The notes below the pieces were generated by a model. It searched no databases. It was not told the DNA's origin and saw nothing but the letters and a program-made list of their open reading frames with translations. A stretch of DNA of 64,000 nucleotides. Source: an uncultured Sphingomonas sp. (GTDB lineage Bacteria > Pseudomonadota > Alphaproteobacteria > Sphingomonadales > Sphingomonadaceae). The position numbers and the translations under genes are program-made. The DNA is taken from positions 124,001 through 188,000 of the forward strand of contig NZ_CALMPA010000045.1 in the NCBI RefSeq assembly GCF_937871615.1, read 5' to 3'. Below are positions 1-64,000 of this stretch, piece by piece (position 1 is the first letter of the stretch; each line of letters opens with the position of its first letter).

Positions 1-228
1 CGCGATATCCGCCCCCGCCTCGAAATAGGCGCGGTGGATCGCCTCCGGCACCTCCGGCTTTGTCAGCGCGAGGATGTCGTTATTGCCCTTCTGATCGCGC
101 GACAGGCCGAGATTGCCGGCATAATCCGCCTCGGACAGCTTCCAGCCCTGAATCTCCGTGCCGAACGCGCCATCGGTAATCAGGATGCGCTTCGCCGCTT
201 CCGCGTTGAAGATATCGCGTACAGTCAT
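1..228 (-). CDS. metH: Methionine synthase, homocysteine S-methyltransferase module (N-terminal part, cut by window edge)
   Basis: Only the first 76 codons are inside the window; the gene continues beyond position 1. The ATG is at 226-228 on the minus strand. The translation contains ILITDGAFGTEIQ near residue 16 and then NNDILALTKPEVPEAIHRAY, the classic opening of the cobalamin-dependent MetH homocysteine-binding barrel. The enzyme transfers a methyl group from methyltetrahydrofolate to homocysteine in the cytosol. It lies 37 bp downstream of metF, which makes the methyl donor, so the two are very probably co-transcribed. In many sphingomonads MetH is split into two polypeptides; whether that holds here cannot be seen. 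Confidence 0.9.
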   Translation of the reverse strand, partial: MTVRDIFNAEAAKRILITDGAFGTEIQGWKLSEADYAGNLGLSRDQKGNNDILALTKPEVPEAIHRAYFEAGADIA

Positions 229-265
229 GGTTCTACTCCATCGCCCGGCCAGTGCCGGGATATCG

Positions 266-1207
266 TTAGGCCGCGACGGCGCGCGCGCCGGCCTTCGCCC
301 GCACGCCGAGCAGGTGGCAGATCGCGAAGGAAAGCTCGGCGCGGTTCAGCGTGTAGAAGTGGAATTGCTTCACCCCGCCGGCATAGAGCTTGCGACATAA
401 TTCGGCGGTGAGCGTCGCGGCGACGAGCTGGCGCGCGTCGGGCAGATCATCCAGCCCTTCGAACAGCCGCCCCATCCATGGCGGCACGGCGGTGCCGCAC
501 ATCGCGCTCATCCGCTGGACGGCGGCGAAATTGGATACCGGCATGATGCCCGGCACCATCTCCGCGTCGATCCCCGCCGCCGCCGCGCGATCGCGAAAGC
601 GGAAGAAGGTTTCAGGTTCGAAGAAAAATTGCGTGATCCCGCGTGTGGCGCCGGCATCGACCTTGCGCTTCAGATTGTCGAGATCGGCGGCGGCATCGGC
701 TGAATCCGGGTGTTTTTCCGGATAAGCGGCAACCGACAGCTCGAACGGATGCAGCTTGCGCAGCCCTTCGACCAGCGCGGCGGCATTCTCATAGCCGCCG
801 GGGTGCGCCGCATAACGCGCGCCCTGCACCGGCGGATCGCCGCGCAGCGCGACGATGTGCCGCACGCCCGCCGCCCAATATTCGCGCGCCACCGCGTCGA
901 TCTCCTCGCGCGTCGCCTCCACGCAGGTAAGATGCGCGGCGGCGGGAATCGCGGTTTCGCGCGCGATGCGGGCGACGGTCGCATGGGTCCGCTCGCGGGT
1001 CGAGCCGCCCGCGCCATAAGTGACCGAGACGAAACGCGGGCCGAGCGGCGCGAGCGTGGAGATCGAACGCCACAGCGTCTCCTCCATCTTCTCCGTCTTG
1101 GGCGGGAAGAATTCGAAACTTACGTCGATATCGCCCGCCACATCGGCATAGAGCGGCCCATCGAGCGCGCGGCGCGCCTCCTCAAGCTGATTGAGCGATA
1201 ACGTCAT
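266..1207 (-). CDS. metF: Methylenetetrahydrofolate reductase
   Basis: A 313-residue protein of normal MetF length. It reduces 5,10-methylenetetrahydrofolate to 5-methyltetrahydrofolate with FAD in the cytosol. The FEFFPPK motif at residues 31-37 carries the glutamate (E32) that aligns with the catalytic acid of E. coli MetF. A later FEPETFF segment and the conserved GIMPVSN motif, which sits at the folate/FAD site, are also present. The ATG overlaps the stop of the upstream ArsR-methyltransferase gene (ATGA), so translation is probably coupled. metH follows 37 bp downstream. Confidence 0.95.
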   Translation of the reverse strand: MTLSLNQLEEARRALDGPLYADVAGDIDVSFEFFPPKTEKMEETLWRSISTLAPLGPRFVSVTYGAGGSTRERTHATVARIARETAIPAAAHLTCVEATREEIDAVAREYWAAGVRHIVALRGDPPVQGARYAAHPGGYENAAALVEGLRKLHPFELSVAAYPEKHPDSADAAADLDNLKRKVDAGATRGITQFFFEPETFFRFRDRAAAAGIDAEMVPGIMPVSNFAAVQRMSAMCGTAVPPWMGRLFEGLDDLPDARQLVAATLTAELCRKLYAGGVKQFHFYTLNRAELSFAICHLLGVRAKAGARAVAA

Positions 1208-2163
1208 GCCGCCTTCACCTCACGCAAGGCCGCGCCCTGACGGACGCCGAGCCACAATTTCACCGTCAACTCCCCGCCCGCCAGCGTCTCTACCTGCGCC
1301 AGCGTCAACCCGGCGGCGGTGAACCATCGTTCGATCTGCGCATCGGAAAAGCCAAGCCGGGTATGCGCATCGCGCGCGCGTAATTCCTCACGATCGTGCG
1401 GCGCGAAATCCGCGATCAGCAGCCGCCCGCCCGGCGCCAGCACGCGCGCCGCTTCCGCGATCGCGGCCCCCGGCTGCTGCGCGAAATGAAGGACGTGGTG
1501 GATGATCGCCACATCCGCTTCGCCATCGCCCATCGGCAGCGCATAGAGATCCGCCTGGCGCAGCTCGACATTCGCAAGCCCTCGCTCGCCCAGCTTGGCG
1601 CGGGCGAGGCGCAGCATTTCGGAGCTGCGATCAATGCCCAACGCCGTGTCCGCGCGCGGCGCGAACAGTTCGATCATCCGCCCGGTTCCGGTGCCGATGT
1701 CGATCAGCCGCCCGACCGGCGCCTCGCCGAGCGCGGCGAGCATCGACGCCTCCACTTCGCTTTCCGCGACATGCATCGAGCGGATCGCATCCCATTCGCC
1801 GGCATTCGCCTCGAACCAGGCAGCCGCCGATGCCGCGCGATCGGCACGCACCGCCGCCAGCCGCGCCACGTCCGCCGCCGCCTGACGATCCGGGCTTGCC
1901 ACCTCCCAGCGATCGAGCGCCGCCGCGATCGGCGCCACCGCCTCGATCGGGCCAAGCGCCACGAACACCCAACTCCCCTCCTTGCGCCGCTCGGCAAGGC
2001 CGGCATCGCAGAGGATTTTCACATGCCGCGAAACCCGCGGCTGGCTCTGCCCCAGCACCTGCGCCAATTCGCCCACGGACAGTTCCATCGTGCGCAGCAG
2101 GCGCAGGATGCGCAGCCGCGAGGAATCGGCGAGAGCACGGAAGATTTCGAGCGCGTCGATCAT
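1204..2163 (-). CDS. ArsR-type regulator fused to a SAM-dependent methyltransferase domain (SahR-like)
   Basis: A 319-residue two-domain protein. Residues 1-90 form an ArsR winged helix with recognition-helix sequence QSQPRVSRHVKIL. Residues about 120-300 form a class I methyltransferase fold with SAM motif I (LIDIGTGTGR, 153-162) and a later HHVLHF/ADFAPHD pattern. The gene heads the metF-metH operon. ArsR proteins with this architecture next to methionine-cycle genes include SahR, a repressor of methionine-cycle genes relieved by S-adenosylhomocysteine. Here the methyltransferase fold would act as the ligand sensor (inference). A perfect 20-bp palindrome lies 11 bp upstream of the start, which fits autoregulation. 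It could instead be an active methyltransferase. Confidence 0.85.
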   Translation of the reverse strand: MIDALEIFRALADSSRLRILRLLRTMELSVGELAQVLGQSQPRVSRHVKILCDAGLAERRKEGSWVFVALGPIEAVAPIAAALDRWEVASPDRQAAADVARLAAVRADRAASAAAWFEANAGEWDAIRSMHVAESEVEASMLAALGEAPVGRLIDIGTGTGRMIELFAPRADTALGIDRSSEMLRLARAKLGERGLANVELRQADLYALPMGDGEADVAIIHHVLHFAQQPGAAIAEAARVLAPGGRLLIADFAPHDREELRARDAHTRLGFSDAQIERWFTAAGLTLAQVETLAGGELTVKLWLGVRQGAALREVKAA

Positions 2164-2173
2164 GGAAATGAAG

Positions 2174-2193
2174 ATATAAAGATATCTTTATAT
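2174..2193. promoter_or_regulatory. Perfect 20-bp palindrome, likely SahR-type operator
   Basis: ATATAAAGATATCTTTATAT is a perfect palindrome in a GC-rich context, 10 bp before the start codon of the ArsR-methyltransferase gene. Position and symmetry suit a dimeric ArsR repressor controlling the regulator-metF-metH operon. Binding is inferred from layout. Confidence 0.75.
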
Positions 2194-2301
2194 GAGGTCA
2201 ACGCCTCACCCGGCCACCGATCACTTGCGGAGCGAAACCGGCTGGGCCACGTTATCCGCCTCGTCGCCGGCGCGCCGGCATCCGACAATGGGAGTGATTA
2301 G

Positions 2302-2661
2302 ATGAAGCAGATCGCCACTTTCGCATTCGCGATCGCCGCCGTGGCAAGCCTGGGCGCGTGCAGCAAGAACGCGCAGGATCAGAGCGCCGAGGCCGCCAAC
2401 GCGATCGGCGCGGACCTGGGCGCGACAACGCGCAACGCGGTGGACGACGTGCAGGCCGCAACCGATCAGGCGCTGGATCGCGCCGGCTCCGCGATGGACA
2501 ATGCCGGCGACAAGCTGAAAGCCGGCAGCGAGAAAGCCGACAAGTCGCTCGACCAGCATCTCGACAAGGCGGGCGACGCGATCAGGAACGGTGCGGATCG
2601 CGCGCGCGACGCCACCGGCAACGCGCTGAAAGACGCCGGCAACACGATCGACAAGCATTGA
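2302..2661 (+). CDS. Small lipoprotein with amphipathic-helix repeats
   Basis: A 119-residue protein opening with a signal peptide and lipobox (LGAC, lipidated Cys at residue 20). The mature part is alanine-rich and highly charged. It has repeating segments of about 11 residues (for example KADKSLDQHLDKAGDAIRNG) that should form long amphipathic helices, resembling LEA or apolipoprotein-like proteins. GGGAG stands 8 nt before the ATG. The stop overlaps the TTG start of a second tiny lipoprotein. Function is unknown; an envelope stress or surface-coating role is only a guess. Confidence 0.8.
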   Translation: MKQIATFAFAIAAVASLGACSKNAQDQSAEAANAIGADLGATTRNAVDDVQAATDQALDRAGSAMDNAGDKLKAGSEKADKSLDQHLDKAGDAIRNGADRARDATGNALKDAGNTIDKH

Positions 2662-2840
2662 TCGCGCGGCTCGCGGCGGGGGTGTCGCTGGCGCTTCTCG
2701 CCGCCTGCTCCTCGCAACCGGCGGCACCCGGCGCGGTTACGCCGGACGAGGAACGACAGTTGAACGAGGCCGCCGCGATGCTCGATGCCAATAGCGTCAG
2801 CGCGGCGGCGGTGATCGACAATGATGAGGACGGGCAATGA
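2658..2840 (+). CDS. Tiny lipoprotein (60 residues), TTG start
   Basis: Read from a TTG that overlaps the preceding stop (TTGA). The product begins MIARLAAGVSLALLAACSSQ, a complete signal peptide with lipobox LAAC (lipid Cys at residue 17). It then has a short Pro/Ala linker and an acidic tail, DEERQLNEAAAMLDAN and IDNDEDGQ. No methionine start exists close by in this frame, and an upstream in-frame extension would lie antiparallel to no known family. The last 4 bp overlap the ATG of the next gene (ATGA), so three genes are chained by overlaps. The lipobox and both overlaps argue that it is real. Function unknown. Confidence 0.7.
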   Translation: MIARLAAGVSLALLAACSSQPAAPGAVTPDEERQLNEAAAMLDANSVSAAAVIDNDEDGQ

Positions 2841-3784
2841 CCAAATGTCGTCTCGGCGCGACCGATCTCGAAATCACGCCGCTGGTGCTGGGCGGCAACG
2901 TGTTCGGCTGGACGGCGGACCGCGCGGCGAGCTTCGCGGTGCTCGATGCGTTCGTCGACGCCGGTGGCACGATGATCGACACGGCGGACGTCTATTCGGC
3001 CTGGGCGCCCGGCCATAAGGGCGGCGAATCCGAAAGCATGATCGGCGAATGGCTGCGCGCCACCGGCAAGCGCGATAGGGTGCTGCTTGCCACCAAGGTC
3101 GGGATGTTGCCCGGTGACGGTGGCGAGAAGCTGGCGCCCGCGCGGATCGCGGCGGCGTGCGACGCGTCTCTCAAGCGGCTCGGCACCGATCGCATCGACC
3201 TTTATTTCGCGCATCAGGATGATGATGCGACGCCGCAGGAAGCAGCGCTGGAGGCGTTCGCGAAGCTGGTCGATGCCGGCAAGGTGCGCGTGCTGGGCGC
3301 CTCGAATTTCCACGCCACGCGGCTAAAATCAGCAAACGATGCGGCCGCGGCGGCCGGGTTTCCGCGCTATCATGTCCTCCAGCCCGAATATAATCTCGTC
3401 AGCCGCCACAGGTTCGAGGGCGAGCTTGAGGATTATTGCATCGAGCATAACGTCGGCGTGGTGCCCTATTACGCCCTCGCCTCGGGCTTCCTCACCGGCA
3501 AATATCGCTCGCGCGACGATCTGGGCAAAAGCGTGCGCGGCGGGCGGATGGGGGATTTGCTGGAGGGCAAGGGGCGCACCATGCTCGATGCACTCGATGC
3601 GGTGGCAGCGGAAACGGGCGCTTCGCTGGCGCAGATCGCGCTTGCGTGGCTGATCGCGCAGCCCGGCGTCACCGCGCCGATCGCAAGTGCCACCAGCACC
3701 GCGCAACTCGCGGAACTGATGCCCGCGACCGAACTGGCGCTGTCAGCCGAGCAGCTCGCCCGCCTCACCGATGCCGGGGCGTGA
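2837..3784 (+). CDS. Aldo/keto reductase
   Basis: A 315-residue cytosolic NADPH-dependent oxidoreductase of the AKR superfamily, of normal length. The catalytic tetrad is visible: D48 and Y53 in MIDTADVYS, K87 in ATKVGM, and H126 in YFAHQDD. The N-terminal LGATDLEITPLVLGGNVFGW is typical of the YajO/Tas-like bacterial branch. The substrate is probably an aldehyde or ketone but cannot be assigned. Its ATG overlaps the stop of the upstream lipoprotein gene, an unusual partnership with no obvious functional link. Confidence 0.9.
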   Translation: MTKCRLGATDLEITPLVLGGNVFGWTADRAASFAVLDAFVDAGGTMIDTADVYSAWAPGHKGGESESMIGEWLRATGKRDRVLLATKVGMLPGDGGEKLAPARIAAACDASLKRLGTDRIDLYFAHQDDDATPQEAALEAFAKLVDAGKVRVLGASNFHATRLKSANDAAAAAGFPRYHVLQPEYNLVSRHRFEGELEDYCIEHNVGVVPYYALASGFLTGKYRSRDDLGKSVRGGRMGDLLEGKGRTMLDALDAVAAETGASLAQIALAWLIAQPGVTAPIASATSTAQLAELMPATELALSAEQLARLTDAGA

Positions 3785-3839
3785 GCGGCTCCCGGCCTGG
3801 TAGCGGAATGGCAACCCCTTCGCGGCTATAGCGCGCATC

Positions 3840-4469
3840 ATGGTCCACCCCTCCTATATCGCGCTTGGTATCGCGACGGTCTGCGCCGCCACCTCGGTGA
3901 CGCTGGCGGCATCGCGCTCGGCAGCGCAACCGATCCTCGTCTCTCGTGAGGTGCCGCCGGTATCGCGCCCGGCGTCGAAGCCCGCGCCGATCAGCGATCC
4001 CGCCGCTTATACCGTAAAGCATATTCTGCCGATCAAAGGCCCGATGCGGATGGGCGATTTCCACTGGGACGAAAGCGCCGCGCCCAAGAGCGGACGGATC
4101 ATCATCACCGTCGATCTCGCCGCGCAGGTCATCAGTATCTTCCGCGACGGCTATGAAATCGGCACGGCCGCCGTCCTCTATGGCGCGGACGCCAAACCCA
4201 CCCCCACCGGCGTCTATCCGATCACGCAGAAGGATGCCGATCACGTATCGAACATCTATAACGCGCCGATGCCCTATATGCTGCGGCTGACCAACGACGG
4301 CATCTCGATCCACGCGAGCGAAGTGCGCGATGGTTATATGACGCACGGCTGCATCGGCGTGCCGGAGCCTTTCGCGAAGAAGCTGTTCAACGCGGTGAAG
4401 CTCGGCGACACGGTCATCGTCACCCATGGCGAGAAGCTGAGCGTCGGCCAGCCGGTGACGGCGGCCTGA
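3840..4469 (+). CDS. L,D-transpeptidase (YkuD domain)
   Basis: A 209-residue exported protein. A signal peptide or membrane anchor covers residues 1-30, then a Pro-rich linker, then a YkuD catalytic domain from about residue 85. The family signature is intact: H158 in ISIHAS, then MTHGCIGVP with H169 and nucleophile C171. Such enzymes crosslink peptidoglycan stems (3-3 links) or attach proteins to them in the periplasm. It is transcribed convergently with the gamma-glutamyltransferase gene and appears monocistronic. Confidence 0.9.
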   Translation: MVHPSYIALGIATVCAATSVTLAASRSAAQPILVSREVPPVSRPASKPAPISDPAAYTVKHILPIKGPMRMGDFHWDESAAPKSGRIIITVDLAAQVISIFRDGYEIGTAAVLYGADAKPTPTGVYPITQKDADHVSNIYNAPMPYMLRLTNDGISIHASEVRDGYMTHGCIGVPEPFAKKLFNAVKLGDTVIVTHGEKLSVGQPVTAA

Positions 4470-4506
4470 GGCGGCGGATCGACGTTCCGTTCCGCTCCGG
4501 TCACCG

Positions 4507-6228
4507 TCAAAAAGCGATGGCGGCGGCTCCGGGGCGGCGGGGGTCGGCGGCGCCGAGGAACAGGCCGCGATCAATCATGATCGACTGGGCGCTGCCCATG
4601 GTTTCATCCGATATGACCGGATGCCCCATCCGCTCCAGAAGCGCGCGCGTATCGGGATTGAAATTGGGTTCGACGCGCAGATTGTCGTTCGCCGCCTGGA
4701 AGATGCGCGGCTGATGTGTCGCCTCGTCGATGTTGAGACCGAAATCGACGACATCCACCACGATCTGCAACACCGTGTCGATGATCGTGCTGCCGCCCGG
4801 CGAGCCGGTGACGACCCACGGCTTGCCATCCTTGAACAGCATCGTCGGCATCATCGTGGACAACATGCGCTTGCCGGGCGCCATTGCGTTGAGCGGAGCC
4901 GGAGCGCCATCACGCAGCGCCCGCGCGGCGCCGGCGTGATCGAAATTGTTCATCTGGTTGTTGAGCAATATCCCGGTGCCGGCGATCATCACGCCGGAAC
5001 CGAAATCCGCGCCGAGCGTGTAAGTGGTGCTGACCGCATTCCCTTCAGCATCGGCGACCGAGAAGTGCGTGGTCGACGGGCTTTCGAACCGCCACGGATC
5101 GCCGACGCCCAGCATCTTCGCGGGCCGGGCGCGATCAGGATCAATGAGCTTCGCGCGTTCCCGGCCATAAGCTTTCGACACGAACCCGGCCACCGGCGCA
5201 CGCGCGAAAGCCGGATCGCCAAGATAGCGATAGCGATCGGCGTAACCCAGCTTCATCGCCTCCGCCATCACATGAAGCGAGCGCGCGGAGCCGGCCCCTG
5301 CCGATTTCAGATCGAAATTTTCCAGAATATTTAGCATGTTGATAAGCGTGGCGCCCCCGGCGCTCGCGGGCGGGGTCGTCACCACCCTGATCCCGCGATA
5401 CTCGCCCAGCAACGGCGCGCGCTCGATCGGGCGATAGGCGTTCAGGTCATCCAGCGTGATAAGCCCGCCATGCGCTTTCATATCGCTCGCGATGCGTTGC
5501 GCGACCTCACCCTTGTAGAAGCCATCCGCGCCGCGCGCCGCGATCTGGCGCAGCGTCCAGGCGAGATCGGGCAGCTTCATCGTCTCGCCCGCGCGATACA
5601 GGCTGCCATCGGCGCGGTAATATGCGGCACGGGCGGCGGCGCTGGTCGACAGGCGTTGCCTGCCCCAACTGAACACGAATGCTTCATCCGGGGTGAGCGT
5701 GATGCCCTGCTCGGCGAGCGCGATCGCCGGCTTCACCACGTCCGCCCAGGCGAGGCGGCCATATTTGCGCTGCGCGAGATACAGCCCCGCTACCGTTCCC
5801 GGCACCGACGGCGCAAGATATCCCCGGCTCGCAGCGGGCGCCTCCCGCCCCCGATCGTCGATGAACATCGAAAGCTTCGCGCCCTGTGGCGCGACCGAGC
5901 GGAAATCGACCACCACGTCCCTGCCGGTCTTCGCGTCATGGATCAGCATGAACCCGTCGCCGCCGATATTGCCCGCGCGCGGCAGCGTTACCGCGAGCGC
6001 GAAGGCGGTGGCGACCGCCGCATCCACCGCATTGCCACCGCCACGCAGGATCGCCGTGCCGACCTGCGAGGCAGGCGCGCTCTGCGAAACGACCATCCCG
6101 CGCTCTCCCACCACCGGGGAATGGATGCTGGGATATTCGAGCAACTGCTTCTGCTGCGCGCCCAACGGCGTGAGCGCGAGCGCGCCGGCGCCAATGGCCG
6201 CCAGGATGCGGGGCAAGGCTGGCATCAT
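4507..6228 (-). CDS. ggt: Gamma-glutamyltransferase
   Basis: A 573-residue proenzyme with an N-terminal signal peptide (ILAAIGAGALALTPLGAQQ), so periplasmic. It cleaves itself at the conserved TTHFSVAD site (catalytic Thr near residue 386) into two subunits and then removes or transfers gamma-glutamyl groups from peptides. SPGGSTIIDTVLQ is the usual small-subunit oxyanion region. The reading frame stays open far upstream, but the true start is the ATG at 6226-6228: it overlaps the symporter stop (ATGA), follows a GGAA ribosome site and begins the signal peptide. It is the last gene of the putative D-amino-acid salvage operon. Confidence 0.93.
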   Translation of the reverse strand: MMPALPRILAAIGAGALALTPLGAQQKQLLEYPSIHSPVVGERGMVVSQSAPASQVGTAILRGGGNAVDAAVATAFALAVTLPRAGNIGGDGFMLIHDAKTGRDVVVDFRSVAPQGAKLSMFIDDRGREAPAASRGYLAPSVPGTVAGLYLAQRKYGRLAWADVVKPAIALAEQGITLTPDEAFVFSWGRQRLSTSAAARAAYYRADGSLYRAGETMKLPDLAWTLRQIAARGADGFYKGEVAQRIASDMKAHGGLITLDDLNAYRPIERAPLLGEYRGIRVVTTPPASAGGATLINMLNILENFDLKSAGAGSARSLHVMAEAMKLGYADRYRYLGDPAFARAPVAGFVSKAYGRERAKLIDPDRARPAKMLGVGDPWRFESPSTTHFSVADAEGNAVSTTYTLGADFGSGVMIAGTGILLNNQMNNFDHAGAARALRDGAPAPLNAMAPGKRMLSTMMPTMLFKDGKPWVVTGSPGGSTIIDTVLQIVVDVVDFGLNIDEATHQPRIFQAANDNLRVEPNFNPDTRALLERMGHPVISDETMGSAQSIMIDRGLFLGAADPRRPGAAAIAF

Positions 6229-7517
6229 TCGACATTCCTTGAGGCAAACACGGTGAGGTCTATTTGCCGCTCGCTGCGCCCCACAACCGTGGCGACGGCC
6301 AGATCGGCGGTGACATTGGGAATGGTGCGGGTCATATCGAGCAGGCGATCGAACGGCAGGACGAAGCCGACGACCAGCGCGGTCTGCTCCGGCGTGATGC
6401 CGATCGTGGCGAGCACCGCCGCCAGCACGAACAACGAGCCGGAAGGCACCGGCCCCACGCCCATCGCGACCAGCGCGGTGCTGAGCGCGACGGTGACATG
6501 CGCGGCCAGGCCAAGCTCGATCCCGAAGGCCTGGGCAGAGAACATCGCCAGCGCGCCGACGTATAGCGCCGCGCCATCCATGCCGATCACCGCGCCGAGC
6601 GGCAGCACCGTGGAGGCAACCGGCTTGCCGATGCCGAGATTGTCCTCCGCCACGCGCATCGCCACCGGCAGCGCGGCGGAACTGGAGGCAGTGGAGAACC
6701 CCACCATCATCGCATCGGCGATCCCCCGGAAGAACGGCAGCGCCGGCAGCCGCGCCAGCAACCGCACCAGCCCGCCGTGAACCAGCACGGTCTGCACCAG
6801 CGAGCCACCGATCACGCACAGCCCCAGCTTCAGCACCGGCGCGAACACCGCCGCCCCGTTCGCCCCGACCACCACCGCGATCAGCGCGAACACGCCGAAC
6901 GGCGCGACCTCCATCGCGAAGCCGACGATCCGCAGCATCACCTCCGACGCGCCGGACAGCATCTCGCTGAAGACGCGCGCGCGTGGCCCGGCGGCGATCA
7001 CGCCCGCGCCGACCAACAGCGCGAAGAATATCACCGCCAGCGTATCGCCCTCGGCCATCGCCTGCACCGGATTTACCGGGATGATGCCGAGCAGCAGGGC
7101 GAGCGGCTCTTTCGGGGCGGCCACGGTCTTCGCTGCGACCGCCGCGAAGCTTACGCCCGCTCCGGGCTCCAGCAGCGCGCCGAACATCACGCCGACGCAA
7201 GCGGCGATCATCATCAGCAGCGCATAAAGGCCAAGCGTGCGCGCCCCCATCGCCCCGAGCTTTCGCGGATCGCCGAGCGCCGCGACGCCCGAGGCGATCG
7301 TGACGAAAACCAGCGGCACGACGAGCATCCGGATCAGCCGGACGAAGATATCGCCAATCCATTTGACCGCGACCGCCGACTCGCCCGCCCAGAAGCCGAC
7401 GAGCGCGCCGAGCAGCATCGCCGCGAATATCCGCTTCCACAGCGGGATGGCGAACCAGCGCCCGGCAATGCCGCGCGGCATTTCGGCGGGAGTGCTTCCC
7501 TCCGTCACCGGCGGCAA
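6225..7517 (-). CDS. Dicarboxylate/amino acid:cation symporter (DAACS family)
   Basis: A 430-residue inner-membrane protein with about eight transmembrane segments and re-entrant hairpins typical of DctA/GltP. Visible family marks are the serine-rich loop ASSSAALPVA, the MDGAALY motif and the PSGSLFV loop. It imports acidic or neutral amino acids with Na+ or H+. Its start overlaps the end of the deacylase gene by 13 bp and its stop overlaps ggt. The likely job here is importing glutamate or other amino acids released by the periplasmic hydrolases (inference from context). Confidence 0.92.
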   Translation of the reverse strand: MPPVTEGSTPAEMPRGIAGRWFAIPLWKRIFAAMLLGALVGFWAGESAVAVKWIGDIFVRLIRMLVVPLVFVTIASGVAALGDPRKLGAMGARTLGLYALLMMIAACVGVMFGALLEPGAGVSFAAVAAKTVAAPKEPLALLLGIIPVNPVQAMAEGDTLAVIFFALLVGAGVIAAGPRARVFSEMLSGASEVMLRIVGFAMEVAPFGVFALIAVVVGANGAAVFAPVLKLGLCVIGGSLVQTVLVHGGLVRLLARLPALPFFRGIADAMMVGFSTASSSAALPVAMRVAEDNLGIGKPVASTVLPLGAVIGMDGAALYVGALAMFSAQAFGIELGLAAHVTVALSTALVAMGVGPVPSGSLFVLAAVLATIGITPEQTALVVGFVLPFDRLLDMTRTIPNVTADLAVATVVGRSERQIDLTVFASRNVE

Positions 7518-9130
7518 TCCTTCAGCGCGGTGGTATCCTTGCGGACGGCGCGCCCCGCCAGCACGCCGGTGGGATTGCCGTTCTCGATCGCAACGACGCC
7601 GTTGACGATCACCGCGCGGACCCCGGCGGCGAGGCGTTCGGGATGCTCGTAATCGGCGCGCGCGGCAAATTGCCTGCCATCGAACACCGCCACGTCGGCG
7701 AACGCACCGGGTTTCAACAGCCCGCGATCGGTGAGGCCGAACGCCTCGGCGGTCAGCCCGCTCGAACGGCGCACGAACTGCTCCGGCGACAGGCTATGCC
7801 CATCGCGGACGAAGCGCGTCCAGGCGAGGGCGAAGCTGCCGTATTTGCGCGGATGCCCCGCGCTGCCATCGGAACTGGTCATCACCCAGGGCTGGCGCGC
7901 GAACACGTCGATATCCCTGTCCGCCATGTTGAACGAGGCCACCGGCGCGGGATCGCCCGAAACGAGGATGCGGATCGCCGCATCGACCGGATCAATTCTC
8001 CAATCGGCGGCGATCGCGTCCAATCGCTTCCCGGCGTGCGCGCCGCCGGTCAGAAGCAACGCGCCCGCCCCGCCGCGCCGGCGCAGATTGTCGGCCATTT
8101 CGCGCTTCAGGCGCGGGGTCAGCGCCGGATCCGCCAGGCGCTTGCGCATCGCGGCGATCCCGCCGTCATGCGCCCAGCGCGGCACCAGCGCGGCGGAAAG
8201 GCGCGTGCCCGATGCGGACCACGGATATTGATCCGCCGTCACCGCTTGCCCCGCCGCGCGCGCGCGCTCCACCTGGGCGACGATTTCGCCCGCCTTTCCC
8301 TGCACGTCGACGCCGAGCGCCTTGATGTGCGCGATATGAACCGGCATCCCCGCCTCGCGGCCGATGCGCAATGCCTCGTCCACCGCAGCGCCGACCCCGA
8401 TCGTCTCGGAGCCTTCGTCGCGCATATGGGTATCATAAACCCCGCCACGCGCCGCCGCCTCACGCGCGAGCGCGATCACCTCTCCGGTCTTGGCAAAGCT
8501 TTGCGGCGCATAATAAAGCCCGGTCGAAAACCCCACCGCGCCCTCGCACATCGCACCCGCGACCAGTGCCCGCATCCGTTCCGTTTCAGCCGGCGTCGGC
8601 GCGCGATCATCCCGCCCAACCACCTGCGAGCGCACCGCGCCAAAGCCGACGAAGCGCGCGATGTTCACCCCGGCCCCGGCTTCGCTCATCCGCGCGAACC
8701 GCGCCGATATCGCGGGATCGCCATCGCCGTCATTGCCGACCATGATCGTCGTTACGCCCTGCGCAAGCTGGTTGAGCGCGAGGCGCCGCGTGCGATCGGG
8801 AGAGGCGATATCGGCGTCCTCGTGGGTGTGCGGATCAATGAAACCGGGGGTGACCAGCATCCCCGTCGCGTCGATCACCCGCCGCGCGGTCCGCCGCAGC
8901 GCGCCGCCATCGCCGATGAAGACGATCCGGTCGCCGCGCACCCCGATGTCCGCGCGGCGTGCGGGCGCGCCCGTGCCGTCGATCACCGTGCCGCCCGCGA
9001 TGAGGATATCAACCGGCGATGGCGCGGGTGCTCGCCCGGAGGCGGCATTCGTCGGGATCGCGACGGCGGCGATCGCGCACATCAATGTCCCGCGGCGCAA
9101 GAAGACGGCGCCGTATCCGATCCCGATCAT
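7505..9130 (-). CDS. N-acyl-D-amino-acid deacylase (D-aminoacylase, amidohydrolase superfamily)
   Basis: A 541-residue amidohydrolase. The N-terminus (LRRGTLMCAIAAVAI) looks like an export signal, possibly Tat-like, so the enzyme is probably periplasmic. DILIAGGTVIDGTGAPA and GFIDPHTHEDAD (metal ligands HTHED) identify the D-aminoacylase/dihydroorotase-like group. DTHMRDEG and HIAHIKALG supply further ligands. These enzymes release D-amino acids from N-acylated forms. It sits between a D-amino-acid dehydrogenase gene (4-bp overlap) and a symporter gene, which supports D-specificity. The exact substrate is unknown. Confidence 0.88.
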   Translation of the reverse strand: MIGIGYGAVFLRRGTLMCAIAAVAIPTNAASGRAPAPSPVDILIAGGTVIDGTGAPARRADIGVRGDRIVFIGDGGALRRTARRVIDATGMLVTPGFIDPHTHEDADIASPDRTRRLALNQLAQGVTTIMVGNDGDGDPAISARFARMSEAGAGVNIARFVGFGAVRSQVVGRDDRAPTPAETERMRALVAGAMCEGAVGFSTGLYYAPQSFAKTGEVIALAREAAARGGVYDTHMRDEGSETIGVGAAVDEALRIGREAGMPVHIAHIKALGVDVQGKAGEIVAQVERARAAGQAVTADQYPWSASGTRLSAALVPRWAHDGGIAAMRKRLADPALTPRLKREMADNLRRRGGAGALLLTGGAHAGKRLDAIAADWRIDPVDAAIRILVSGDPAPVASFNMADRDIDVFARQPWVMTSSDGSAGHPRKYGSFALAWTRFVRDGHSLSPEQFVRRSSGLTAEAFGLTDRGLLKPGAFADVAVFDGRQFAARADYEHPERLAAGVRAVIVNGVVAIENGNPTGVLAGRAVRKDTTALKDCRR

Positions 9131-10395
9131 CTATCCTCCCCCAATATCATTCGCGCGACACGTTCGGCGGAGCCCATCGCGAATGTCCAGCCCAACATGC
9201 CATGCCCGACGTTCAGGCTGATCCGCGATCGCGCCCGCCGTATGATCGGCAGCGACGATGGCGTCACCGGACGAAGGCCGGCCCAGCCGCCATGCGCCGC
9301 ATCATAATTCGCGGCATCGGGCAAAACAGCGCGTGATGACCCGCGAAGCTGATCGAGCCTTCGCGCATCAATCGTCGTATCATGCACGCCAAGCTCCGCC
9401 AGCCCGGCGACGCGCAGCTTCGTCCCCAATCGGCAGAAGACGATCTTTCGCACGACATCGGTGATGCTCACCTTCGGCATCGCGGCGCCGGCGGGCGCGG
9501 TGAAGGAATATCCCTTCATCGGCAGGATCGGCGCGCTGATCCCGGTGCCGCGCAGCAGACGCATGGTATCAATGCCGGTGCACAACACGATCTCATCCGC
9601 CTCGATCCGCTCGCCCTCCGCACAGATCGCGACCGCCCGGTCAGCCGTGCCGTCGATCGCGGCAACATTCGTTTCAAGGCGGATGTCCACCGCGTAATCG
9701 CGTCGCAGCACAGCCAGCATCGCGTTGCAGAACAGATAGGGGTCTCCCACCTCCTCATCCGGCGTGTAGATCGCGCCGGCGAACGCCCCGCGCCGCGCCG
9801 CGAGCGCCGGCTCGATCGCAACCACCTCCGCGCGCGTCAGGCAGTGCTGGATCGCGCCGTGACCGCCCTTCAACTCGGCCATCGCCCGAGCAGCGGCAAG
9901 GGAGGCCGGATGCTCGTGGATATGCAACTTTCCCGGCGCGGCATGGTCGAACGCGATCGGATGGCGTTCGAGCAGCGAATGCAGCGCCCGGCGGGATTCC
10001 AGACCGAGCCGCAGGCCTTCGATCGTATTGCTCCTGAACCGCGTGGATGAAGCGTTGCGCAGAAAGCCAAGCAGCCATCCGAAAAACGCCGGATCGACCG
10101 AGGGACGCAAGCGGAATACGGGATCAAGACCGATCAACAGCGCGGGAATGCGCTTCAGCAACGCCGGATTGGCGAGCGCATCGGTATAGACATAGCTGAG
10201 CTGCGCGCCATTCGCGTAAGACGTGCCGCGCCCCGCCGTCTCCGCCCGGTCGATCAATATGACTTTCGCGCCGCGCCGCGCCAAAGCGTAAGCGGTGGCG
10301 ACCCCGACGACCCCTGCGCCGATCACGATGATCGAACGTGCGCGCATTCGCGCTGGACCCGCCGACACGGCGCGATCCGCTTCTGTCAGGATCAT
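9127..10395 (-). CDS. D-amino acid dehydrogenase (DadA-like FAD oxidoreductase)
   Basis: A 422-residue flavoprotein. IIVIGAGVVGVATAYALARR near residue 22 is the FAD-binding Rossmann motif. MKGYSFT, GLRPVTPSSLPI and NVGHGMLGWTFAMGSA are signature stretches of the DadA family. It oxidises D-amino acids to 2-imino acids at the inner membrane, passing electrons to quinones. The given ATG (10393-10395) could be replaced by an internal ATG at 10347, just before the Rossmann strand. It is the first gene of the four-gene operon, 101 bp downstream of the LysR gene, with a T-N11-A dyad in that gap. Its imino product is the substrate type for the RidA protein encoded at 14726. Confidence 0.88.
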   Translation of the reverse strand: MILTEADRAVSAGPARMRARSIIVIGAGVVGVATAYALARRGAKVILIDRAETAGRGTSYANGAQLSYVYTDALANPALLKRIPALLIGLDPVFRLRPSVDPAFFGWLLGFLRNASSTRFRSNTIEGLRLGLESRRALHSLLERHPIAFDHAAPGKLHIHEHPASLAAARAMAELKGGHGAIQHCLTRAEVVAIEPALAARRGAFAGAIYTPDEEVGDPYLFCNAMLAVLRRDYAVDIRLETNVAAIDGTADRAVAICAEGERIEADEIVLCTGIDTMRLLRGTGISAPILPMKGYSFTAPAGAAMPKVSITDVVRKIVFCRLGTKLRVAGLAELGVHDTTIDARRLDQLRGSSRAVLPDAANYDAAHGGWAGLRPVTPSSLPIIRRARSRISLNVGHGMLGWTFAMGSAERVARMILGEDR

Positions 10396-10483
10396 ATACC
10401 CCTCTACCGGCCCCTTATCGCCGGCATCCTACAAAAGGCCGTGGGCCGGGCAAGGCGGAGCAGCCAAGCAATTTGGACCGACT

Positions 10484-10502
10484 CCATAACCAAAGGCTAT
10501 TG
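10484..10502 (-). promoter_or_regulatory. LysR-type operator, site 3 (upstream of the DadA operon)
   Basis: Read on the minus strand this is CAATAGCCTTTGGTTATGG, a T-N11-A dyad. It matches sites 1 and 2 in the receptor/ridA intergenic region at 14 or more of 19 positions. It lies about 90 bp before the dehydrogenase start and overlaps the last codons of the LysR gene. A LysR activator site there is the natural reading. Confidence 0.65.
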
Positions 10503-11402
10503 CGCCTCGGGCCGATGATCCTTCTTCGCGATTTCGCTGGAGACCGTGGCGACGAAACGCTCCGCAAGCGCCGATAGCGGGCGATCCTCAAGCCAGGCGA
10601 CCTGAACGCCGAAGCGCAGCCTCGGCTCCAGCCCGTGGATATCAACGTCGCTCGATCGGATCGCGCTAGCGGTGAATTCGTCGACCAGCGCGACGCCGCA
10701 GCCAAAACGCGCCAGTGCCGCCGCGATATAATAGGTGCCGACGGACACGACCTCGCGCACCGAGATGCCGGCGCGATCGAACGCCGCCGCCGCGATATCG
10801 CCGACCGGGCCGCTTGCCGCGACGCCGACGAGATCGTGCCGTTCCAGCTCCGACAGCGGCACGCGCTCCCGCTCGCTATCGAAGGTGCCCTGCGGCGAAA
10901 CCAGCAGCAATTCGGCGGTGGTGAGCCGGCGCGTCGCCATTCGCGGGTGCGCGGGCGGATCATATCCGATCGCAAGATCGCACTCGCGCTCATACAATGC
11001 CTGAATCATGTCATGATGATGCAGCGTCTGGATATCGAACGTCACCTCGGGATGAAGCGCGCGAAACGCCGATACAGCGCGCGGCGCCACCTCCAGCCCA
11101 AGTGACGGAACCACCCCCAGCCGAAGATGCCCGGCGCCGGAGCCGCGCAGATTGCGCGCGGTCTGCCGCAATGACGAGATGCGATGGAAAACCTCGTCGA
11201 CTTCGCGAAACAGCGCGTGCGCCTCGTCGGTCGGCACTAGGCGGCCGCGCACCAACGTGAACAGCGTGATACCGAGTTGATCCTCGGTATGGCGTAGCAC
11301 CTTGCTGACCGACGGCTGCGAGACGTTGAGCGCCCGCGCCGCCGCGCTGATCGAACCATTGGAATAGACGGCGTGGAAAATCTCGATCTGGCGAAGGCGC
11401 AT
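10497..11402 (-). CDS. LysR-family transcriptional regulator of the D-amino-acid locus
   Basis: A 301-residue regulator of standard LysR length. Residues 1-60 form the winged helix (SISAAARALNVSQPSVSKVL), and the rest is a type 2 periplasmic-binding-like effector domain. It lies between the TonB-dependent receptor gene and the dehydrogenase operon, all on the same strand. Three copies of a T-N11-A dyad occur at the two promoter regions flanking this set, so it probably controls both. The effector is unknown; a D-amino acid or imino acid would fit. Confidence 0.92.
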   Translation of the reverse strand: MRLRQIEIFHAVYSNGSISAAARALNVSQPSVSKVLRHTEDQLGITLFTLVRGRLVPTDEAHALFREVDEVFHRISSLRQTARNLRGSGAGHLRLGVVPSLGLEVAPRAVSAFRALHPEVTFDIQTLHHHDMIQALYERECDLAIGYDPPAHPRMATRRLTTAELLLVSPQGTFDSERERVPLSELERHDLVGVAASGPVGDIAAAAFDRAGISVREVVSVGTYYIAAALARFGCGVALVDEFTASAIRSSDVDIHGLEPRLRFGVQVAWLEDRPLSALAERFVATVSSEIAKKDHRPEAQ

Positions 11403-11451
11403 CGCGCGATACTAGCCGGGCCAGCGCCAACGACAAGCAGGCCCGATCGGC

Positions 11452-11486
11452 CAGCGGTTGTCCGGGGTGCGCCCGAACAACCGCTG
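11452..11486 (-). terminator. Strong stem-loop after the TonB-dependent receptor gene
   Basis: CAGCGGTTGT pairs perfectly with ACAACCGCTG, and an inner CGGG/CCCG extends the helix past one mismatch. It starts 6 bp after the receptor stop. There is no T-run, so it may be a 3'-end stabiliser or an attenuator before the LysR gene rather than a full intrinsic terminator. Confidence 0.5.
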
Positions 11487-11491
11487 CGCGA

Positions 11492-14400
11492 TCAGAACGT
11501 CTTGGCGATCTCGGTGTAGATCAGGCGCCCCGTCGCATTGTGCAGCGATCCAAGGAAGCCGTAGTTCGAGGAATAAAGCGGCGGATCCTTGTCGAACAGA
11601 TTACGTGCGCCGACGCGGAAACGAAGCCCGCTCAACCGGCTTTCCTTCCCGAACTGATACTGGGCGTAGAGGTTCACTGTCGTCCAGCTTGGCACCTTGT
11701 AGAACTTGCCGTCGATCAGCGCCGGGCCGGTATCGAACACCGGGCCGACATAGCTCACCAGCAGCCCCGCGCTCATGCCGTTCAGGCGCCAGGTGACGTT
11801 CGCGGATCCGCGCCATTCGGGATTGCCGTTCTGCATGATCTGATCGCCAGCGGCGGTGATCGCGATATTCGGGCCGAGCTTCCCCGCCTGGTTCGCGGCG
11901 ATCAGCTTGGCCTGCATGTCGGATGCTTCCTGATTGAGCTTCAGGAGCTTGGCCGCGGCCAGATCAATGTTGAACGTGCCCAGCGCGGTGCGACCGGAAT
12001 TATAGCTGATCTCGAAATCCAGCCCCTTGATGAGGCGCGGCCCGAGATTGAAATAATCATCCTGCACATAGGATAGATCGCCCACGGCCTGCCCCGCCGC
12101 CGCGGGCAGGCGAACGACATTCGGATTGCTGCCCCCGCTCTGCCGCAACAGATAATCGTACAGGATCTGATTTTGCGCGCCCTGGATGCCGATCACGCCC
12201 TTTTCGTAGATCGACCAGTAATCCGCCGTCATCGTCAGGCCCGGCACGAACCGCGGCTGGAGCACGATCCCCGCCGAGAAATTCTCCGCGTTTTCCGGCT
12301 GGAGCCGCTGATTGCCCGATCGGATTTCCAGCGTGCTGACGCCGCTGCACGTCGTCCCGTTCAGGCGACAGAAGGCATAATCTGTGCGCGTGTTCGAAAC
12401 CTGCGTGCCCGAGCTGTAGAATTGCGGCAGGTTCGGCGCGCGGAAGCTTTGCGACCAGGAACCGCGCAATTTGATACCCGGCACGACCGTCCAGCCGGCA
12501 GCCACCTTCGGCTTGAAGACATTGCCGAAATCCGAATAACGCTCGTCGCGCGCGGCAAGCTGGAAATCCAGCGACCGCATCAGCGGCACGTTCATTTCCT
12601 CCGAGACGACCGGCACCGCGAGTTCGACGAACGCGGAAGCGACAACGCGATGCGCCTTCACGTCGGGCGACGCGCTCGCCCCGAGAACGTCGGAATTATA
12701 CGTCGTGCCCGTTACCATATCGGTATAGGTGTTGGTTCCATCGAGGCGCGGATCGCGATTGTCCTCATAGGTTTCACGCCGCACCTCAAGCCCGGCGGCG
12801 AAGCCCAGATCGCCCCCCGGCAGCGCCAGCAGTTGCGCGTTCGAAAGCTTGAAATCCCAGGTCGCCAGCGAGGTTTTGCTGATCCGGCGAACCTCGACCT
12901 GGAATGAGCGGATCGTTGCCGGATCGTTCGGCGTCGCATCGCCGAGCGAATAGTTCGGCTGGCTGCCGCCGTTGAACGGATTGTAGGCATCGGGCGTGGC
13001 GCGCGCCAGCGCCTGCTGGAACAGCGTGTTGCTGATGGCATTGTGCGTATTGTCGTCGGTGCGCGCGAAGGCGTAGCTCACCGCCGAATCCCAGCGGAAC
13101 GCGCCCCAGGAGCCACGCAGCCCCATCAACCCGCGTACCATATCATCGGTCACGGTATAGGTGCGCGGCCCGGCATCCACCGGGCGATAATTCGTCAGGC
13201 GCAGCGCAAGGCCGCCGGCGGGCACCCCGGTCAGGCCCGGAAGGCGATTGGGATTGGCGGCGCCATTGATCGTCAGCGCGCCGAACGGGTTCCAGTAATT
13301 GCTCGCCGGGATGCTGATCGGCGCGCTCGATACCGGCGCGGACTGTTCGCGCTGCCCATCCAGAACCGCATGATAATATGCCAGTTCGGTGAACAGCTCC
13401 GCCTCGCCGATGTCCTGTCGGAAGGTCGTGAAAAGGTTATAGCGATTGAGCTGGCCGCGGATCGTGCGATCCGGGTTCTCGTCATAGCGCAGCGGGCGGT
13501 CCGCCGCGCCGGTAATGCCGCCGCTGCGCAGGCAGAGATTGTTGTTATAGGTGGTGCTGGAACAGCCGGCGCCGGTGTTCGAGACCGGCTCGACATGGAA
13601 CACCCCCGATGAGGTGAGCGCGGTGCCGTTCTGGCGCACCACGGTGGACGACGGGATCACCGTGAAGGAGCCCCATGGCGACGAGGTGGAGCGATTGTCG
13701 AACGCGGTATCCCCTTCATACGGGGTGCCCACCAGCATCCCGCGGTGATCCTCGCTCGCCGATATCGCGCGATCGCGGGCGAACAGCGGCGCGCGATCGG
13801 TGTAGCTGCCGAAAATCATGAAACGACCGCCGCCCTTGGTGCGGGTGCCCGCCTTGAGCGCGATGGTCTTTTCGTCGGTATCGTCGGCAAAGCCATAGCG
13901 GGCATCGAGCCGAACCCCGTCGAACTTGTCGTCGAGCACCACGTTGACCACGCCGGCGACCGCATCCGAGCCATAAATCGCGCCCGCGCCATCGCGCAGC
14001 ACCTCCAGCCGGCGGATCGCGCCGACCGGGAAGGAATTGATGTTCACCGTCTGGACCGGAACGAAATTCTCGGTCTGCGTCCCCGGCGTCGGCACCATGC
14101 GGCGGCCGTTCAAGAGGACGAGCGTGTTGCCGGTGCCCACGCTGCGCAAATTGATTGAGGCGTTATCGCCGCGCGCGTCGTTCAGGTTGCCGGTGGTGCG
14201 GGCCTCCTGGAAGTTCACGTCGCCGGCCTGCGGGATCGAACGGAACAGATCATCCCCGGAAATCGCGCCGGTCGCCGCGATCCGGTCTTCACCTAGAACG
14301 GTGACGGGCAGCGCCTCGCTTTGCCGCGCGCCTTCGATCTGGCTGCCGACGACCACGATATCCGGCCCGGCGCTTTCCGGGCTTCCGGCATCGGCCTGGG

Positions 14401-14494
14401 TTGCTTGCTGAACAGGCATCGCCGCGCTCGCGGCGGCGGCAAAAATGGACACGCTGGCAAATAGCGCCACGCGCGCCGACGCAGAAAAAGTCAT
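11492..14494 (-). CDS. TonB-dependent outer-membrane receptor
   Basis: A 1000-residue receptor. It has a signal peptide (SVSIFAAAASAAM) at residues 1-30, then a plug domain with PVTVLGEDRI and NASINLRSVGTGNTLVLLNG, then DGAGAIYGSDAVAGVVN, and a long beta-barrel ending in a C-terminal phenylalanine (EIAKTF). The frame is open further upstream, but the ATG at 14492-14494 follows a GGGGGG ribosome site and begins the signal peptide. Such receptors use TonB energy to import bulky substrates. Context with gamma-glutamyltransferase and D-aminoacylase genes suggests peptides or acylated amino acids, not iron (inference). Confidence 0.92.
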   Translation of the reverse strand: MTFSASARVALFASVSIFAAAASAAMPVQQATQADAGSPESAGPDIVVVGSQIEGARQSEALPVTVLGEDRIAATGAISGDDLFRSIPQAGDVNFQEARTTGNLNDARGDNASINLRSVGTGNTLVLLNGRRMVPTPGTQTENFVPVQTVNINSFPVGAIRRLEVLRDGAGAIYGSDAVAGVVNVVLDDKFDGVRLDARYGFADDTDEKTIALKAGTRTKGGGRFMIFGSYTDRAPLFARDRAISASEDHRGMLVGTPYEGDTAFDNRSTSSPWGSFTVIPSSTVVRQNGTALTSSGVFHVEPVSNTGAGCSSTTYNNNLCLRSGGITGAADRPLRYDENPDRTIRGQLNRYNLFTTFRQDIGEAELFTELAYYHAVLDGQREQSAPVSSAPISIPASNYWNPFGALTINGAANPNRLPGLTGVPAGGLALRLTNYRPVDAGPRTYTVTDDMVRGLMGLRGSWGAFRWDSAVSYAFARTDDNTHNAISNTLFQQALARATPDAYNPFNGGSQPNYSLGDATPNDPATIRSFQVEVRRISKTSLATWDFKLSNAQLLALPGGDLGFAAGLEVRRETYEDNRDPRLDGTNTYTDMVTGTTYNSDVLGASASPDVKAHRVVASAFVELAVPVVSEEMNVPLMRSLDFQLAARDERYSDFGNVFKPKVAAGWTVVPGIKLRGSWSQSFRAPNLPQFYSSGTQVSNTRTDYAFCRLNGTTCSGVSTLEIRSGNQRLQPENAENFSAGIVLQPRFVPGLTMTADYWSIYEKGVIGIQGAQNQILYDYLLRQSGGSNPNVVRLPAAAGQAVGDLSYVQDDYFNLGPRLIKGLDFEISYNSGRTALGTFNIDLAAAKLLKLNQEASDMQAKLIAANQAGKLGPNIAITAAGDQIMQNGNPEWRGSANVTWRLNGMSAGLLVSYVGPVFDTGPALIDGKFYKVPSWTTVNLYAQYQFGKESRLSGLRFRVGARNLFDKDPPLYSSNYGFLGSLHNATGRLIYTEIAKTF

Positions 14495-14587
14495 GGCAAT
14501 CCCCCCGGTTGCGATTTTGCTGCCCGAGGTTAGCCGCGTGGCGATACGCAAGCCAAGACACAGCAGCGATATCAAGACATCGCCGAT

Positions 14588-14606
14588 CCATAGCCTATCG
14601 TTATGG
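14588..14606. promoter_or_regulatory. LysR-type operator, site 1
   Basis: CCATAGCCTATCGTTATGG is a T-N11-A dyad with outer arms CCATA/TATGG, in the 231-bp divergent gap between the receptor and ridA genes. It shares the core ATAGCCTnnnGyTATG with sites 2 and 3. Confidence 0.65.
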
Positions 14607-14645
14607 GTCACCCCACCTCTCCAGCCTTTCCGACGCCCGGACAAG

Positions 14646-14664
14646 CCATAGCCTGATGCTATGA
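14646..14664. promoter_or_regulatory. LysR-type operator, site 2
   Basis: CCATAGCCTGATGCTATGA holds a perfect 6-bp inverted repeat, CATAGC/GCTATG, with a 5-nt spacer. Its centre is 58 bp from that of site 1. Tandem sites at this distance are common for LysR tetramers acting at divergent promoters. Confidence 0.65.
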
Positions 14665-14725
14665 CGCCAAACCATTTCGCGAGCTTGCCCGCCGCGAACG
14701 CCGGGCCGACAATGGGCCTTCCGCC

Positions 14726-15097
14726 ATGGAGATGAATGTGACGAAGCCGAACGCGCGACCACCCCTTGCCCCATTCCGTGAAACCGCCGCCGGGTTGATC
14801 TTCGTTTCCGGGCAACTTCCCCGCGGCGCCGATGGCGGCATCGTCCCCGGCGGAATCGAGGCGCAGGCCCGTCGGGCACTGGAGAATCTGTCGGGCGTGC
14901 TCGATAGCGCGGGCGCATCATTGAGCGACGTGGTCAAGACGACCGTGTGGATCACCGATCCGGCGGCGATGGCGCAATTCAATGCGATTTACGAAACCTT
15001 TTTCAGCGCGCCCTATCCGGCGCGCTCGACCGTCGTTTCGGGGCTGGTCGCGCCGGATGCGCTGCTGGAGATCGAAGCGGTGGCGGTGCGCGCCTAG
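14726..15097 (+). CDS. RidA-family enamine/imine deaminase
   Basis: A 123-residue cytosolic protein of the YjgF/YER057c/UK114 family. It carries the family pattern FVSGQLP near the N-terminus, QARRALENLSGVLDSAG in the middle and PARSTVV near the end. RidA proteins hydrolyse reactive 2-imino acids to 2-oxo acids and ammonia. It is divergent from the receptor gene and shares its regulatory region, and the neighbouring DadA-like enzyme makes imino acids, so it probably completes that pathway. A second in-frame ATG at 14732 is possible. The conserved arginine in PARS is present, as in active members. Confidence 0.88.
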   Translation: MEMNVTKPNARPPLAPFRETAAGLIFVSGQLPRGADGGIVPGGIEAQARRALENLSGVLDSAGASLSDVVKTTVWITDPAAMAQFNAIYETFFSAPYPARSTVVSGLVAPDALLEIEAVAVRA

Positions 15098-15119
15098 GGC
15101 CGATCGGCGGGCGGATCGG

Positions 15120-16628
15120 TCAACTGACCGGCGCCTGCCGCCGGTAGCTCAGCGCCTCCGCGACATGCAGCCGGCTGACCGTTTGCGCGCCCGCGAGATC
15201 GGCGATGGTCCGCGCGACGCGCAGCACACGGGTATAGCCGCGCGCGGAAAGCCGCAACGTCGCCGCCGCTTGCGCCAGCAGCGCGCGGCCAGCGTCGTCG
15301 GGCGTCGCCACCTGCTCCAGCACCGCGCCGTCGGCCTCGGCATTGGTGCGCGCGCCCGTGTCGCGATAGCGCCCGGTCTGCACCGACCGCGCCGCCGCGA
15401 CCCGCGCGGCCACTTCGACGGAGCCTTCGGCGGGCGGCGGCATCACCAGATCGGCGGCGGACAGCGCCTGCACCTCTACATGCAGGTCGATACGATCGAG
15501 CAGCGGCCCCGAAACCTTCGCCTGATAATCCGCCGCGCATTTCGGCGCGCGCGCGCAGGCGAGGCTGGCGTCACCGAGATGCCCGCAGCGACACGGGTTC
15601 ATCGCCGCGATAAGCTGCACCCGCGCGGGGAAGGTGACGTGCGCATTGGCACGCGCCACGCTCACCACGCCGGATTCGAGCGGCTGGCGCAGCGAATCGA
15701 GCACCGCGCGCTGGAATTCCGGCAATTCATCGAGAAACAATACGCCGAGATGCGCGAGGCTCACCTCCCCCGGCTTCACGCGCAGCCCGCCGCCGGTGAG
15801 CGCCGCCATCGAGGCGCTGTGATGCGGGCTGCGGAACGGGCGTGCGCGGGTCAACTGCCCGCCGGAAAGCGTGCCCGCGACCGACTGCACCATGCTCACC
15901 TCCAGCGCCTCCGCCGCGTCGAGCGGGGGGAGGATGCCGGGCAGGCACGCCGCCATCAGCGACTTGCCCGCGCCCGGCGGCCCGACGAACAGCAGATTGT
16001 GCCCGCCCGCCGCCGCTATCTCCAGCGCGCGCCTGGCGACTTCCTGCCCCTTCACCTGCCTGAGATCGGGGCCGGCCCGCGACTCGTCCACGTCACCGGG
16101 CGTGGGTACGGCGAGCAGTTGATGCCCTTTCAGATGATTGATGAGCGAGATCAGATCGGGCGCGGCGACCACCTCGATCGAGCCGCTCCACGCCGCTTCC
16201 GGCCCCTGCGCAGCGGGGCAGATCAGCCCCTTCCCCGCCTCCGCCGCATGAAGTGCCGCGAGCAGCACGCCGGGCGATGGCGCCAGCCGCCCGTCGAGCG
16301 TCAGTTCGCCGACGATGACGTAATCGGCCAGCGCCTCGGCATCGACCACGCCCATCGCGGCCAGCAGCCCGAGCGCGATCGGCAGATCGAAATGCGATCC
16401 TTCCTTCGGCAGATCGGCCGGCGACAGATTCACCGCGATCCGCTTCGGCGGCAGCGCCAGCCCCATCGCGGCGATCGCGCCCCTCACCCGCTCGCGGCTT
16501 TCCCCCACCGCCTTGTCCGCCAGCCCGACGAGATTGAAGGCGGGAAGGCCCGGAATGAGCTGCACCTGCACTTCAACCCCGCGCGCCTCCAGCCCGAGAT
16601 ATGCGACGGTCGCGACGATTGCTGCCAT
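15120..16628 (-). CDS. YifB/ComM-family Mg-chelatase-like AAA+ ATPase
   Basis: A 502-residue protein. It has an N-terminal ChlI-like S5 fold (PAFNLVGLADKAVGESRERV), then an AAA+ core with Walker A GPPGAGKS at 216-223 and Walker B VLFLDELPEF, and a C-terminal Mg-chelatase subunit domain (SARGYTRVLRVARTIADL). ComM proteins are hexameric helicases promoting branch migration during natural transformation. The start at 16626-16628 is chosen because it follows GGGGGG and matches the usual MAAIVAT opening, although the frame is open to 17030. It is convergent with ridA. Confidence 0.92.
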   Translation of the reverse strand: MAAIVATVAYLGLEARGVEVQVQLIPGLPAFNLVGLADKAVGESRERVRGAIAAMGLALPPKRIAVNLSPADLPKEGSHFDLPIALGLLAAMGVVDAEALADYVIVGELTLDGRLAPSPGVLLAALHAAEAGKGLICPAAQGPEAAWSGSIEVVAAPDLISLINHLKGHQLLAVPTPGDVDESRAGPDLRQVKGQEVARRALEIAAAGGHNLLFVGPPGAGKSLMAACLPGILPPLDAAEALEVSMVQSVAGTLSGGQLTRARPFRSPHHSASMAALTGGGLRVKPGEVSLAHLGVLFLDELPEFQRAVLDSLRQPLESGVVSVARANAHVTFPARVQLIAAMNPCRCGHLGDASLACARAPKCAADYQAKVSGPLLDRIDLHVEVQALSAADLVMPPPAEGSVEVAARVAAARSVQTGRYRDTGARTNAEADGAVLEQVATPDDAGRALLAQAAATLRLSARGYTRVLRVARTIADLAGAQTVSRLHVAEALSYRRQAPVS

Positions 16629-16764
16629 TTTCCCCCCGGTCGATCCGAACGGCGCCATCGCTGTTTTCGCGAATACCCGCCCGGACAGCGAGCATTCATA
16701 ACGGTTTCGCCACGAACGAAAACCACCCTTCGCCCGTCTTGCGCTCACCACGGACCTGCCCCAA

Positions 16765-17061
16765 ATGCCCGCCATGTCGCAGCGCCATCCCGTGTCCCGC
16801 ATCATCCAGCTCACGCTTGGCGTGCTGCTGCTGATCGGCGCGGCTGTGATGGGACCGCTGCCTGGGCCGGGCGGCGTATTCCTGTTCGCGGGGGGCATGA
16901 TTCTCATCCTGCGCAATTCGCGCTGGGCGCAGGTGCGCTGGGCGCGGCTGAAGCGGCGCTGGCCGCGCACCGGGCATCTCGTCGATCGTACGATGCGGCG
17001 GCAGAGCGCCTTGCGCCGCCACGCGCGCAATCGCGCGGATCAGCGGACGCGATCGCGTTGA
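16765..17061 (+). CDS. Small PGPGW-type transmembrane protein
   Basis: A 98-residue protein with two hydrophobic helices (about residues 13-30 and 35-50). They are separated by MGPLPGPGGVFLFAGGM, the Pro-Gly-Pro-Gly turn that defines the PGPGW family. The C-terminus is strongly basic and probably cytoplasmic. An alternative ATG at 16774 (MSQRHP) is equally good. It lies just before the rpmH cluster. No function is established for the family. Confidence 0.75.
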   Translation: MPAMSQRHPVSRIIQLTLGVLLLIGAAVMGPLPGPGGVFLFAGGMILILRNSRWAQVRWARLKRRWPRTGHLVDRTMRRQSALRRHARNRADQRTRSR

Positions 17062-17147
17062 CTTGCGCGCCCCATCGGCCTATGCGGCGCCCTGTTCGGG
17101 CCGTCCTGTTGCGACGGCCTTTGATTTTTTAGATTCGGGAATGAACG

Positions 17148-17282
17148 ATGAAGCGGACCTTTCAACCGAGCAATCTGGTGCGAGCACGCCGTCACGGCTT
17201 CCGTTCGCGGATGGCGACGGTGGGCGGTCGTGCGGTGATCCGGGCGCGCCGCGCGCGCGGCCGCAAGAAGCTGTCGGCCTGA
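17148..17282 (+). CDS. rpmH: 50S ribosomal protein L34
   Basis: A 44-residue, highly basic protein starting [20 protein letters not shown] and ending GRKKLSA, the full bacterial L34. GGGA lies 7 nt before the ATG. A second ATG in another frame lies 7 bp upstream, so this gene may be wholly nested inside a longer rnpA reading frame. It starts the rpmH-rnpA-yidD-yidC series. Confidence 0.97.
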
Positions 17283-17623
17283 ACCCGCGGCCGCTTTCGC
17301 GGCTGACCAGGCGACCGGAATTTCTTGCCGCCAACGCCGGGCGTCGCGTGCCGATGCCCGGCTTTGTCTTGCTTGTGCGCCCGCGCGGCGACGGCGACGA
17401 GACGATCCGCGTGGGCTTCACCGTTACCAAGAAAATCGGCAATGCCGTGGTGCGCAACCGCATGAAGCGCCGGCTGCGTGCGCTCGCGCGTGAACTGATG
17501 CCGTCGGACGGCATCGGCGGCGCGGATCATGTGCTGATCGGGCGGCAATCGGGCATCGAGCGCCCCTATTCCCTGCTACGCGACGAACTCGCCAAGGCGC
17601 TGGCCAAGGCGCGGCGGCGGTGA
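17279..17623 (+). CDS. rnpA: Ribonuclease P protein component (start uncertain)
   Basis: The conserved part runs [16 protein letters not shown], then [20 protein letters not shown] (the RNR motif that binds RNase P RNA), to ALAKARRR. From codon 17279 (CTG, overlapping the rpmH stop) it would be 114 residues, the usual RnpA length, but CTG starts are rare. The only upstream ATG in frame is at 17141. It would add 46 residues and enclose rpmH completely, as described in Thermus. An ATG at 17342 or later would remove conserved N-terminal residues. The product acts with RNase P RNA in tRNA 5' maturation. It overlaps yidD by 4 bp. Confidence 0.85.
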
Positions 17624-17832
17624 TCGCGAAGGCGCTCATGCTGCTCGTTCGCGCGTGGCAGATCGGGCCATCGGCGGTATTGCCGCCCACCTGCCGCTAT
17701 CAGCCATCGTGTTCCGCCTATGCAATCGAGGCACTTCGCCGCTATGGGGCTGTGCGCGGAAGCTGGCTCGCGGCCAAACGCATCGCGCGCTGCCATCCGT
17801 GGGGCGGCCACGGCTATGACCCCGTGCCGTAA
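17620..17832 (+). CDS. yidD: Membrane protein insertion efficiency factor YidD
   Basis: A 70-residue protein with the family core [18 protein letters not shown] and [14 protein letters not shown], including three conserved cysteines. It is a membrane-associated helper of YidC-dependent insertion. The GTG start overlaps the rnpA stop (GTGA). Order and spacing match the classic rnpA-yidD-yidC cluster. Confidence 0.95.
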
Positions 17833-17859
17833 CCAGAATCGCCAGAGACAGGATCTGAC

Positions 17860-19560
17860 GTGAGCCAAGAAAACAAGAATTTCGTGCTGTTCGCGGTGAT
17901 CGCCGCGCTGATCCTGTTCGGCTGGCCGGTGATCCAGAACCGTTTTTTCCCCGCCGCCAATCCGCCGGTGACGAAGATCGAGGGCGGCAAGACCGAGATC
18001 GTCGAAGGCAAGGCCGCCGCGACCGCCGAGGCCCCCGGCGCGATCCGCGATCGCCGGGTGGTGCTGGCCGAATCGCCGCGCGTGAAGATCGAGACGCCCA
18101 CCATGCAGGGCTCGATCAACCTGAAGGGCGCGCGGATCGACGATCTGGTACTCACCAATTACAAGGAGACGATCGCGAAGAATTCGCCGCCGATCCGCCT
18201 CCTCTCCCCCGCCGGCACCGCCGACGCCAATTTCGCCGCCTTCGGCTGGCGCGACGACGGCCTTGCGCCGCCCGCCGCCGATACGGTGTGGACGGCATCC
18301 TCCACCATCCTCGCGCCGGGCAAGCCGGTCACGCTGAGCGCGGCCAATGCCAATGGCCAGCGTTTCCAGATCGAGCTTTCGGTCGACAAGGACTATATGT
18401 TCTCGGTTCGCCAGACGGTCGCCAACGGCGGGCGCAACGCCGTGCCTGTCGCGACCTATGGCCTCGTCAATCGCGTCGGCGTGTCGAAAGACCCGGCGAG
18501 CTGGACGATCCATACCGGCCCGATGTCCGTCGCGAATGGCGCCGCCAACTACGCTCCTGATTTCAAGGACGTGGACAAGGAGCCGCAGAAATTCACCTCG
18601 ACCGGCGGCTGGCTCGGCTTCACCGACAAATACTGGCTGACCGCGCTGCTCCCCGATCAGGCGCGCACCTTCGACGGCCAGTTCCGCGCGGGCGCCAACC
18701 ACAGCTATCAGGCCGATTATACCGCCGCCCCGCAAGTGTTGCCGCCGGGCCGCGAACTGACGCAGACCTCGCGTTTCTTCGCGGGCGCGAAGGAAGTGAA
18801 GCTGCTCGATCGCTATACCGACAAGGAAGGTGCCACCAAGCTCGATTACGCGATCGACTGGGGCTGGTTCCGCGTGATCGAAAAGCCGATCTTCTATTAT
18901 CTCGACTGGCTGTTCCGCATGGTCGGCAATTTCGGCGTGGCGATCATCCTGCTGACCTTCACGATCCGCGCGCTCGTCTTCCCGATCGCGCAGCGGCAAT
19001 ATGCCTCGATGGCGCATATGCGCGCGGTGCAGCCGAAGATGAAGGCGATCCAGGAACGCTTCAAGGACGACAAGCAGCGCCAGCAGCAGGAGATCATGGC
19101 GCTGTACAAGGCGGAAAAGGTCAATCCGCTGGCCGGCTGCCTGCCCACGCTGCTCCAAATTCCGATCTTCTACGCGCTGTACAAGGTGCTGATGCTGACG
19201 ATCGAAATGCGGCACCAGCCGTTCGTCGCGTGGATCAAGGATCTGTCCGCGCCCGATCCGCTCACCCCGGTCAACCTGTTCGGGCTGCTCCCCTTCACCC
19301 CGCCGCATTTCCTGGCGATCGGCGTGATTCCGATCATCCTGGGCATCAGCATGTACTTCCAGTTCAAGCTGAACCCGACGCCGATGGACGATACGCAAAA
19401 GCAGGTTTTCGCGCTGATGCCATGGGTGCTGATGTTCGTGATGGCGCCGTTCGCGGTGGGCCTGCAGGTCTACTGGATCACCACCAACATCATCACGATC
19501 GTCCAGCAGCGCGTGCTCTATGCCCGCCACCCGGCGTTGCTTGAGGCCACATCGAAGTGA
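17860..19560 (+). CDS. yidC: Membrane protein insertase YidC
   Basis: A 566-residue inner-membrane protein of the long Gram-negative type. It has TM1 at residues 7-25 ([18 protein letters not shown]), a large periplasmic P1 beta domain to about residue 340, and then five helices of the insertase core with [15 protein letters not shown] and [20 protein letters not shown]. It inserts and folds membrane proteins alone or with SecYEG. The GTG start lies 27 bp after yidD, and the stop overlaps the GTG of yihA. Confidence 0.97.
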
Positions 19561-20192
19561 CGTTCGACGAAGATCAGATCGAGGCCGCGCGGAAGATTTT
19601 CGCCGGCCCGATCGAGTTCCTGAAATCGGCGCCCGCGCTCAATTTCCTGCCCGATGCGATCGTGCCGGAGGTGGCGTTCGCCGGGCGATCGAACGTGGGC
19701 AAATCATCGCTCATCAATGCGCTCACCGGGCGCAAGGCGCTGGCCCGCACCTCTGTCACGCCGGGGCGCACGCAGGAACTCAACTTCTTCGATATCGGAT
19801 CGCCGCTCGCCTTCCGTCTGGTGGACATGCCCGGCTATGGCTTCGCCAAGGCGCCGAAGGACATGGTGAAGAAGTGGCGCTTCCTCGTGAACGATTATCT
19901 GCGCGGGCGGCAGCAGTTGAAGCGCGCACTGGTGCTGATCGACAGCCGCCACGGCATCAAGGAAGTCGATCGCGAAATCCTTGAGATGCTCGATCGCGCG
20001 GCGGTGAGCTACCGCCTCGTTCTCACCAAGGCGGACAAGGTGAAGGCGACGGACCTCGCCGCCGTCGCCGAACGCACCGCGGAGGAAGCACGCAAGCGCC
20101 CCGCCGCGCATCCCGACATCATCACCACCTCGTCCGAAGGCGGGATGGGCATCCCCGAACTGCGCGCCGCGGTGATCGAGGCGATCAGCTAA
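19557..20192 (+). CDS. yihA: Ribosome biogenesis GTP-binding protein YihA/YsxC (EngB)
   Basis: A 211-residue TRAFAC GTPase. G1 is [10 protein letters not shown], the G2 threonine lies in [15 protein letters not shown]3 is DMPGYG and G4 is TKAD, all intact. It assists late assembly of the 50S subunit. The GTG start overlaps the yidC stop by 4 bp, a frequent alphaproteobacterial order. Confidence 0.95.
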
Positions 20193-20230
20193 GCCCGCCC
20201 CCGCAAACGGTCGCGCGATAACGGAGACGC

Positions 20231-20674
20231 ATGGTGCATCAGGCGGCCTCGCCAACATTGCAATTGCGGCTGACGGCCGCGCAGGTTCGCGCCTTCCTCG
20301 AAGAAGCATTCCCGCCGCCCGCCCGCCCGAATCTGGGCGAGATCGAGGCGCTGCGACTCAATCACCTGCGCATCCGGCTCGATCCGGACGCGTCGATGAA
20401 GCGCCCCGGCAACATCGTCTCCGGGCCAACGCTGATGACGCTGGTGGACCTTGCGGCATATGCGATCATCGCCGCCCATCACGGGCCGGAAGCGATGGCG
20501 GTGACGAACGCGCTGTCGATCTCGTTTCTGCGCGCCTGCCGGTTCGAGCCGATCCACGCCGATGCCGTGATCCTGAAGCTCGGGCGGCGGCTGGCGACGG
20601 TGGATGTTCGCATCTGGCAGGGTGATGAGGATCGCGTGATCGCGCAATCGACCGTGGGATATGCGCTGCCCTGA
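20231..20674 (+). CDS. PaaI-family hot-dog thioesterase
   Basis: A 147-residue single hot-dog domain protein. RPGNIVSGPTLMTLVDLAAY is the helix-containing active-site region of PaaI-type acyl-CoA thioesterases, followed by VTNALSISFLRAC. The substrate acyl-CoA cannot be told. It follows yihA by 38 bp on the same strand. Confidence 0.85.
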   Translation: MVHQAASPTLQLRLTAAQVRAFLEEAFPPPARPNLGEIEALRLNHLRIRLDPDASMKRPGNIVSGPTLMTLVDLAAYAIIAAHHGPEAMAVTNALSISFLRACRFEPIHADAVILKLGRRLATVDVRIWQGDEDRVIAQSTVGYALP

Positions 20675-20797
20675 GCGCGGCGGGATCGAATCGCGTGGGA
20701 TTGCCGATCAATCGCATGTCCCGCGCGGAACCCTTTCGGCGCGCGAAAAATGCGCTATCGCGGGCGAACAGTCTCAACCAACGCGAGCGACCTGCGC

Positions 20798-21466
20798 ATG
20801 AAGCTCATCATCGGCAACAAGGCCTATTCGTCGTGGTCGCTGCGCGGCTGGCTCGCCTGCCGCCAATCCGGCCTGCCGTTCGAGGAAATGGTCGTACCGC
20901 TCTACGATCAGGATTGGGACAAGCGCCGCGAGGGCGACGAATTCGCCCCTTCATCCGGCAAGGTGCCGATCCTGTGGGATGACGATGCGGTGGTGTGGGA
21001 TAGCCTCGCGATCATCGAATATCTTGTCGACAAGGTGGGCCGCGAGAAATTCTGGCCGGCGGATAATGCCGCGCGCGCGATGGCGCGCTCGATGGCGGCG
21101 GAGATGCATTCGAGCTTCGCCGCGCTGCGCCGCGAATGCGGGATGAACATCCGGCAGGTCTATCCGCCCGGAAATCCGTCCACGGAGGTGATCGCCGATC
21201 TCACGCGGATCATGGAATTGTGGGCGCAGGCGCGCGCGCGCTTCGGCGGCGGCGGGGATTTCCTGTTCGGCGCGTTCGGCGCGGCGGATATCATGTTCGC
21301 GCCCGTCTGCACCCGGATCGTCACTTATTCGCTTCCCGTGGCGCGCTTTGCGACCGGCTATATCGAGGCGGTGCTCAACCATCCCTTCATGCAGGACTGG
21401 ATCGCCGCCGCGCAGGAGGAAGAATGGGTGATCGAACGCTTCGAACAGCCGGCGACTGAAGCGTGA
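20798..21466 (+). CDS. Glutathione S-transferase family protein
   Basis: A 222-residue protein with an N-terminal thioredoxin fold (KLIIGNKAYSSWSLRGWLAC, where the Ser pair is the likely glutathione-activating site) and a C-terminal all-helical domain. Its closest look is to the maleylacetoacetate isomerase-like or GST_N_3 group. The frame opens at 20750, but the ATG at 20798 starts the first beta strand directly. Its stop overlaps the GTG of dapE. Substrate unknown. Confidence 0.88.
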   Translation: MKLIIGNKAYSSWSLRGWLACRQSGLPFEEMVVPLYDQDWDKRREGDEFAPSSGKVPILWDDDAVVWDSLAIIEYLVDKVGREKFWPADNAARAMARSMAAEMHSSFAALRRECGMNIRQVYPPGNPSTEVIADLTRIMELWAQARARFGGGGDFLFGAFGAADIMFAPVCTRIVTYSLPVARFATGYIEAVLNHPFMQDWIAAAQEEEWVIERFEQPATEA

Positions 21467-22590
21467 GCCGCGACGCGCTGGCGCTCGCCGAGGCGCTGAT
21501 CGCCTGCGAAAGCGTGACGCCGGCGATCGGCCGCGTGTTCGACGTGGTGGAGGAAATGCTCACGCCGCTCGGCTTCACGGTCAATCGCTTCGTCACGGGG
21601 GATGCGCCCGACGGGCCGGTCGAGAATATGATCGCGGTGCGCGGATCGGGTGGCCCGCATTTCGCATTCGCCGGGCACCTCGATGTCGTACCGCCCGGCG
21701 AGGGCTGGGTTTCGGGCGCTTTCGCCCCGGAAGTGCGTGGCGGGCTGCTCCACGGGCGCGGCGCGGTGGACATGAAGGGCGCCATCGCCGCCTTCATCGC
21801 CGCCGCCGCGCGCACGCCCGCCAGCGGCACGATCAGCCTGTTGCTGACCGGCGACGAGGAAGGCCCGGCGATACACGGCACCCGCGCGATACTCGATCGC
21901 ATGGCTGCGCGCGGGCTGAAGCCGGACATGTGCCTGGTCGGCGAGCCCACCTCGGTCTCGCGGCTGGGGGACATGGTGAAGATCGGGCGGCGCGGCTCGG
22001 TCAACATCTGGATCGACGTGCCGGGCAGGCAGGGCCATGTCGCCTATCCCCATCTGGCCGACAATCCGATTCCCCGGCTGGTGGCGATGCTCGCCGAGAT
22101 CGACGCGATCACGCTCGATCAGGGGACTGACTGGTTCCAGCCATCGAACATCGAAATCACCGACATCACCGTCGGCAATCCCGCGACCAACGTGATCCCG
22201 GCGCGCGCCGCCGCGCGGCTGTCGATCCGTTTCAACGACGAGCATACGGGCGCCGATCTCGCGCGGAGGATCGAGCGGATCGTCCACGCCCACGACCGCC
22301 AGGCGACGGTGGACGCGCGGATTTCCGGAGAGGCTTTCCTGACCGAGCCAGGCGCTCTTTCCGCGATGGTGAGCAATGCGATCACCGCACGCACCGGCAT
22401 CGCCCCCACGCTTTCCACAACGGGCGGCACGTCCGACGCGCGCTTCATCTCGGCAATCTGCCCAGTGGTGGAGTTCGGCCTCGTCAACGCGACGATGCAC
22501 AAGCTGGACGAGGCGGTTGCGGTGGACGATCTCGCCACGCTGACCGACATCTACGCCGATATCATCAGCCGAGCGATGCGGGCCGGGTAA
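21463..22590 (+). CDS. dapE: Succinyl-diaminopimelate desuccinylase
   Basis: A 375-residue M20-family zinc hydrolase. Metal and catalytic residues are in place: H72 in FAGHLDVVPPG, D103 in AVDMKGA, the E132-E133 pair in TGDEEGPA, and VGEPTS. STTGGTSDARF near the C-terminus is characteristic of DapE. It removes succinate from N-succinyl-LL-diaminopimelate in lysine and peptidoglycan synthesis. It overlaps the GST stop by 4 bp. Its 3' end overlaps the convergent GGDEF-EAL gene by 26 bp. Confidence 0.93.
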   Translation: MSRDALALAEALIACESVTPAIGRVFDVVEEMLTPLGFTVNRFVTGDAPDGPVENMIAVRGSGGPHFAFAGHLDVVPPGEGWVSGAFAPEVRGGLLHGRGAVDMKGAIAAFIAAAARTPASGTISLLLTGDEEGPAIHGTRAILDRMAARGLKPDMCLVGEPTSVSRLGDMVKIGRRGSVNIWIDVPGRQGHVAYPHLADNPIPRLVAMLAEIDAITLDQGTDWFQPSNIEITDITVGNPATNVIPARAAARLSIRFNDEHTGADLARRIERIVHAHDRQATVDARISGEAFLTEPGALSAMVSNAITARTGIAPTLSTTGGTSDARFISAICPVVEFGLVNATMHKLDEAVAVDDLATLTDIYADIISRAMRAG

Positions 22591-24295
22591 CCGGATCCAG
22601 ATCGTCGAGCGCGGCGGCCCAGGCGAGGAAATCCGCCTCCGTCATCGGGCGCGCGACGCCATAGCCCTGGATCGCATCACAGCCGATAACGCGCAGCAAC
22701 TCGGCCTGGGCGGGGGTTTCCACGCCCTCCGCCACCGCCTCGCAACCCAGGCCGTGGATCAGCCCGACAAGCGATCCGGCGATGAGCCGCGCGGCATGAT
22801 CGTCAACAATCATCGCGATCAGGCTGCGATCGAGCTTGACGCGATCAATCGGCAATTGCCGCAGCCGCGCGACGCTAGACAATCCCGTGCCGAACCCGTC
22901 GATCGCGATTGTGGCGCCATCATCGCGCAATTGCGCCAGCGCGGCGATCGCGTCCGCGCGGGCGTGCGCGGCAACCGTTTCGTTGAGTTCCAGTTCCAGC
23001 AGGCGTGCCGGCGCGTGCGCCTCGCGCATCGCGGCGCGCAGCCGGGTGAAGAAATCGGCGCGGTCGATCTGGCGCGGGCTGACGTTGATCGCCAGCCGCC
23101 CCTCGAAACCGATCGACGCCCAATGCGCGATGGTTCGCGCCACCTTTGCCAGCACCCAATCACCGATCTCCACCATCAGCCCGCTTTCCTCCGCGCGCCC
23201 GATGAAGGTGCCCGGAAGGCGCAGGCCGTCCGTCGGATGTTGCCACCGGAGCAGCGCCTCTGCGGCCACGACATTGCCGCCGGCGAGCGAGACCTCGGGC
23301 TGGAAAACAAGCGTGAAGTCATCGCGATCGAGCGCGGCGCGCAATTCGCCGTCAAGCCGCACGCGGCTCGCCATCTGCTCGGCCAGTTCGTCGCTATATA
23401 TTTCAAACCGACCACGCCCCTGCGATTTGGCGCGATACATCGCGGCATCGGCGCAGCGCATCAGATCGTGCAGCGTGATGCCGTGATCGGGCCGCACCGC
23501 GATGCCGATCGAGGCGCCGATCAGCACCTCTCCCCCGGTCAGCGGAAATGGCGTGGCGAGCGCCTCCAGCACCTGCGTGGCGATCCAGCCGGCGTCGCGC
23601 TGATCCCCAAGCACCGGAAACAGCATCGTGAATTCATCACCCGCGAGGCGCCCGATCAGCGGCGGATAGATATCCGCCTCCGCAATCGCGCGATCCGCCA
23701 CGCCGTGCAGCCGATCAGCCACCATCGCGAGCAACATGTCGCCACAGGCGTGCCCGTGCGTGTCGTTGACCGCCTTGAAGCGATCGAGATCAATGAAGAA
23801 CAGCGCGCATCGTTCGGGCGCGGTTTCGGATAGCAGCCGTTCCGCGCTGGTGCGGAAATTGGTGCGATTGGCGAGCCCCGTCACCGGATCGAACAGCGCG
23901 AGCCGCTGGATATTCTCCATATTGTCGGTCAATTGCGCGAACAGGCGATCCATCGCGATGCCGAGTTGCGGCACGGTCGCGCGAATCTCGTCGGGCACGC
24001 GCGCGCCGATCACGCCATCGGCGGCATCGGCCAGCCGGTCCACCGCCTTGTCGATCGCCTCCGCCGTCGTCGCGACGACGCGTTGCGTGGAGGCCCAGCA
24101 CATCACCGCGCAAACGATCGCGGGAACCAGCGCGCGCGCATAGAGGCCAAGGCCGAAATTGTCCCTGCCGGTGACCAATAACGCAAGGAAGAACGCGACG
24201 CCGCCCGCGCAAAGCGCGAACGTGACGGCCCTGCTCTTAAGCGTCACCCTTTCCACCATTATGGTTACTCGGCCCCTTAATGGTGCGACACGCAT
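22565..24295 (-). CDS. Membrane-anchored GGDEF-EAL protein with altered active-site residues
   Basis: A 576-residue protein. It has two transmembrane helices (about 22-42 and 50-70), a linker helix, a GGDEF domain (about 130-300) and an EAL domain (about 310-560). The diguanylate cyclase signature reads AGDEF (218-222). The EAL motif is intact (EALLRW, 346-351), as are the NVSP, ELNET and EGVE stretches and the later Q. The DDFG metal motif, however, reads IDGFGTG, so the second aspartate is glycine. It may have weak or lost phosphodiesterase activity. An internal ATG at 24259 is a possible start. It turns over or senses cyclic di-GMP at the inner membrane. Confidence 0.9.
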   Translation of the reverse strand: MRVAPLRGRVTIMVERVTLKSRAVTFALCAGGVAFFLALLVTGRDNFGLGLYARALVPAIVCAVMCWASTQRVVATTAEAIDKAVDRLADAADGVIGARVPDEIRATVPQLGIAMDRLFAQLTDNMENIQRLALFDPVTGLANRTNFRTSAERLLSETAPERCALFFIDLDRFKAVNDTHGHACGDMLLAMVADRLHGVADRAIAEADIYPPLIGRLAGDEFTMLFPVLGDQRDAGWIATQVLEALATPFPLTGGEVLIGASIGIAVRPDHGITLHDLMRCADAAMYRAKSQGRGRFEIYSDELAEQMASRVRLDGELRAALDRDDFTLVFQPEVSLAGGNVVAAEALLRWQHPTDGLRLPGTFIGRAEESGLMVEIGDWVLAKVARTIAHWASIGFEGRLAINVSPRQIDRADFFTRLRAAMREAHAPARLLELELNETVAAHARADAIAALAQLRDDGATIAIDGFGTGLSSVARLRQLPIDRVKLDRSLIAMIVDDHAARLIAGSLVGLIHGLGCEAVAEGVETPAQAELLRVIGCDAIQGYGVARPMTEADFLAWAAALDDLDPVTRPASLG

Positions 24296-24331
24296 ATCGT
24301 GCCGCAGAGTATTACTGCTCGCACATAAAGG

Positions 24332-24913
24332 TTAATGTTTCGGTCGGGTTCGGCGGAACACCACGTAGATTGCGCCATTCCCGCCGTGGCGCGGGTGGGC
24401 ATTGCGCAGCGCGGCGATAAACGGCGCGTGGCGGGAGGCGGCGATCCAGTCCGCAATGGCGGCGCGGATCGCGCCGCGCGCGTGGGGCCGCTCGCTTTCC
24501 GGGCGCGGCGGCTTGCCGGTTACCAGCAGCAACACGCGATCGCCGCGCGCCAGCGAGCGTTCCAGCCCGGCATCGAGCATAGCGTGCGCCGAACGCAGCG
24601 TATGGCCGTGGAGATCGAGCGTCGCATCCGGCTGAAGCGCGCCACGCGCGATCTTGCGATCCCAACTGCCGTCGAGTGTTGCGGGGGTTGCCGGCGGCAA
24701 CGCGGCGGCGGTCACAAGCTGGCGCGCCTGCTTCGCCGGACGAGGCGGCGGCGACGGCGGTGGTGGTGGTGGCGTCGCGCCGCGCCTGGCCGGTTCAGGC
24801 GGCGCGATCGGCACCGCGACTGGCTTGCGCGTCCCCCGGTGGAGCGGGCGGACGCTGGCCTTCAGCCGCGCCCACAGCGCCGCCTCCTCAGCGTCTAGCC
24901 GCCGACCTGCCAC
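24332..24913 (-). CDS. Smr-domain protein
   Basis: A 193-residue protein with a GTG start. A Pro-rich, low-complexity N-terminal half is followed by a Smr domain from about residue 95. TLDLHGHTLRSAHAML carries the LDLHG motif, and VLLLVTGKPP and GGNGAIYVVFRR complete the fold. Smr domains are nicking nucleases or RNA-binding modules, recently linked to cleavage of mRNA on stalled ribosomes. The start lies inside the end of mltA (26-bp overlap), so the two are co-expressed. Confidence 0.88.
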   Translation of the reverse strand: MAGRRLDAEEAALWARLKASVRPLHRGTRKPVAVPIAPPEPARRGATPPPPPPSPPPRPAKQARQLVTAAALPPATPATLDGSWDRKIARGALQPDATLDLHGHTLRSAHAMLDAGLERSLARGDRVLLLVTGKPPRPESERPHARGAIRAAIADWIAASRHAPFIAALRNAHPRHGGNGAIYVVFRRTRPKH

Positions 24914-26153
24914 TGGGCGCCCCTCCCCGCACGCGATCGAGCGTGCCGACCGGCAGCAGCAGGAAGGCGGTGCCGCGCGCGCTCATCCCGCCCGCGATCG
25001 CCCGCGCCTCATCGCCCGCGCCCCAGAAGGTATCGAACCGATTGGCGCCCTTGATCGCGCCGCCCGTATCCTGCGCCACCCACAGCCCCGTGGCGTCGGT
25101 GCGGTCCATCGACAGGAAGACCGGCGCGCCGAGCGGGATAAAGCGCGGATCGGCGGCGACCGTCGCGCCACCCGTCACCGCCAGCCCAAGCGCGCCGACC
25201 GGGGGGCCATCGAGCACACGGAAGAAAACGAAGCTCTTGTTTTCGCGCATGATCGCGCGGCCCTGCTCCGGATTGGCGCGCAGCCACGTCACCATGCCCT
25301 GCATCGAAAGCTGATTCGGCCCGAGCAACCCGCGCTGCCGCATCAGCGATCCGATGCCGGTGTAATCGCGCCCGTTCTGCGAATCATATCCAATGCGCAG
25401 CACATCGCCATCCGGCATCCGCACCAGCCCCGAACCCTGCACTTGCAGGAAGAAGAATTCGACCGGATCGACGGCATAGCCCAGCACCCGCGCCTTGCCG
25501 CGCAGCGCGCCCTGCTCGATCGCGGCGCGATCGTAATAAGGCACGAATTTGGTGCCATCGACCCGGCCCCGGATCGACTTGCCCTTCAGATCGGCGGAAA
25601 ACAGCCCAAGATCGACATCGACCAGATCGTCCGGCCGCGCATAGATCGGGGCATAGCCGTCGCGATAATTCGGCGAACCGGCGATCTCGGGAATGTAATA
25701 GCCCGTGGCAAAGGCGCGCCCGTCACCGACCTGCACCGTTTCGAACCAGCGCGTGAAGAACGCCTGCGCATCGCCCGGCGCGGTCGCGGCGGCGGCCGAA
25801 CAGGCCGGCTGCCAGTCAGCGCCGCTGGTCAGCCCGGATGAGTCCGCACGGCGGACGAGCGACGGGCAACTGAGCTTGAACGCGGAGAGCGCACGCGCGG
25901 CGCCATCCCGCGTGATCGGCAAGGTGGCGATATCCGGCCCGCGCGCCAACCCCGCTGTCGCGGCGCTATTCGCACCGGGAAGCGTGGCCTGTGCGACGGG
26001 GGGCAATGGCGTTGCGGGAGTCGGCTGACGAACCGGCGCCTCGCCGCCGCGCGGTGGCTGGGCGCCGCCCGGTCGCGGTGGCGGCGCGACGCCGCCCACG
26101 CACGCGGACAAGGCAAAAGCGCCGACGAGCGCCAGTCCCCCCCGACGGATCAT
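24888..26153 (-). CDS. mltA: Membrane-bound lytic transglycosylase A
   Basis: A 421-residue lipoprotein with a signal peptide and lipobox LSAC (Cys near residue 18), a Pro/Gly-rich linker, the MltA barrel (FATGYYIPEIAGS) and a C-terminal 3D domain with the three-aspartate pattern (VAQDTGGAIKGANRFDTFWG). It cleaves peptidoglycan glycan strands to 1,6-anhydro ends at the outer membrane. It lies 13 bp downstream of the Tim44-domain gene and overlaps the Smr gene, a common alphaproteobacterial trio. Confidence 0.93.
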   Translation of the reverse strand: MIRRGGLALVGAFALSACVGGVAPPPRPGGAQPPRGGEAPVRQPTPATPLPPVAQATLPGANSAATAGLARGPDIATLPITRDGAARALSAFKLSCPSLVRRADSSGLTSGADWQPACSAAAATAPGDAQAFFTRWFETVQVGDGRAFATGYYIPEIAGSPNYRDGYAPIYARPDDLVDVDLGLFSADLKGKSIRGRVDGTKFVPYYDRAAIEQGALRGKARVLGYAVDPVEFFFLQVQGSGLVRMPDGDVLRIGYDSQNGRDYTGIGSLMRQRGLLGPNQLSMQGMVTWLRANPEQGRAIMRENKSFVFFRVLDGPPVGALGLAVTGGATVAADPRFIPLGAPVFLSMDRTDATGLWVAQDTGGAIKGANRFDTFWGAGDEARAIAGGMSARGTAFLLLPVGTLDRVRGGAPSGRSAARR

Positions 26154-26166
26154 GCGTTATTCCCCT

Positions 26167-26811
26167 TCAGGCTTCGTCGGTATCGGCGAGCTTCCAGTTC
26201 GGATCGCTGCTCTTGAGCGTCCGCGCGAAGGTCCACACATCATGCGTTTCTACCGCGTCGCTGGTCGATCCGGCGATCACATGCCCCTCGGCATCGCGGG
26301 TTACCGCGGCGATATCGGCATCGAAGCGCACGGTGATGCGCGCCTCGCGGCCATCGAGCGCGGCGCCGACGATCGTTGCCCGCTCGATCGAAACCAGCCG
26401 GTTCTCCAGCACCTCGCCCGCCGCATTGCGCGCTGCGATCGAATCAACGAACGCCCGCGCGACATCCGGCTCGACCAGATCGCCCAGCGCCCGCTCATCA
26501 CCGCGCCAGAACGCTTCGAGGATCATGCGATACGCCGCCTGCGATCCTTCAAGGAACCGCGCGACATCGAAACCCGGCTCGCCCGAGACGATCGCGCGCA
26601 GGCCATTTTCCGCCGCGCCCTCGATCGGGCGAACCGTCGCCTCGCGTACTTCGGGCGTCACATCAATCGCACGGGGGAGCGAGGCCGCGGGAACGCGATC
26701 GTCCGCCGGCTTGGGCAACGGCTGCTCATGCCCGGTACGCTTTCCGAGCACCGAATAGAGACGCAATGCCAAGAACCCGGCAACCATCGCTAGAAGGACT
26801 ATATAGAACAC
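26167..26811 (-). CDS. Tim44/TimA-family membrane-anchored adaptor
   Basis: Read from the GTG at 26809-26811 this is a 214-residue protein that starts with one transmembrane helix (FYIVLLAMVAGFLALRLYSVLG) followed by KRTGHEQ, the usual opening of bacterial TimA. A Tim44-like domain (about 80-210) then follows. GGAGG stands just before this GTG. An ATG at 26839-26841 would add 10 residues. Relatives sit in the inner membrane and are related to the mitochondrial import adaptor Tim44; the bacterial role is poorly defined. It is divergent from secB, a suggestive placement near protein export. Confidence 0.85.
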   Translation of the reverse strand: MFYIVLLAMVAGFLALRLYSVLGKRTGHEQPLPKPADDRVPAASLPRAIDVTPEVREATVRPIEGAAENGLRAIVSGEPGFDVARFLEGSQAAYRMILEAFWRGDERALGDLVEPDVARAFVDSIAARNAAGEVLENRLVSIERATIVGAALDGREARITVRFDADIAAVTRDAEGHVIAGSTSDAVETHDVWTFARTLKSSDPNWKLADTDEA

Positions 26812-26971
26812 TCGGCCTCCGATACCCTGAACGCACAACATAGGCGTGAAGCTCCCGCGATTCAATTTTTCGCGGCGTTGAAACGTCAAGATGCTGCTGC
26901 TAGGCGCGCGTTCACGGTTTTCGGGGCGCCTGACGTGCCCTTAACAGCTTTTTTCTGGGGAACGATACGAG

Positions 26972-27484
26972 ATGGCCGAACAGGACAATGGCGTGACCAC
27001 CGGCGGCGAACCGCTGCCCAATGGCGCCGATACGCTGCCGCAAGTGGGCCTGCTTTCGCAATATGTGAAGGATCTGTCGTTCGAGAACCCGAACGCCCCG
27101 GCGATCTATCAGAATCCGCAGGCGCCGGATATCAACGTGCAGTTCGACATCGGCTCGAATCAGGTCGCCGATGAAGTCCATGAGGTTGTCCTGAAGGTCG
27201 AGATTCGCGCCGAGAGCGCCGGCACTGTCGCCTTCATCGTCGAGCTTTCCTATGCTGGCCTGTTCGGGCTGCGCAATGTGCCGGTGGAAGCGGTGCAGCC
27301 GTTCCTGCTCGGCGAAGGCCCGCGCCTGCTTTTCCCGTTCGCGCGCCGTGTGGTGGCCGATGCCGTCCGCGATGGCGGCTTCCCGCCGCTGCTGCTCGAG
27401 CCGGTCGATTTCAACGGCCTTTATCACCAGCAGGCCGAAGCCCGCGCGCAGCAGGAAGCCGCCGGCAACATCGGCAACGCCTGA
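26972..27484 (+). CDS. secB: Protein-export chaperone SecB
   Basis: A 170-residue acidic chaperone of typical length. FDIGSNQVADEVHEVVLKVE and LFPFARRVVADAVRDGGFPP are strongly conserved SecB stretches. It keeps precursor proteins unfolded and hands them to SecA in the cytosol. It is divergent from the Tim44-domain gene, and murJ follows 25 bp downstream. Confidence 0.96.
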   Translation: MAEQDNGVTTGGEPLPNGADTLPQVGLLSQYVKDLSFENPNAPAIYQNPQAPDINVQFDIGSNQVADEVHEVVLKVEIRAESAGTVAFIVELSYAGLFGLRNVPVEAVQPFLLGEGPRLLFPFARRVVADAVRDGGFPPLLLEPVDFNGLYHQQAEARAQQEAAGNIGNA

Positions 27485-27509
27485 CGCAATCCCCGCGTCG
27501 GCGGCGATC

Positions 27510-29069
27510 ATGAATCTCACCCGCGCGCTCGGCTCGGTCGGCGGACTCACGCTGGCCAGCCGTGTGCTGGGCCTGGTGCGCGATTCGCTGTTCGCGCGCT
27601 TCGTCGGTGCGGGCTTCGCCTCCGATGCCTTCCTGATCGCGTTCCGGCTGCCCAACATGTTCCGCGCATTGTTCGCGGAAGGCGCCTTTTCCGCCGCGTT
27701 CATCCCGATGTTCAACCGCAAGGTCGCGGACCCGGACGGGGGCGGCCTGAAAGACGGGGTGAGCTTCGCGGAGAACGCGCTGTCGGTGTTGCTCCCGGTG
27801 CTGATCGGCATGACCGTGCTGATGGAGCTTGCCGCCTGGCCGGTGACATGGCTGCTCTCGGGCGGATTCCATGAAGCGAATGACGCGCAATTCACCTTCG
27901 CGGTGCAGCTTGCGCGGATCACCTTTCCCTATCTGTTGCTCATCAGCCTTGTTTCGCTGCTCGGCGGCATCCTCAATTCGCTGCATCGCTTCTGGGTGGC
28001 CGCCGCCGCGCCGATCCTGCTCAACCTCACGCTGATCGTCGCGCTTCTGTTCTTCCACAGCCACGAGCCGCTGTTCACCGCGCGCAATCAGGCGATCGCG
28101 GTGACGGTATCGGGCGCGTTGCAATTGCTGTGGCTGATCTGGGCGTGCCGGCGCGCGGGCGTGCACCTGCGCATCCGCCGCCCGACGCTCAACCCCGATG
28201 TGAAGAAGCTGCTTTCGCTGATCTGGCCCGCCGCCGCTGGGGCCGGCGCGGTGCAGATCAACCTCGTCATCTCCACCGCGCTCGCCGCCAGCCTGCTATC
28301 CGCCGGATCGGTGAGCTATATCTATTTCGCGGACCGGCTGAACCAGCTTCCGCTCGGCCTGATCGGCATCGGGCTGGGCACCGTGCTGCTCCCCACCATC
28401 TCATCCCAGCTTGGGCGCGGCGAGGCGGCGGCGGCGATGGAGACGCAGAACCGCGGCATGGAGCTGGCGCTGTTCTTCACGCTTCCCGCCACGATCGCGC
28501 TCATCATCTGTGGCGAGCCGATCGTCGCGGCATTGTTCCAGCACGGCAAGTTCACCCCCGCCGATACCGTCGCCACCGCGCAATCGCTCGCGGCCTTTTC
28601 GATCGGGCTGCCGAGCTACATCCTCGTTAAGGTGCTGACGCCGGGCTATTACGCGCGGCAGGATACGAAAACGCCGGTGCGTTTCGCGACCATCTCGATC
28701 GCGGTGAACCTCGTCCTCAACCTCGCCTTCATCCTGCCGCTGGGGCATATGGGGCCGCCGCTCGCCACCGCGCTCGCCTCCACCGTCAACGTCTGGATGT
28801 TGTGGCGTGAGCTTCGGCGGCGCGGGCATTTCATCCCCGACACGCAATTGCGCCGTCGCGCATGGCGGCTGGCCTCGGCGGCGCTGCTGATGGGCGTGGT
28901 GATGTATTTCGCCAACGATCTGTTCCGCCCCTATACCACCGGGCCAAGCCTGGAGCGGTGGGGCGCGATGTTCGTGCTGGTAGCGGTTGGCGGCTTGGTT
29001 TACGCCGCCGCGACCTTCCTGTTCGGCGCGTTCCGGCTCGCCGATGCGCGAAGGTTGGTCCGTCGATAA
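27510..29069 (+). CDS. murJ: Lipid II flippase MurJ
   Basis: A 519-residue inner-membrane protein with about 14 transmembrane helices. ASRVLGLVRDSLFARFVGAG at the N-terminus and AEGAFSAAFIPMF are MurJ/MviN signatures carrying the essential arginines. It flips lipid II to the periplasm for peptidoglycan synthesis. The frame is open upstream into secB, but the ATG at 27510 is the expected start. trpS follows 17 bp later. Confidence 0.95.
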   Translation: MNLTRALGSVGGLTLASRVLGLVRDSLFARFVGAGFASDAFLIAFRLPNMFRALFAEGAFSAAFIPMFNRKVADPDGGGLKDGVSFAENALSVLLPVLIGMTVLMELAAWPVTWLLSGGFHEANDAQFTFAVQLARITFPYLLLISLVSLLGGILNSLHRFWVAAAAPILLNLTLIVALLFFHSHEPLFTARNQAIAVTVSGALQLLWLIWACRRAGVHLRIRRPTLNPDVKKLLSLIWPAAAGAGAVQINLVISTALAASLLSAGSVSYIYFADRLNQLPLGLIGIGLGTVLLPTISSQLGRGEAAAAMETQNRGMELALFFTLPATIALIICGEPIVAALFQHGKFTPADTVATAQSLAAFSIGLPSYILVKVLTPGYYARQDTKTPVRFATISIAVNLVLNLAFILPLGHMGPPLATALASTVNVWMLWRELRRRGHFIPDTQLRRRAWRLASAALLMGVVMYFANDLFRPYTTGPSLERWGAMFVLVAVGGLVYAAATFLFGAFRLADARRLVRR

Positions 29070-29086
29070 ATCAGACAAGGGAAATC

Positions 29087-30094
29087 ATGCGCGTCGTTTC
29101 CGGCATCAAGCCCACCGGCAATCTCCACCTCGGCAATTATCTCGGCGCGGTGAAGCAGTGGGTGGTGATGCAGAACGAGATTCAGGCCCAGGGCGGGGAG
29201 ACGATGTATTTCATCGCCGATCTCCACGGCCTGACCGAGTGGATCGCCCCGGCTGACCTCACCGCCAATACGATCGAGATGACCGCCACGCTGGTCGCCG
29301 CCGGGATCGACCCGGAACGCTCGATCCTATTCAACCAGACGCGGGTGCCCGCGCATAGCGAGTTGGCGTGGCTGCTCAACAATGTCGCGCGGGTCGGCTG
29401 GCTCAACCGAATGACCCAGTTCAAGGACAAGGCGGGAAAGAACCGCGAGGGTGCCTCCGTCGGCCTCTATGATTATCCGGTGCTGATGGCGGCGGACGTG
29501 CTGCTCTATAACGCGACGCACGTGCCGGTCGGCGAGGATCAGAAGCAGCATCTGGAGCTGGCGCGTGACATCGCCACCAAGTTCAACCTCGATTACAAGC
29601 GCGATCTGTTCACCCTGCCCGAGCCGCTGGTGAGCAAGGAAGCGCCGCGCATCATGAGCCTGCGCGATGCCTCCGCGAAAATGTCCAAATCCAATCCGTC
29701 GGTGCAATCGGTGGTGAAGCTGATCGACACGGATGACGTGATCGCCGACAAGTTCCGCAAGGCCAAGACCGATCCGGACGCGCTGCCGGATTCGTGGGAG
29801 GCGCTGGACGGGCGGCCTGAGGCGCGCAACCTCGTCACCATCTTCGCCGCGCTGGCGGATCGCACGCCCGGCGATGTGATCGCGGAATTCGCCGGCCAGG
29901 GCTTCGGTCAGTTCAAGCCCGCGCTCGCCGATCTTGCGGTCGCCAAACTTGGCCCGATCCGCGATGAAATGGTGCGCCTGCTGGACGACCGCGCGGCGAT
30001 CGACGCGATCCTGGCGCGCGGGGCGGCGAAGGCGCGGGCGCTGGCCGAGCCGATGTTGCGCGCCACACAGGAGGCGATGGGGTTGCTCGCCTGA
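29087..30094 (+). CDS. trpS: Tryptophanyl-tRNA synthetase
   Basis: A 335-residue class Ic synthetase. The HIGH-type motif is in GNLHLGNYLGA near residue 15, and KMSKS lies in DASAKMSKSNPS. SGIKPTGNLHLGNYLGAVKQ is a clear TrpS opening. It charges tRNA-Trp in the cytosol. AAGGG lies 9 nt before the ATG at 29087. It is followed by a 10-bp stem-loop. Confidence 0.96.
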   Translation: MRVVSGIKPTGNLHLGNYLGAVKQWVVMQNEIQAQGGETMYFIADLHGLTEWIAPADLTANTIEMTATLVAAGIDPERSILFNQTRVPAHSELAWLLNNVARVGWLNRMTQFKDKAGKNREGASVGLYDYPVLMAADVLLYNATHVPVGEDQKQHLELARDIATKFNLDYKRDLFTLPEPLVSKEAPRIMSLRDASAKMSKSNPSVQSVVKLIDTDDVIADKFRKAKTDPDALPDSWEALDGRPEARNLVTIFAALADRTPGDVIAEFAGQGFGQFKPALADLAVAKLGPIRDEMVRLLDDRAAIDAILARGAAKARALAEPMLRATQEAMGLLA

Positions 30095-30103
30095 ACGGTT
30101 GAT

Positions 30104-30135
30104 CGCCGCCCGCCCGATCTCGCACGCGGGCGGCG
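30104..30135 (+). terminator. Stem-loop after trpS
   Basis: CGCCGCCCGC pairs perfectly with GCGGGCGGCG around a 12-nt loop, 10 bp after the trpS stop. There is no T-run, so termination may be partial or factor-aided. Confidence 0.5.
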
Positions 30136-30247
30136 AACCCCACGATGATGGCGAAAATCACCAACTATTGGCGCCGTATCAGCGAATGGATATGCCCCGC
30201 CCCGACCGCGCCTGAATAATTTATCTATATTTCAGCATGATAAAGGA

Positions 30248-30265
30248 TTGGCACGGCTCCTGCTT
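30248..30265 (+). promoter_or_regulatory. Sigma-54 (RpoN) promoter upstream of the PspC-domain gene
   Basis: TTGGCACGGCTCCTGCTT has the invariant GG (30250-30251) and GC (30262-30263) with exactly 10 nt between. It matches the TGGCACG-N4-TTGC consensus with only one deviation. An AT-rich stretch lies directly upstream. Transcription should begin near 30275, giving a leader of about 40 nt before the ATG at 30317. In enterobacteria psp genes are sigma-54 dependent. Confidence 0.75.
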
Positions 30266-30316
30266 AGCAACCGGCATCGTGTGGAGCCTCGCTCCGCCAG
30301 CCGATGGAGCCAGTAA

Positions 30317-30622
30317 ATGTCCGCCGATCATGCCGCCCCCGCCCCCCAGAAGGCCGAGATTTTCGGGGTCTGCCGTCGCCTTGGCGATGATTTCGGATTT
30401 CATCCGAATATCCTGCGCGTCGCGCTGGCGATCGGGCTGGTGTGGAGCATCGAGGGCGTCGCCTTCGCTTACGCCGCGATGGGTGTGATCGTGCTGCTCA
30501 GCCGGATGCTCGCGCCCGAGCCGGGCCGCGCGCCGGTCTCTGAGGTAAATTCCGCCACGACTTACGCGCCCGCCACTGAACAGAATAACGCGCCCGCCCC
30601 GCCGCTGTCACGGGCGGCCTGA
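30317..30622 (+). CDS. PspC-domain envelope protein
   Basis: A 101-residue protein. IFGVCRRLGDDFGFHPNILR followed by a long hydrophobic stretch (VALAIGLVWSIEGVAFAYAAMGVIVLL) is the PspC domain, an inner-membrane sensor or effector of the phage-shock response. The tail is a Pro/Ala-rich hydrophilic segment. No pspA, pspB or pspF is adjacent, so it stands alone. A good sigma-54 promoter precedes it, which strengthens the phage-shock link. Confidence 0.85.
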   Translation: MSADHAAPAPQKAEIFGVCRRLGDDFGFHPNILRVALAIGLVWSIEGVAFAYAAMGVIVLLSRMLAPEPGRAPVSEVNSATTYAPATEQNNAPAPPLSRAA

Positions 30623-30643
30623 GGCCCCCGCCCGCCCGGTGCG

Positions 30644-32062
30644 TCAGCTTTCGAGTTGATGCATCAAGACGCGGACGGCGCCGTCGATATCATGATCGCT
30701 ATCGCGCAATTCCTCGATCCGCCGAACCGCATGGATCACCGTCGAATGATCGCGCCCACCGAATTTCCGGCCGATTTCCGGCAATGAACGCGTGGTGAGG
30801 CGCTTGGCAAGATACATCGCGATCTGGCGTGGCCGCGCCACCGCCCGCGCGCGGCGCGCGGAAACCAGGTCGATCGGCTTCAGCTCGAAATGCGTCGAGA
30901 CCGCCTTCTGGATCTCGTCGATCGTCACGCGGCGCTGGCCGCCGCGCAGCACCTCGCCCAGCACGCCGATCGCGAAATCGAGGTCGATCGCGTCCCCGGT
31001 CAGTTGCGCATAAGCGACGACACGGTTGAGCGCGCCTTCCAGTTCGCGAATGTTGCTGCGGATACGCCCGGCGAGCATATCCAGCACCTCGCGCGGCACC
31101 CGCGCGTCGGGCAGATCCGCCAGCTTGCGGTCGAGGATCGCACGACGCAGCTCAAGCGACGGCGCCTTGATGTCGGCGACCAGCCCGATCGCCATGCGGC
31201 CGACGATGCGCGATTCGATCCCGTCGAGCGCCTGCGGGCAGCGATCGGCGGAAATCACCAGCCGCTTGCCCGCCGCCATGATCTCGTTGACGGTGTGGAA
31301 GAATTCCTCCTGCGTCGAATCCTTGCCCGCGATGAACTGAAGATCGTCGATCAGCAGCAGATCGCAGCCACGCAACCGCGCCTTGAACGCGAAGGTGTCG
31401 CGCGCACGCAGCGCCGAGACGAACTCGAACATGAAGCGTTCGGCGGACATGAACATCACGCGTGCGCCGGGTTCGGCGGCAAGGAATTCATGCGCGATGG
31501 CGTGCATCAGATGGGTCTTGCCCTGCCCCGTGCCGGCATGAAGGAACAACGGGCTGAAGCGCACCGGCCCCGGCGCGGCGAGCGCACGCGCGGCATTGAA
31601 CGCGACCTTGTTCGACGAATCGACAACGAAGCGATCGAAGGTGAGGCGCGGATCGAGCGTCGGCCGATCGGCGGCGACCGGGAGCGGCGCGGGCGTGGCG
31701 GCGGGCGCCTGCTCCACCGCCACGGCTGGCGCCAGCGCGATCACTTCGGGCGCGGCGGTTGCGCGCGCCGTCTCGATCGCCACGGTGCGCACGGCGGGCA
31801 GCACAGCGCGGAATTCGTGCAGCAGCCGATCCGCATAATGGTTGCGGACCCAATTGGTCATGAAGGCCGAAGGCAGCGCGAGCCGGATCGCCTCGGCATC
31901 CCCGGTTTCGACCAGGTCCATCGGCTTCAGCCATTGTTCGAACAGGCGCGCGCCAGCCGATTCGCGCAGGTTGTTGCGCACACGTGCCCAGGCACGCGCC
32001 ACCTCACTCACCTGCTCAAAAGATCGACCGCTGGATACCACGCACAAGTCTCCCATGGTCAC
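30644..32062 (-). CDS. dnaA: Chromosomal replication initiator DnaA
   Basis: A 472-residue initiator. Domain I covers residues 20-100, followed by a variable Ala/Pro linker. The AAA+ domain has Walker A AGTGQGKTHL and Walker B LLLIDDLQF, and the C-terminal helix-turn-helix carries the DnaA signature FGGRDHSTVIHAVRRIEEL. It opens oriC with ATP. The start may be GTG at 32060-32062 or ATG at 32054-32056. It is preceded by an AT-rich, GANTC-rich intergenic region and the rpsT gene, a common alphaproteobacterial order. Confidence 0.96.
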   Translation of the reverse strand: MTMGDLCVVSSGRSFEQVSEVARAWARVRNNLRESAGARLFEQWLKPMDLVETGDAEAIRLALPSAFMTNWVRNHYADRLLHEFRAVLPAVRTVAIETARATAAPEVIALAPAVAVEQAPAATPAPLPVAADRPTLDPRLTFDRFVVDSSNKVAFNAARALAAPGPVRFSPLFLHAGTGQGKTHLMHAIAHEFLAAEPGARVMFMSAERFMFEFVSALRARDTFAFKARLRGCDLLLIDDLQFIAGKDSTQEEFFHTVNEIMAAGKRLVISADRCPQALDGIESRIVGRMAIGLVADIKAPSLELRRAILDRKLADLPDARVPREVLDMLAGRIRSNIRELEGALNRVVAYAQLTGDAIDLDFAIGVLGEVLRGGQRRVTIDEIQKAVSTHFELKPIDLVSARRARAVARPRQIAMYLAKRLTTRSLPEIGRKFGGRDHSTVIHAVRRIEELRDSDHDIDGAVRVLMHQLES

Positions 32063-32392
32063 GACACGGGAGTCGCAACCGTTTGCCTACCACCAGTATA
32101 AAGCCCCCCGAAGTGGTCCCCACTACGGTACGGAATACGACGCTGTTACATCGTGCGCGAAACGATCGTCATCGCGACGGAGCAAGGTTTAGGAACAAGC
32201 GCGTGAGTCGATCAAGAGCGCTACTCGATACAATTCCGAAATAAACACGGTTGACTCGGCGCGGAGCGCGCAAATCCGTCAAAAATCTTACAAAGCACTG
32301 TAATATATAACATATTCTAAAACGCGGAGAGTCGACCAACGCGCGAATCGCGGGGAATCCATGACTCTTTGGTTACAACCGCCGCGGACGAC
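32063..32392. other. AT-rich dnaA-rpsT intergenic region with a GANTC cluster
   Basis: This stretch of about 330 bp has no gene. It contains an AT-rich core around 32262-32322 and seven GANTC sites (32070, 32205, 32253, 32329, 32345, 32355 and 32363), four of them within 39 bp. GANTC is the target of the cell-cycle methylase CcrM in alphaproteobacteria. It presumably carries the dnaA promoter. I found no TTATCCACA-like DnaA box, so I do not call it oriC. Confidence 0.6.
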
Positions 32393-32427
32393 AAAAAGCC
32401 CGCCGGGCAACCCCGGCGGGCTTTTTT
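32393..32427 (-). terminator. Intrinsic terminator of rpsT (bidirectional form)
   Basis: GCCCGCCGGG and CCCGGCGGGC form a perfect 10-bp stem with a 4-nt loop. It is flanked by AAAAA on one side and TTTTTT on the other, 23 bp after the rpsT stop. Confidence 0.92.
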
Positions 32428-32449
32428 GTCTAACGCGGCGTTAAGGCGA

Positions 32450-32713
32450 TCAGCCCAGCGCGGCGACCCGCTTGGTCAGGCGCGAGAACTTGCGGCTGGC
32501 GGTATTGCGGTGAAGCACGCCACGCGCGACGCCACGCGCCATTTCCGGCTGCGCTTCGGCCAGCGCCACAACGGCGGTTGCCTTGTCGCCGGCTGCGAGC
32601 GCGGCTTCGACGCGCTTCACGAAGGTGCGGATACGGCCCACGCGGTTACCGTTGACTTCGGCCCGGCGCTGGTTGCGACGGATGCGCTTCTTCGCTTGCG
32701 GCGTGTTCGCCAT
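32450..32713 (-). CDS. rpsT: 30S ribosomal protein S20
   Basis: An 87-residue basic protein beginning [20 protein letters not shown] and containing [19 protein letters not shown], the S20 signature. It binds 16S rRNA in the small subunit. It is followed by a strong intrinsic terminator and lies between mutM and dnaA. Confidence 0.97.
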
Positions 32714-32803
32714 TGACGTCCTCGAAATCTAGTCGATGAAAAAAGGGCGCCGGATTTCCCATCGCCCTGGAAGCGCGCCCCTTAACGCGCGGCGCCCTCC
32801 TGG

Positions 32804-33619
32804 TCAACCACGCTGGCACGCCGGGCACCAGAAGGTGGAGCGCCCGCCTTCGGCATATCGTTCCACCACGCCGCCGCACGCGCACGCCAGCCCCTCGCGG
32901 CCATAAACCGCGAATTGCTTGGAGAAATAGCCCAGTTCGCCATCGGGCCGCGCATAATCGCGCAGGCTCGATCCGCCCGCTTCGATCGCGGAGAGCAGCA
33001 CCGCGCGAATCGCCTCCACCAGCCGATCGAGCTTCACGCGCGATAATTCGCCCGCCGCTCGCTTCGGCGAGATATGCGCAAGGTGCAGCGCTTCGCACAC
33101 ATAGATATTGCCCAGCCCGGCGACGATCCGCTGATCGAGCAGCATCAGCTTGATCGACGCGCGCCGCCCCGCGAGCGCGCGATAGAGATACGCCCCGGTC
33201 AATTCAGGCCCCAATGGCTCCGGCCCCAGCGCGGCGAAGGCGGGAAACGCGGTGAGCGCATCACTGCGCCACAAATCGACCAAGCCGAATCGGCGCGGAT
33301 CGTTGAGCGCGATGCTGCGTCCGCCATCCGTTTCGATCAGCAGATGGTCGTGCGGGAGCAACTCCCCCGGATCGACCCGCCATTTCCCCGACATGCCGAG
33401 ATGGAAGATCATCGTATCGCCGCGATCGGTGTCGATCAGCCCGTATTTGGCCCGCCGCCCGAGCGCGATCACGCGCGCGCCGGTCATCCGCTGGCGCAGA
33501 TCCTCCGGGAACGGGCGGCGCAAATCGGGGCGGCGCGCCTCGATCGAGGCGATCACCGCGCCCTCCAGCACCGGCGCGAGGCCGCGCACGGTGGTTTCTA
33601 CCTCGGGAAGCTCTGGCAT
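32804..33619 (-). CDS. mutM: Formamidopyrimidine-DNA glycosylase
   Basis: A 271-residue base-excision repair enzyme. MPELPEVETT gives the catalytic Pro2 and Glu3 (after Met removal Pro is the Schiff-base nucleophile), and the central H2TH region precedes a C-terminal zinc finger. It removes 8-oxoguanine. The finger reads CACG and then WCPAC, so the first ligand pair is spaced C-x-C instead of the usual C-x2-C; the second pair is normal. It is divergent from ubiE with a 50-bp gap. Confidence 0.95.
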   Translation of the reverse strand: MPELPEVETTVRGLAPVLEGAVIASIEARRPDLRRPFPEDLRQRMTGARVIALGRRAKYGLIDTDRGDTMIFHLGMSGKWRVDPGELLPHDHLLIETDGGRSIALNDPRRFGLVDLWRSDALTAFPAFAALGPEPLGPELTGAYLYRALAGRRASIKLMLLDQRIVAGLGNIYVCEALHLAHISPKRAAGELSRVKLDRLVEAIRAVLLSAIEAGGSSLRDYARPDGELGYFSKQFAVYGREGLACACGGVVERYAEGGRSTFWCPACQRG

Positions 33620-33669
33620 TTGTCGCTCCCTCTAGCCCGACGCCACCGCCCCCGCTAGGGCTGCATTCC

Positions 33670-34401
33670 ATGAGCGAAACCGTCTCCTTCGGCTATGAGG
33701 AAGTCGCCCGCGAGGACAAGACCGCCCGCGTCGGCGGCGTCTTCACCAGCGTCGCCAGCCGCTACGATATAATGAACGATGCCATGTCCGCCGGTATGCA
33801 CCGGCTGTGGAAGGATCGCTTCGTGCGCCGCGTGAAGCCGCGCGCGGGCGAGCAGATTCTCGACATGGCCGGCGGCACCGGAGACATCGCCTTCCGGCTG
33901 GAACGATCGGGTGCGAGCGTGACGGTGGCCGATATCAATCCGGCGATGCTGGAAGTCGGCATGAAGCGCGCGCAGGAGCGCGGCATCGACGGCCTCGTCT
34001 GGACCGAGGCGAACGCCGAAACGCTGACTTTCCCCGATCGCTTCTTCGACGCATACACTATCGCCTTCGGCATCCGGAACGTCACCGATATTCCGGCGGC
34101 GCTCCGCGAGGCGCATCGCGTGCTGCGGCGTGGCGGGCGCTTTTTCTGCCTTGAATTCTCCACCACGCAATGGCCGGGATTCAAGGAAATCTACGACAGC
34201 TATTCGCATCATCTGGTGCCGCGCATCGGCGAACTGCTGGCGCACGACCGCGACAGTTATCGTTACCTGATCGAATCGATCCGCCGCTTTCCGGATATGC
34301 CCGCGTTCGAGGGGATGATCCGCGCCGCCGGCTTCACCCAGACGAAGGTGGAGCCGCTGCTCGGCGGGCTGGTCGCCATTCACAGCGGCTGGAAGACGTG
34401 A
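33670..34401 (+). CDS. ubiE: Ubiquinone/menaquinone biosynthesis C-methyltransferase UbiE
   Basis: A 243-residue SAM-dependent methyltransferase. FTSVASRYDIMNDAMSAGMH is the UbiE N-terminal signature, ILDMAGGTGDIAF is SAM motif I, and YTIAFGIRNVTD is the second family signature. It methylates the ubiquinone ring precursor. It starts the ubiE-ubiB-coaBC-dut run, with 49 bp to ubiB. Confidence 0.96.
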   Translation: MSETVSFGYEEVAREDKTARVGGVFTSVASRYDIMNDAMSAGMHRLWKDRFVRRVKPRAGEQILDMAGGTGDIAFRLERSGASVTVADINPAMLEVGMKRAQERGIDGLVWTEANAETLTFPDRFFDAYTIAFGIRNVTDIPAALREAHRVLRRGGRFFCLEFSTTQWPGFKEIYDSYSHHLVPRIGELLAHDRDSYRYLIESIRRFPDMPAFEGMIRAAGFTQTKVEPLLGGLVAIHSGWKT

Positions 34402-34450
34402 ACATGCCCCAGCATGGTCGCACCCCCGCGCCGGCGGGGCTCCATTCCGT

Positions 34451-35989
34451 ATGACCCATCCCGTCGTCCATAGCTGGCGGCTCCTCAAATGGGGCCGTAT
34501 CCTCGCGCGGCACGGCGCGCTACGCGGGATCGAGCGCGACGCGAACACGCCGCCGCGCCTGCGCCGCATCCTGCGCCTCGCCCGCTTCGGCGCGCGCACG
34601 CCGGAAGTGCCGCGTTACGCCGATGCGTTTCAGGCGATCGGCCCGGCGGCGATCAAGCTCGGCCAGACGCTCGCCACCCGCCCTGATCTGGTCGGCGAGG
34701 CGGCGGCCCACGATCTGCTGCGGCTTCAGGACGCGTTGCCCCCGGTGCCGTTCGCGGAGATTCGCCCGCAATTGCTCGCCAGTTTCGGGCGGCCGATCGA
34801 GCATCTGTTCGCCAGCATCGACGAGGAGCCGGTCGGCGCGGCCTCGATCGCGCAGGTCCATCGCGCGGTGACCACCGATGGCCGGCACGTCGCGATCAAG
34901 GTGCTGCGCCCCGGCGTGGAAGACGAATTCGCGCGGGCGATCGAAACCTATGAATGGGCCGCCGCGCAGGTGGAGCCGATCGGCGGCGAGCTTGCCCGGC
35001 TCCAGCCGCGCCTCGTCATCGAGACATTCAAACGCTGGACGGCGCGCGAACTAGATCTGCGGCGCGAAGCTGCCTCCGCCTCCGAGCTTGGCGACGCGAT
35101 GGCGGCCGAGCCGGACTATCTCGTCCCCGTGGTCGACTGGCAGCGCACCACCGGCAAGGTGCTGACGATCGAGTGGATCGACGGCATCAAGCTTTCCGAT
35201 CGCGCCGCGCTGATCGAACAGGGTTATGACCTTCCCGCGCTGGCGCGCACGCTGGTCCACGCGTTCCTGCGGCAGGCGATCGCGGAGGGCTTTTTCCATG
35301 CCGACATGCATCAGGGGAATCTGTTCGCGATTCCCGGCAACCGCATCGTCGCGATTGATTTCGGCATCATGGGCCGGATCGACCGGCGCGCGCGCGTGTG
35401 GCTCGCGGAAATCCTCTACGGGCTGATTACCGGCAACTACCGCCGCGTCGCCGAAATCCATTTCGAGGCGGGTTATGTCCCGCCGCATCACAATGTCGAC
35501 GAATTCGCCACCGCGCTGCGCGCCGTGGGCGAGCCGATGCGCGGGCTGCCGGTGAAGGACATGTCGATCGGGATGATGCTCGACAGCCTGTTCTCGATCA
35601 CCCGCGATTTCGACATGGCCACCCAGCCGCATCTGCTGCTGCTGCAAAAAACGATGGTGATGGTGGAGGGCGTGGCGACCAGCCTCGATCCCGATATCAA
35701 CATGTGGGACACCGCCGGCCCGGTGGTGGAGGAATGGATCCGCACCGAATTGGGGCCGGAGGCGGCAATCGCCGATCGGCTGATTACCGATTTCCGCACC
35801 CTCGCCCGCCTGCCCGAGCTGGTCCGCCGGATCGAGGAGCGCTTCCCCGCCCCCGGCGGCGCCCCCCCCGCGCCGCCGCTGCGCGAGATCGAGGTGGTGC
35901 GGATCGGCGGCGGCTGGCGCTATGCCGTGGTCGCGGCGCTGGCGGCACTGGCTGGCGCGGGCGCGGCGCTGGCGGCGCTTCACTGGTGA
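34451..35989 (+). CDS. ubiB: Ubiquinone biosynthesis protein UbiB (ADCK-like atypical kinase)
   Basis: A 512-residue protein of the ABC1/ADCK/UbiB family. The family-specific AIKLGQTLATRPDLVG (KxGQ motif) near residue 75 is present, as are VAIKVLRPGVEDEFARAIE and the kinase-like DMHQGNLFAI and AIDFGIMG motifs. Two transmembrane helices close the C-terminus (YAVVAALAALAGAGAALAAL). It is required for ubiquinone synthesis at the inner membrane, as an ATPase more than as a protein kinase. The stop overlaps the GTG of the next gene. Confidence 0.95.
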   Translation: MTHPVVHSWRLLKWGRILARHGALRGIERDANTPPRLRRILRLARFGARTPEVPRYADAFQAIGPAAIKLGQTLATRPDLVGEAAAHDLLRLQDALPPVPFAEIRPQLLASFGRPIEHLFASIDEEPVGAASIAQVHRAVTTDGRHVAIKVLRPGVEDEFARAIETYEWAAAQVEPIGGELARLQPRLVIETFKRWTARELDLRREAASASELGDAMAAEPDYLVPVVDWQRTTGKVLTIEWIDGIKLSDRAALIEQGYDLPALARTLVHAFLRQAIAEGFFHADMHQGNLFAIPGNRIVAIDFGIMGRIDRRARVWLAEILYGLITGNYRRVAEIHFEAGYVPPHHNVDEFATALRAVGEPMRGLPVKDMSIGMMLDSLFSITRDFDMATQPHLLLLQKTMVMVEGVATSLDPDINMWDTAGPVVEEWIRTELGPEAAIADRLITDFRTLARLPELVRRIEERFPAPGGAPPAPPLREIEVVRIGGGWRYAVVAALAALAGAGAALAALHW

Positions 35990-37110
35990 CGGGCGCAGGC
36001 CGCACGCGCGCGCCGCTGTGGCTTGCGCAAGGGTCACGATTCGCCGGCTGGCCGCAACGGCGCGCCTGGATCGCGCTGGCGCTGCTTGGACTGTTCCTCT
36101 GCCTGTCCCTCACCGCGCTCTCGTCCGCCGGCCCACCCCTTGTGGATCGCGCGGTGCCAAGCAGCGACGATCGCGCCGACATATTGCTCTATGAATCCAT
36201 CATCGACGCGGTGCGGCATGGCGGCGACTATTATCTGGTGACCGCACAGGCGCTGCGCGTCGGCAATTATCCGCTGCGCCCGTTCTTCACCTTCCGCCTG
36301 CCGACACTGGCGATGGTCGAGGCGCATATCCCGCCCCGGCTCATCGTACTGCTGCTCTATGCTCTTGCCGCGACGGTGATCGCCGCCTGGTATGTTCGGC
36401 TGCGCGGTGTCTTCACCCGGCAGCCGCCGCGAATAATCGCGATGATCCTGCTCGGCGGCAGCATGGCGGCGTTCGTGCAGGCCGATCTCGCCGCTTTTCA
36501 TGAAGTCTGGGCCGGGCTGCTGATCGCGCTCAGCCTCGCCGCGCGGCGACCGGGGCGCTGGATCGAATCCGTCGCGATCGCGCTGGCCGCGATGCTGATC
36601 CGCGAAACCGCCGCGCTCTATGTCGGGCTGATGTTCCTGCTCGCGTTGCTGGAACGGGAGAAGCGCGAGGCGCTCGGCTGGTTTGTCGCCACCCTCGTGC
36701 TGGCGGTGGCGGTGGCATTTCATGCGCACGCGGTGTCCGCGGTGGTGCGCCCGTTCGATCCGGTGTCACCGGGCTGGGCCGGAATGCTCGGCTTTGGCTT
36801 CTTCGTGAAGACGATGGCGCTTTCGACCGCGCTCAGCCTGGCGCCGCTGGTGATCGCCGCGCCGCTGGTGGCGCTGGCGCTGTTCGGCTGGTCCGCCTGT
36901 CGTGATCCGTTCGCGCTGCGCGTCATCGTGACGCTTATCGGCTATGCGGTGCTGATCGGTTGCTTCGGGCGCGAGGACACCTTTTATTGGGGCCTGCTGG
37001 TCGCGCCGCTGATCCTGCCTGGCCTCGCCTTCGTACCCGACGGGTTGCGCGATCTGTTCGCGCGCGCGCTGGATGCGCGGCGCATCACGGTGACGAGAGT
37101 GGTTCGATAG
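35986..37110 (+). CDS. Polytopic membrane protein of unknown function (GT-C-like)
   Basis: A 374-residue protein read from a GTG overlapping the ubiB stop (GTGA). I count roughly nine or ten hydrophobic helices. Between TM1 and TM2 is a hydrophilic periplasmic loop with SSDDRADILLYESII and GGDYYLV. Later AAMLIRETAALYVGL resembles the RET motif found in GT-C glycosyltransferases. That would place it among lipid-linked sugar transferases, but the evidence is weak. It sits 6 bp before coaBC, in the middle of an operon of unrelated cofactor genes. Confidence 0.75.
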   Translation: MTGAGRTRAPLWLAQGSRFAGWPQRRAWIALALLGLFLCLSLTALSSAGPPLVDRAVPSSDDRADILLYESIIDAVRHGGDYYLVTAQALRVGNYPLRPFFTFRLPTLAMVEAHIPPRLIVLLLYALAATVIAAWYVRLRGVFTRQPPRIIAMILLGGSMAAFVQADLAAFHEVWAGLLIALSLAARRPGRWIESVAIALAAMLIRETAALYVGLMFLLALLEREKREALGWFVATLVLAVAVAFHAHAVSAVVRPFDPVSPGWAGMLGFGFFVKTMALSTALSLAPLVIAAPLVALALFGWSACRDPFALRVIVTLIGYAVLIGCFGREDTFYWGLLVAPLILPGLAFVPDGLRDLFARALDARRITVTRVVR

Positions 37111-37116
37111 GGGAAG

Positions 37117-38310
37117 ATGATGAAGCGCGTCCTGCTGATCGTCGGCGGCGGCATCGCGGCCTACAAGGCGTGTGAACTGGTCCGCCTCTTGCGCAAGGCC
37201 GGCCATGGCGTCCGTTGCGTGCTGACCGAAGGCGGCAGCCACTTCGTCACCCCGATGACGCTGGCCGCCCTGTCCGAGGACAAGGTCTATACGACGCTGT
37301 GGGATCTGAAGAACGAGGCGGAAATGGGCCATATCCAGCTCAGCCGCGAGGCCGATCTGATCGTCGTCGCGCCCGCCACCGCCGATCTGCTGGCGCGCAT
37401 GGCCGCGGGCATCGCCGACGATCTCGCCACCACTTTGTTGCTCGCGACCGACAAGCCCGTGCTCGTCGCCCCGGCGATGAACGTGCGTATGTGGCAGCAC
37501 GCCGCGACCCGCCGCAACGTCGCCCAGCTTCGCGCCGACGGCGTGGCCGTGATGGCGCCCGACGAAGGCGCGATGGCGTGTGGCGAGTTCGGCCCCGGTC
37601 GCCTGCCCGAGCCGGCGGCGATCGCGCAGGAGATCGAGGCGCGGCTAGGTGGCACCGCACGGCAAATCCCGCTGCTGGCCGGACGACATGTTCTGGTCAC
37701 TGCCGGGCCGACCTATGAGCCGATTGATCCGGTGCGCTACATCGCCAATCGCAGTTCGGGCAAACAGGGCTTCGCCATCGCGGGCGCGCTCGCGCGGCTC
37801 GGCGCGCGCGTGACGCTGATCGCCGGCCCCGTCGCCTTGCCCACGCCGCGTGGCGTGGAGCGCGTCGATGTGGAAACCGCGCGCGAGATGGCGGCGGCTG
37901 TCGATCACGCCTTGCCCGCCGATGCCGCCGTGATGGTGGCCGCGGTGGCGGATTGGCGCGCGGAAGACGTCGCGGGGCAGAAGATCAAGAAGGCCGGTGG
38001 CGGCACGCCCACCCTGCACCTCGCCGAAAACCCCGATATCCTCGCCACGCTGGCGCAAGGTTCGCGCCGCCCGCGCCTGCTCATCGGCTTCGCCGCGGAA
38101 ACCGAGCGGGTGATCGAGCACGCGACCGCCAAGCGCGCGCGCAAGGGCGCCGACTGGATTGTCGCCAACGACGTATCGGGCGACGTGATGGGCGGCGATG
38201 CGAATACGATCCATATCGTCACCGGCAACGGCGTGGAAAGCTGGGAGCGACTGCCCAAGGACGAGGTGGCGGATCGGCTGGCGACACGCATCGCACAGGC
38301 GCTGGATTGA
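37117..38310 (+). CDS. coaBC: Phosphopantothenoylcysteine decarboxylase/phosphopantothenate-cysteine ligase
   Basis: A 397-residue bifunctional coenzyme A enzyme. The N-terminal flavoprotein CoaC half has [23 protein letters not shown] (the PxMNxxMW motif) and the catalytic cysteine in [13 protein letters not shown]. The C-terminal CoaB half starts near residue 190 with [20 protein letters not shown] and holds AAVADW and the lysine in QKIKK. Tandem ATGs at 37117 and 37120 are both possible starts. dut follows. Confidence 0.96.
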
Positions 38311-38368
38311 GCGGGCCGGGCACGCGCGCCGATGGCGGGCCGCCGCCAAAAGATTATATGGAGGCCCG

Positions 38369-38815
38369 ATGACCAATCCGATCTCAATCGAGCTGAAACG
38401 CCTGCCGCACGGCGCCGGCCTTCCCCTCCCCGGCTATGCCACCGCCGGCGCGGCGGGCATGGACGTGGTTTCGGCGGAGGACGTGACGATCGCAGCGGGC
38501 GCGCGCCACGCGGTGGCGACCGGCTTCGCGATCGCCATCCCTGAAGGGTATGAGGTGCAGGTGCGCCCGCGCTCCGGCCTCGCGCTCAACCATGGCGTTA
38601 CGTGCCTCAACACCCCCGGCACGATCGACAGCGACTATCGCGGCGAGGTGAAGGTGATTCTCGCCAATCTCGGCGACACCGCGTTCGACGTGACGCGCGG
38701 CCAGCGAATCGCGCAACTGGTTCCCGCCCCCGTCACGCGGGCCACTCTGGCGGAGGTCGCGTCGCTTGACGACACCGCGCGCGGCGGCGGCGGGTTCGGA
38801 TCGACCGGGCGGTGA
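38369..38815 (+). CDS. dut: dUTP diphosphatase
   Basis: A 148-residue trimeric dUTPase. The five conserved motifs are visible, for example [10 protein letters not shown] (motif 1), VRPRSGLAL (2), [13 protein letters not shown] (3), GQRIAQLV (4) and the C-terminal Gly-rich [11 protein letters not shown] (5). It hydrolyses dUTP to dUMP and keeps uracil out of DNA. GGAG precedes the ATG at 38369; the longer upstream frame overlaps coaBC and is not used. The stop overlaps the next gene by 4 bp. Confidence 0.96.
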
Positions 38816-39216
38816 TCGCGCTGGCCGCCCTGTTTCTCGCGTTTCAGGCGGCGGCCCCGGCGCAAGCTCCAGCCGGCGATACGCCGCCCATGCCATGGAG
38901 CAAGCTGCCCGACCTGCCGCTGATCCGGCACAGCGCGATGGCGCCGGAAATTTCCCGTTTCGTGCATGACGAAGTGGCGGCTGGCCGCTGCAACGCCGCG
39001 CAACCTGCCGCCGAGGGCTTCAGGCTCCACCTCGATCTCGCGTTGCTGGTGGATCACACCGGCGAGATCAAGCGGATCATCCCGCACGCGATCGGCTGCC
39101 CGACGGTGGAGCAATATTCAGCCGGTATCGTTTCGCGGATGGCGCGTGCGAACGTCGCGCCGCCCGAAAGCGAGACCTGGTATCGCGCGGGCCTGGATTT
39201 CTCATGGAAGGAATGA
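38812..39216 (+). CDS. Periplasmic protein of unknown function
   Basis: A 134-residue protein read from a GTG overlapping the dut stop. It has a signal peptide ([19 protein letters not shown]), then a small soluble domain with two cysteines (AGRCNAAQ and [14 protein letters not shown]) that may form a disulphide, ending in [12 protein letters not shown]. The [10 protein letters not shown] and CPTVEQY stretches suggest a TonB-C-like small fold, but I do not recognise the family. The stop overlaps the moeB/thiF-like start. Confidence 0.75.
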
Positions 39217-39974
39217 CGCTCGATCGCGACGAACTGGCGCGATACGCGCGCCACATCGTGCTGCACGAGATCGGCGGCGCGGGGCAATTGCGGCTAAAAC
39301 GCGCCTCGGTCGCGCTGGTCGGCGCGGGCGGAATCGGCTCACCTGCGATCCAGTATCTCGCCGCCGCCGGCGTCGGGCGGCTGATCCTGATCGACGATGA
39401 TCGCGTCGAGGCATCGAATCTGCAACGACAGACGATCTTTCGCACCGCGGACATCGGGATGCCGAAAACAGCCGCCGCCGCCCGCGCCGCAGCCGCGATC
39501 AACCCACATGTCGTGATCGACCAGCGCCCCATGCGACTCGACGATCGCAATGCGGCGGAATTGCTAGCGGACGCCGAAGTGGTGATCGACGGCAGCGACA
39601 GCTTCGCGACGCGCCTGACGGTCGCCGATACCGCTTTTGCCGCGCGCATCCCGCTTGTTTCAGCCGCCGTGGGGCAGTTTGATGGGCAAGTGGCGGTTTA
39701 TCGCGGCTGGGAAGGCGACAAGCCCTGCTACCGCTGCCTAGTCGGCGACGCGCCCTCGCGCGAGGGGGGCGTGTCCTGCGCCGAAGACGGGGTGCTCGGC
39801 CCGATGGTCGGCATGATCGGCAGCCTCGCCGCACTCGAAGCGATTCGCGCGATCACTGGCTTCGGCACCGATTCTGCCGGACAATTGCTGATCGCCGATC
39901 TGCTTTGCTTTCGTTTCCGCACGGTTCGACTTCAGAAAGACCCGGCCTGTCGTTGCACAATTGCAACTTCGTGA
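39213..39974 (+). CDS. HesA/MoeB/ThiF-family adenylyltransferase
   Basis: A 253-residue E1-like enzyme. The Rossmann ATP site VALVGAGGIGSPAIQYLAAA, NLQRQTIF and DGSDSFATR are intact. It adenylates the C-terminus of a sulphur carrier (MoaD or ThiS type). The first zinc pair is CYRC; the second reads ACRC, C-x-C instead of C-x2-C. The start is taken at the ATG (39213) overlapping the previous stop; an ATG at 39204 is also possible. No moaD or thiS lies nearby, so the partner is unclear. Confidence 0.9.
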   Translation: MTLDRDELARYARHIVLHEIGGAGQLRLKRASVALVGAGGIGSPAIQYLAAAGVGRLILIDDDRVEASNLQRQTIFRTADIGMPKTAAAARAAAAINPHVVIDQRPMRLDDRNAAELLADAEVVIDGSDSFATRLTVADTAFAARIPLVSAAVGQFDGQVAVYRGWEGDKPCYRCLVGDAPSREGGVSCAEDGVLGPMVGMIGSLAALEAIRAITGFGTDSAGQLLIADLLCFRFRTVRLQKDPACRCTIATS

Positions 39975-40002
39975 CGCGTTGCAGCAGAACTTTGTTAAGG
40001 AA

Positions 40003-40029
40003 CGGGCGTTAGGGGCTTGCAAACGCCCG
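40003..40029. other. Stem-loop between the MoeB-like gene and the small secreted protein gene
   Basis: CGGGCGTT and AACGCCCG form a perfect 8-bp stem around an 11-nt loop, 28 bp after one stop and 43 bp before the next ATG. It may end the upstream operon or act in the 5' leader of the small gene. No T-run follows. Confidence 0.45.
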
Positions 40030-40072
40030 AGGTTGATGCAAACAAGCCGTCGGATCGTAAAGGGAGTCTACC

Positions 40073-40315
40073 ATGCGTCTTGCCAAGTATATTGCTGCTG
40101 CTGCTGCTGCCTCGCTCGCCGTTGCACCGGCCGTTGCGGCTTCGGCCAACCCGGCGTCGAGCCTCTCGGTCGGCCAGTCGCGCGTTGCGACCTCGACCGC
40201 GTCGAAGGACAAGGCTGCTGGCGGCGGCGTTCTGATCGCCGTTCTCGCGGCTGCTGCCGTCATCGCCGGCATCGTCGTGATCGCTGATTCGGGCAGCAAC
40301 TCGAGCAGCAAGTAA
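40073..40315 (+). CDS. Small secreted or membrane protein (80 residues), probably highly expressed
   Basis: It begins with a signal peptide (MRLAKYIAAAAAASLAVAPA) cleaved after ASA or AAS. A short Ser/Ala/Thr-rich linker (SSLSVGQSRVATSTASKDKA), one hydrophobic helix (GGGVLIAVLAAAAVIAGIVV) and a Ser/Asn tail follow. GGGAG stands 7 nt before the ATG. Alanine and valine are often coded GCT and GTT, unlike neighbouring genes, a mark of high expression. A strong terminator with a UUCG tetraloop follows at once. The function is unknown; an envelope-associated structural or stress protein is possible. Confidence 0.8.
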   Translation: MRLAKYIAAAAAASLAVAPAVAASANPASSLSVGQSRVATSTASKDKAAGGGVLIAVLAAAAVIAGIVVIADSGSNSSSK

Positions 40316-40335
40316 TTCCTTCGAGAATTCGAAAG

Positions 40336-40365
40336 AAATAGCGGCCTTCGGGTCGCTATTTTTTT
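40336..40365 (+). terminator. Intrinsic terminator with C(UUCG)G tetraloop
   Basis: AAATAGCGGCC pairs with GGTCGCTATTT, one G-U pair included, around an extra-stable UUCG loop. Seven T residues end the structure. It closes the small secreted protein gene. Confidence 0.93.
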
Positions 40366-40398
40366 GCCCGCGGCAAACGAATGCGGGCGACGAACAAC

Positions 40399-40441
40399 AA
40401 AAATGACCGGCGCTCGCTTTCTCAGCGAGGCCGGTCATTTT
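40399..40441. terminator. Second intrinsic terminator, bidirectional
   Basis: AAAATGACCGG and CCGGTCATTTT form an 11-bp stem, extended inwards by an imperfect CGCTCGC/AGCGAGG helix. The A-run and T-run on either side let it work in both directions, between the small plus-strand gene and the minus-strand epimerase gene. Confidence 0.85.
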
Positions 40442-40520
40442 GAGTCCGGGCGCCTTTCGTCAGAAACGACCAACCGCGTTCAGCATCGCCACGAAGGTGG
40501 GCCGGATGTGCCGCGCGGCG

Positions 40521-41519
40521 CTACCCGCCGTATTGCGCGCGATACCAGTCGACGAACCGACGAATCCCCTGCTCCATCGGCGTGGCCGGATTGAAGCCGA
40601 GATCGCGCGCCGAAGCGGTGATATCGGCATAGGTCGCCGAAACGTCCCCTGGCTGCATCGGATACATCTCACGTATCGCCGCGCGCCCACATGCCGCCTC
40701 TATCGCCGCGATGAAGCGCGACAATTCCTCCGCCGCGCTGTTGCCGAGATTGTAGAGCGCATGGGGTGTGCTGCTTCCCCCCGGCTTGATCGCGCGATCG
40801 TCGGCTGGCGGGCGATCCAGCGCGGCGAGAACACCCGCGACGATATCGTCGATATAGGTGAAATCACGCCGCATCGCGCCATTGTTGAAAACCTTGATCG
40901 GTCGCCCTTCAAGTATCGCAGAGGTGAACAACCATGGCGCCATATCCGGGCGGCCCCACGGCCCGTAAACCGTGAAGAAGCGCAACCCAGTCTGCGGAAT
41001 GCGAAACAGGTGCGCGTAGCTTTCGCTCAACAGTTCATTCGATCTTTTCGTCGCGGCATAAAGCGATACCGGGTGATCGACCCGATCCTCGACACTGAAC
41101 GGCAGATCGCGGTTCCCGCCATAAACGGACGAGGACGAGGCATAGACGAGATGCCGGACGCGAAGCCCGCGCGCGAGTTCCAGCACATTGACATGCCCGG
41201 CCAGATTTGAGCGGACATAGGCACGCGGGTTTTCGAGCGAGTAACGCACGCCAGCCTGCGCCGCGAGATGGACGATACGATCGACGCCGCGTGCCGCCAC
41301 GGCTGCATCGAGCGCGTCCGCATCGGCGATATCGCCTTCGACGAATTCGATCGCCCCGCCGAAACGCCCGGCGAGATCGGCGAGCCGCGCACGCTTCAGC
41401 GCCGGATCGTAATAATCGTTGAGATTGTCGATCCCCACCACCCGCTCACCGCGCGTTGCCAGCGCCGCGGCAACGGCGTGGCCGATGAATCCGGCGATTC
41501 CCGTAACCAGAATCGTCAC
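40521..41519 (-). CDS. NAD-dependent epimerase, UDP-glucuronate 4-epimerase-like
   Basis: A 332-residue extended SDR. The NAD motif is TGIAGFIGHAVAAAL at the N-terminus, followed by GIDNLNDYYDPALKRARL, very typical of UDP-glucuronate 4-epimerases. The catalytic Y-x3-K is in YAATKRSNEL. It would make UDP-galacturonate for surface polysaccharide. The GTG start overlaps the galU stop (GTGA), which rejects the longer upstream frame. UDP-glucose dehydrogenase, which would supply its substrate, is not in this window. Confidence 0.87.
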   Translation of the reverse strand: MTILVTGIAGFIGHAVAAALATRGERVVGIDNLNDYYDPALKRARLADLAGRFGGAIEFVEGDIADADALDAAVAARGVDRIVHLAAQAGVRYSLENPRAYVRSNLAGHVNVLELARGLRVRHLVYASSSSVYGGNRDLPFSVEDRVDHPVSLYAATKRSNELLSESYAHLFRIPQTGLRFFTVYGPWGRPDMAPWLFTSAILEGRPIKVFNNGAMRRDFTYIDDIVAGVLAALDRPPADDRAIKPGGSSTPHALYNLGNSAAEELSRFIAAIEAACGRAAIREMYPMQPGDVSATYADITASARDLGFNPATPMEQGIRRFVDWYRAQYGG

Positions 41520-42385
41520 GCGACGAGCTTCCTGGCGAAATCGCGGACGAGCGGCCCGATATCCGCGCGCGCCAGCGCCAGCGCCAGATTGGCCTGGATA
41601 TATCCGGCCTTGTCGCCGCAATCATAACGCTGGCCATCGAACATCACGCTGTTGAACGGCTGCTTGCCGATCAACTGGGCCATCGCATCGGTAAGCTGGA
41701 TTTCGCCCCCTGCCCCTTTCACCGGATTATCCAGAATCCGCATCACCTCCGGTTGGAGGATATAACGGCCGGGAATCATCAGATTGGAAGGCGCGGTGCC
41801 GATCGCCGGCTTTTCCACAAGCGCCGTCACCTCCACGATGCGTCCGTCGCGCGCGCCGGGGGAGATGATGCCATATTTGTCCGTCTGTTCAGGCGGGATA
41901 TCGAGCGCGCCGACCACATTGCCGCCGGTCCGCTGATAAACCTCCACCATCTGCGCGAGCAGGCCGGGCTTTCCCACCATCAGTTCGTCGGGCAGCAGCA
42001 CCGCGAACGGCTCATCGCCGACGATCTCGCGCGCGCACCACACGGCATGGCCCAGCCCCAGCGGCTCCTGCTGGCGGATATAGACCGGCGAGCCGGGTTT
42101 CTGACGGATGCCCTCGATCGCGGCGAGCGATTTGCCGCGATCCTTGAGCGTCGCCTCCAGCTCATAGGAAATGTCGAAATGATCCTCGAGCGCGGATTTG
42201 CCGCGCCCGGTGACGAAGATGATCTGCTCGATCCCCGCCTCGATCGCTTCTTCCACGGCATATTGGATCAGCGGCTTGTCGACGACCGTGAGCATCTCCT
42301 TCGGCATCGCCTTGGTCGCCGGAAGGAAGCGCGTGCCGAGCCCGGCAACTGGAAAAACAGCCTTGCGGAGTGGCTTGATCGTCAT
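41516..42385 (-). CDS. galU: UTP-glucose-1-phosphate uridylyltransferase
   Basis: A 289-residue nucleotidyltransferase. The N-terminal AVFPVAGLGTRFLPATKAMP binds nucleotide. VDKPLIQYAVEEAIEAGI and the later FAVLLPDELM (with the metal-binding aspartate) and GDKAGYIQANL are GalU signatures. It makes UDP-glucose for glycans and, through UDP-glucuronate, for the neighbouring epimerase. It is divergent from wecB with a 113-bp gap. Confidence 0.95.
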   Translation of the reverse strand: MTIKPLRKAVFPVAGLGTRFLPATKAMPKEMLTVVDKPLIQYAVEEAIEAGIEQIIFVTGRGKSALEDHFDISYELEATLKDRGKSLAAIEGIRQKPGSPVYIRQQEPLGLGHAVWCAREIVGDEPFAVLLPDELMVGKPGLLAQMVEVYQRTGGNVVGALDIPPEQTDKYGIISPGARDGRIVEVTALVEKPAIGTAPSNLMIPGRYILQPEVMRILDNPVKGAGGEIQLTDAMAQLIGKQPFNSVMFDGQRYDCGDKAGYIQANLALALARADIGPLVRDFARKLVA

Positions 42386-42498
42386 TCACTCGTCCCTGTT
42401 GCGGCACCGCGGCCCTTATCCGCCGATCGGCGGCGAAACAATTCGCTTCGATGATCGGGCGATGCTTAGCCCGTCCTTAAGGCATCGCGCATTAACAG

Positions 42499-43620
42499 AT
42501 GCCCATGAAGATTCTGCTCATATTCGGCACGCGCCCCGAAGCGATCAAACTGTTTCCGGTTGTCCGTGCGCTGGCGAAGATACCCGGCGTCGTCCCGCGC
42601 ATATGCGTCACCGCGCAACATCGCGGCCTGCTCGATCAGGTGATGGCGATCGCCGGCCTGGCACCCGATATCGACCTGAACCTGATGGAGCCGGGGCAAA
42701 CGCTCGACCGGCTGACCGCGCGGCTGCTGACCGGGCTTGGCGAGGCGATGGACCGCGAGCAGCCCGACCGCGTGATCGTGCAGGGGGACACCGCAACCGC
42801 GATGGCCGGCGCGCTCGCGGCTTATTACCGCAAGATTCCGGTGGCGCATGTCGAGGCGGGGCTGCGCTCGGGCGATATCTACCAGCCATGGCCGGAAGAA
42901 GTGAATCGCCGTATCGTCGCGCCGATCGCCGATCTGCATTTCGCGCCGACTGAAATCGCCGCCGAGGCACTGGCGCGCGAGAACATCCGCACCGGGGTTC
43001 ACGTCACCGGCAACACCGTGATCGACGCGCTGCACTGGACGAGCGCGCGAATCGCGGATGATCCCGCGCTTGCGGGCGGGCTGGACGATATCGCCGCGCG
43101 TTTCGCGGGGAAGAAGATCGTCCTGGTCACCACACATCGCCGCGAGAATTTCGGCGGGGGCATGGAGAATATCGCCCATGCCATCGCCGATATCACCGCG
43201 CGTGAGGATGTGGCGGTGCTGTTTCCGATGCATCCGAACCCCAATGTCGGCGCGGTGATGAACACGATCCTTGGGGAGCGCCCCAATATCGCGCGGATCG
43301 AGCCGCTCGATTATCCGCATTTCATCCGCGCGCTGGGGCTGTGCCACATCGCGCTCAGCGATTCGGGCGGGGTGCAGGAGGAAGCGCCGGCACTCGGCAA
43401 GCCGGTGCTGGTGATGCGCGATACCACCGAACGGCCCGAAGGCGTGGCCGCCGGCACCGCGCGGCTGGTGGGAACCGATCGCGATCGCATCGTTTCCGAA
43501 GTTTTCACCCTTATCAACGACAACGCCGCCTATTCCGCGATGGCGCGCGCCCACAATCCGTTCGGCGACGGCCATGCGGCAATGCGGATTGCAGGGGTGA
43601 TTGCAGATGGTGCCGGATAA
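42499..43620 (+). CDS. wecB: UDP-N-acetylglucosamine 2-epimerase (non-hydrolysing)
   Basis: A 373-residue GT-B-fold enzyme. KILLIFGTRPEAIKLFPVVR near the start, VQGDTATAM, HVEAGLRSGDIYQPWPEEVNR and LSDSGGVQEEAP are WecB signatures with the usual catalytic Asp, Glu and His. It converts UDP-GlcNAc to UDP-ManNAc. A start at the ATG at 42505 is also possible. Its end overlaps the wecC start, so the pair makes UDP-ManNAcA. Confidence 0.95.
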   Translation: MPMKILLIFGTRPEAIKLFPVVRALAKIPGVVPRICVTAQHRGLLDQVMAIAGLAPDIDLNLMEPGQTLDRLTARLLTGLGEAMDREQPDRVIVQGDTATAMAGALAAYYRKIPVAHVEAGLRSGDIYQPWPEEVNRRIVAPIADLHFAPTEIAAEALARENIRTGVHVTGNTVIDALHWTSARIADDPALAGGLDDIAARFAGKKIVLVTTHRRENFGGGMENIAHAIADITAREDVAVLFPMHPNPNVGAVMNTILGERPNIARIEPLDYPHFIRALGLCHIALSDSGGVQEEAPALGKPVLVMRDTTERPEGVAAGTARLVGTDRDRIVSEVFTLINDNAAYSAMARAHNPFGDGHAAMRIAGVIADGAG

Positions 43621-44905
43621 CGAGCTGAAGGTCGCCGTTCTCGGGCTTGGCTATATCGGCCTGCCGACAGCGGCGGTGATCGCGCGGACTGGCGCCAAGG
43701 TGATCGGGATCGACGTGGATCGCTCTGTCGTCGAGACGGTCAATTCCGGCCATGTACATATCGAGGAGGTCGATCTCGACGGGCTGGTTTCCGGCGTGGT
43801 GGCGCGCGGAAACCTGCGTGCTTCACTGAAAATCGAGCCTGCCGACGTGTTCGTCATCGCCGTCCCCACCCCGTTCGCGGCCAATCACGCGCCCGATATC
43901 GCCTATGTGCTGAAAGCGGCGACCAATATCGCCGGCGTGTTGAAGGCGGGCGACACGGTGATTCTCGAATCGACCTCGCCGGTCGGAACGACGGAGCAGG
44001 TCCGCGATCTGCTGGCCCGGCTCCGCCCCGATCTGAAAGTGCCCGGCATGTCGGCGGAGGCAGCCGATATCGCCATCGCTTATTGCCCGGAACGCGTGCT
44101 GCCCGGCCGCATACTGGTCGAACTGATCGACAATGATCGCGTGATCGGCGGGATAACCCCGCGTTGCGCGCGCAAGGCGCTGGCCTTTTACCGCCGCTTC
44201 GTGCGCGGCGCCTGCGTCACCACCAACGCGCGCGCGGCGGAGATGACCAAACTCACCGAAAACGCCTTCCGCGACGTGAATATCGCCTTCGCCAACGAAC
44301 TGAGCATCGTCGCGGAGAAGATGGGTGTGGACGTGTGGGAGGTGATCCGCCTCGCGAACCGGCATCCGCGCGTCAATATCCTCCAGCCCGGCCCCGGCGT
44401 TGGCGGGCATTGTATCGCGGTCGATCCGTGGTTTCTCGTCCATGCCGACCCTGAGAACACGCCGCTGATCCGCACCGCGCGCGAAGTGAATGACGGCAAG
44501 ACCGATTGGGTGATCGCCCGCGCCACCGAATTGCTGGACGCGGTGCCGGGGATGCCGGTCGCCTGCCTTGGCCTCGCCTTCAAACCCAATATCGACGATT
44601 TCCGCGAGAGCCCGGCGCTGAAGGTGACAGAGGCGCTCGCCGCGCGCTTCGGATCGCGCATCGCGGTGGTGGAGCCTTATGCGAACAGCCTGCCCGCCCC
44701 GCTCGCGAAGGCGGGCGCGCGGCTGGTGGATATCGACAGCGCGATCGCGGATTGCCCGATCATGATCGTGCTGGTCGATCATGACATCTTCCGCTCGGTG
44801 CCGATCGAGGAGCGCGCGGGCAAGCATGTGCTGGATACGCGCGGCATCTGGGGCGACATGAACCTCGCGCAATTCGCGCCGGGCCAGCAACGCCGCGCCG
44901 CCTGA
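43607..44905 (+). CDS. wecC: UDP-N-acetyl-D-mannosamine dehydrogenase
   Basis: A 432-residue nucleotide-sugar dehydrogenase. VAVLGLGYIGLPTAAVIA is the NAD site. The active-site Cys is in GVGGHCIAVDPWF, and LTENAFRDVNIAFANEL and GLAFKPNIDDFRESPA are typical. It oxidises UDP-ManNAc to UDP-ManNAcA. The start at ATG 43607 lies inside the end of wecB (14-bp overlap), with GGGG about 10 nt before it; TTG at 43601 is a weaker option. Together with wecB it supplies a sugar for capsule or enterobacterial-common-antigen-like glycan. Confidence 0.93.
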   Translation: MVPDNELKVAVLGLGYIGLPTAAVIARTGAKVIGIDVDRSVVETVNSGHVHIEEVDLDGLVSGVVARGNLRASLKIEPADVFVIAVPTPFAANHAPDIAYVLKAATNIAGVLKAGDTVILESTSPVGTTEQVRDLLARLRPDLKVPGMSAEAADIAIAYCPERVLPGRILVELIDNDRVIGGITPRCARKALAFYRRFVRGACVTTNARAAEMTKLTENAFRDVNIAFANELSIVAEKMGVDVWEVIRLANRHPRVNILQPGPGVGGHCIAVDPWFLVHADPENTPLIRTAREVNDGKTDWVIARATELLDAVPGMPVACLGLAFKPNIDDFRESPALKVTEALAARFGSRIAVVEPYANSLPAPLAKAGARLVDIDSAIADCPIMIVLVDHDIFRSVPIEERAGKHVLDTRGIWGDMNLAQFAPGQQRRAA

Positions 44906-45018
44906 CGGGGCACGCCGCGCCGCATAAACGCGATCGAACGACGTTGGCGCCTGCCGGATCGGCTTGAGCCTTGGCGCGAGCGGCGTATAGCGGCGATCAT
45001 CCCTATCGCAGTATCCCC

Positions 45019-45798
45019 ATGGTTCTTCGCCTTTTTCGTAAAGCCAGTCCCTCCCCCGCCCCGGAGCCGCCACGCTTGCCGGCCGGGGTTCGTGTCTATG
45101 CGATCGGGGATATCCATGGGCGGCTCGATTGCCTGAACGAACTGCTCGACGCGATCGAGCGGGACAGCACGGATTTTGCCGGCGAGGCGCGGTTGATCTT
45201 CCTGGGCGATCTGATTGATCGCGGCCCGGAATCGCGCGGCGTGGTGGATCGCGCCATCGCGCTTGCCGCATCGAGCCGGCGATGCGATTTCATCAAGGGC
45301 AATCACGAGGAATTGCTGCTCCACGCCGCCAAGGGCGATCGCAGTGCGCTATCGGTGTTCCACCGCGCGGGCGGCCGCGAAACCATGCTAAGCTACGGCG
45401 CCGACCCGGACGAATATGATGCGTGCGATTTCGCGCAACTCGCCGAATTGATCGCGCGGCTCGTGCCCGCCGAGCATCTCGCCTTCCTCGATTCGTTCAG
45501 CCGGGGCGTGGCGCTGGGCGATTATCGCTTCGTCCATGCGGGAATGCGTCCTGGCGTGCCGTTCGAGGAGCAGAAGGATTCGGATCTGCGCTGGATCCGC
45601 CGCGAATTCCTGTCCCACGACGGCAGCTTCGACGGCATGGTGGTCCACGGCCACACGATCAGCGAGGCGCCGGAATTCCGCCACAACCGGATCGGAATAG
45701 ATACCGGCGCTTTTGCCAGCGGCAGGCTCACCGCGCTGGTGCTCGAAGGGCAGGAGCAACGGACACTCGAATCGCGCGTGGCCATCGCCGCACATTGA
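45019..45798 (+). CDS. Metallophosphoesterase (PPP-family serine/threonine phosphatase-like)
   Basis: A 259-residue phosphatase with all core metal motifs: YAIGDIHGRLD (GDxHG), FLGDLIDRGPESRG (GDxxDRG), FIKGNHEELLL (GNHE) and, later, VVHGHTIS (GH). This set matches the bacteriophage-lambda/diadenosine tetraphosphatase-like group of PPP enzymes. The start at ATG 45019 trims an upstream extension without homology features. The target is unknown. A stem-loop follows. Confidence 0.9.
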   Translation: MVLRLFRKASPSPAPEPPRLPAGVRVYAIGDIHGRLDCLNELLDAIERDSTDFAGEARLIFLGDLIDRGPESRGVVDRAIALAASSRRCDFIKGNHEELLLHAAKGDRSALSVFHRAGGRETMLSYGADPDEYDACDFAQLAELIARLVPAEHLAFLDSFSRGVALGDYRFVHAGMRPGVPFEEQKDSDLRWIRREFLSHDGSFDGMVVHGHTISEAPEFRHNRIGIDTGAFASGRLTALVLEGQEQRTLESRVAIAAH

Positions 45799-45850
45799 TT
45801 TCGCAAGGCACTCGCGAGTCGCATCGGATCGCACGGTTCACCAAATGACG

Positions 45851-45883
45851 AAGGGGAGGCCCGCGCTACGCGAACCTCCCCTT
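45851..45883. terminator. Stem-loop between convergent phosphatase and FKBP genes
   Basis: AAGGGGAGG and CCTCCCCTT form a perfect 9-bp stem around a loop that contains a second small CGCG/CGCG pairing. It lies between two convergent stops and can serve both strands. Confidence 0.7.
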
Positions 45884-45907
45884 GGCGAAAACAATCAGGA
45901 CTGGCGC

Positions 45908-46471
45908 TTACTGATGCGCTTCACCGCCCTGCGGAGGCGGAGGAGCGCCCGGCGCGCCGCCCATCTGCTGCTGCATCTGCATCTGGCGCAGCACCGCCTC
46001 GGGCAGGAAATCAATCAGGTCGACATCGAACACCAGCACCGAATTGGCGGGGATCGGGCCGGTCGCCTTGTCGCCATAACCGAGCGACGGCTTGATCCAG
46101 AAGCGATATTTGGCGCCCTTCGACATCAGCTTCAGCCCTTCGCTGAAGCCCGGCACAACGCCCGTCACCGGAAACGGCGTCGGCTGCTGTGACTTGTCGA
46201 AGGTGGTGCCGTTGAGCAGCTTCCCCTCGTAATTCACCAGCACGACATCCGTGTCGGTCGGCTTGGCGCCGGTGCCCGGCGTCAGCACCTGATATTGCAG
46301 GCCCGACGCGGTGGTCTCGACGCCCTTCTGGCGTGCATTGCGTGCCAGGAAGTCATCCCCCTGGAAAGCAAGCGCGGTCGCCGCGACCAGCGCGGCGACG
46401 ATGCCGAGCACCAGCCACACCACATAGCTGCGCTTGACGGGCGGAATCGGGACGGCGGTGACGGTCGACAT
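45908..46471 (-). CDS. FKBP-type peptidyl-prolyl isomerase, membrane anchored
   Basis: A 187-residue protein. One N-terminal transmembrane helix (YVVWLVLGIVAALVAATALAF) precedes an FKBP domain (about 60-160), seen in GLQYQVLTPGTGAKPTDTD, VPGFSEGLKLM and GYGDKATGPIPANSVLVFDV. A Gln/Met- and Pro-rich tail follows. It accelerates folding at proline bonds, probably facing the periplasm. It lies 100 bp downstream of rpsU on the same strand. Confidence 0.92.
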   Translation of the reverse strand: MSTVTAVPIPPVKRSYVVWLVLGIVAALVAATALAFQGDDFLARNARQKGVETTASGLQYQVLTPGTGAKPTDTDVVLVNYEGKLLNGTTFDKSQQPTPFPVTGVVPGFSEGLKLMSKGAKYRFWIKPSLGYGDKATGPIPANSVLVFDVDLIDFLPEAVLRQMQMQQQMGGAPGAPPPPQGGEAHQ

Positions 46472-46570
46472 GAAAACCCTCAGGCATGAAGCGGGGCCGT
46501 GCCGGGCACGCCCCCGTCGCGATTCGGAAAAATCAGCGCCGAGCCGATAACGGACGGCGCCGAAATCAAC

Positions 46571-46777
46571 TTACCGTGCGCCGTCGCGCTCAGCGCGCTT
46601 GCGCTCCAGCTTGCGCGCGCGACGGACGGCGGCGGCACGCTCACGCGCGCGCTTTTCCGACGGCTTTTCATAATGCCGGCGCAGCTTCATCTCGCGATAG
46701 ACGCCCTCACGCTGCAGCTTCTTCTTGAGCGCCCGCAGCGCCTGATCGACGTTATTGTCGCGAACGATGATTTGCAT
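46571..46777 (-). CDS. rpsU: 30S ribosomal protein S21
   Basis: A 68-residue basic protein: [20 protein letters not shown], then [20 protein letters not shown]. This is full-length bacterial S21, needed for initiation on the 30S subunit. The frame is open upstream to 46984, but the ATG at 46775-46777 is the family start. Confidence 0.95.
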
Positions 46778-47005
46778 AAACCCGCACTTCTCCGAATTCG
46801 TTGGCATACGCCAAATAGCCAAGCCGGCGTCGAACATGGTTCGCGCCGTGAACGGTGGCCCACTATCAGCGCGGCGCCACGAAGGCAAGTTGAACGGCGG
46901 GATATTGCCGCCGCCTGTTGCGCCTTCGCCACCGGCGGCGCGCGATCGCCCGAATATTACAATGCTGAAACCTTGGCGAGACACGGCTCGCCTAATCGTC
47001 AGCTC

Positions 47006-47740
47006 ATGCTAAATGCCGCCGCCGAGATGGATCTGGAAACCCGCCTGCTGATCGTTGACGACGATCCCGGCATCCGCGAGCTTGTCGCCGGGTTTCTGAC
47101 TTCGCATGGCTATGTCGTCGACACCGCCGCGGACGGCACGGAAATGCGCCGGCTGCTCGCCGCCAAAGGCTATGCGTTGATCGTGCTCGACGTGATGATG
47201 CCGGGCGAGGACGGCCTTTCCATCCTGCGCTCGCTCGATCGCAACGACTCGCCGGCGGTAATCATCCTGTCGGTGATCGGCGAGGAGATCGACCGGATCG
47301 TCGGGCTGGAAATGGGCGCCGACGATTATGTCGCGAAGCCCGCCAACCCGCGCGAACTGCTCGCGCGCATCCGATCGGTGCTGCGCCGCAATCAGGGCGG
47401 CGCGCGGACGGTGCCCGGCGAGCGCGCGCACCTGCGCTTCGCCGGCTGGCGACTCGATCCGGTAGGGCGGCAATTGATCGACCCGGAAGATGTCGTCATA
47501 AACCTTTCGGATGGCGAATTCCGCCTGTTGCTCGCCTTCGTCGAACATCCCCGGCGCGTGCTGACGCGGGATCAATTGCTCGATCTCTCGCGCGGGGTGA
47601 ACGCGGAACATTTCGATCGCGCGATCGACGTGCAGATCAGCCGGCTGCGGCGCAAGCTCTCGCGCGATGACGACGACGAACTGATCCGCACCGTGCGCAA
47701 CGAAGGCTATATGTTCACGGTCGATGTCGAGCCTCGCTGA
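47006..47740 (+). CDS. OmpR-family response regulator
   Basis: A 244-residue two-domain regulator. The receiver has the acidic pocket IVDDDPG (D18-D20), the phosphoacceptor D62 in [10 protein letters not shown], and K111 in [11 protein letters not shown] winged-helix DNA-binding domain covers about 140-235, with LLDLSRG and the C-terminal [11 protein letters not shown] start at ATG 47027 is also possible. Its end overlaps the histidine kinase start by 17 bp, so the two form a pair. The gene set it controls is not evident. Confidence 0.93.
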
Positions 47741-49016
47741 GCGCCGCCGGGTGCGCTCGATCGCCGCGCCCATCGTCGTCCTGGTGCTCGGCGCGGTGAT
47801 GCTGACGGCGGTGGTGCTGTTCGCGGTCACCTTCAACGGGCCGCCGCCGAAGGATCCGCCGCGCGGCATCGCCAGCATCGCTTTCGCCCTGCGTACCGGG
47901 CGCCAGCCGGGTGATCCCGGCCTGCCGCTGCGCATCTACACCGCCGATCGCGCGCCGATCCCGATGGGGCCGCAGCATCTGGACGCGGATGCCGCCCGGC
48001 GCCTCTCCCACGCGCTGCACGTGCCGCAGGAGGATGTCGTGGCGCTGATCGTGCGCACGCCGCGCGGCATCCCCAGCGCGTTCGTCGGCGGCTTCGCCTT
48101 TGGCTGGCGCACGCCTGGCGGCTGGCGGATCGTGGAAGGGCGGCCCGGCCCGCGCTTCAGCAACTGGCACAGCCGCACATTGGTGGCGATGTCGATCACG
48201 GTGCTGTTGCTGTCGATTCCGGCATGGTGGATCGCGCGCGTCATCTCCGGGCCGCTCCGCCGCCTCGCCAATGCCGCCGATCAGGCCCGCGCGGGCGCCG
48301 CGCCGCCAGTGTTTCCCGCGGGCGGCCCGGCGGAGGTACGCGCGTTGACCACCGCCGTCGCCGACATGCACGATCGCCTCGCGCACCACGCCGAACAGCG
48401 CACCGCGATGCTGGCGGCGATCGCGCATGACATGGGCACGCCGCTGTCGCGCCTCGCCTTCTGGATAGAGCAACTGCCGGACACTGCGCGCGATCGCGCA
48501 TCCGCCGATATCGACGAAATGCGCGCGATGATCTCCGATACATTGGGCTTCGCGCGCGATGAAGCCGGGGAGCGCGACGCAACCCTCGTCGAACTGGGCA
48601 GCCTGCTGGACAGCGTGGTGGAGGATATGAGCATCGGCGGCGCGGCAGTCTCGCTTTCGCCGGGGCCGCGCGCGGTGGTGCGCGGCGATCCGCGCGCGCT
48701 GCGCCGGGTGTTCGCGAACCTGATCGGCAACGCGATTCGCTATGGCGGCACCGCGCGGCTGAACTGGGCGGTGGCGGATGCGGCGGCGACCATCCACATC
48801 GAGGATGACGGCCCCGGCATAGATCCCGCGCAGGCCGAGCGACTGTTCGATCCGTTCGTGCGCGGCGATCCATCCCGCAACCGGGCGACCGGCGGCACCG
48901 GATTGGGGCTGGCGATCGCCCGCGCGATCGTCATCCGGCACGAGGGCCATGTCTCGCTCGCCAATCGCGAATGCGGCGGCGCGATCGCGACCGTAACGCT
49001 GCCGCTCGCGCGCTGA
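47724..49016 (+). CDS. Sensor histidine kinase partner of the response regulator
   Basis: A 430-residue inner-membrane kinase. TM1 is at 14-36 and TM2 at about 153-172, with a periplasmic sensor loop of about 115 residues between them. A HAMP segment follows, then HisKA with the phosphoacceptor H235 in AIAHDMGTP, and an HATPase domain with NLIGNAIRYGG, DDGPGID and GTGLGLAIA. The H-box has Gly where Arg is usual (HDxRTP). It is translationally coupled with the preceding OmpR-type regulator. Confidence 0.93.
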   Translation: MSSLAERRRVRSIAAPIVVLVLGAVMLTAVVLFAVTFNGPPPKDPPRGIASIAFALRTGRQPGDPGLPLRIYTADRAPIPMGPQHLDADAARRLSHALHVPQEDVVALIVRTPRGIPSAFVGGFAFGWRTPGGWRIVEGRPGPRFSNWHSRTLVAMSITVLLLSIPAWWIARVISGPLRRLANAADQARAGAAPPVFPAGGPAEVRALTTAVADMHDRLAHHAEQRTAMLAAIAHDMGTPLSRLAFWIEQLPDTARDRASADIDEMRAMISDTLGFARDEAGERDATLVELGSLLDSVVEDMSIGGAAVSLSPGPRAVVRGDPRALRRVFANLIGNAIRYGGTARLNWAVADAAATIHIEDDGPGIDPAQAERLFDPFVRGDPSRNRATGGTGLGLAIARAIVIRHEGHVSLANRECGGAIATVTLPLAR

Positions 49017-49138
49017 AACGCGCTGAAACATTTCGACGGTCCACTGAAATATGCCGGTGATATCGCCGCCCGAATAAGCCGGCGACAGCTTCCGGCGGTT
49101 TCCGCCACCACGAACGGCATGGCGCTCGCGCCACGCCC

Positions 49139-49171
49139 GCCCCCGCCAGACTCCCGGCTGGCGGGGGCTTT
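49139..49171 (+). terminator. Intrinsic terminator-like stem before cysS
   Basis: GCCCCCGCCAG and CTGGCGGGGGC form a perfect 11-bp stem with an 8-nt loop, followed by TTTGATT. It closes the two-component operon and lies only 24 bp before the cysS start. Confidence 0.8.
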
Positions 49172-49194
49172 GATTGCCCGCTAGGAGTGCCGCC

Positions 49195-50625
49195 ATGCAT
49201 GGCGCCCCCCTCTCCCTGTACAACAGCCTCACCCGCAATCTTGAGGCGTTCGCGCCGATCGCCGCGCCGCAGGTGGGCGTCTATTCGTGCGGGCCGACCG
49301 TTTACAATTACGCCCATGTCGGCAATCTGCGCGCCTATGTCTTCACCGACACGCTGGCGCGCGCGCTGCGCTGGAAAGGCTATGCCCTCACCCATATCAT
49401 CAACATCACCGATGTCGGCCACCTGACATCGGACGCGGACGCCGGCGATGACAAGATGGAGGCGGCGGCGAAGAAATCCGGGCAGGATATCTGGGCGATC
49501 GCCGCGCATTATACGCAGGCGTTCAAGCAGAATCTGCGTGATCTCAATATCGGCGATCCGACGCGCTTTCCGCTCGCCACCGATCATATCGCCGAGATGA
49601 TCGACTTCGCGAAGGCGATCGAGGCGAAGCATTGTTATCTACTTGAGAGCGGGCTTTATTTCGACGTTTCCACCGTGCCGGAATATGGCCGTCTCGCGCG
49701 CGCGCGCGATGACGAGGGCGAAGGGCGGATTGATCCCGTCTCCGGCAAGCGCCACCCGCAGGATTTCGCGATCTGGCGCACCTCCCCGCCGGGCGAGAAC
49801 CGCCAGATGGAATGGGATTCGCCCTGGGGGCGCGGCGCGCCGGGCTGGCATCTCGAATGCTCGGTGATGAGCAAGAAATATCTCGGGGGCCAGTTCGATA
49901 TCCATACCGGCGGGATCGACCATCGCGAGATTCATCATCCCAACGAGATCGCGCAGAATCAGGCGCATTGCGATTGCGCGGACACCGGCGCGAACATGTG
50001 GATGCACAACAATTTCCTCGTCGAGCGCGCGGGCAAGATGAGCAAATCGTCGGGCGAGTTCCTGACGCTCGCCGCGCTCGTCGATCGCGGATTCCATCCG
50101 CTGGCCTATCGGATGCTGTGCCTTCAGGCGCATTATCGCAGCGAACTGGAATTTTCGTGGGAGAATCTGGCCGCCGCGCAGGTGCGCTTGAAGCGGCTGG
50201 TGCAGGCGGTGGAGGGGCTGCGCGCGCGCCCGGCGGCGCCATCCGCGCAAACGGCGGACGGCTATCGCGAGCAGCTCGACGCGGCCTTGTCGGACGATCT
50301 CAATACGCCCAAGGCGCTGCCGGTGCTCGATGCGATGCTCGCCGATCGCAGGATCGCCCCGCAAGAACGGCTGCTGGCGCTGGCCGATTTCGATGCGCTG
50401 CTCGGGCTCGACCTCTCCCGCCTGCGCCGCGAGGATCTGCGCGTTCGCCCGGCGAGCGCGACGATCGACGAACCCGCCATCGCCGCCCGCCTCGCCGAGC
50501 GGCGTGAGGCGCGCGCGGCAAAGGATTTCGCGCGCTCCGACGCGATCCGCGACGAACTGATCGCAGCCGGGGTGGAAGTGATGGATGGCGACGCGCTGGC
50601 ATGGGACTGGCGGGTGACCGTCTGA
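49195..50625 (+). CDS. cysS: Cysteinyl-tRNA synthetase
   Basis: A 476-residue class I synthetase. CGPTVYNYAHVGNLR carries the zinc Cys and the HIGH-type motif; GKMSKSSGEFL is the KMSKS motif; HTGGIDHREIHHPNE and WHLECSVMSKKYLG give further zinc and active-site residues. AGGAG lies 9 nt before the ATG at 49195, so the upstream TTG at 49174 is not favoured. A peptidase gene follows. Confidence 0.96.
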   Translation: MHGAPLSLYNSLTRNLEAFAPIAAPQVGVYSCGPTVYNYAHVGNLRAYVFTDTLARALRWKGYALTHIINITDVGHLTSDADAGDDKMEAAAKKSGQDIWAIAAHYTQAFKQNLRDLNIGDPTRFPLATDHIAEMIDFAKAIEAKHCYLLESGLYFDVSTVPEYGRLARARDDEGEGRIDPVSGKRHPQDFAIWRTSPPGENRQMEWDSPWGRGAPGWHLECSVMSKKYLGGQFDIHTGGIDHREIHHPNEIAQNQAHCDCADTGANMWMHNNFLVERAGKMSKSSGEFLTLAALVDRGFHPLAYRMLCLQAHYRSELEFSWENLAAAQVRLKRLVQAVEGLRARPAAPSAQTADGYREQLDAALSDDLNTPKALPVLDAMLADRRIAPQERLLALADFDALLGLDLSRLRREDLRVRPASATIDEPAIAARLAERREARAAKDFARSDAIRDELIAAGVEVMDGDALAWDWRVTV

Positions 50626-50639
50626 CGCGGGGCGCAATC

Positions 50640-51332
50640 GTGGATTCCGAGCGGGTCAGGCTAGAACGGCTTCTGGATGCCGAGCACAAGGCGTTCGCGT
50701 TGCTCGGGCTCATCGAAACATCGGGCATCGTCGCCGCCGGACGAACCGAGCGCGCGGTCGAGCAGGATATCTACGCGCTGGCACAACGCGAATTCGGCGT
50801 CGAGAAGCATTGGCACAAGCGGATCGCGCGCGCCGGCATCAACACGCTGTGCGTCGCCGGGGATAATCCGCCGGTCCGCACGATCGCGCCGGACGATATC
50901 GTCTATCTCGATCTCGGCCCGGTGTTCGAAGAATGGGAGGCGGATGTCGGGCGCAGCTACGCGATCGGCGCCGATCCCCGAAAACATGCGCTGTGCCGCG
51001 AATTGCCGATACAATTCAAGAAGGTGCGCGAACGCTTCCTGCGCGATCCGGATATCAGCGGCACGGCGCTTTATGATTATGCCTGCCGATCCGCCGAGGA
51101 AGCGGGGTGGCGGTTTGGCGGGCGCATCGCCGGGCATGTCGTCGGCGAATTTCCGCACGTGCGGATGCCGGGGCCGAAGGAGCGCAATCGTATCGCGCCC
51201 GGCAATCCCGAGCCGCTGCGCGCGCCCGATCTGGAAGGGCGGCGGCGCTACTGGATTCTGGAAATCCACCTCATCGACCACGCCAATCAGTTCGGGGGTT
51301 TTTACGAGCGGCTGCTGCTCGACAATCCCTGA
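50640..51332 (+). CDS. M24-family metallopeptidase (aminopeptidase P-like)
   Basis: A 230-residue pita-bread-fold protein. Metal ligands can be matched: two aspartates in YLDLGPVFEEWEADVGRSY, a histidine in GRIAGHVVGEFPH, and glutamates in ILEIHL and FYERLL. It lacks the N-terminal domain of full prolidases, so it is a compact variant. The start is probably the GTG at 50640, 14 bp after the cysS stop; an ATG at 50601 would overlap cysS. The substrate is unknown. Confidence 0.85.
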   Translation: MDSERVRLERLLDAEHKAFALLGLIETSGIVAAGRTERAVEQDIYALAQREFGVEKHWHKRIARAGINTLCVAGDNPPVRTIAPDDIVYLDLGPVFEEWEADVGRSYAIGADPRKHALCRELPIQFKKVRERFLRDPDISGTALYDYACRSAEEAGWRFGGRIAGHVVGEFPHVRMPGPKERNRIAPGNPEPLRAPDLEGRRRYWILEIHLIDHANQFGGFYERLLLDNP

Positions 51333-52307
51333 TTATCGTATCGGCCGATCGCGCTCCACCACCAGCGCGGGAATCGACGGTCGCGCCGGTTCCCCCGCCA
51401 GCGTCGCGGCTTCCGCCTCCATCGCCGCCGCCCGCGTCTTGGTTGCCGGGTGGGTGCGGCTGCGGAACAGGCCACCGTCGATATCGCCGCCGTGCGCGCG
51501 CCAGAAGCGCGCCGCCGATGCCGGATCATAGCCGGCGTTATAGAGCAGATGGACGCTCAGCCGATCCGCCTCATCCTCGGCGCGTTGCGACAGACGCGCG
51601 TTGCGACCGAGTTCGCCGAACAGCCCCCCCTTCACCCCCGCCGCCTCCAGCCGCGCGCGATGCTTCAGGACGATATGCGCCAGTTCGTGCGCCGCGATCA
51701 CCGCCACCTCATCATCACGATAGCGTTCGAAGAAGCGCACCCCCAATTGCACCACCTTGCCATCCGACTGGGCGGTCATCGCCGGGCCGAGCACCACCTC
51801 GAACGTCGCCGCGCACCCCGCCACGCCGGCGACATCCACCGTCCGCCCGGCACCGCCGCGAACCACATCGAGCCGCACCCGCATCCCGCCCCGCGCGATC
51901 GCCGCCAGCACGGCATCGCGATCCGCGACCGATGACGGCGCGCCCACCGAAGCGACGTTCGTGCCATCCACCGCGACAATCCCGTCGTTCGGCTGGAGAC
52001 CGGCGCGCGCGGCGGGCGACCCGGCCACCACCGCCTCCACCGCCACCGGCGTGGCGAAGCCGAACGCCTGCCGCGCCGCCGCTTCGCTCGCCCGATCATA
52101 TTGCGCGATCGCGTGGAACAGCGCGCCGGTTATCGGGGCCTGCCGATCGCACAATGCGGCATTGGCCGTAGCCAGCCGATAGCCGATCGTGCCGAGCCTC
52201 AGGTCGATCGCGCGCAACGCCTCAAGGCTGTCGACCGACAGGCCCGCCGGGGCGGCGGCGGTCAGCGCGATGGGCAGGAAGGCGGCGGCGACACGAAACT
52301 TGCTCAC
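51333..52307 (-). CDS. M48-family metallopeptidase with a PDZ domain
   Basis: A 324-residue exported protein. It has a signal peptide (AAAFLPIALTAAAPAG), a PDZ-like segment (VVAGSPAARAGLQPNDGIVA) at about residues 95-125, and a zinc peptidase domain with HELAH in VIAAHELAHIVLKHRARLEA and a downstream glutamate in EDEADRLSVHLLYNAG. This is a BepA-like or Oma1-like quality-control protease, probably periplasmic. It ends back to back with the M24 gene. Confidence 0.9.
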   Translation of the reverse strand: MSKFRVAAAFLPIALTAAAPAGLSVDSLEALRAIDLRLGTIGYRLATANAALCDRQAPITGALFHAIAQYDRASEAAARQAFGFATPVAVEAVVAGSPAARAGLQPNDGIVAVDGTNVASVGAPSSVADRDAVLAAIARGGMRVRLDVVRGGAGRTVDVAGVAGCAATFEVVLGPAMTAQSDGKVVQLGVRFFERYRDDEVAVIAAHELAHIVLKHRARLEAAGVKGGLFGELGRNARLSQRAEDEADRLSVHLLYNAGYDPASAARFWRAHGGDIDGGLFRSRTHPATKTRAAAMEAEAATLAGEPARPSIPALVVERDRPIR

Positions 52308-52354
52308 GATTTCAACGATAGGCGCAGACAGATCGAGACGCTATCGTCCATGCC

Positions 52355-53296
52355 ATGAAAGCAGTTTTGCCCGCGCTGGCCCGCCCGCTTCTCGAACCGC
52401 ATTTGCCGGCGGGCATCTCCGCTTCATGGTGGAAAAGCGTTGACGAGGCCAAGGCGATGATCGCCGATGCCGATATCGCCTGGGTGGATATGGAGAAGCC
52501 CGCGAACGTCGCGGAGACGATCCGCGCATCGGGATCGAACCTCAAATGGGTGTCGACCATCTACGCCGGGCTTGATGCCTTTCCGCTCGACGTGCTGCGC
52601 GCGCGGGGTGCGATCGTAACCAACGGCGTCGGGATCAACGCGCTGGCGGTGGCCGAATATGCGGTGATGGGCGTGCTGGTCGCGGCCAAACGCTACGATC
52701 AGATCGTCCGCGCCGCCGACGCCCAAAAGTGGCTGCTCGAAGCGCCAGGGATGACCGAATTGTTCGGGACGAAAGCGCTGATCGTCGGCCTCGGCGCGAT
52801 CGGGCGGCTGATCGGCGAACGGCTGACGGCGCTCGGCATCGAGGTGACGGGCGTGACGCGATCGGGGCGCGACGGCACGCTGACGCCGGATCAATGGCGC
52901 GATCGGCTGGGCGAGTTCGACTGGGTGGTGCTCGCCGCTCCCTCCACCCCGGATACCAAGGCATTGATCGGCACGAGCGAATTGGCCGCGATGAAGAACA
53001 ATGCCTGGATCATCAACATCGCGCGCGGCGACATGATCGACGACGATGCGCTGCTCGCCGCACTCCACGGCGGCACGATCGGCGGCGCCTTCCTCGATCC
53101 GACCAACCCGGAGCCGCTGCCCCCCGGCCACCCATTATGGTCCGCGCCGAACTGCATGATTACGATGCACCTTTCGGGGCGGAGCGGGCGCGCGAAAATG
53201 TTCCAGCGCGCCGCCGCGCTGTTCCTGCGCAACCTTTCCGCCTTCGCAGCCGGAACCGCGATGGAAAATGTCGCGGATCTGGACGCCGGATATTGA
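52355..53296 (+). CDS. D-2-hydroxyacid dehydrogenase
   Basis: A 313-residue NAD(P)-dependent enzyme of the D-isomer 2-hydroxyacid dehydrogenase family. ALIVGLGAIGRLIGERL is the Rossmann motif; the catalytic Arg is in INIARGDMID and the acid in DPTNPEPLPPGHPLW. The final region has H in MHLSGRSG. The substrate could be glyoxylate or pyruvate type and is not assignable. It precedes the rhamnose genes by 54 bp on the same strand. Confidence 0.87.
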   Translation: MKAVLPALARPLLEPHLPAGISASWWKSVDEAKAMIADADIAWVDMEKPANVAETIRASGSNLKWVSTIYAGLDAFPLDVLRARGAIVTNGVGINALAVAEYAVMGVLVAAKRYDQIVRAADAQKWLLEAPGMTELFGTKALIVGLGAIGRLIGERLTALGIEVTGVTRSGRDGTLTPDQWRDRLGEFDWVVLAAPSTPDTKALIGTSELAAMKNNAWIINIARGDMIDDDALLAALHGGTIGGAFLDPTNPEPLPPGHPLWSAPNCMITMHLSGRSGRAKMFQRAAALFLRNLSAFAAGTAMENVADLDAGY

Positions 53297-53350
53297 TCGC
53301 CCGCCGCGTCTTGATTGTCCGTAAACCATCGCGTGGCTATGCCCCGGTTG

Positions 53351-53917
53351 ATGAACGATAATCCTGTCCAGTTGATCGAGCCGGTGCGGCATGGCGATGC
53401 GCGTGGCTGGTTCACCGAATATTATACCGAGCGCCGCTTTGCCGAGCGCGGGATCGCCTGCCGGTTCGTGCAGGACAATCATTCGCTGTCGGTGCCCGCG
53501 CTCACCTTGCGGGGGCTGCATTTCCAGACGCCGCCGCACGGGCAGGACAAATTGGTGCGCTGCATCCGCGGGCGCATCCTCGATGTCGCGGTGGACGTGC
53601 GGCGCGGCTCGCCGACCTATGGCGAGCATGTCGCGGTGGAATTGTCGGCGGAGAACGGACGGCAGCTATTCGTGCCAATCGGCTTCGCGCACGGCTTCCT
53701 GACGCTGACCGACGATTGCGAGGTGACCTACAAGGTTTCCGGTTATTACGCGCCGGAATGCGATGGCGGTATCCGCTGGGACAGCGCGGGCATCGCCTGG
53801 CCGCTGCCGGCGGGCGCGCTGCCCGAGCTTTCGGCCAAGGACGCTGTGCTGCCGACGCTCGCCGGGTTCGACAGCCCCTTTCCTTACGATGGTCGCCCGC
53901 TGGCGCCGCTTGCCTGA
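53351..53917 (+). CDS. rfbC: dTDP-4-dehydrorhamnose 3,5-epimerase
   Basis: A 188-residue cupin-fold enzyme. RGWFTEYYTE, LRGLHFQTPP (the catalytic His) and VAVDVRRGSPTYG are RfbC signatures. It epimerises the dTDP-4-keto sugar on the way to dTDP-L-rhamnose. An earlier ATG at 53339 is possible. First gene of an rfbCBDA operon with gaps or overlaps of 10 bp or less. Confidence 0.95.
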   Translation: MNDNPVQLIEPVRHGDARGWFTEYYTERRFAERGIACRFVQDNHSLSVPALTLRGLHFQTPPHGQDKLVRCIRGRILDVAVDVRRGSPTYGEHVAVELSAENGRQLFVPIGFAHGFLTLTDDCEVTYKVSGYYAPECDGGIRWDSAGIAWPLPAGALPELSAKDAVLPTLAGFDSPFPYDGRPLAPLA

Positions 53918-53926
53918 GGTAGTTTG

Positions 53927-54979
53927 ATGCGCATCTTCGTTACCGGCGGGGCCGGGTTCATCGGCTCGGCGCTGGTCCGCCATCTGATCGCCAACACCGC
54001 GCATGAGGTGTTGAACTTCGACAAGCTGACCTATGCCGGCACGCTCTCCACCGTTGAGGAGGTGGCGACGAGCAGCCGCTATCGCTTCGTGCGCGGCGAT
54101 ATCTGCGATGCCGATGCGGTGCGCGCGGCGATCGCGGATTTCCGCCCCGATGTCATCACCCATCTCGCTGCCGAGAGCCATGTCGATCGCTCGATCGACG
54201 CGCCCGATGCCTTCATCCAGACCAACCTTGTCGGCACCTATGTGATGCTCGCCGAGGCGCGCGGCTATTGGCAGGGGCTGGACGACAAGGCGAAGGCAGC
54301 GTTCCGCTTCCACCATATCTCCACCGACGAGGTTTATGGCTCGCTTGGGCCGAGCGGGCTGTTCACCGAGGACACCTCCTACGATCCGCGCTCGCCCTAT
54401 TCCGCGTCGAAGGCGGGGAGCGACCATCTCGTCAGCGCCTGGGGGCATACGTTCGGGCTGCCGGTGCTCGTCACCAATTGCTCCAACAATTACGGGCCGT
54501 ATCACTTCCCGGAAAAGCTGATCCCGCTGATGATCGTGAAGGCGCTGGCGGGCGAAACGCTGCCGATCTACGGCACGGGCACCAACGTGCGCGACTGGCT
54601 CTATGTCGAGGATCACGTCCGCGCGTTGCAGGCGGTGTTCGAGCGCGGGGCGCCGGGGCGGACCTATAATGTCGGCGGCAATAACGAGAAGACCAACCTC
54701 GCGGTGGTCGAGACGGTGTGCGCGATCCTCGATGCCGAGCGCCCGCGCGCCGACGGCAAATCCTATGCCGCGCAGATCGGCTTCGTCGCCGACCGGCCGG
54801 GGCATGACGCGCGCTATGCGATCGACGCGCGCCGCATCCGCGACGAACTCGGCTGGGAACCCGCCGAGACGTTCGAGAGCGGGATCGCGAAAACGGTGCG
54901 CTGGTATCTCGCCAATGAGCCGTGGTGGCGCGCGCTGGTGGAGGCGAAGGCCGCCGAGCGGCGGGGCCTGGCGGCATGA
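53927..54979 (+). CDS. rfbB: dTDP-glucose 4,6-dehydratase
   Basis: A 350-residue extended SDR. The NAD motif is [31 protein letters not shown] and [11 protein letters not shown] are strongly conserved, and the Y-x3-K is in [12 protein letters not shown]. It makes dTDP-4-keto-6-deoxyglucose. GAGGT lies 7 nt before the ATG at 53927. The stop overlaps rfbD. Confidence 0.96.
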
Positions 54980-55863
54980 GGGAAATCCTCGTCACCGGCG
55001 GCAACGGCCAGCTCGGCACCGAGCTGAAGCGTTATCCGTGGCCGGCGGGCTGGCGCGTCGTCGCGGTCGATATCGACGAACTCGATCTCACCGATACCGC
55101 CGCGATCGCCGCGATGGTCGCGTCGCGGCCATGGGCGGCGGTGATCTCGGGCGGGGCCTATACCGCGGTCGACAAGGCGGAGGAGGATGCGGTCACCGCC
55201 TGGGCGGTCAACGCGCTCGCGCCGGCGGCGTTCGCGCAAGCCTGCCGCACGGCGGATATCCCGCTTATCCATGTCTCGACCGATTATGTGTTCGACGGAT
55301 CGAAAGAGGGCCGCTGGGCGCCCGGCGACCCGACCGGGCCGCTCGGCGTCTATGGCGCATCGAAGCTCGGCGGCGATCTCGCGGTGGCGAGCGGCTGTCC
55401 GCGCCATGCGATCGTCCGCACCTCATGGGTGGTGAGCGCGCATGGCAACAACTTCGTCAAGACGATGCTGCGCGTCGGCGCCGAGCGCGACACGTTGCGC
55501 GTGGTGGACGACCAGCATGGCGCGCCGACCGCCGCCGCCGATCTCGCCGCCGTGGTCGCGAAGATCGCGCTCGCCATGGCCGATGACCGTTCAGCGCCCA
55601 CCGGCACGTTCCACTTCAGCAACGCCGGCGAGACGACGTGGTGCGGCTTCGCCCGCGCGATCTTCGCGCGCGCCGCACAGCGCGGCGGCCCCTCGCCCCT
55701 GGTCGAGGCGATCGCGACCAGCGATTACCCCACGCCCGCGCGCCGCCCGGCCAACTCGCGGCTCGACCACGCCGCGATCCGCACGGCTTACGGCATCGAA
55801 CCGCGCCCATGGCAGGACGCGCTCGACGACATTATCGACGAACTGATGGGAACGCAGAAGTGA
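54976..55863 (+). CDS. rfbD: dTDP-4-dehydrorhamnose reductase
   Basis: A 295-residue [19 protein letters not shown] binds [19 protein letters not shown] and [13 protein letters not shown] hold the catalytic Ser/Tyr/Lys. It performs the last step to dTDP-L-rhamnose. The ATG overlaps the rfbB stop (ATGA), fixing the start against the longer open frame. Its stop overlaps rfbA. Confidence 0.95.
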
Positions 55864-56735
55864 AGGGCATCATCCTCGCCGGCGGTTCCGGCACGCGGCT
55901 GCATCCGGCGACGCTGGCGATCAACAAGCAGTTGCTGCCGGTTTATGACAAGCCGATGATCTATTATCCGCTGTCGGTGCTGATGATGGCCGGCATCCGC
56001 GATATCCTCATCATCTCCAGCCCCGAGTTCATCGACAATTATCGCCGCATGTTCGGCACCGGCGACGAATGGGGGATCGCCATCTCCTATGCCGAGCAGC
56101 CGCGCCCCGAGGGGCTCGCACAGGCATTCACGATCGGGCGCGAGTTCGTCGGCGATGATCGGGTCGCGCTGGTGCTGGGCGACAATATCTTCTTCGGCGC
56201 GCACCTCACCAACCTGCTGGCGAGCGCGGTGGCGCGCACCGAGGGCGCGACGGTGTTCAGCTATCGCGTCGAAGACCCCGAACGCTATGGCGTGGTCGAG
56301 CTGGACGGCGATGGCCGCGCGATCAGCCTGGAGGAAAAGCCCGCCGCGCCGAAATCGAACTGCGCGGTCACCGGGCTATACTTCTACGACAATCGCGTGC
56401 TCGATCTCGCGCGTGATCTGAAACCATCGGCGCGCGGCGAACTGGAGATCACCGATCTCAACCGGCTCTATATGGAGGCGGGCGACCTTTACGTCGAACA
56501 GATGGGCCGCGGCTATGCCTGGCTCGACACCGGCACCCACGACAGCCTGCTCGAAGCATCCGAGTTCGTTCGCACCATCCAGCACCGCCAGGGCATCCAG
56601 ATCGCCTGCCTGGAGGAAATCGCGTTCACCCAAGGCTTCATCTCCGCCGATCAGGCGCTCGCACGCGGCGAAGCCCTCGCCAAAACCAACTACGGTCGCG
56701 CGATCATCAATGCCGTGCGGGAACGCGCCACCTAA
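55860..56735 (+). CDS. rfbA: Glucose-1-phosphate thymidylyltransferase
   Basis: A 291-residue nucleotidyltransferase. [20 protein letters not shown] binds nucleotide; [28 protein letters not shown] and [18 protein letters not shown] are RfbA signatures. It makes dTDP-glucose, the first rhamnose precursor, and is typically feedback-inhibited by dTDP-rhamnose. The GTG start overlaps the rfbD stop. The last gene of the operon, it runs 4 bp into the convergent TetR gene. Confidence 0.95.
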
Positions 56736-57319
56736 CGGCTGACCCACCCGCCAACGTCGATCACCCGGTCGATCATGGCGTCGTCCACCTCCACCTGACC
56801 ATCGAGCATCAGCATCGCGAGGCCATGCGCCAGCGACCAGGCGCGCAGCGCGAAGGCCGTCGGGTCGGTTCCCTCGGGCGCCAACGCGACGGCGGCGGCA
56901 CGAAGCATCGCCATCGCGTCATCCTCCTTCTCGTCCATCCCCTGCGATGCGGGATGCGCGAAGACGAGCCGGAACAACCCCGGATTATCGCGCGCGAAAC
57001 GGACATAGGCGGCGCCCGTCGCCCCGAACCCCGCCGCGCCGCCGCCAGCCCGTTCGGAGGCCGCGCGCTGCGCCGCCGCCAGCCGCTCCAACGCCTCGCG
57101 CGCCAGCGCGGCCATCAACGCCGCCTTGTCCGGAAAATGGCGATAGACCGCCGTTGCGCTCACCCCCACTCGGCGCGCGAGTTCGCGCAACGAAAGATCG
57201 TCTGCGCCCTGTTCCTCGATCAGCCCCAGCCCGGCGGTTATCAGCGCCGCGCGCAAATCCCCGTGATGATATGTCCTTGCCACCTCCGGCAGATAGCCCG
57301 CCCGATCCGCCGCCCGCAA
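56732..57319 (-). CDS. TetR/AcrR-family regulator next to the carotenoid oxygenase
   Basis: A 195-residue repressor-type protein. Residues 15-65 form the TetR helix-turn-helix ([22 protein letters not shown]), with the ligand-binding domain after it, including the [17 protein letters not shown] pattern of the TetR_C_33-like group. The TTG start at 57317-57319 is taken from the open frame; GTG at 57281-57283 is an alternative. It is divergent from the carotenoid oxygenase gene, whose promoter holds a perfect dyad, so it most likely represses that gene. Confidence 0.88.
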
Positions 57320-57327
57320 GACCCATG

Positions 57328-57355
57328 TTGACAGCGATCACATAAAGGTTATGTT
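57328..57355 (+). promoter_or_regulatory. Promoter with embedded TetR-type operator
   Basis: TTGACA at 57328-57333 is a perfect -35 element, and TATGTT at 57350-57355 is a fair -10 at a 16-bp spacing. The perfect dyad ACATAA-AGG-TTATGT (57340-57354) fills the spacer and overlaps the -10. Bound repressor would block polymerase at the carotenoid oxygenase promoter. Confidence 0.7.
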
Positions 57356-57381
57356 TACGCCGAACACATTGGAGACTCGTC

Positions 57382-58821
57382 ATGGCCGGAACCGTCGAAA
57401 CCGCGATCCGCTCGGTCGTCGCCAAAGGCGTCGGGATCGTTGCGGACTTCAATCGCAAGCATCTGCCGCAAACCGATCACCCATTCCTGACCGGCATCCA
57501 CCAGCCGCTGACCGGCGAAATGACGTTGGTTGATCTGCCGGTGACCGGCACGATCCCCACCGCGCTGGACGGGCGCTATCTGCGCATCGGGCCTAACCCG
57601 GTGGCGCCCGATCCGGCGGGCTATCACTGGTTCACGGGTGACGGCATGGTTCACGGCATCGCGCTGGGCGACGGCAAGGCGCTATGGTATCGCAATCGCT
57701 GGATACGCTCCCGCGCGGTGGCCGAGGCGCTGGGTGAAACCCCCGCCCCCGGCCCGCGCAACGGCGGCTTCGACACGGTGAACACCAATGTCATCGACAT
57801 CGCGGGCCGCACCTGGGCGCTGGTCGAAGCCGGCAGCTATCCGGTGGAACTGAACGAAACGCTGGACGAACAGACCTATAACCCCTTCGACGGCACGCTG
57901 GAGGGATCGTTCACCGCCCACCCGCATCGCGATCCACTGACCGGCGAGCATCACGCCATCGCCTATGAAGCGACCGATCCGAACACGATCCGCCACATCG
58001 TGCTCTCGCCTGAGGGCAAGGTGATCCGCGAACTGCCGATCGCGGTGAAACACGGCCCGTCGATCCATGATTGCGCGATCACCGCGCGTTATGCCGTGAT
58101 CCTCGATCTGCCCGTCACCTTCTCGATGAAGGCGCTGATCGGCGGGCACCGTTTCCCCTACGCCTGGAACCCGGAGCATCACGCCCGCGTCGGCCTGTTG
58201 CCGCGAAATGGCGCGGCGGAAGATGTCATCTGGTGTGCTGTGGACCCGGCATATGTTTTCCACGTCGCCAATGCGTATGACGCGCCGGACGGCAGCGTGG
58301 TGATGGATGTCTGCGCCTATCAGACGATGTTCGCGGAGGGGACGGGCGGGCCGAACGGGCGCAATATGGGCCTGGAACGCTGGACTATCGACCCGATCGC
58401 CGGAACGGTGAGGCGCCGCACGATCGACGCCAGCCCGCAGGAATTCCCCCGCCCGGACGAGCGCCGGTTCGGCCAGCCCTATCGCTATGCCTATACGATC
58501 GCGCTGCCCGAAAGTGATGGTGAGCAGTTCCTCGGCGCGACGCGGCTATACAAGCATGATCTCGCAACCGGCGCGCGCGAGACGCATGAGTTCGGTGCCG
58601 GGCGCTATCCTGGCGAGTTCGTCTTCGTTCCCGCCCATGCCGATGCGGCGGAGGACGAGGGCTGGCTGATCGGGCTGGTGATTGATCTGCCCAATGAGAC
58701 GACCGATCTTGCGATCATCGACGCGCGCGATTTCGCGGGCGCGCCGATCGCCAGCGTGCGCGTGCCACACCGCATCCCACCGGGCTTCCACGGCAACTGG
58801 CTACCCGAGCAGCGGGGCTAA
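57382..58821 (+). CDS. Carotenoid oxygenase-family protein
   Basis: A 479-residue non-haem iron dioxygenase of the RPE65/CCD/lignostilbene family. The four iron ligands can be placed: H180 in FTAHPH, H229 in [10 protein letters not shown]294 in FHVANAY and H470 in PGFHGNW near the C-terminus. It cleaves a double bond in a carotenoid, apocarotenal or stilbene. Sphingomonads are known for both carotenoids and lignostilbene degradation, so either substrate class is possible. GGAG precedes the ATG. Its promoter holds a TetR-type dyad. Confidence 0.93.
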
Positions 58822-58832
58822 ATCCAAAGACC

Positions 58833-58930
58833 CCGTCATTCCCGCGCAGGCGGGAATCCAGATGCGCTACCGTTCCGACGCTATCGAAATGGCCGGTGCG
58901 AATGGATTCCCGCCTGCGCGGGAATGACGG
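58833..58930. repeat. Pair of 28-bp perfect inverted repeats (REP/MITE-like)
   Basis: The arms at 58833-58860 and 58903-58930 are exact reverse complements; each carries GTCATTCCCGCGCAGGCGGG, a motif common in dispersed bacterial REP elements. A 42-nt spacer separates them. The whole unit of 98 bp has no coding capacity and could form a long hairpin in RNA, and may end carotenoid oxygenase transcripts. Confidence 0.85.
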
Positions 58931-59026
58931 AGGAATGGGATCGCGAAGGAAGCATCCCCCACTCATGAGCTTCACAGCGCGGTTGATCCGGTCCATGCGC
59001 GTTTCCTCGCACGAGGAGGAACGCGC

Positions 59027-59806
59027 ATGGATCTCGGACTCAACGGCAGGACGGCGATCGTCTGCGCCTCCAGCCACGGCCTTGGCCGCGCCTGTGCGAC
59101 AGAACTGGCGCGCGCCGGGTGTGGGCTGGTGCTCAACGGGCGCGAGGCGGCAGCGCTGGAGGCTGCCGCGCAGGCGATCCGCGATGAAACCGGCGCTCAG
59201 GTAGCGGCGATCGCGGGCGATATCGCGGACGCCGGGGTGCAGCGCGCGCTGATCTCCGCCGCGCCGACCGTCGACATCCTCATCAACAACAACGGCGGCC
59301 CGCCGCTGCGCGATTTCCGCCAGTTGGACGGCGAAGCGATCCACGCCGGGCTGGATGCCAATATGGTCACCCCGATCCGCATGGTGCAGCAGGTGATCGA
59401 CGGCATGGTCGAGCGCGGGTTCGGGCGGATCGTGTGCATCACCTCCGCCTCGGTGAAGGCCCCCACCCCCGGCCTCGATCTGTCGAGCGGCGCGCGGATC
59501 GGGCTCACGGGCTTCCTCGCCGGGGTGGCGAGGCAGGTCGCCGCCTCGGGCGTGACGATCAACTTCCTGCTCCCCGGCCTGTTCGCGACACGCCGGCTGG
59601 AAGGCGTCCACCGCTTCGCCGCGCAGGCCGCCGGGATCGAGACGGACGAAGCCGAGCGCCGCAACCGCGAGCGCATTCCCGCACGCCGCTTTGGCGATCC
59701 GGCGGAATTCGGCGCGGCCTGCGCCTTCCTCTGCTCGCAACAGGCGGGATATATCACCGGGCAAAGCCTGTTGATCGACGGCGGCAGCTACGCCGGCATC
59801 ATGTAA
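59027..59806 (+). CDS. SDR-family protein lacking the usual catalytic Tyr-Lys pair
   Basis: A 259-residue short-chain dehydrogenase. The cofactor loop reads CASSHGLGRACATEL, and NNNGGPP follows at about residue 87. S140 is present, but the expected Y-x3-K at 153-157 reads S-S-G-A-R. This belongs to an SDR branch annotated loosely as 3-oxoacyl reductases. The Rossmann fold is intact, but the mechanism must differ or activity be lost. GGAGGA stands 7 nt before the ATG. Confidence 0.88.
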   Translation: MDLGLNGRTAIVCASSHGLGRACATELARAGCGLVLNGREAAALEAAAQAIRDETGAQVAAIAGDIADAGVQRALISAAPTVDILINNNGGPPLRDFRQLDGEAIHAGLDANMVTPIRMVQQVIDGMVERGFGRIVCITSASVKAPTPGLDLSSGARIGLTGFLAGVARQVAASGVTINFLLPGLFATRRLEGVHRFAAQAAGIETDEAERRNRERIPARRFGDPAEFGAACAFLCSQQAGYITGQSLLIDGGSYAGIM

Positions 59807-59902
59807 ACCGGGCGGCGCTGGCGCACCCAAAGCTTTCCTTCGTTGCATCGCGGCGCTATCGCCCCCAGCTTGATTGCTCCTAGTATCGACGGAAAGTGTG
59901 CC

Positions 59903-61276
59903 ATGGCCGCCAATTGGGCCCCCGATAGCTGGACCGCGCATGAGGCGCGCCAGCTTCCCGACTATCCGGACGCCGCCGCGCTGAACGCGGCGACCGACCA
60001 GCTCGGCAGCTATCCGCCGCTGGTGTTTGCGGGCGAGGCGCGCAATCTCACCGCCGATCTGGCGCATGTCGCGGCGGGCAAGGCCTTTTTGCTGCAAGGC
60101 GGCGATTGCGCCGAAAGCTTCGCGGAGTTTCACCCGAACAACATCCGCGACACGTTCCGCGTGATCCTGCAGATGGCGGTGGTGCTCACCTTCGCCTCCA
60201 AGCTGCCGGTGGTGAAGGTCGGGCGCATGGCCGGCCAGTTCGCCAAGCCGCGCTCGGCGGCGACCGAGACGATCGGCGGCGTGGAACTGCCGAGCTACCG
60301 CGGCGACAACGTCAACGATATCGCCTTCACCCCCGAAGCGCGCATTCCCGATCCGGCGCGCATGGTGCGCGGCTACAATCAGTCCGCCGCGACGCTCAAT
60401 CTGCTGCGCGCCTTCGCCAGCGGCGGCTATGCCAATCTGCACCAGGTGCATCGCTGGACGCATGATTTCATGGGCCGTTCGCCCTGGGCCGCGAAATATG
60501 CCGAGACGGCGGATCGCATCGGCGAGGCGCTGGAGTTCATGGCGGCGTGCGGGATCGACCCGGAAACCGTGCCGCAGCTCGCCCAGACGCAATTCTACAC
60601 CAGCCATGAGGCGCTGCTGCTCCCTTATGAGCAGGCGCTGACGCGGCAGGATTCGCTGACCGGCGACTGGTATGACACCAGCGCGCACATGCTGTGGATC
60701 GGCGATCGGACGCGTTTCGAGGGATCGGCGCATGTCGAATTCCTGCGCGGCGTGGGCAATCCGATCGGCGTGAAATGCGGCCCGAGCCTTGAGCCGGATG
60801 AGCTGCTGCGGCTGCTTGATCTGCTCAATCCCGCGCGGACGGCGGGGCGGATCACGCTCATCACCCGCTATGGCCATGACAAGATCGAAGCCGCCTTCCC
60901 CCGTCTGCTCCGCGCAGTCACGCGTGAGGGGCATCCGGTGGTGTGGAGCTGCGATCCGATGCACGGCAACGTCGTGAAGGCCGCCAACGGCTACAAGACG
61001 CGCCCGTTCGAGCGCATCCTCGCCGAAGTGCGCGGCTTCTTCGCCGTCCACCGCGCAGAGGGCACGCACGCCGGCGGCATCCATGCGGAAATGACCGGGC
61101 AGAATGTCACCGAATGCACCGGCGGCGCGATCGACGTGACGGAGCAGACGCTGGCCGATCGCTATCACACGCATTGCGATCCGCGCCTGAACGCCGGCCA
61201 GAGCCTCGAACTCGCGTTCCTGCTGGCGGAGATGCTGAACGAGGAAATGGCGGAGCGACGCAAAGCAGCAGCTTGA
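59903..61276 (+). CDS. 3-deoxy-7-phosphoheptulonate synthase, class II
   Basis: A 457-residue plant/actinobacterial-type DAHP synthase. [41 protein letters not shown] and [17 protein letters not shown] are invariant class II stretches, with metal ligands Cys, His, Glu and Asp. It condenses phosphoenolpyruvate and erythrose 4-phosphate, the first step to aromatic amino acids. The start at ATG 59903 fits the family. It is 45 bp upstream of tRNA-Glu. Confidence 0.95.
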
Positions 61277-61321
61277 CGCGGGCGGCGGCGGGCCTTAAGC
61301 GCCCGCCTCCACCTGCAAGAT

Positions 61322-61397
61322 GGCCCCTTCGTCTAGCGGTCTAGGACGTCGCCCTCTCACGGCGAAAACACGGGTTCGAGTCCCGTAGGGGTCACCA
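61322..61397 (+). tRNA. tRNA-Glu (anticodon CTC)
   Basis: A 76-nt cloverleaf with an acceptor stem GGCCCCT/AGGGGTC (one G-U), D-loop GTCTAGCGGTCTAGGAC, anticodon stem TCGCC/GGCGA with loop CTCTCAC (anticodon CTC), T-arm ACGGG TTCGAGT CCCGT, discriminator A, and an encoded 3' CCA. It closely resembles E. coli tRNA-Glu. Confidence 0.97.
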
Positions 61398-61497
61398 TGG
61401 GATTGCAGGCGCGGGAACCCTCAAGCCCTTTCAACGTATCGCGGTTCGGCAGGCTGCCTCCCACCTTTCCCAGCTCCGTCGCCGCCATTGCCGCCCC

Positions 61498-62322
61498 TCA
61501 GCGCGGTGGGGATATGAACGGCGCGTAGGTGCGCTGGTTCACGGGCAGGAAGCGCGTGGTACCTGCCGTTTCCGACCAGCCTTTCGAAAGGGCGATCGCA
61601 ACATCGCGGCTCTCGGCATTATATCGGACCAGCGCGGCTGCGACCCGGTTGCAGCTGATGCGGGGAGAGCGGACACATAGCACCGGGCCGGGCGGCAACG
61701 GCTCGGAACGCCATAGTTCCACCACCCGCGCCGCCTGATCCGCCTTTTCAGCCCGCAGCGTTCGCCAGGGCGTTTCCGCGAGCGCCGCGACATCGCTTTC
61801 CCCGGTCAACAGGCGCGCGAGCGCCGCATCATGCGTGCCCGCCTGTTCGATCGAGCGGAAGGCCGCGCGGTCAATCCCGGCGTGGCGCAATGCCGCCGCC
61901 TGCACCAGCGCGCCCGAGGTGGAGCCGGGCAGAACCTCGGCATAGCGCAGCGTCGTCACGCGATCGCGCAGATCGGCGGGGGTTCTGGCCCCGGTTTCCC
62001 GCCGTGCGAGCAGGACACCCCGATAACGATCGAGCGTGGCGGCAGGCACGTCGGGGACAGCGATCGCCCGGACAGCGCGCGTGCGCGAAGCCTCGATGAA
62101 GGCGGCGAGGTTGGTCACCGCCACATCCACATGGCCTTCGCGCACGGCGGCGGCCAATGCCTCGGGCGAGGGATATAAGGTGATGTCAGCCGCCTGCCCC
62201 GTGACGCGCTCGACCAGTTGCGCGAGCGGGGCGAGCGCCTGCGTCCGGTCATAAGCGGGATAGGCATAGGTCGCGACATGCAGCGGCGCGGCAGCCGCCA
62301 GTAATGCTGACAGGGCGATCAA
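61498..62322 (-). CDS. PhnD-like periplasmic phosphate/phosphonate-binding protein (orphan)
   Basis: A 274-residue exported protein with a short signal peptide (MIALSALLAAAAPLHVATYA) and a type 2 periplasmic-binding fold. ALAPLAQLVERVTGQAADIT, the VDVAVTNLAAF region and PGSTSGALVQAAALRHAGI match the PhnD family, which binds phosphonates or phosphite for ABC import. No ATPase or permease gene is next to it. It may serve a distant transporter or act as a sensor input. Confidence 0.82.
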   Translation of the reverse strand: MIALSALLAAAAPLHVATYAYPAYDRTQALAPLAQLVERVTGQAADITLYPSPEALAAAVREGHVDVAVTNLAAFIEASRTRAVRAIAVPDVPAATLDRYRGVLLARRETGARTPADLRDRVTTLRYAEVLPGSTSGALVQAAALRHAGIDRAAFRSIEQAGTHDAALARLLTGESDVAALAETPWRTLRAEKADQAARVVELWRSEPLPPGPVLCVRSPRISCNRVAAALVRYNAESRDVAIALSKGWSETAGTTRFLPVNQRTYAPFISPPR

Positions 62323-62592
62323 ATCTTCATGCTCCCCTCATTAAACCTGCCGAACAAGCGCGGCGACGGGGCACATGTCCAGCGCTTTCCTCATCCGCCC
62401 GCGCGCGCATTGTGCGGAGAAGCCCGCCATCTGACACGTAGAAGCAGCACGAATCCCGTTTTGGGAGCCAACCCGCGCCGCAAAGCATTTGGACCTTCGA
62501 ACGATCTTGCGTTCGCGCGCCGGGAAGCCGATCCTCGCATTTCCAGCGGGCGATTTCCGGCACGGGAAATAGGCAGGCAGCAGGAGAGCGAT

Positions 62593-64000
62593 ATGGATGC
62601 GACCGTCCACGGCACCAGAGCCATCGCGATCGTCGGACCAGCCGGCACAGGCAAGACGAGCCTCGCCGAAGCGATATTGTTCGCAGCCGGCGCCAGCGCG
62701 CGGCTGGGCGCGGTCGATAGCGGCAGCAGCGTGGGCGACGCCAGCCCGGAAGCCCGCGCGCGATGCGGCTCCACCGAGCTTAACCTGATGCGCTTCGAAT
62801 GGATGAAGGACGGCTATGCGCTGATCGACGCCCCCGGCTCGGCGGGCTTCGCGGCGGATGCGGAGACCGCGCTGGCGGTGGCCGATCTCGCTCTGGTGGT
62901 GATTGATCCCGATCCGGCGCGCGCGCCACTGGTCGAGCCGACGTTGCGCCGCCTCGAAGCGCTGCGCCTGCCGCACGCGCTTTTCGTCAACAAGATAGAT
63001 CAGGCGCGCGGCAGCATCGAGGATCTGCTTGCCGCGCTCCAGCCGCTGAGCGCCGCGGCGCTCGTCGCGCGGCAAATACCGATCCGGGCCGGCGAACGCG
63101 TGGCGGGCTTTGTCGATCTCGCGCTGGAGCGCGCATATCATTATCAGCCGGGCCGCCGTTCGGAACAGGTGCCGCTCGCCGCGCATCTGCGAAGCGACGA
63201 GAGCGAAGCCCGCTTCCACATGCTCGAACAACTGGCCGACCATGACGACGCGCTGCTCGAACAATTGCTGAACGACGAAACGCCGGATGCGGACACCATC
63301 TTCGGCGATCTCGCGCGTGAAACCGCGGCGGGCCTGATCGTGCCGATCCTGTTCGGCTCAGCGCTGGGCGGTTTCGGCATCCGCCGCCTGCTCAAGATGC
63401 TGCGCCACGATACGCCCGCCGCCGCGCTGGCGGCGGACCGGCTCGATATCGCCGGCGCCGGGGCACAGGTGTTCAAGATAACCCACGGCAGCGCGGTCGG
63501 CCGGCTGGCGCTGGCGCGCGTCTTCGGCGCGCCGCTCGCCGAGGGGGCCGAACTGTTCGCCCCCGATGGAAGCGCGATGCGCATCGGATCGCTGTTCGCG
63601 GTGCAGGGCGCGGCGACGACGAAGATTGATCGCGCCCAGCCGGGCGACATTGTAGGCATCGCCAAGGTGGATACGATCCAGGCCGGTGACCGGCTCGGCG
63701 CGGTGCGGCAGCCACAGGGCACCGCCCATGCGCCGCCACGCCCGGCAGGCAATTGCGCGCTTGCGATCACCGTTACCGATCATAAGGACGAAGTGCGGCT
63801 ATCCACCGCGCTCAACCGGCTGGCCGAGGAAGACCCCGGCCTGCGCTGGGGCCTCGACGAGGCGACGCAGGAAACGCTGCTCCACGGGCTGAACGACGAG
63901 CATCTGGCTGTCGTCCAGGCGCGGCTGAGCCGGCGCTACGGCGTTGCCATAAAGGTGCGCCCGCCCGCGATCGCCTATAAGGAAACGATCCGCAAGGCGG
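62593..64000 (+). CDS. EF-G-like GTPase (paralogue), C-terminus beyond the window
   Basis: 469 codons are visible. The G domain has G1 GPAGTGKTSL, G4 VNKIDQA, and G3 DAPGS, where EF-G normally has DTPGH. Switch I is degenerate (RCGST in place of the RGIT/RGIS type). Domain II (AQVFKITHGSAVGRLALARV) and the start of domain III (ALNRLAEEDPGLRWGLDE) follow normal EF-G order. AGGAG lies 8 nt before the ATG. It resembles FusA2-type paralogues, not the housekeeping FusA. It may have little GTPase activity. Confidence 0.88.
   Translation, partial: MDATVHGTRAIAIVGPAGTGKTSLAEAILFAAGASARLGAVDSGSSVGDASPEARARCGSTELNLMRFEWMKDGYALIDAPGSAGFAADAETALAVADLALVVIDPDPARAPLVEPTLRRLEALRLPHALFVNKIDQARGSIEDLLAALQPLSAAALVARQIPIRAGERVAGFVDLALERAYHYQPGRRSEQVPLAAHLRSDESEARFHMLEQLADHDDALLEQLLNDETPDADTIFGDLARETAAGLIVPILFGSALGGFGIRRLLKMLRHDTPAAALAADRLDIAGAGAQVFKITHGSAVGRLALARVFGAPLAEGAELFAPDGSAMRIGSLFAVQGAATTKIDRAQPGDIVGIAKVDTIQAGDRLGAVRQPQGTAHAPPRPAGNCALAITVTDHKDEVRLSTALNRLAEEDPGLRWGLDEATQETLLHGLNDEHLAVVQARLSRRYGVAIKVRPPAIAYKETIRKA

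Follow-up and report, generated by a model that had tools for sequence, protein, structure and literature searches.

The window analysed here is a 64,000-nucleotide stretch of DNA from an uncultured Sphingomonas sp. Between positions 4507 and 15097 it carries seven genes, six of which lie on the minus strand in the order TonB-dependent receptor (TBDR; 11492-14494, 1000 aa), LysR-type regulator (10497-11402, 301 aa), DadA-like FAD-dependent D-amino-acid dehydrogenase (9127-10395, 422 aa), amidohydrolase of the D-aminoacylase family (DEAC; 7505-9130, 541 aa), SDF/DAACS symporter (6225-7517, 430 aa) and gamma-glutamyltransferase homologue (GGT1; 4507-6228, 573 aa). The gene for a RidA-family protein (14726-15097, 123 aa) is divergent from them on the plus strand. 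These seven families had been named in a first-pass annotation, and all are there: each product exceeds its Pfam cut-off in a profile search, with 561 bits for GGT, 333 for SDF (PF00375), 86 for the amidohydrolase, 196 for DAO (PF01266), 135 and 65 for LysR (PF03466/PF00126), 107 and 49 for the TonB barrel and plug (PF00593/PF07715), and 99 for RidA (PF01042).

The enzyme and transport genes had been proposed to form one co-directional operon with 4- to 13-bp overlaps, and the coordinates agree. The DadA and DEAC genes overlap by 4 bp, DEAC and the symporter (which has a TTG start) by 13 bp, and the symporter stop and the GGT1 start codon by 4 bp. The better starts are at 6228 for GGT1 and, as an ATG, at 14494 for TBDR; a 977-aa GTG open reading frame was dropped as the GGT and the start at 6228 taken. 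Gaps of 89 bp and 101 bp separate TBDR from LysR and LysR from DadA. The 231 bp that separate the divergent TBDR and RidA genes (14495-14725) are, from this spacing, the probable promoter and LysR-site region. A sigma-70 consensus scan of this region found no promoter, and the promoter/terminator scan was at the level of shuffles, hence uninformative. The adjacency of the genes at the locus exceeds chance.

The gene set is an accessory but linked module. The DadA subfamily occurs in 9 of 120 other genomes of the genus, and the stretches around these nine genes contain a GGT homologue in nine cases, SDF in eight, LysR in eight, TBDR in seven, DEAC in six and RidA in one. All six operon genes and a second GGT homologue, in the order LysR-DadA-TBDR-DEAC-SDF-GGT1-GGT2, are found in L226, L227, L228 and L230, two of which have broken frames (TBDR is split in L226 and the GGT broken in L230). 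Since GGT1 is missing from L224, L225 and L229, and DEAC from L222, L223 and L225, neither hydrolase is required. A second GGT homologue is present in L222, L226, L227, L228, L230, L092 and L120, and other partners in relatives are an M14 peptidase or a D-aminopeptidase-like protein; with several relatives adding such members, the earlier description of the locus as complete was too strong. The M14 partner has six PDB matches at 33-46 bits, to bacterial M14 carboxypeptidases and CCP5, which is suggestive only. PGA_cap proteins in L036, L045, L061 and L120 likewise do no more than hint at poly-gamma-glutamate.

In the family sample, DadA was found in 9 of 198 other genomes, with the deacylase in the same stretch in seven of the nine, about 12 kb away in G175, and replaced by a GGT in G004. 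Locus L119 looks like that of G032 again, as it gives the same hits. With distance the linkage fades: TBDR plus deacylase or GGT accompanies 10 of the 80 named DadA relatives kept and is missing from the other 70, mostly below 45% identity. The same TBDR family adjoins DadA and DEAC, DadA and GGT, or GGT alone in relatives. In close sphingomonad relatives the genes recur together and linked, so what these display is not conservation of the genes without linkage.

The earlier assignment of DEAC as an N-acyl-D-amino-acid deacylase stands for the family and for most of the active site. In the D-aminoacylase alignment the protein keeps H67, H69, H220, H250, K252, Y283 and D366, residues with assigned roles in this family, but it has Asp in place of Cys96, a metal ligand of D-aminoacylase. 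Asp is found at this position in every row of at least 45% identity, window included; 1m7j and nine homologues at greater distance have Cys. Many relatives have signal-peptide or lipobox-like N-termini by eye; DEAC is thus probably exported and, on alignment, is placed in a putative exported Asp96 subfamily, for which no assay was found in the literature. Its substrate could not be read from PDB scores alone, as D-aminoacylase (1rjp, 241 bits) and N-acyl-D-glutamate deacylase (3gip, 220 bits) do not discriminate, and the best NCBIfam match, PRK09061, scores 167 bits, below the cut-off of 340. The matches of DadA to PRK00711 (331 bits, cut-off 383) and PRK12409 are also below the NCBIfam cut-offs.

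The nearest PDB chain to the symporter is the aspartate transporter 9bgz (302 bits). In the alignment it keeps the equivalents of GltPh Asp394 and Arg397, which we take, in this numbering, to be the acidic-substrate pair, and it has GMDGA where the NMDGT motif was looked for. Both residues occur in 33 of 36 SDF rows, window included (L073 and L092 being the same G004 gene); three DctA-like rows have Ser394. The symporter residues therefore support an acidic amino acid as the likely substrate. Two DadA relatives at 50-53% identity (L122 and L124) have a DctA-like Ser394 SDF nearby, which is not of the acidic-amino-acid type.

GGT1 matches TIGR00066 with 537 bits (cut-off 358), and its N-terminus resembles a signal peptide by eye. 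The GGT-family enzyme CapD also turns up by name among the matches. Of the canonical features of this Ntn hydrolase family, it has the Thr386 nucleophile, the equivalents of E. coli GGT Arg114 and Ser462, and the oxyanion glycines. The canonical alpha-amino pocket residues Asn411 and Asp433 were not found in the alignment, being replaced by Gly and Asn, and Ser463 is replaced by Thr. Because this pocket is rebuilt, GGT1 does not appear to be the ordinary periplasmic gamma-glutamyltransferase that had been annotated. The change is present in every GGT1 scored (7/7, then 5/5, two of these being genomes already counted); the GGT fragments of L230 and a 412-aa second GGT match of L227 were left unscored in the genus set. 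A single clade of Asn433 GGTs was rejected: nine of ten group together (84/100), and L073 is placed, weakly supported, next to L074/L075. L223 and L226, which duplicate L125 and L123, were left out of the tree, and the GGT, SDF and DEAC alignments were made without stop-bearing hits, exact duplicates and hits under the length limits. According to excerpts of one study, the Asp433 to Asn change turns E. coli GGT into a hydrolase with glutaryl-7-ACA acylase activity, and class IV cephalosporin acylases carry Asn at this position (PMC8062742).

RidA, which had been counted in the set, is present with its key arginine, but as an optional member. Aligned to E. coli YjgF/RidA (1qu9), it keeps Arg105, the arginine of PARS (PTRS in L092), numbered by counting along the E. 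coli sequence. The same type of RidA occurs in L055, L092, L103, L120 and L222. Proteins of this family speed the hydrolysis of imino acids. Arg105 is tied to deaminase activity in portions of a published study (PMC5619798).

One indication of the substrate comes from what stands beside the deacylase in other genomes. Forty deacylase stretches were compared, 36 from the best-ranked other genomes and four from the tail at 35-41% identity. DgcN/DgcA, the enzymes of the route through N-acetyl-D-glutamate, are encoded in 25, DadA in seven, both in none and neither in eight; the zero overlap has a hypergeometric P of 3.5e-4, with loci that are not independent. LysR accompanies 21 and SDF 15 of the DgcN/DgcA loci, and six and five, respectively, of the seven DadA loci. 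The DgcA representative scores 442 bits (cut-off 400) and the DgcN representative 458, below the cut-off of 480; neither protein has a match in the window. Thus, at the locus level, DadA (with RidA) takes the place that DgcN-DgcA hold in most sister deacylase loci. A strict replacement at the genome level was rejected, as the window's own genome has a separate DgcN-DgcA-LysR set elsewhere (C22), which makes DadA an addition there. Among the nine DadA genomes of the family sample, G004 and G139 have DgcA above the cut-off, G169 and G108 just below it, and the other five are not among the DgcA matches.

The regulators tell a similar story. Among 20 other LysR matches in the same genome, the nearest to the window LysR adjoins DgcN-DgcA (233 bits; the next scores 66). 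A clade of 38 rows (100/97) holds 15 of 18 rows from DadA loci and 21 of 22 from Dgc loci, in a tree set that left out matches with fewer than 230 aligned positions. To judge from this tree, the window regulator is kin to those of Dgc loci.

Taken together, the genes are best read as an accessory salvage operon for D-glutamate, or acidic D-amino acids, to which we give a probability of roughly 0.6. The earlier proposal of D-amino-acid salvage thus holds in narrowed form: the swap with DgcN-DgcA, the kinship of the LysR protein and the residues of the symporter make D-glutamate (or D-Asp/D-Gln) the likely amino acid. D-Glu-bearing peptides or conjugates would enter through TBDR. In the periplasm, the exported amidohydrolase would free the D-amino acid from an acyl or aminoacyl group. 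Given its rebuilt pocket, the GGT variant might hydrolyse gamma-glutamyl bonds with a substituted or D-configured alpha-amino group. Free D-Glu would be imported by the symporter and oxidised by the DadA-like flavoenzyme to the imino acid, whose hydrolysis to 2-oxoglutarate and ammonia RidA would speed. The LysR protein, to judge from its kin, may sense D-Glu or a derivative.

A more specific and tentative proposal, possible but doubtful as a whole, joins two parts. The locus might be the amino-acid counterpart of a polysaccharide utilisation locus, a TonB-dependent system that uses polymers or peptides with gamma-linked D-glutamate (poly-gamma-glutamate, peptidoglycan stem peptides). GGT1 might act in nature as a gamma-glutamyl hydrolase of the endo or N-substituted kind, partnered in relatives by a GGT2 of canonical type or a deglutamylase-like M14 peptidase. 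In published extracts, one experiment has Sphingomonas among the genera with most poly-gamma-glutamate-enriched OTUs, and in another experiment two OTUs of the genus decreased (PMC11937826).

A general salvage of D-amino acids, in which neutral ones are freed and broadly oxidised by DadA, seems unlikely. The symporter's acidic-substrate pair speaks against it, as does a LysR/SDF/DEAC set shared with loci of DgcN-DgcA, an acidic D-amino-acid pathway, even though the deacylase looks exported and the related DadAs of L122/L124 are paired with another type of SDF. Also in its favour, the DadA family at large has broad substrates, and relatives of D-aminoacylase accept several N-acyl-D-amino acids; the sources would be, for instance, gamma-glutamyl-D-Ala or the N-acyl-D-amino acids of plants.

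It is quite improbable that GGT1 scavenges ordinary gamma-L-glutamyl peptides or glutathione, yielding L-Glu, with the D-enzymes there for another purpose. GGT1 of G047 (L091) adjoins an ABC transporter of the OppABCDF type in a stretch where no DadA was found, and canonical-pocket second GGTs occur in relatives; against this, DadA and GGT share one operon in the window, a GGT homologue lies near DadA in all nine genus relatives, and the amino pocket is unlike that of E. coli GGT. Hardly probable at all is that GGT1 and DEAC, likened to class IV cephalosporin acylases, are acylases for xenobiotics or non-glutamyl substrates, splitting the amide bonds of conjugates with glutaryl-like or other acyl groups: the acylase activity of the E. 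coli Asn433 variant (PMC8062742) and the additional loss of Arg114 in the GGTs of L074/L075, which lie next to the same TBDR family, favour it, but the linkage to DadA, a Dgc-locus-family LysR and an acidic-residue symporter is left unexplained.

If the D-glutamate reading is true, sphingomonads would be able to bring the D-glutamate bound in wall peptides, poly-gamma-glutamate or acylated forms all the way from the outer membrane to the cytoplasm. GGTs with a cephalosporin-acylase-type pocket would gain a natural function, and an exported D-aminoacylase-family branch, with its LysR regulators, would be tied to D-Glu. As DadA (with RidA) and DgcN-DgcA are swapped under related regulators, the substrate assignment is directly testable.

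The set had been thought undescribed as one system. This is fair for the assembly, but D-glutamate modules (dguRABC, DgcN-DgcA) are known and a pair of TonB-dependent transporter and D-aminoacylase is in print. The dguRABC genes of Pseudomonas aeruginosa, reportedly described by He et al. in 2014, serve D-Glu catabolism and combine a dehydrogenase with a Rid protein. They also include a LysR regulator. In the window, a LysR gene and a RidA gene are present, the latter in only one of the nine genus relatives, and the PF01266 match of DadA supplies the FAD-dependent D-amino-acid dehydrogenase typical of such loci. The window adds TBDR, an exported deacylase, GGT and the SDF symporter, none of which, to our knowledge, belongs to dguRABC. 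PA5083, which we take to be DguB, gives only 32 bits against the window RidA. Excerpted accounts describe DguR as the LysR regulator for D-Glu catabolism in P. aeruginosa (PMC10926688) and PA5083 as a member of Rid2 that acts as an imine deaminase (PMC5619798).

Most deacylase loci with the DgcN-DgcA pathway have the same LysR family as the window, and most the same SDF family; the pathway itself uses an N-acetyltransferase and a racemase, whereas the window has DadA (with RidA) instead. It is said to have been presented by Yu et al. in 2023 in ISME J. Extracts of two papers name it a D-glutamate pathway (PMC12363236, PMC10845958).

The ong cluster for oxidised chitin, as described in part of its source, likewise brings together transporters, a D-aminoacylase-family enzyme (OngB, predicted to be cytoplasmic and acting on GlcNAc1A) and a RidA protein (PMC9537276). 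Unlike the window, it has a MurR/RpiR regulator, the OngC deaminase and a sugar kinase, and the eight genes listed in that part include no DadA or GGT, both present here. In gamma proteobacterium NOR5-3 a TonB-dependent transporter adjoins a D-aminoacylase gene, the same receptor/D-aminoacylase pairing; the portion describing it covers the pair only and mentions no dehydrogenase, symporter or GGT (PMC3400609). With class IV cephalosporin acylases and the D433N variant of E. coli GGT, GGT1 has Asn433 in common; it keeps Arg114 and the Thr nucleophile as in GGT and differs from the variant in its Gly411 and Thr463 and in its natural catabolic operon context. Overall, the locus appears to be a new assembly of known enzymes, in which a putative D-glutamate catabolic locus is joined to uptake across the outer membrane and release in the periplasm.

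All seven genes named in the first-pass annotation lie at 4507-15097 of the window, every one over its Pfam cut-off. Six follow one another on the minus strand (4507-14494), in the order TonB-dependent receptor (TBDR), LysR regulator, DadA-like D-amino-acid dehydrogenase (DadA), D-aminoacylase-family amidohydrolase (DEAC), SDF/DAACS symporter (SDF) and gamma-glutamyltransferase homologue (GGT); RidA is divergent from them at the upper end of the locus, 231 bp from TBDR. With the adopted starts (GGT 6228, TBDR 14494), computed gaps of 89 and 101 bp separate TBDR from LysR and LysR from DadA, and the overlaps of DadA/DEAC (4 bp), DEAC/SDF (13 bp) and SDF/GGT (4 bp) agree with the overlapping operon claimed for the enzyme and transport genes. 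Beyond the GGT end lie genes for an L,D-transpeptidase and an aldo-keto reductase; YifB and YidC border the opposite side. The L,D-transpeptidase, a YkuD protein (2837-4469), is encoded convergently to GGT across a gap of 37 bp and has no match in the relatives' stretches. The adjacent aldo-keto reductase was found again in L225 and L229 (69-71%), perhaps reflecting a shared insertion neighbourhood.

In a family sample of 199 genomes, including the own genome, nine of the 198 others carry a DadA of this subfamily, at 43-58% identity and E below 1e-99; the next match is at 38%. DEAC lies in the same stretch in seven of these nine; in genome G175 it is about 12 kb from DadA, and in G004 DadA is grouped with LysR, TBDR, SDF, GGT, RidA and a second GGT, no DEAC being found in that stretch. 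Within the genus, 9/120 other genomes carry the subfamily, and their DadA stretches hold a GGT homologue (9/9), SDF (8/9), LysR (8/9), TBDR (7/9), DEAC (6/9) and RidA (1/9), with the order LysR-DadA-TBDR-DEAC-SDF-GGT-GGT2 in four. Two of these four have damaged genes, L230 with broken GGT frames (L230:16487-19869) and L226 with a split TBDR frame (L123:11254-14363 in its other record); either decay or assembly error may be the cause.

Among named genomes, the best 80 of 583 DadA relatives were kept, and ten of these have a TBDR plus DEAC or GGT nearby. Two are MAGs with TBDR-LysR-DadA-GGT at 53-76% (L118, Sphingomonadaceae; L125, taken as the same record as L223); the others are a Sphingopyxis MAG (L120), Sphingomonas sp. 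32-66-10 (L123, taken as the same record as L226), Altericroceibacterium indicum (L119), and five from Erythrobacteraceae (L127, L130), Woeseiaceae (L143) and Hellea (L159, L169), in which an M14 peptidase is present and GGT gave no match. The M14 partner matches bacterial M14 carboxypeptidases and CCP5 in the PDB weakly (33-46 bits). A PGA_cap protein (capsule/poly-gamma-glutamate synthesis family) lies near DadA in four loci (L036:13326-15389, L045, L061, L120). By the family, genus and named-genome counts, the gene set is accessory and patchy. The proposed comparison of neighbourhoods across sphingomonads thus bears out linkage among close relatives only; the context is absent from the other 70 of the best 80, mostly below 45% identity.

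Forty stretches anchored on DEAC (36 from the best-ranked other genomes, four picked from lower in the ranking) contain LysR in 28 cases and SDF in 22. DgcN and DgcA, the N-acetyltransferase and racemase of an alternative D-glutamate pathway, are each present in 24/40, and at least one of them in 25; DadA is present in seven (the G175 DadA, falling outside its stretch L066, is not counted), eight have neither, and none of the 40 has DadA together with DgcN or DgcA. One representative of each was identified by NCBIfam: DgcA at 442 bits (cut-off 400) and DgcN at 458 bits, just below its cut-off of 480. An S13 (DacB-like) peptidase in 17/40 stretches (including L031, L034, L037 and L041), 15 of them with DgcN/DgcA, hints that wall peptides are involved. 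The own genome has a separate DgcN-DgcA-LysR set (L114:7804-10754, contig C22; 49%, 56% and 41% to the queries), so that DadA would not be its sole D-glutamate route and the two may coexist.

The nearest of 20 other own-genome matches to the window LysR (233 bits; next 66) adjoins DgcN-DgcA. In a maximum-likelihood tree with 18 DadA-locus and 22 Dgc-locus rows, one 38-row clade (100/97) takes in 15 and 21 of these, respectively; L143, L159 and L169 attach at the next fork (99/92), and the weak match of L032 and the own paralogue L200 fall outside. In the symporter alignment, 33/36 rows, the window SDF among them, keep both residues (Asp394 and Arg397) that hold the substrate's amino group and side-chain carboxylate in GltPh; the NMDGT motif is changed in the window protein. 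Given the exchange of DadA for DgcN-DgcA, the LysR kinship and the SDF residues, the substrate would on balance be D-glutamate or another acidic D-amino acid. Three DctA-like SDFs have Ser at 394, and two of these (L122, L124), near DadA relatives of 50-53%, speak against one substrate for the whole subfamily.

DEAC is a homologue of D-aminoacylase (1rjp, 241 bits) and N-acyl-D-glutamate deacylase (3gip, 220 bits). In it and in relatives of at least 45% identity, Asp stands at the Cys96 position and the loop following Asp366 is short; DEAC keeps the other residues checked. Many relatives have N-termini that, judged by eye, resemble signal peptides or lipoboxes. Three DEAC paralogues stand in tandem at L053:6169-10901, one of another active-site type with Ser in the Cys96 region.

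In the window GGT and six relatives of its type, Asn411 is replaced by Gly and Asp433 by Asn (7/7), and Arg114 and the nucleophile are retained; three further genus loci share the pocket change. Nine of ten Asn433 proteins form one group (support 84/100). GGTs nearer E. coli retain Asp433, and so do the second copies in L092, L120 and L123; at this position the distant homologues L146 and L167 carry Ala and Trp. According to PMC8062742, the Asp433-equivalent residue contacts the alpha-amino group, and the E. coli D433N enzyme can no longer transpeptidate, retains almost 82% of its hydrolysis and becomes active as a glutaryl-7-ACA acylase. The same paper reports that D-glutamine can serve as donor, like L-glutamine, for the GGTs of E. 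coli and Bacillus. By analogy with these data, the pocket residues suggest a hydrolase for gamma-glutamyl groups with a substituted or D-configured alpha-amino group. The GGTs of L074 and L075, beside the same TBDR family, have lost Arg114 too. TBDR-GGT pairs in L093:6071-10733 (G083) and L094:5852-10703 (G045) combine Tyr for Arg114 with Asn433 and are perhaps not gamma-glutamyl enzymes in the usual sense. At L091:2930-10882, a GGT of the window type (67%) adjoins an OppABCDF-type peptide ABC transporter, and no DadA match was found in that stretch.

RidA, claimed as part of the set, does stand beside the operon and keeps Arg105 (as in L055, L092, L103, L120 and L222), a residue said in PMC5619798 to predict imine deaminase activity. 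RidA counts as an optional helper, since it is linked in only one of nine genus relatives; four more Rid matches are spread over three other sites of the own genome.

The dehydrogenase-Rid-LysR core of the window would work in the manner of dguRABC in Pseudomonas aeruginosa, in which DguR regulates the dguA promoter in D-glutamate catabolism (PMC10926688). The pairing of a TBDR with a D-aminoacylase, matching the window TBDR and DEAC, was already noted in PMC3400609. Because core and pair are known, and specific wordings in open-licence full text retrieved no description of the whole gene set, the locus would be filed as a D-glutamate catabolic locus type, new in adding predicted outer-membrane uptake and periplasmic release.
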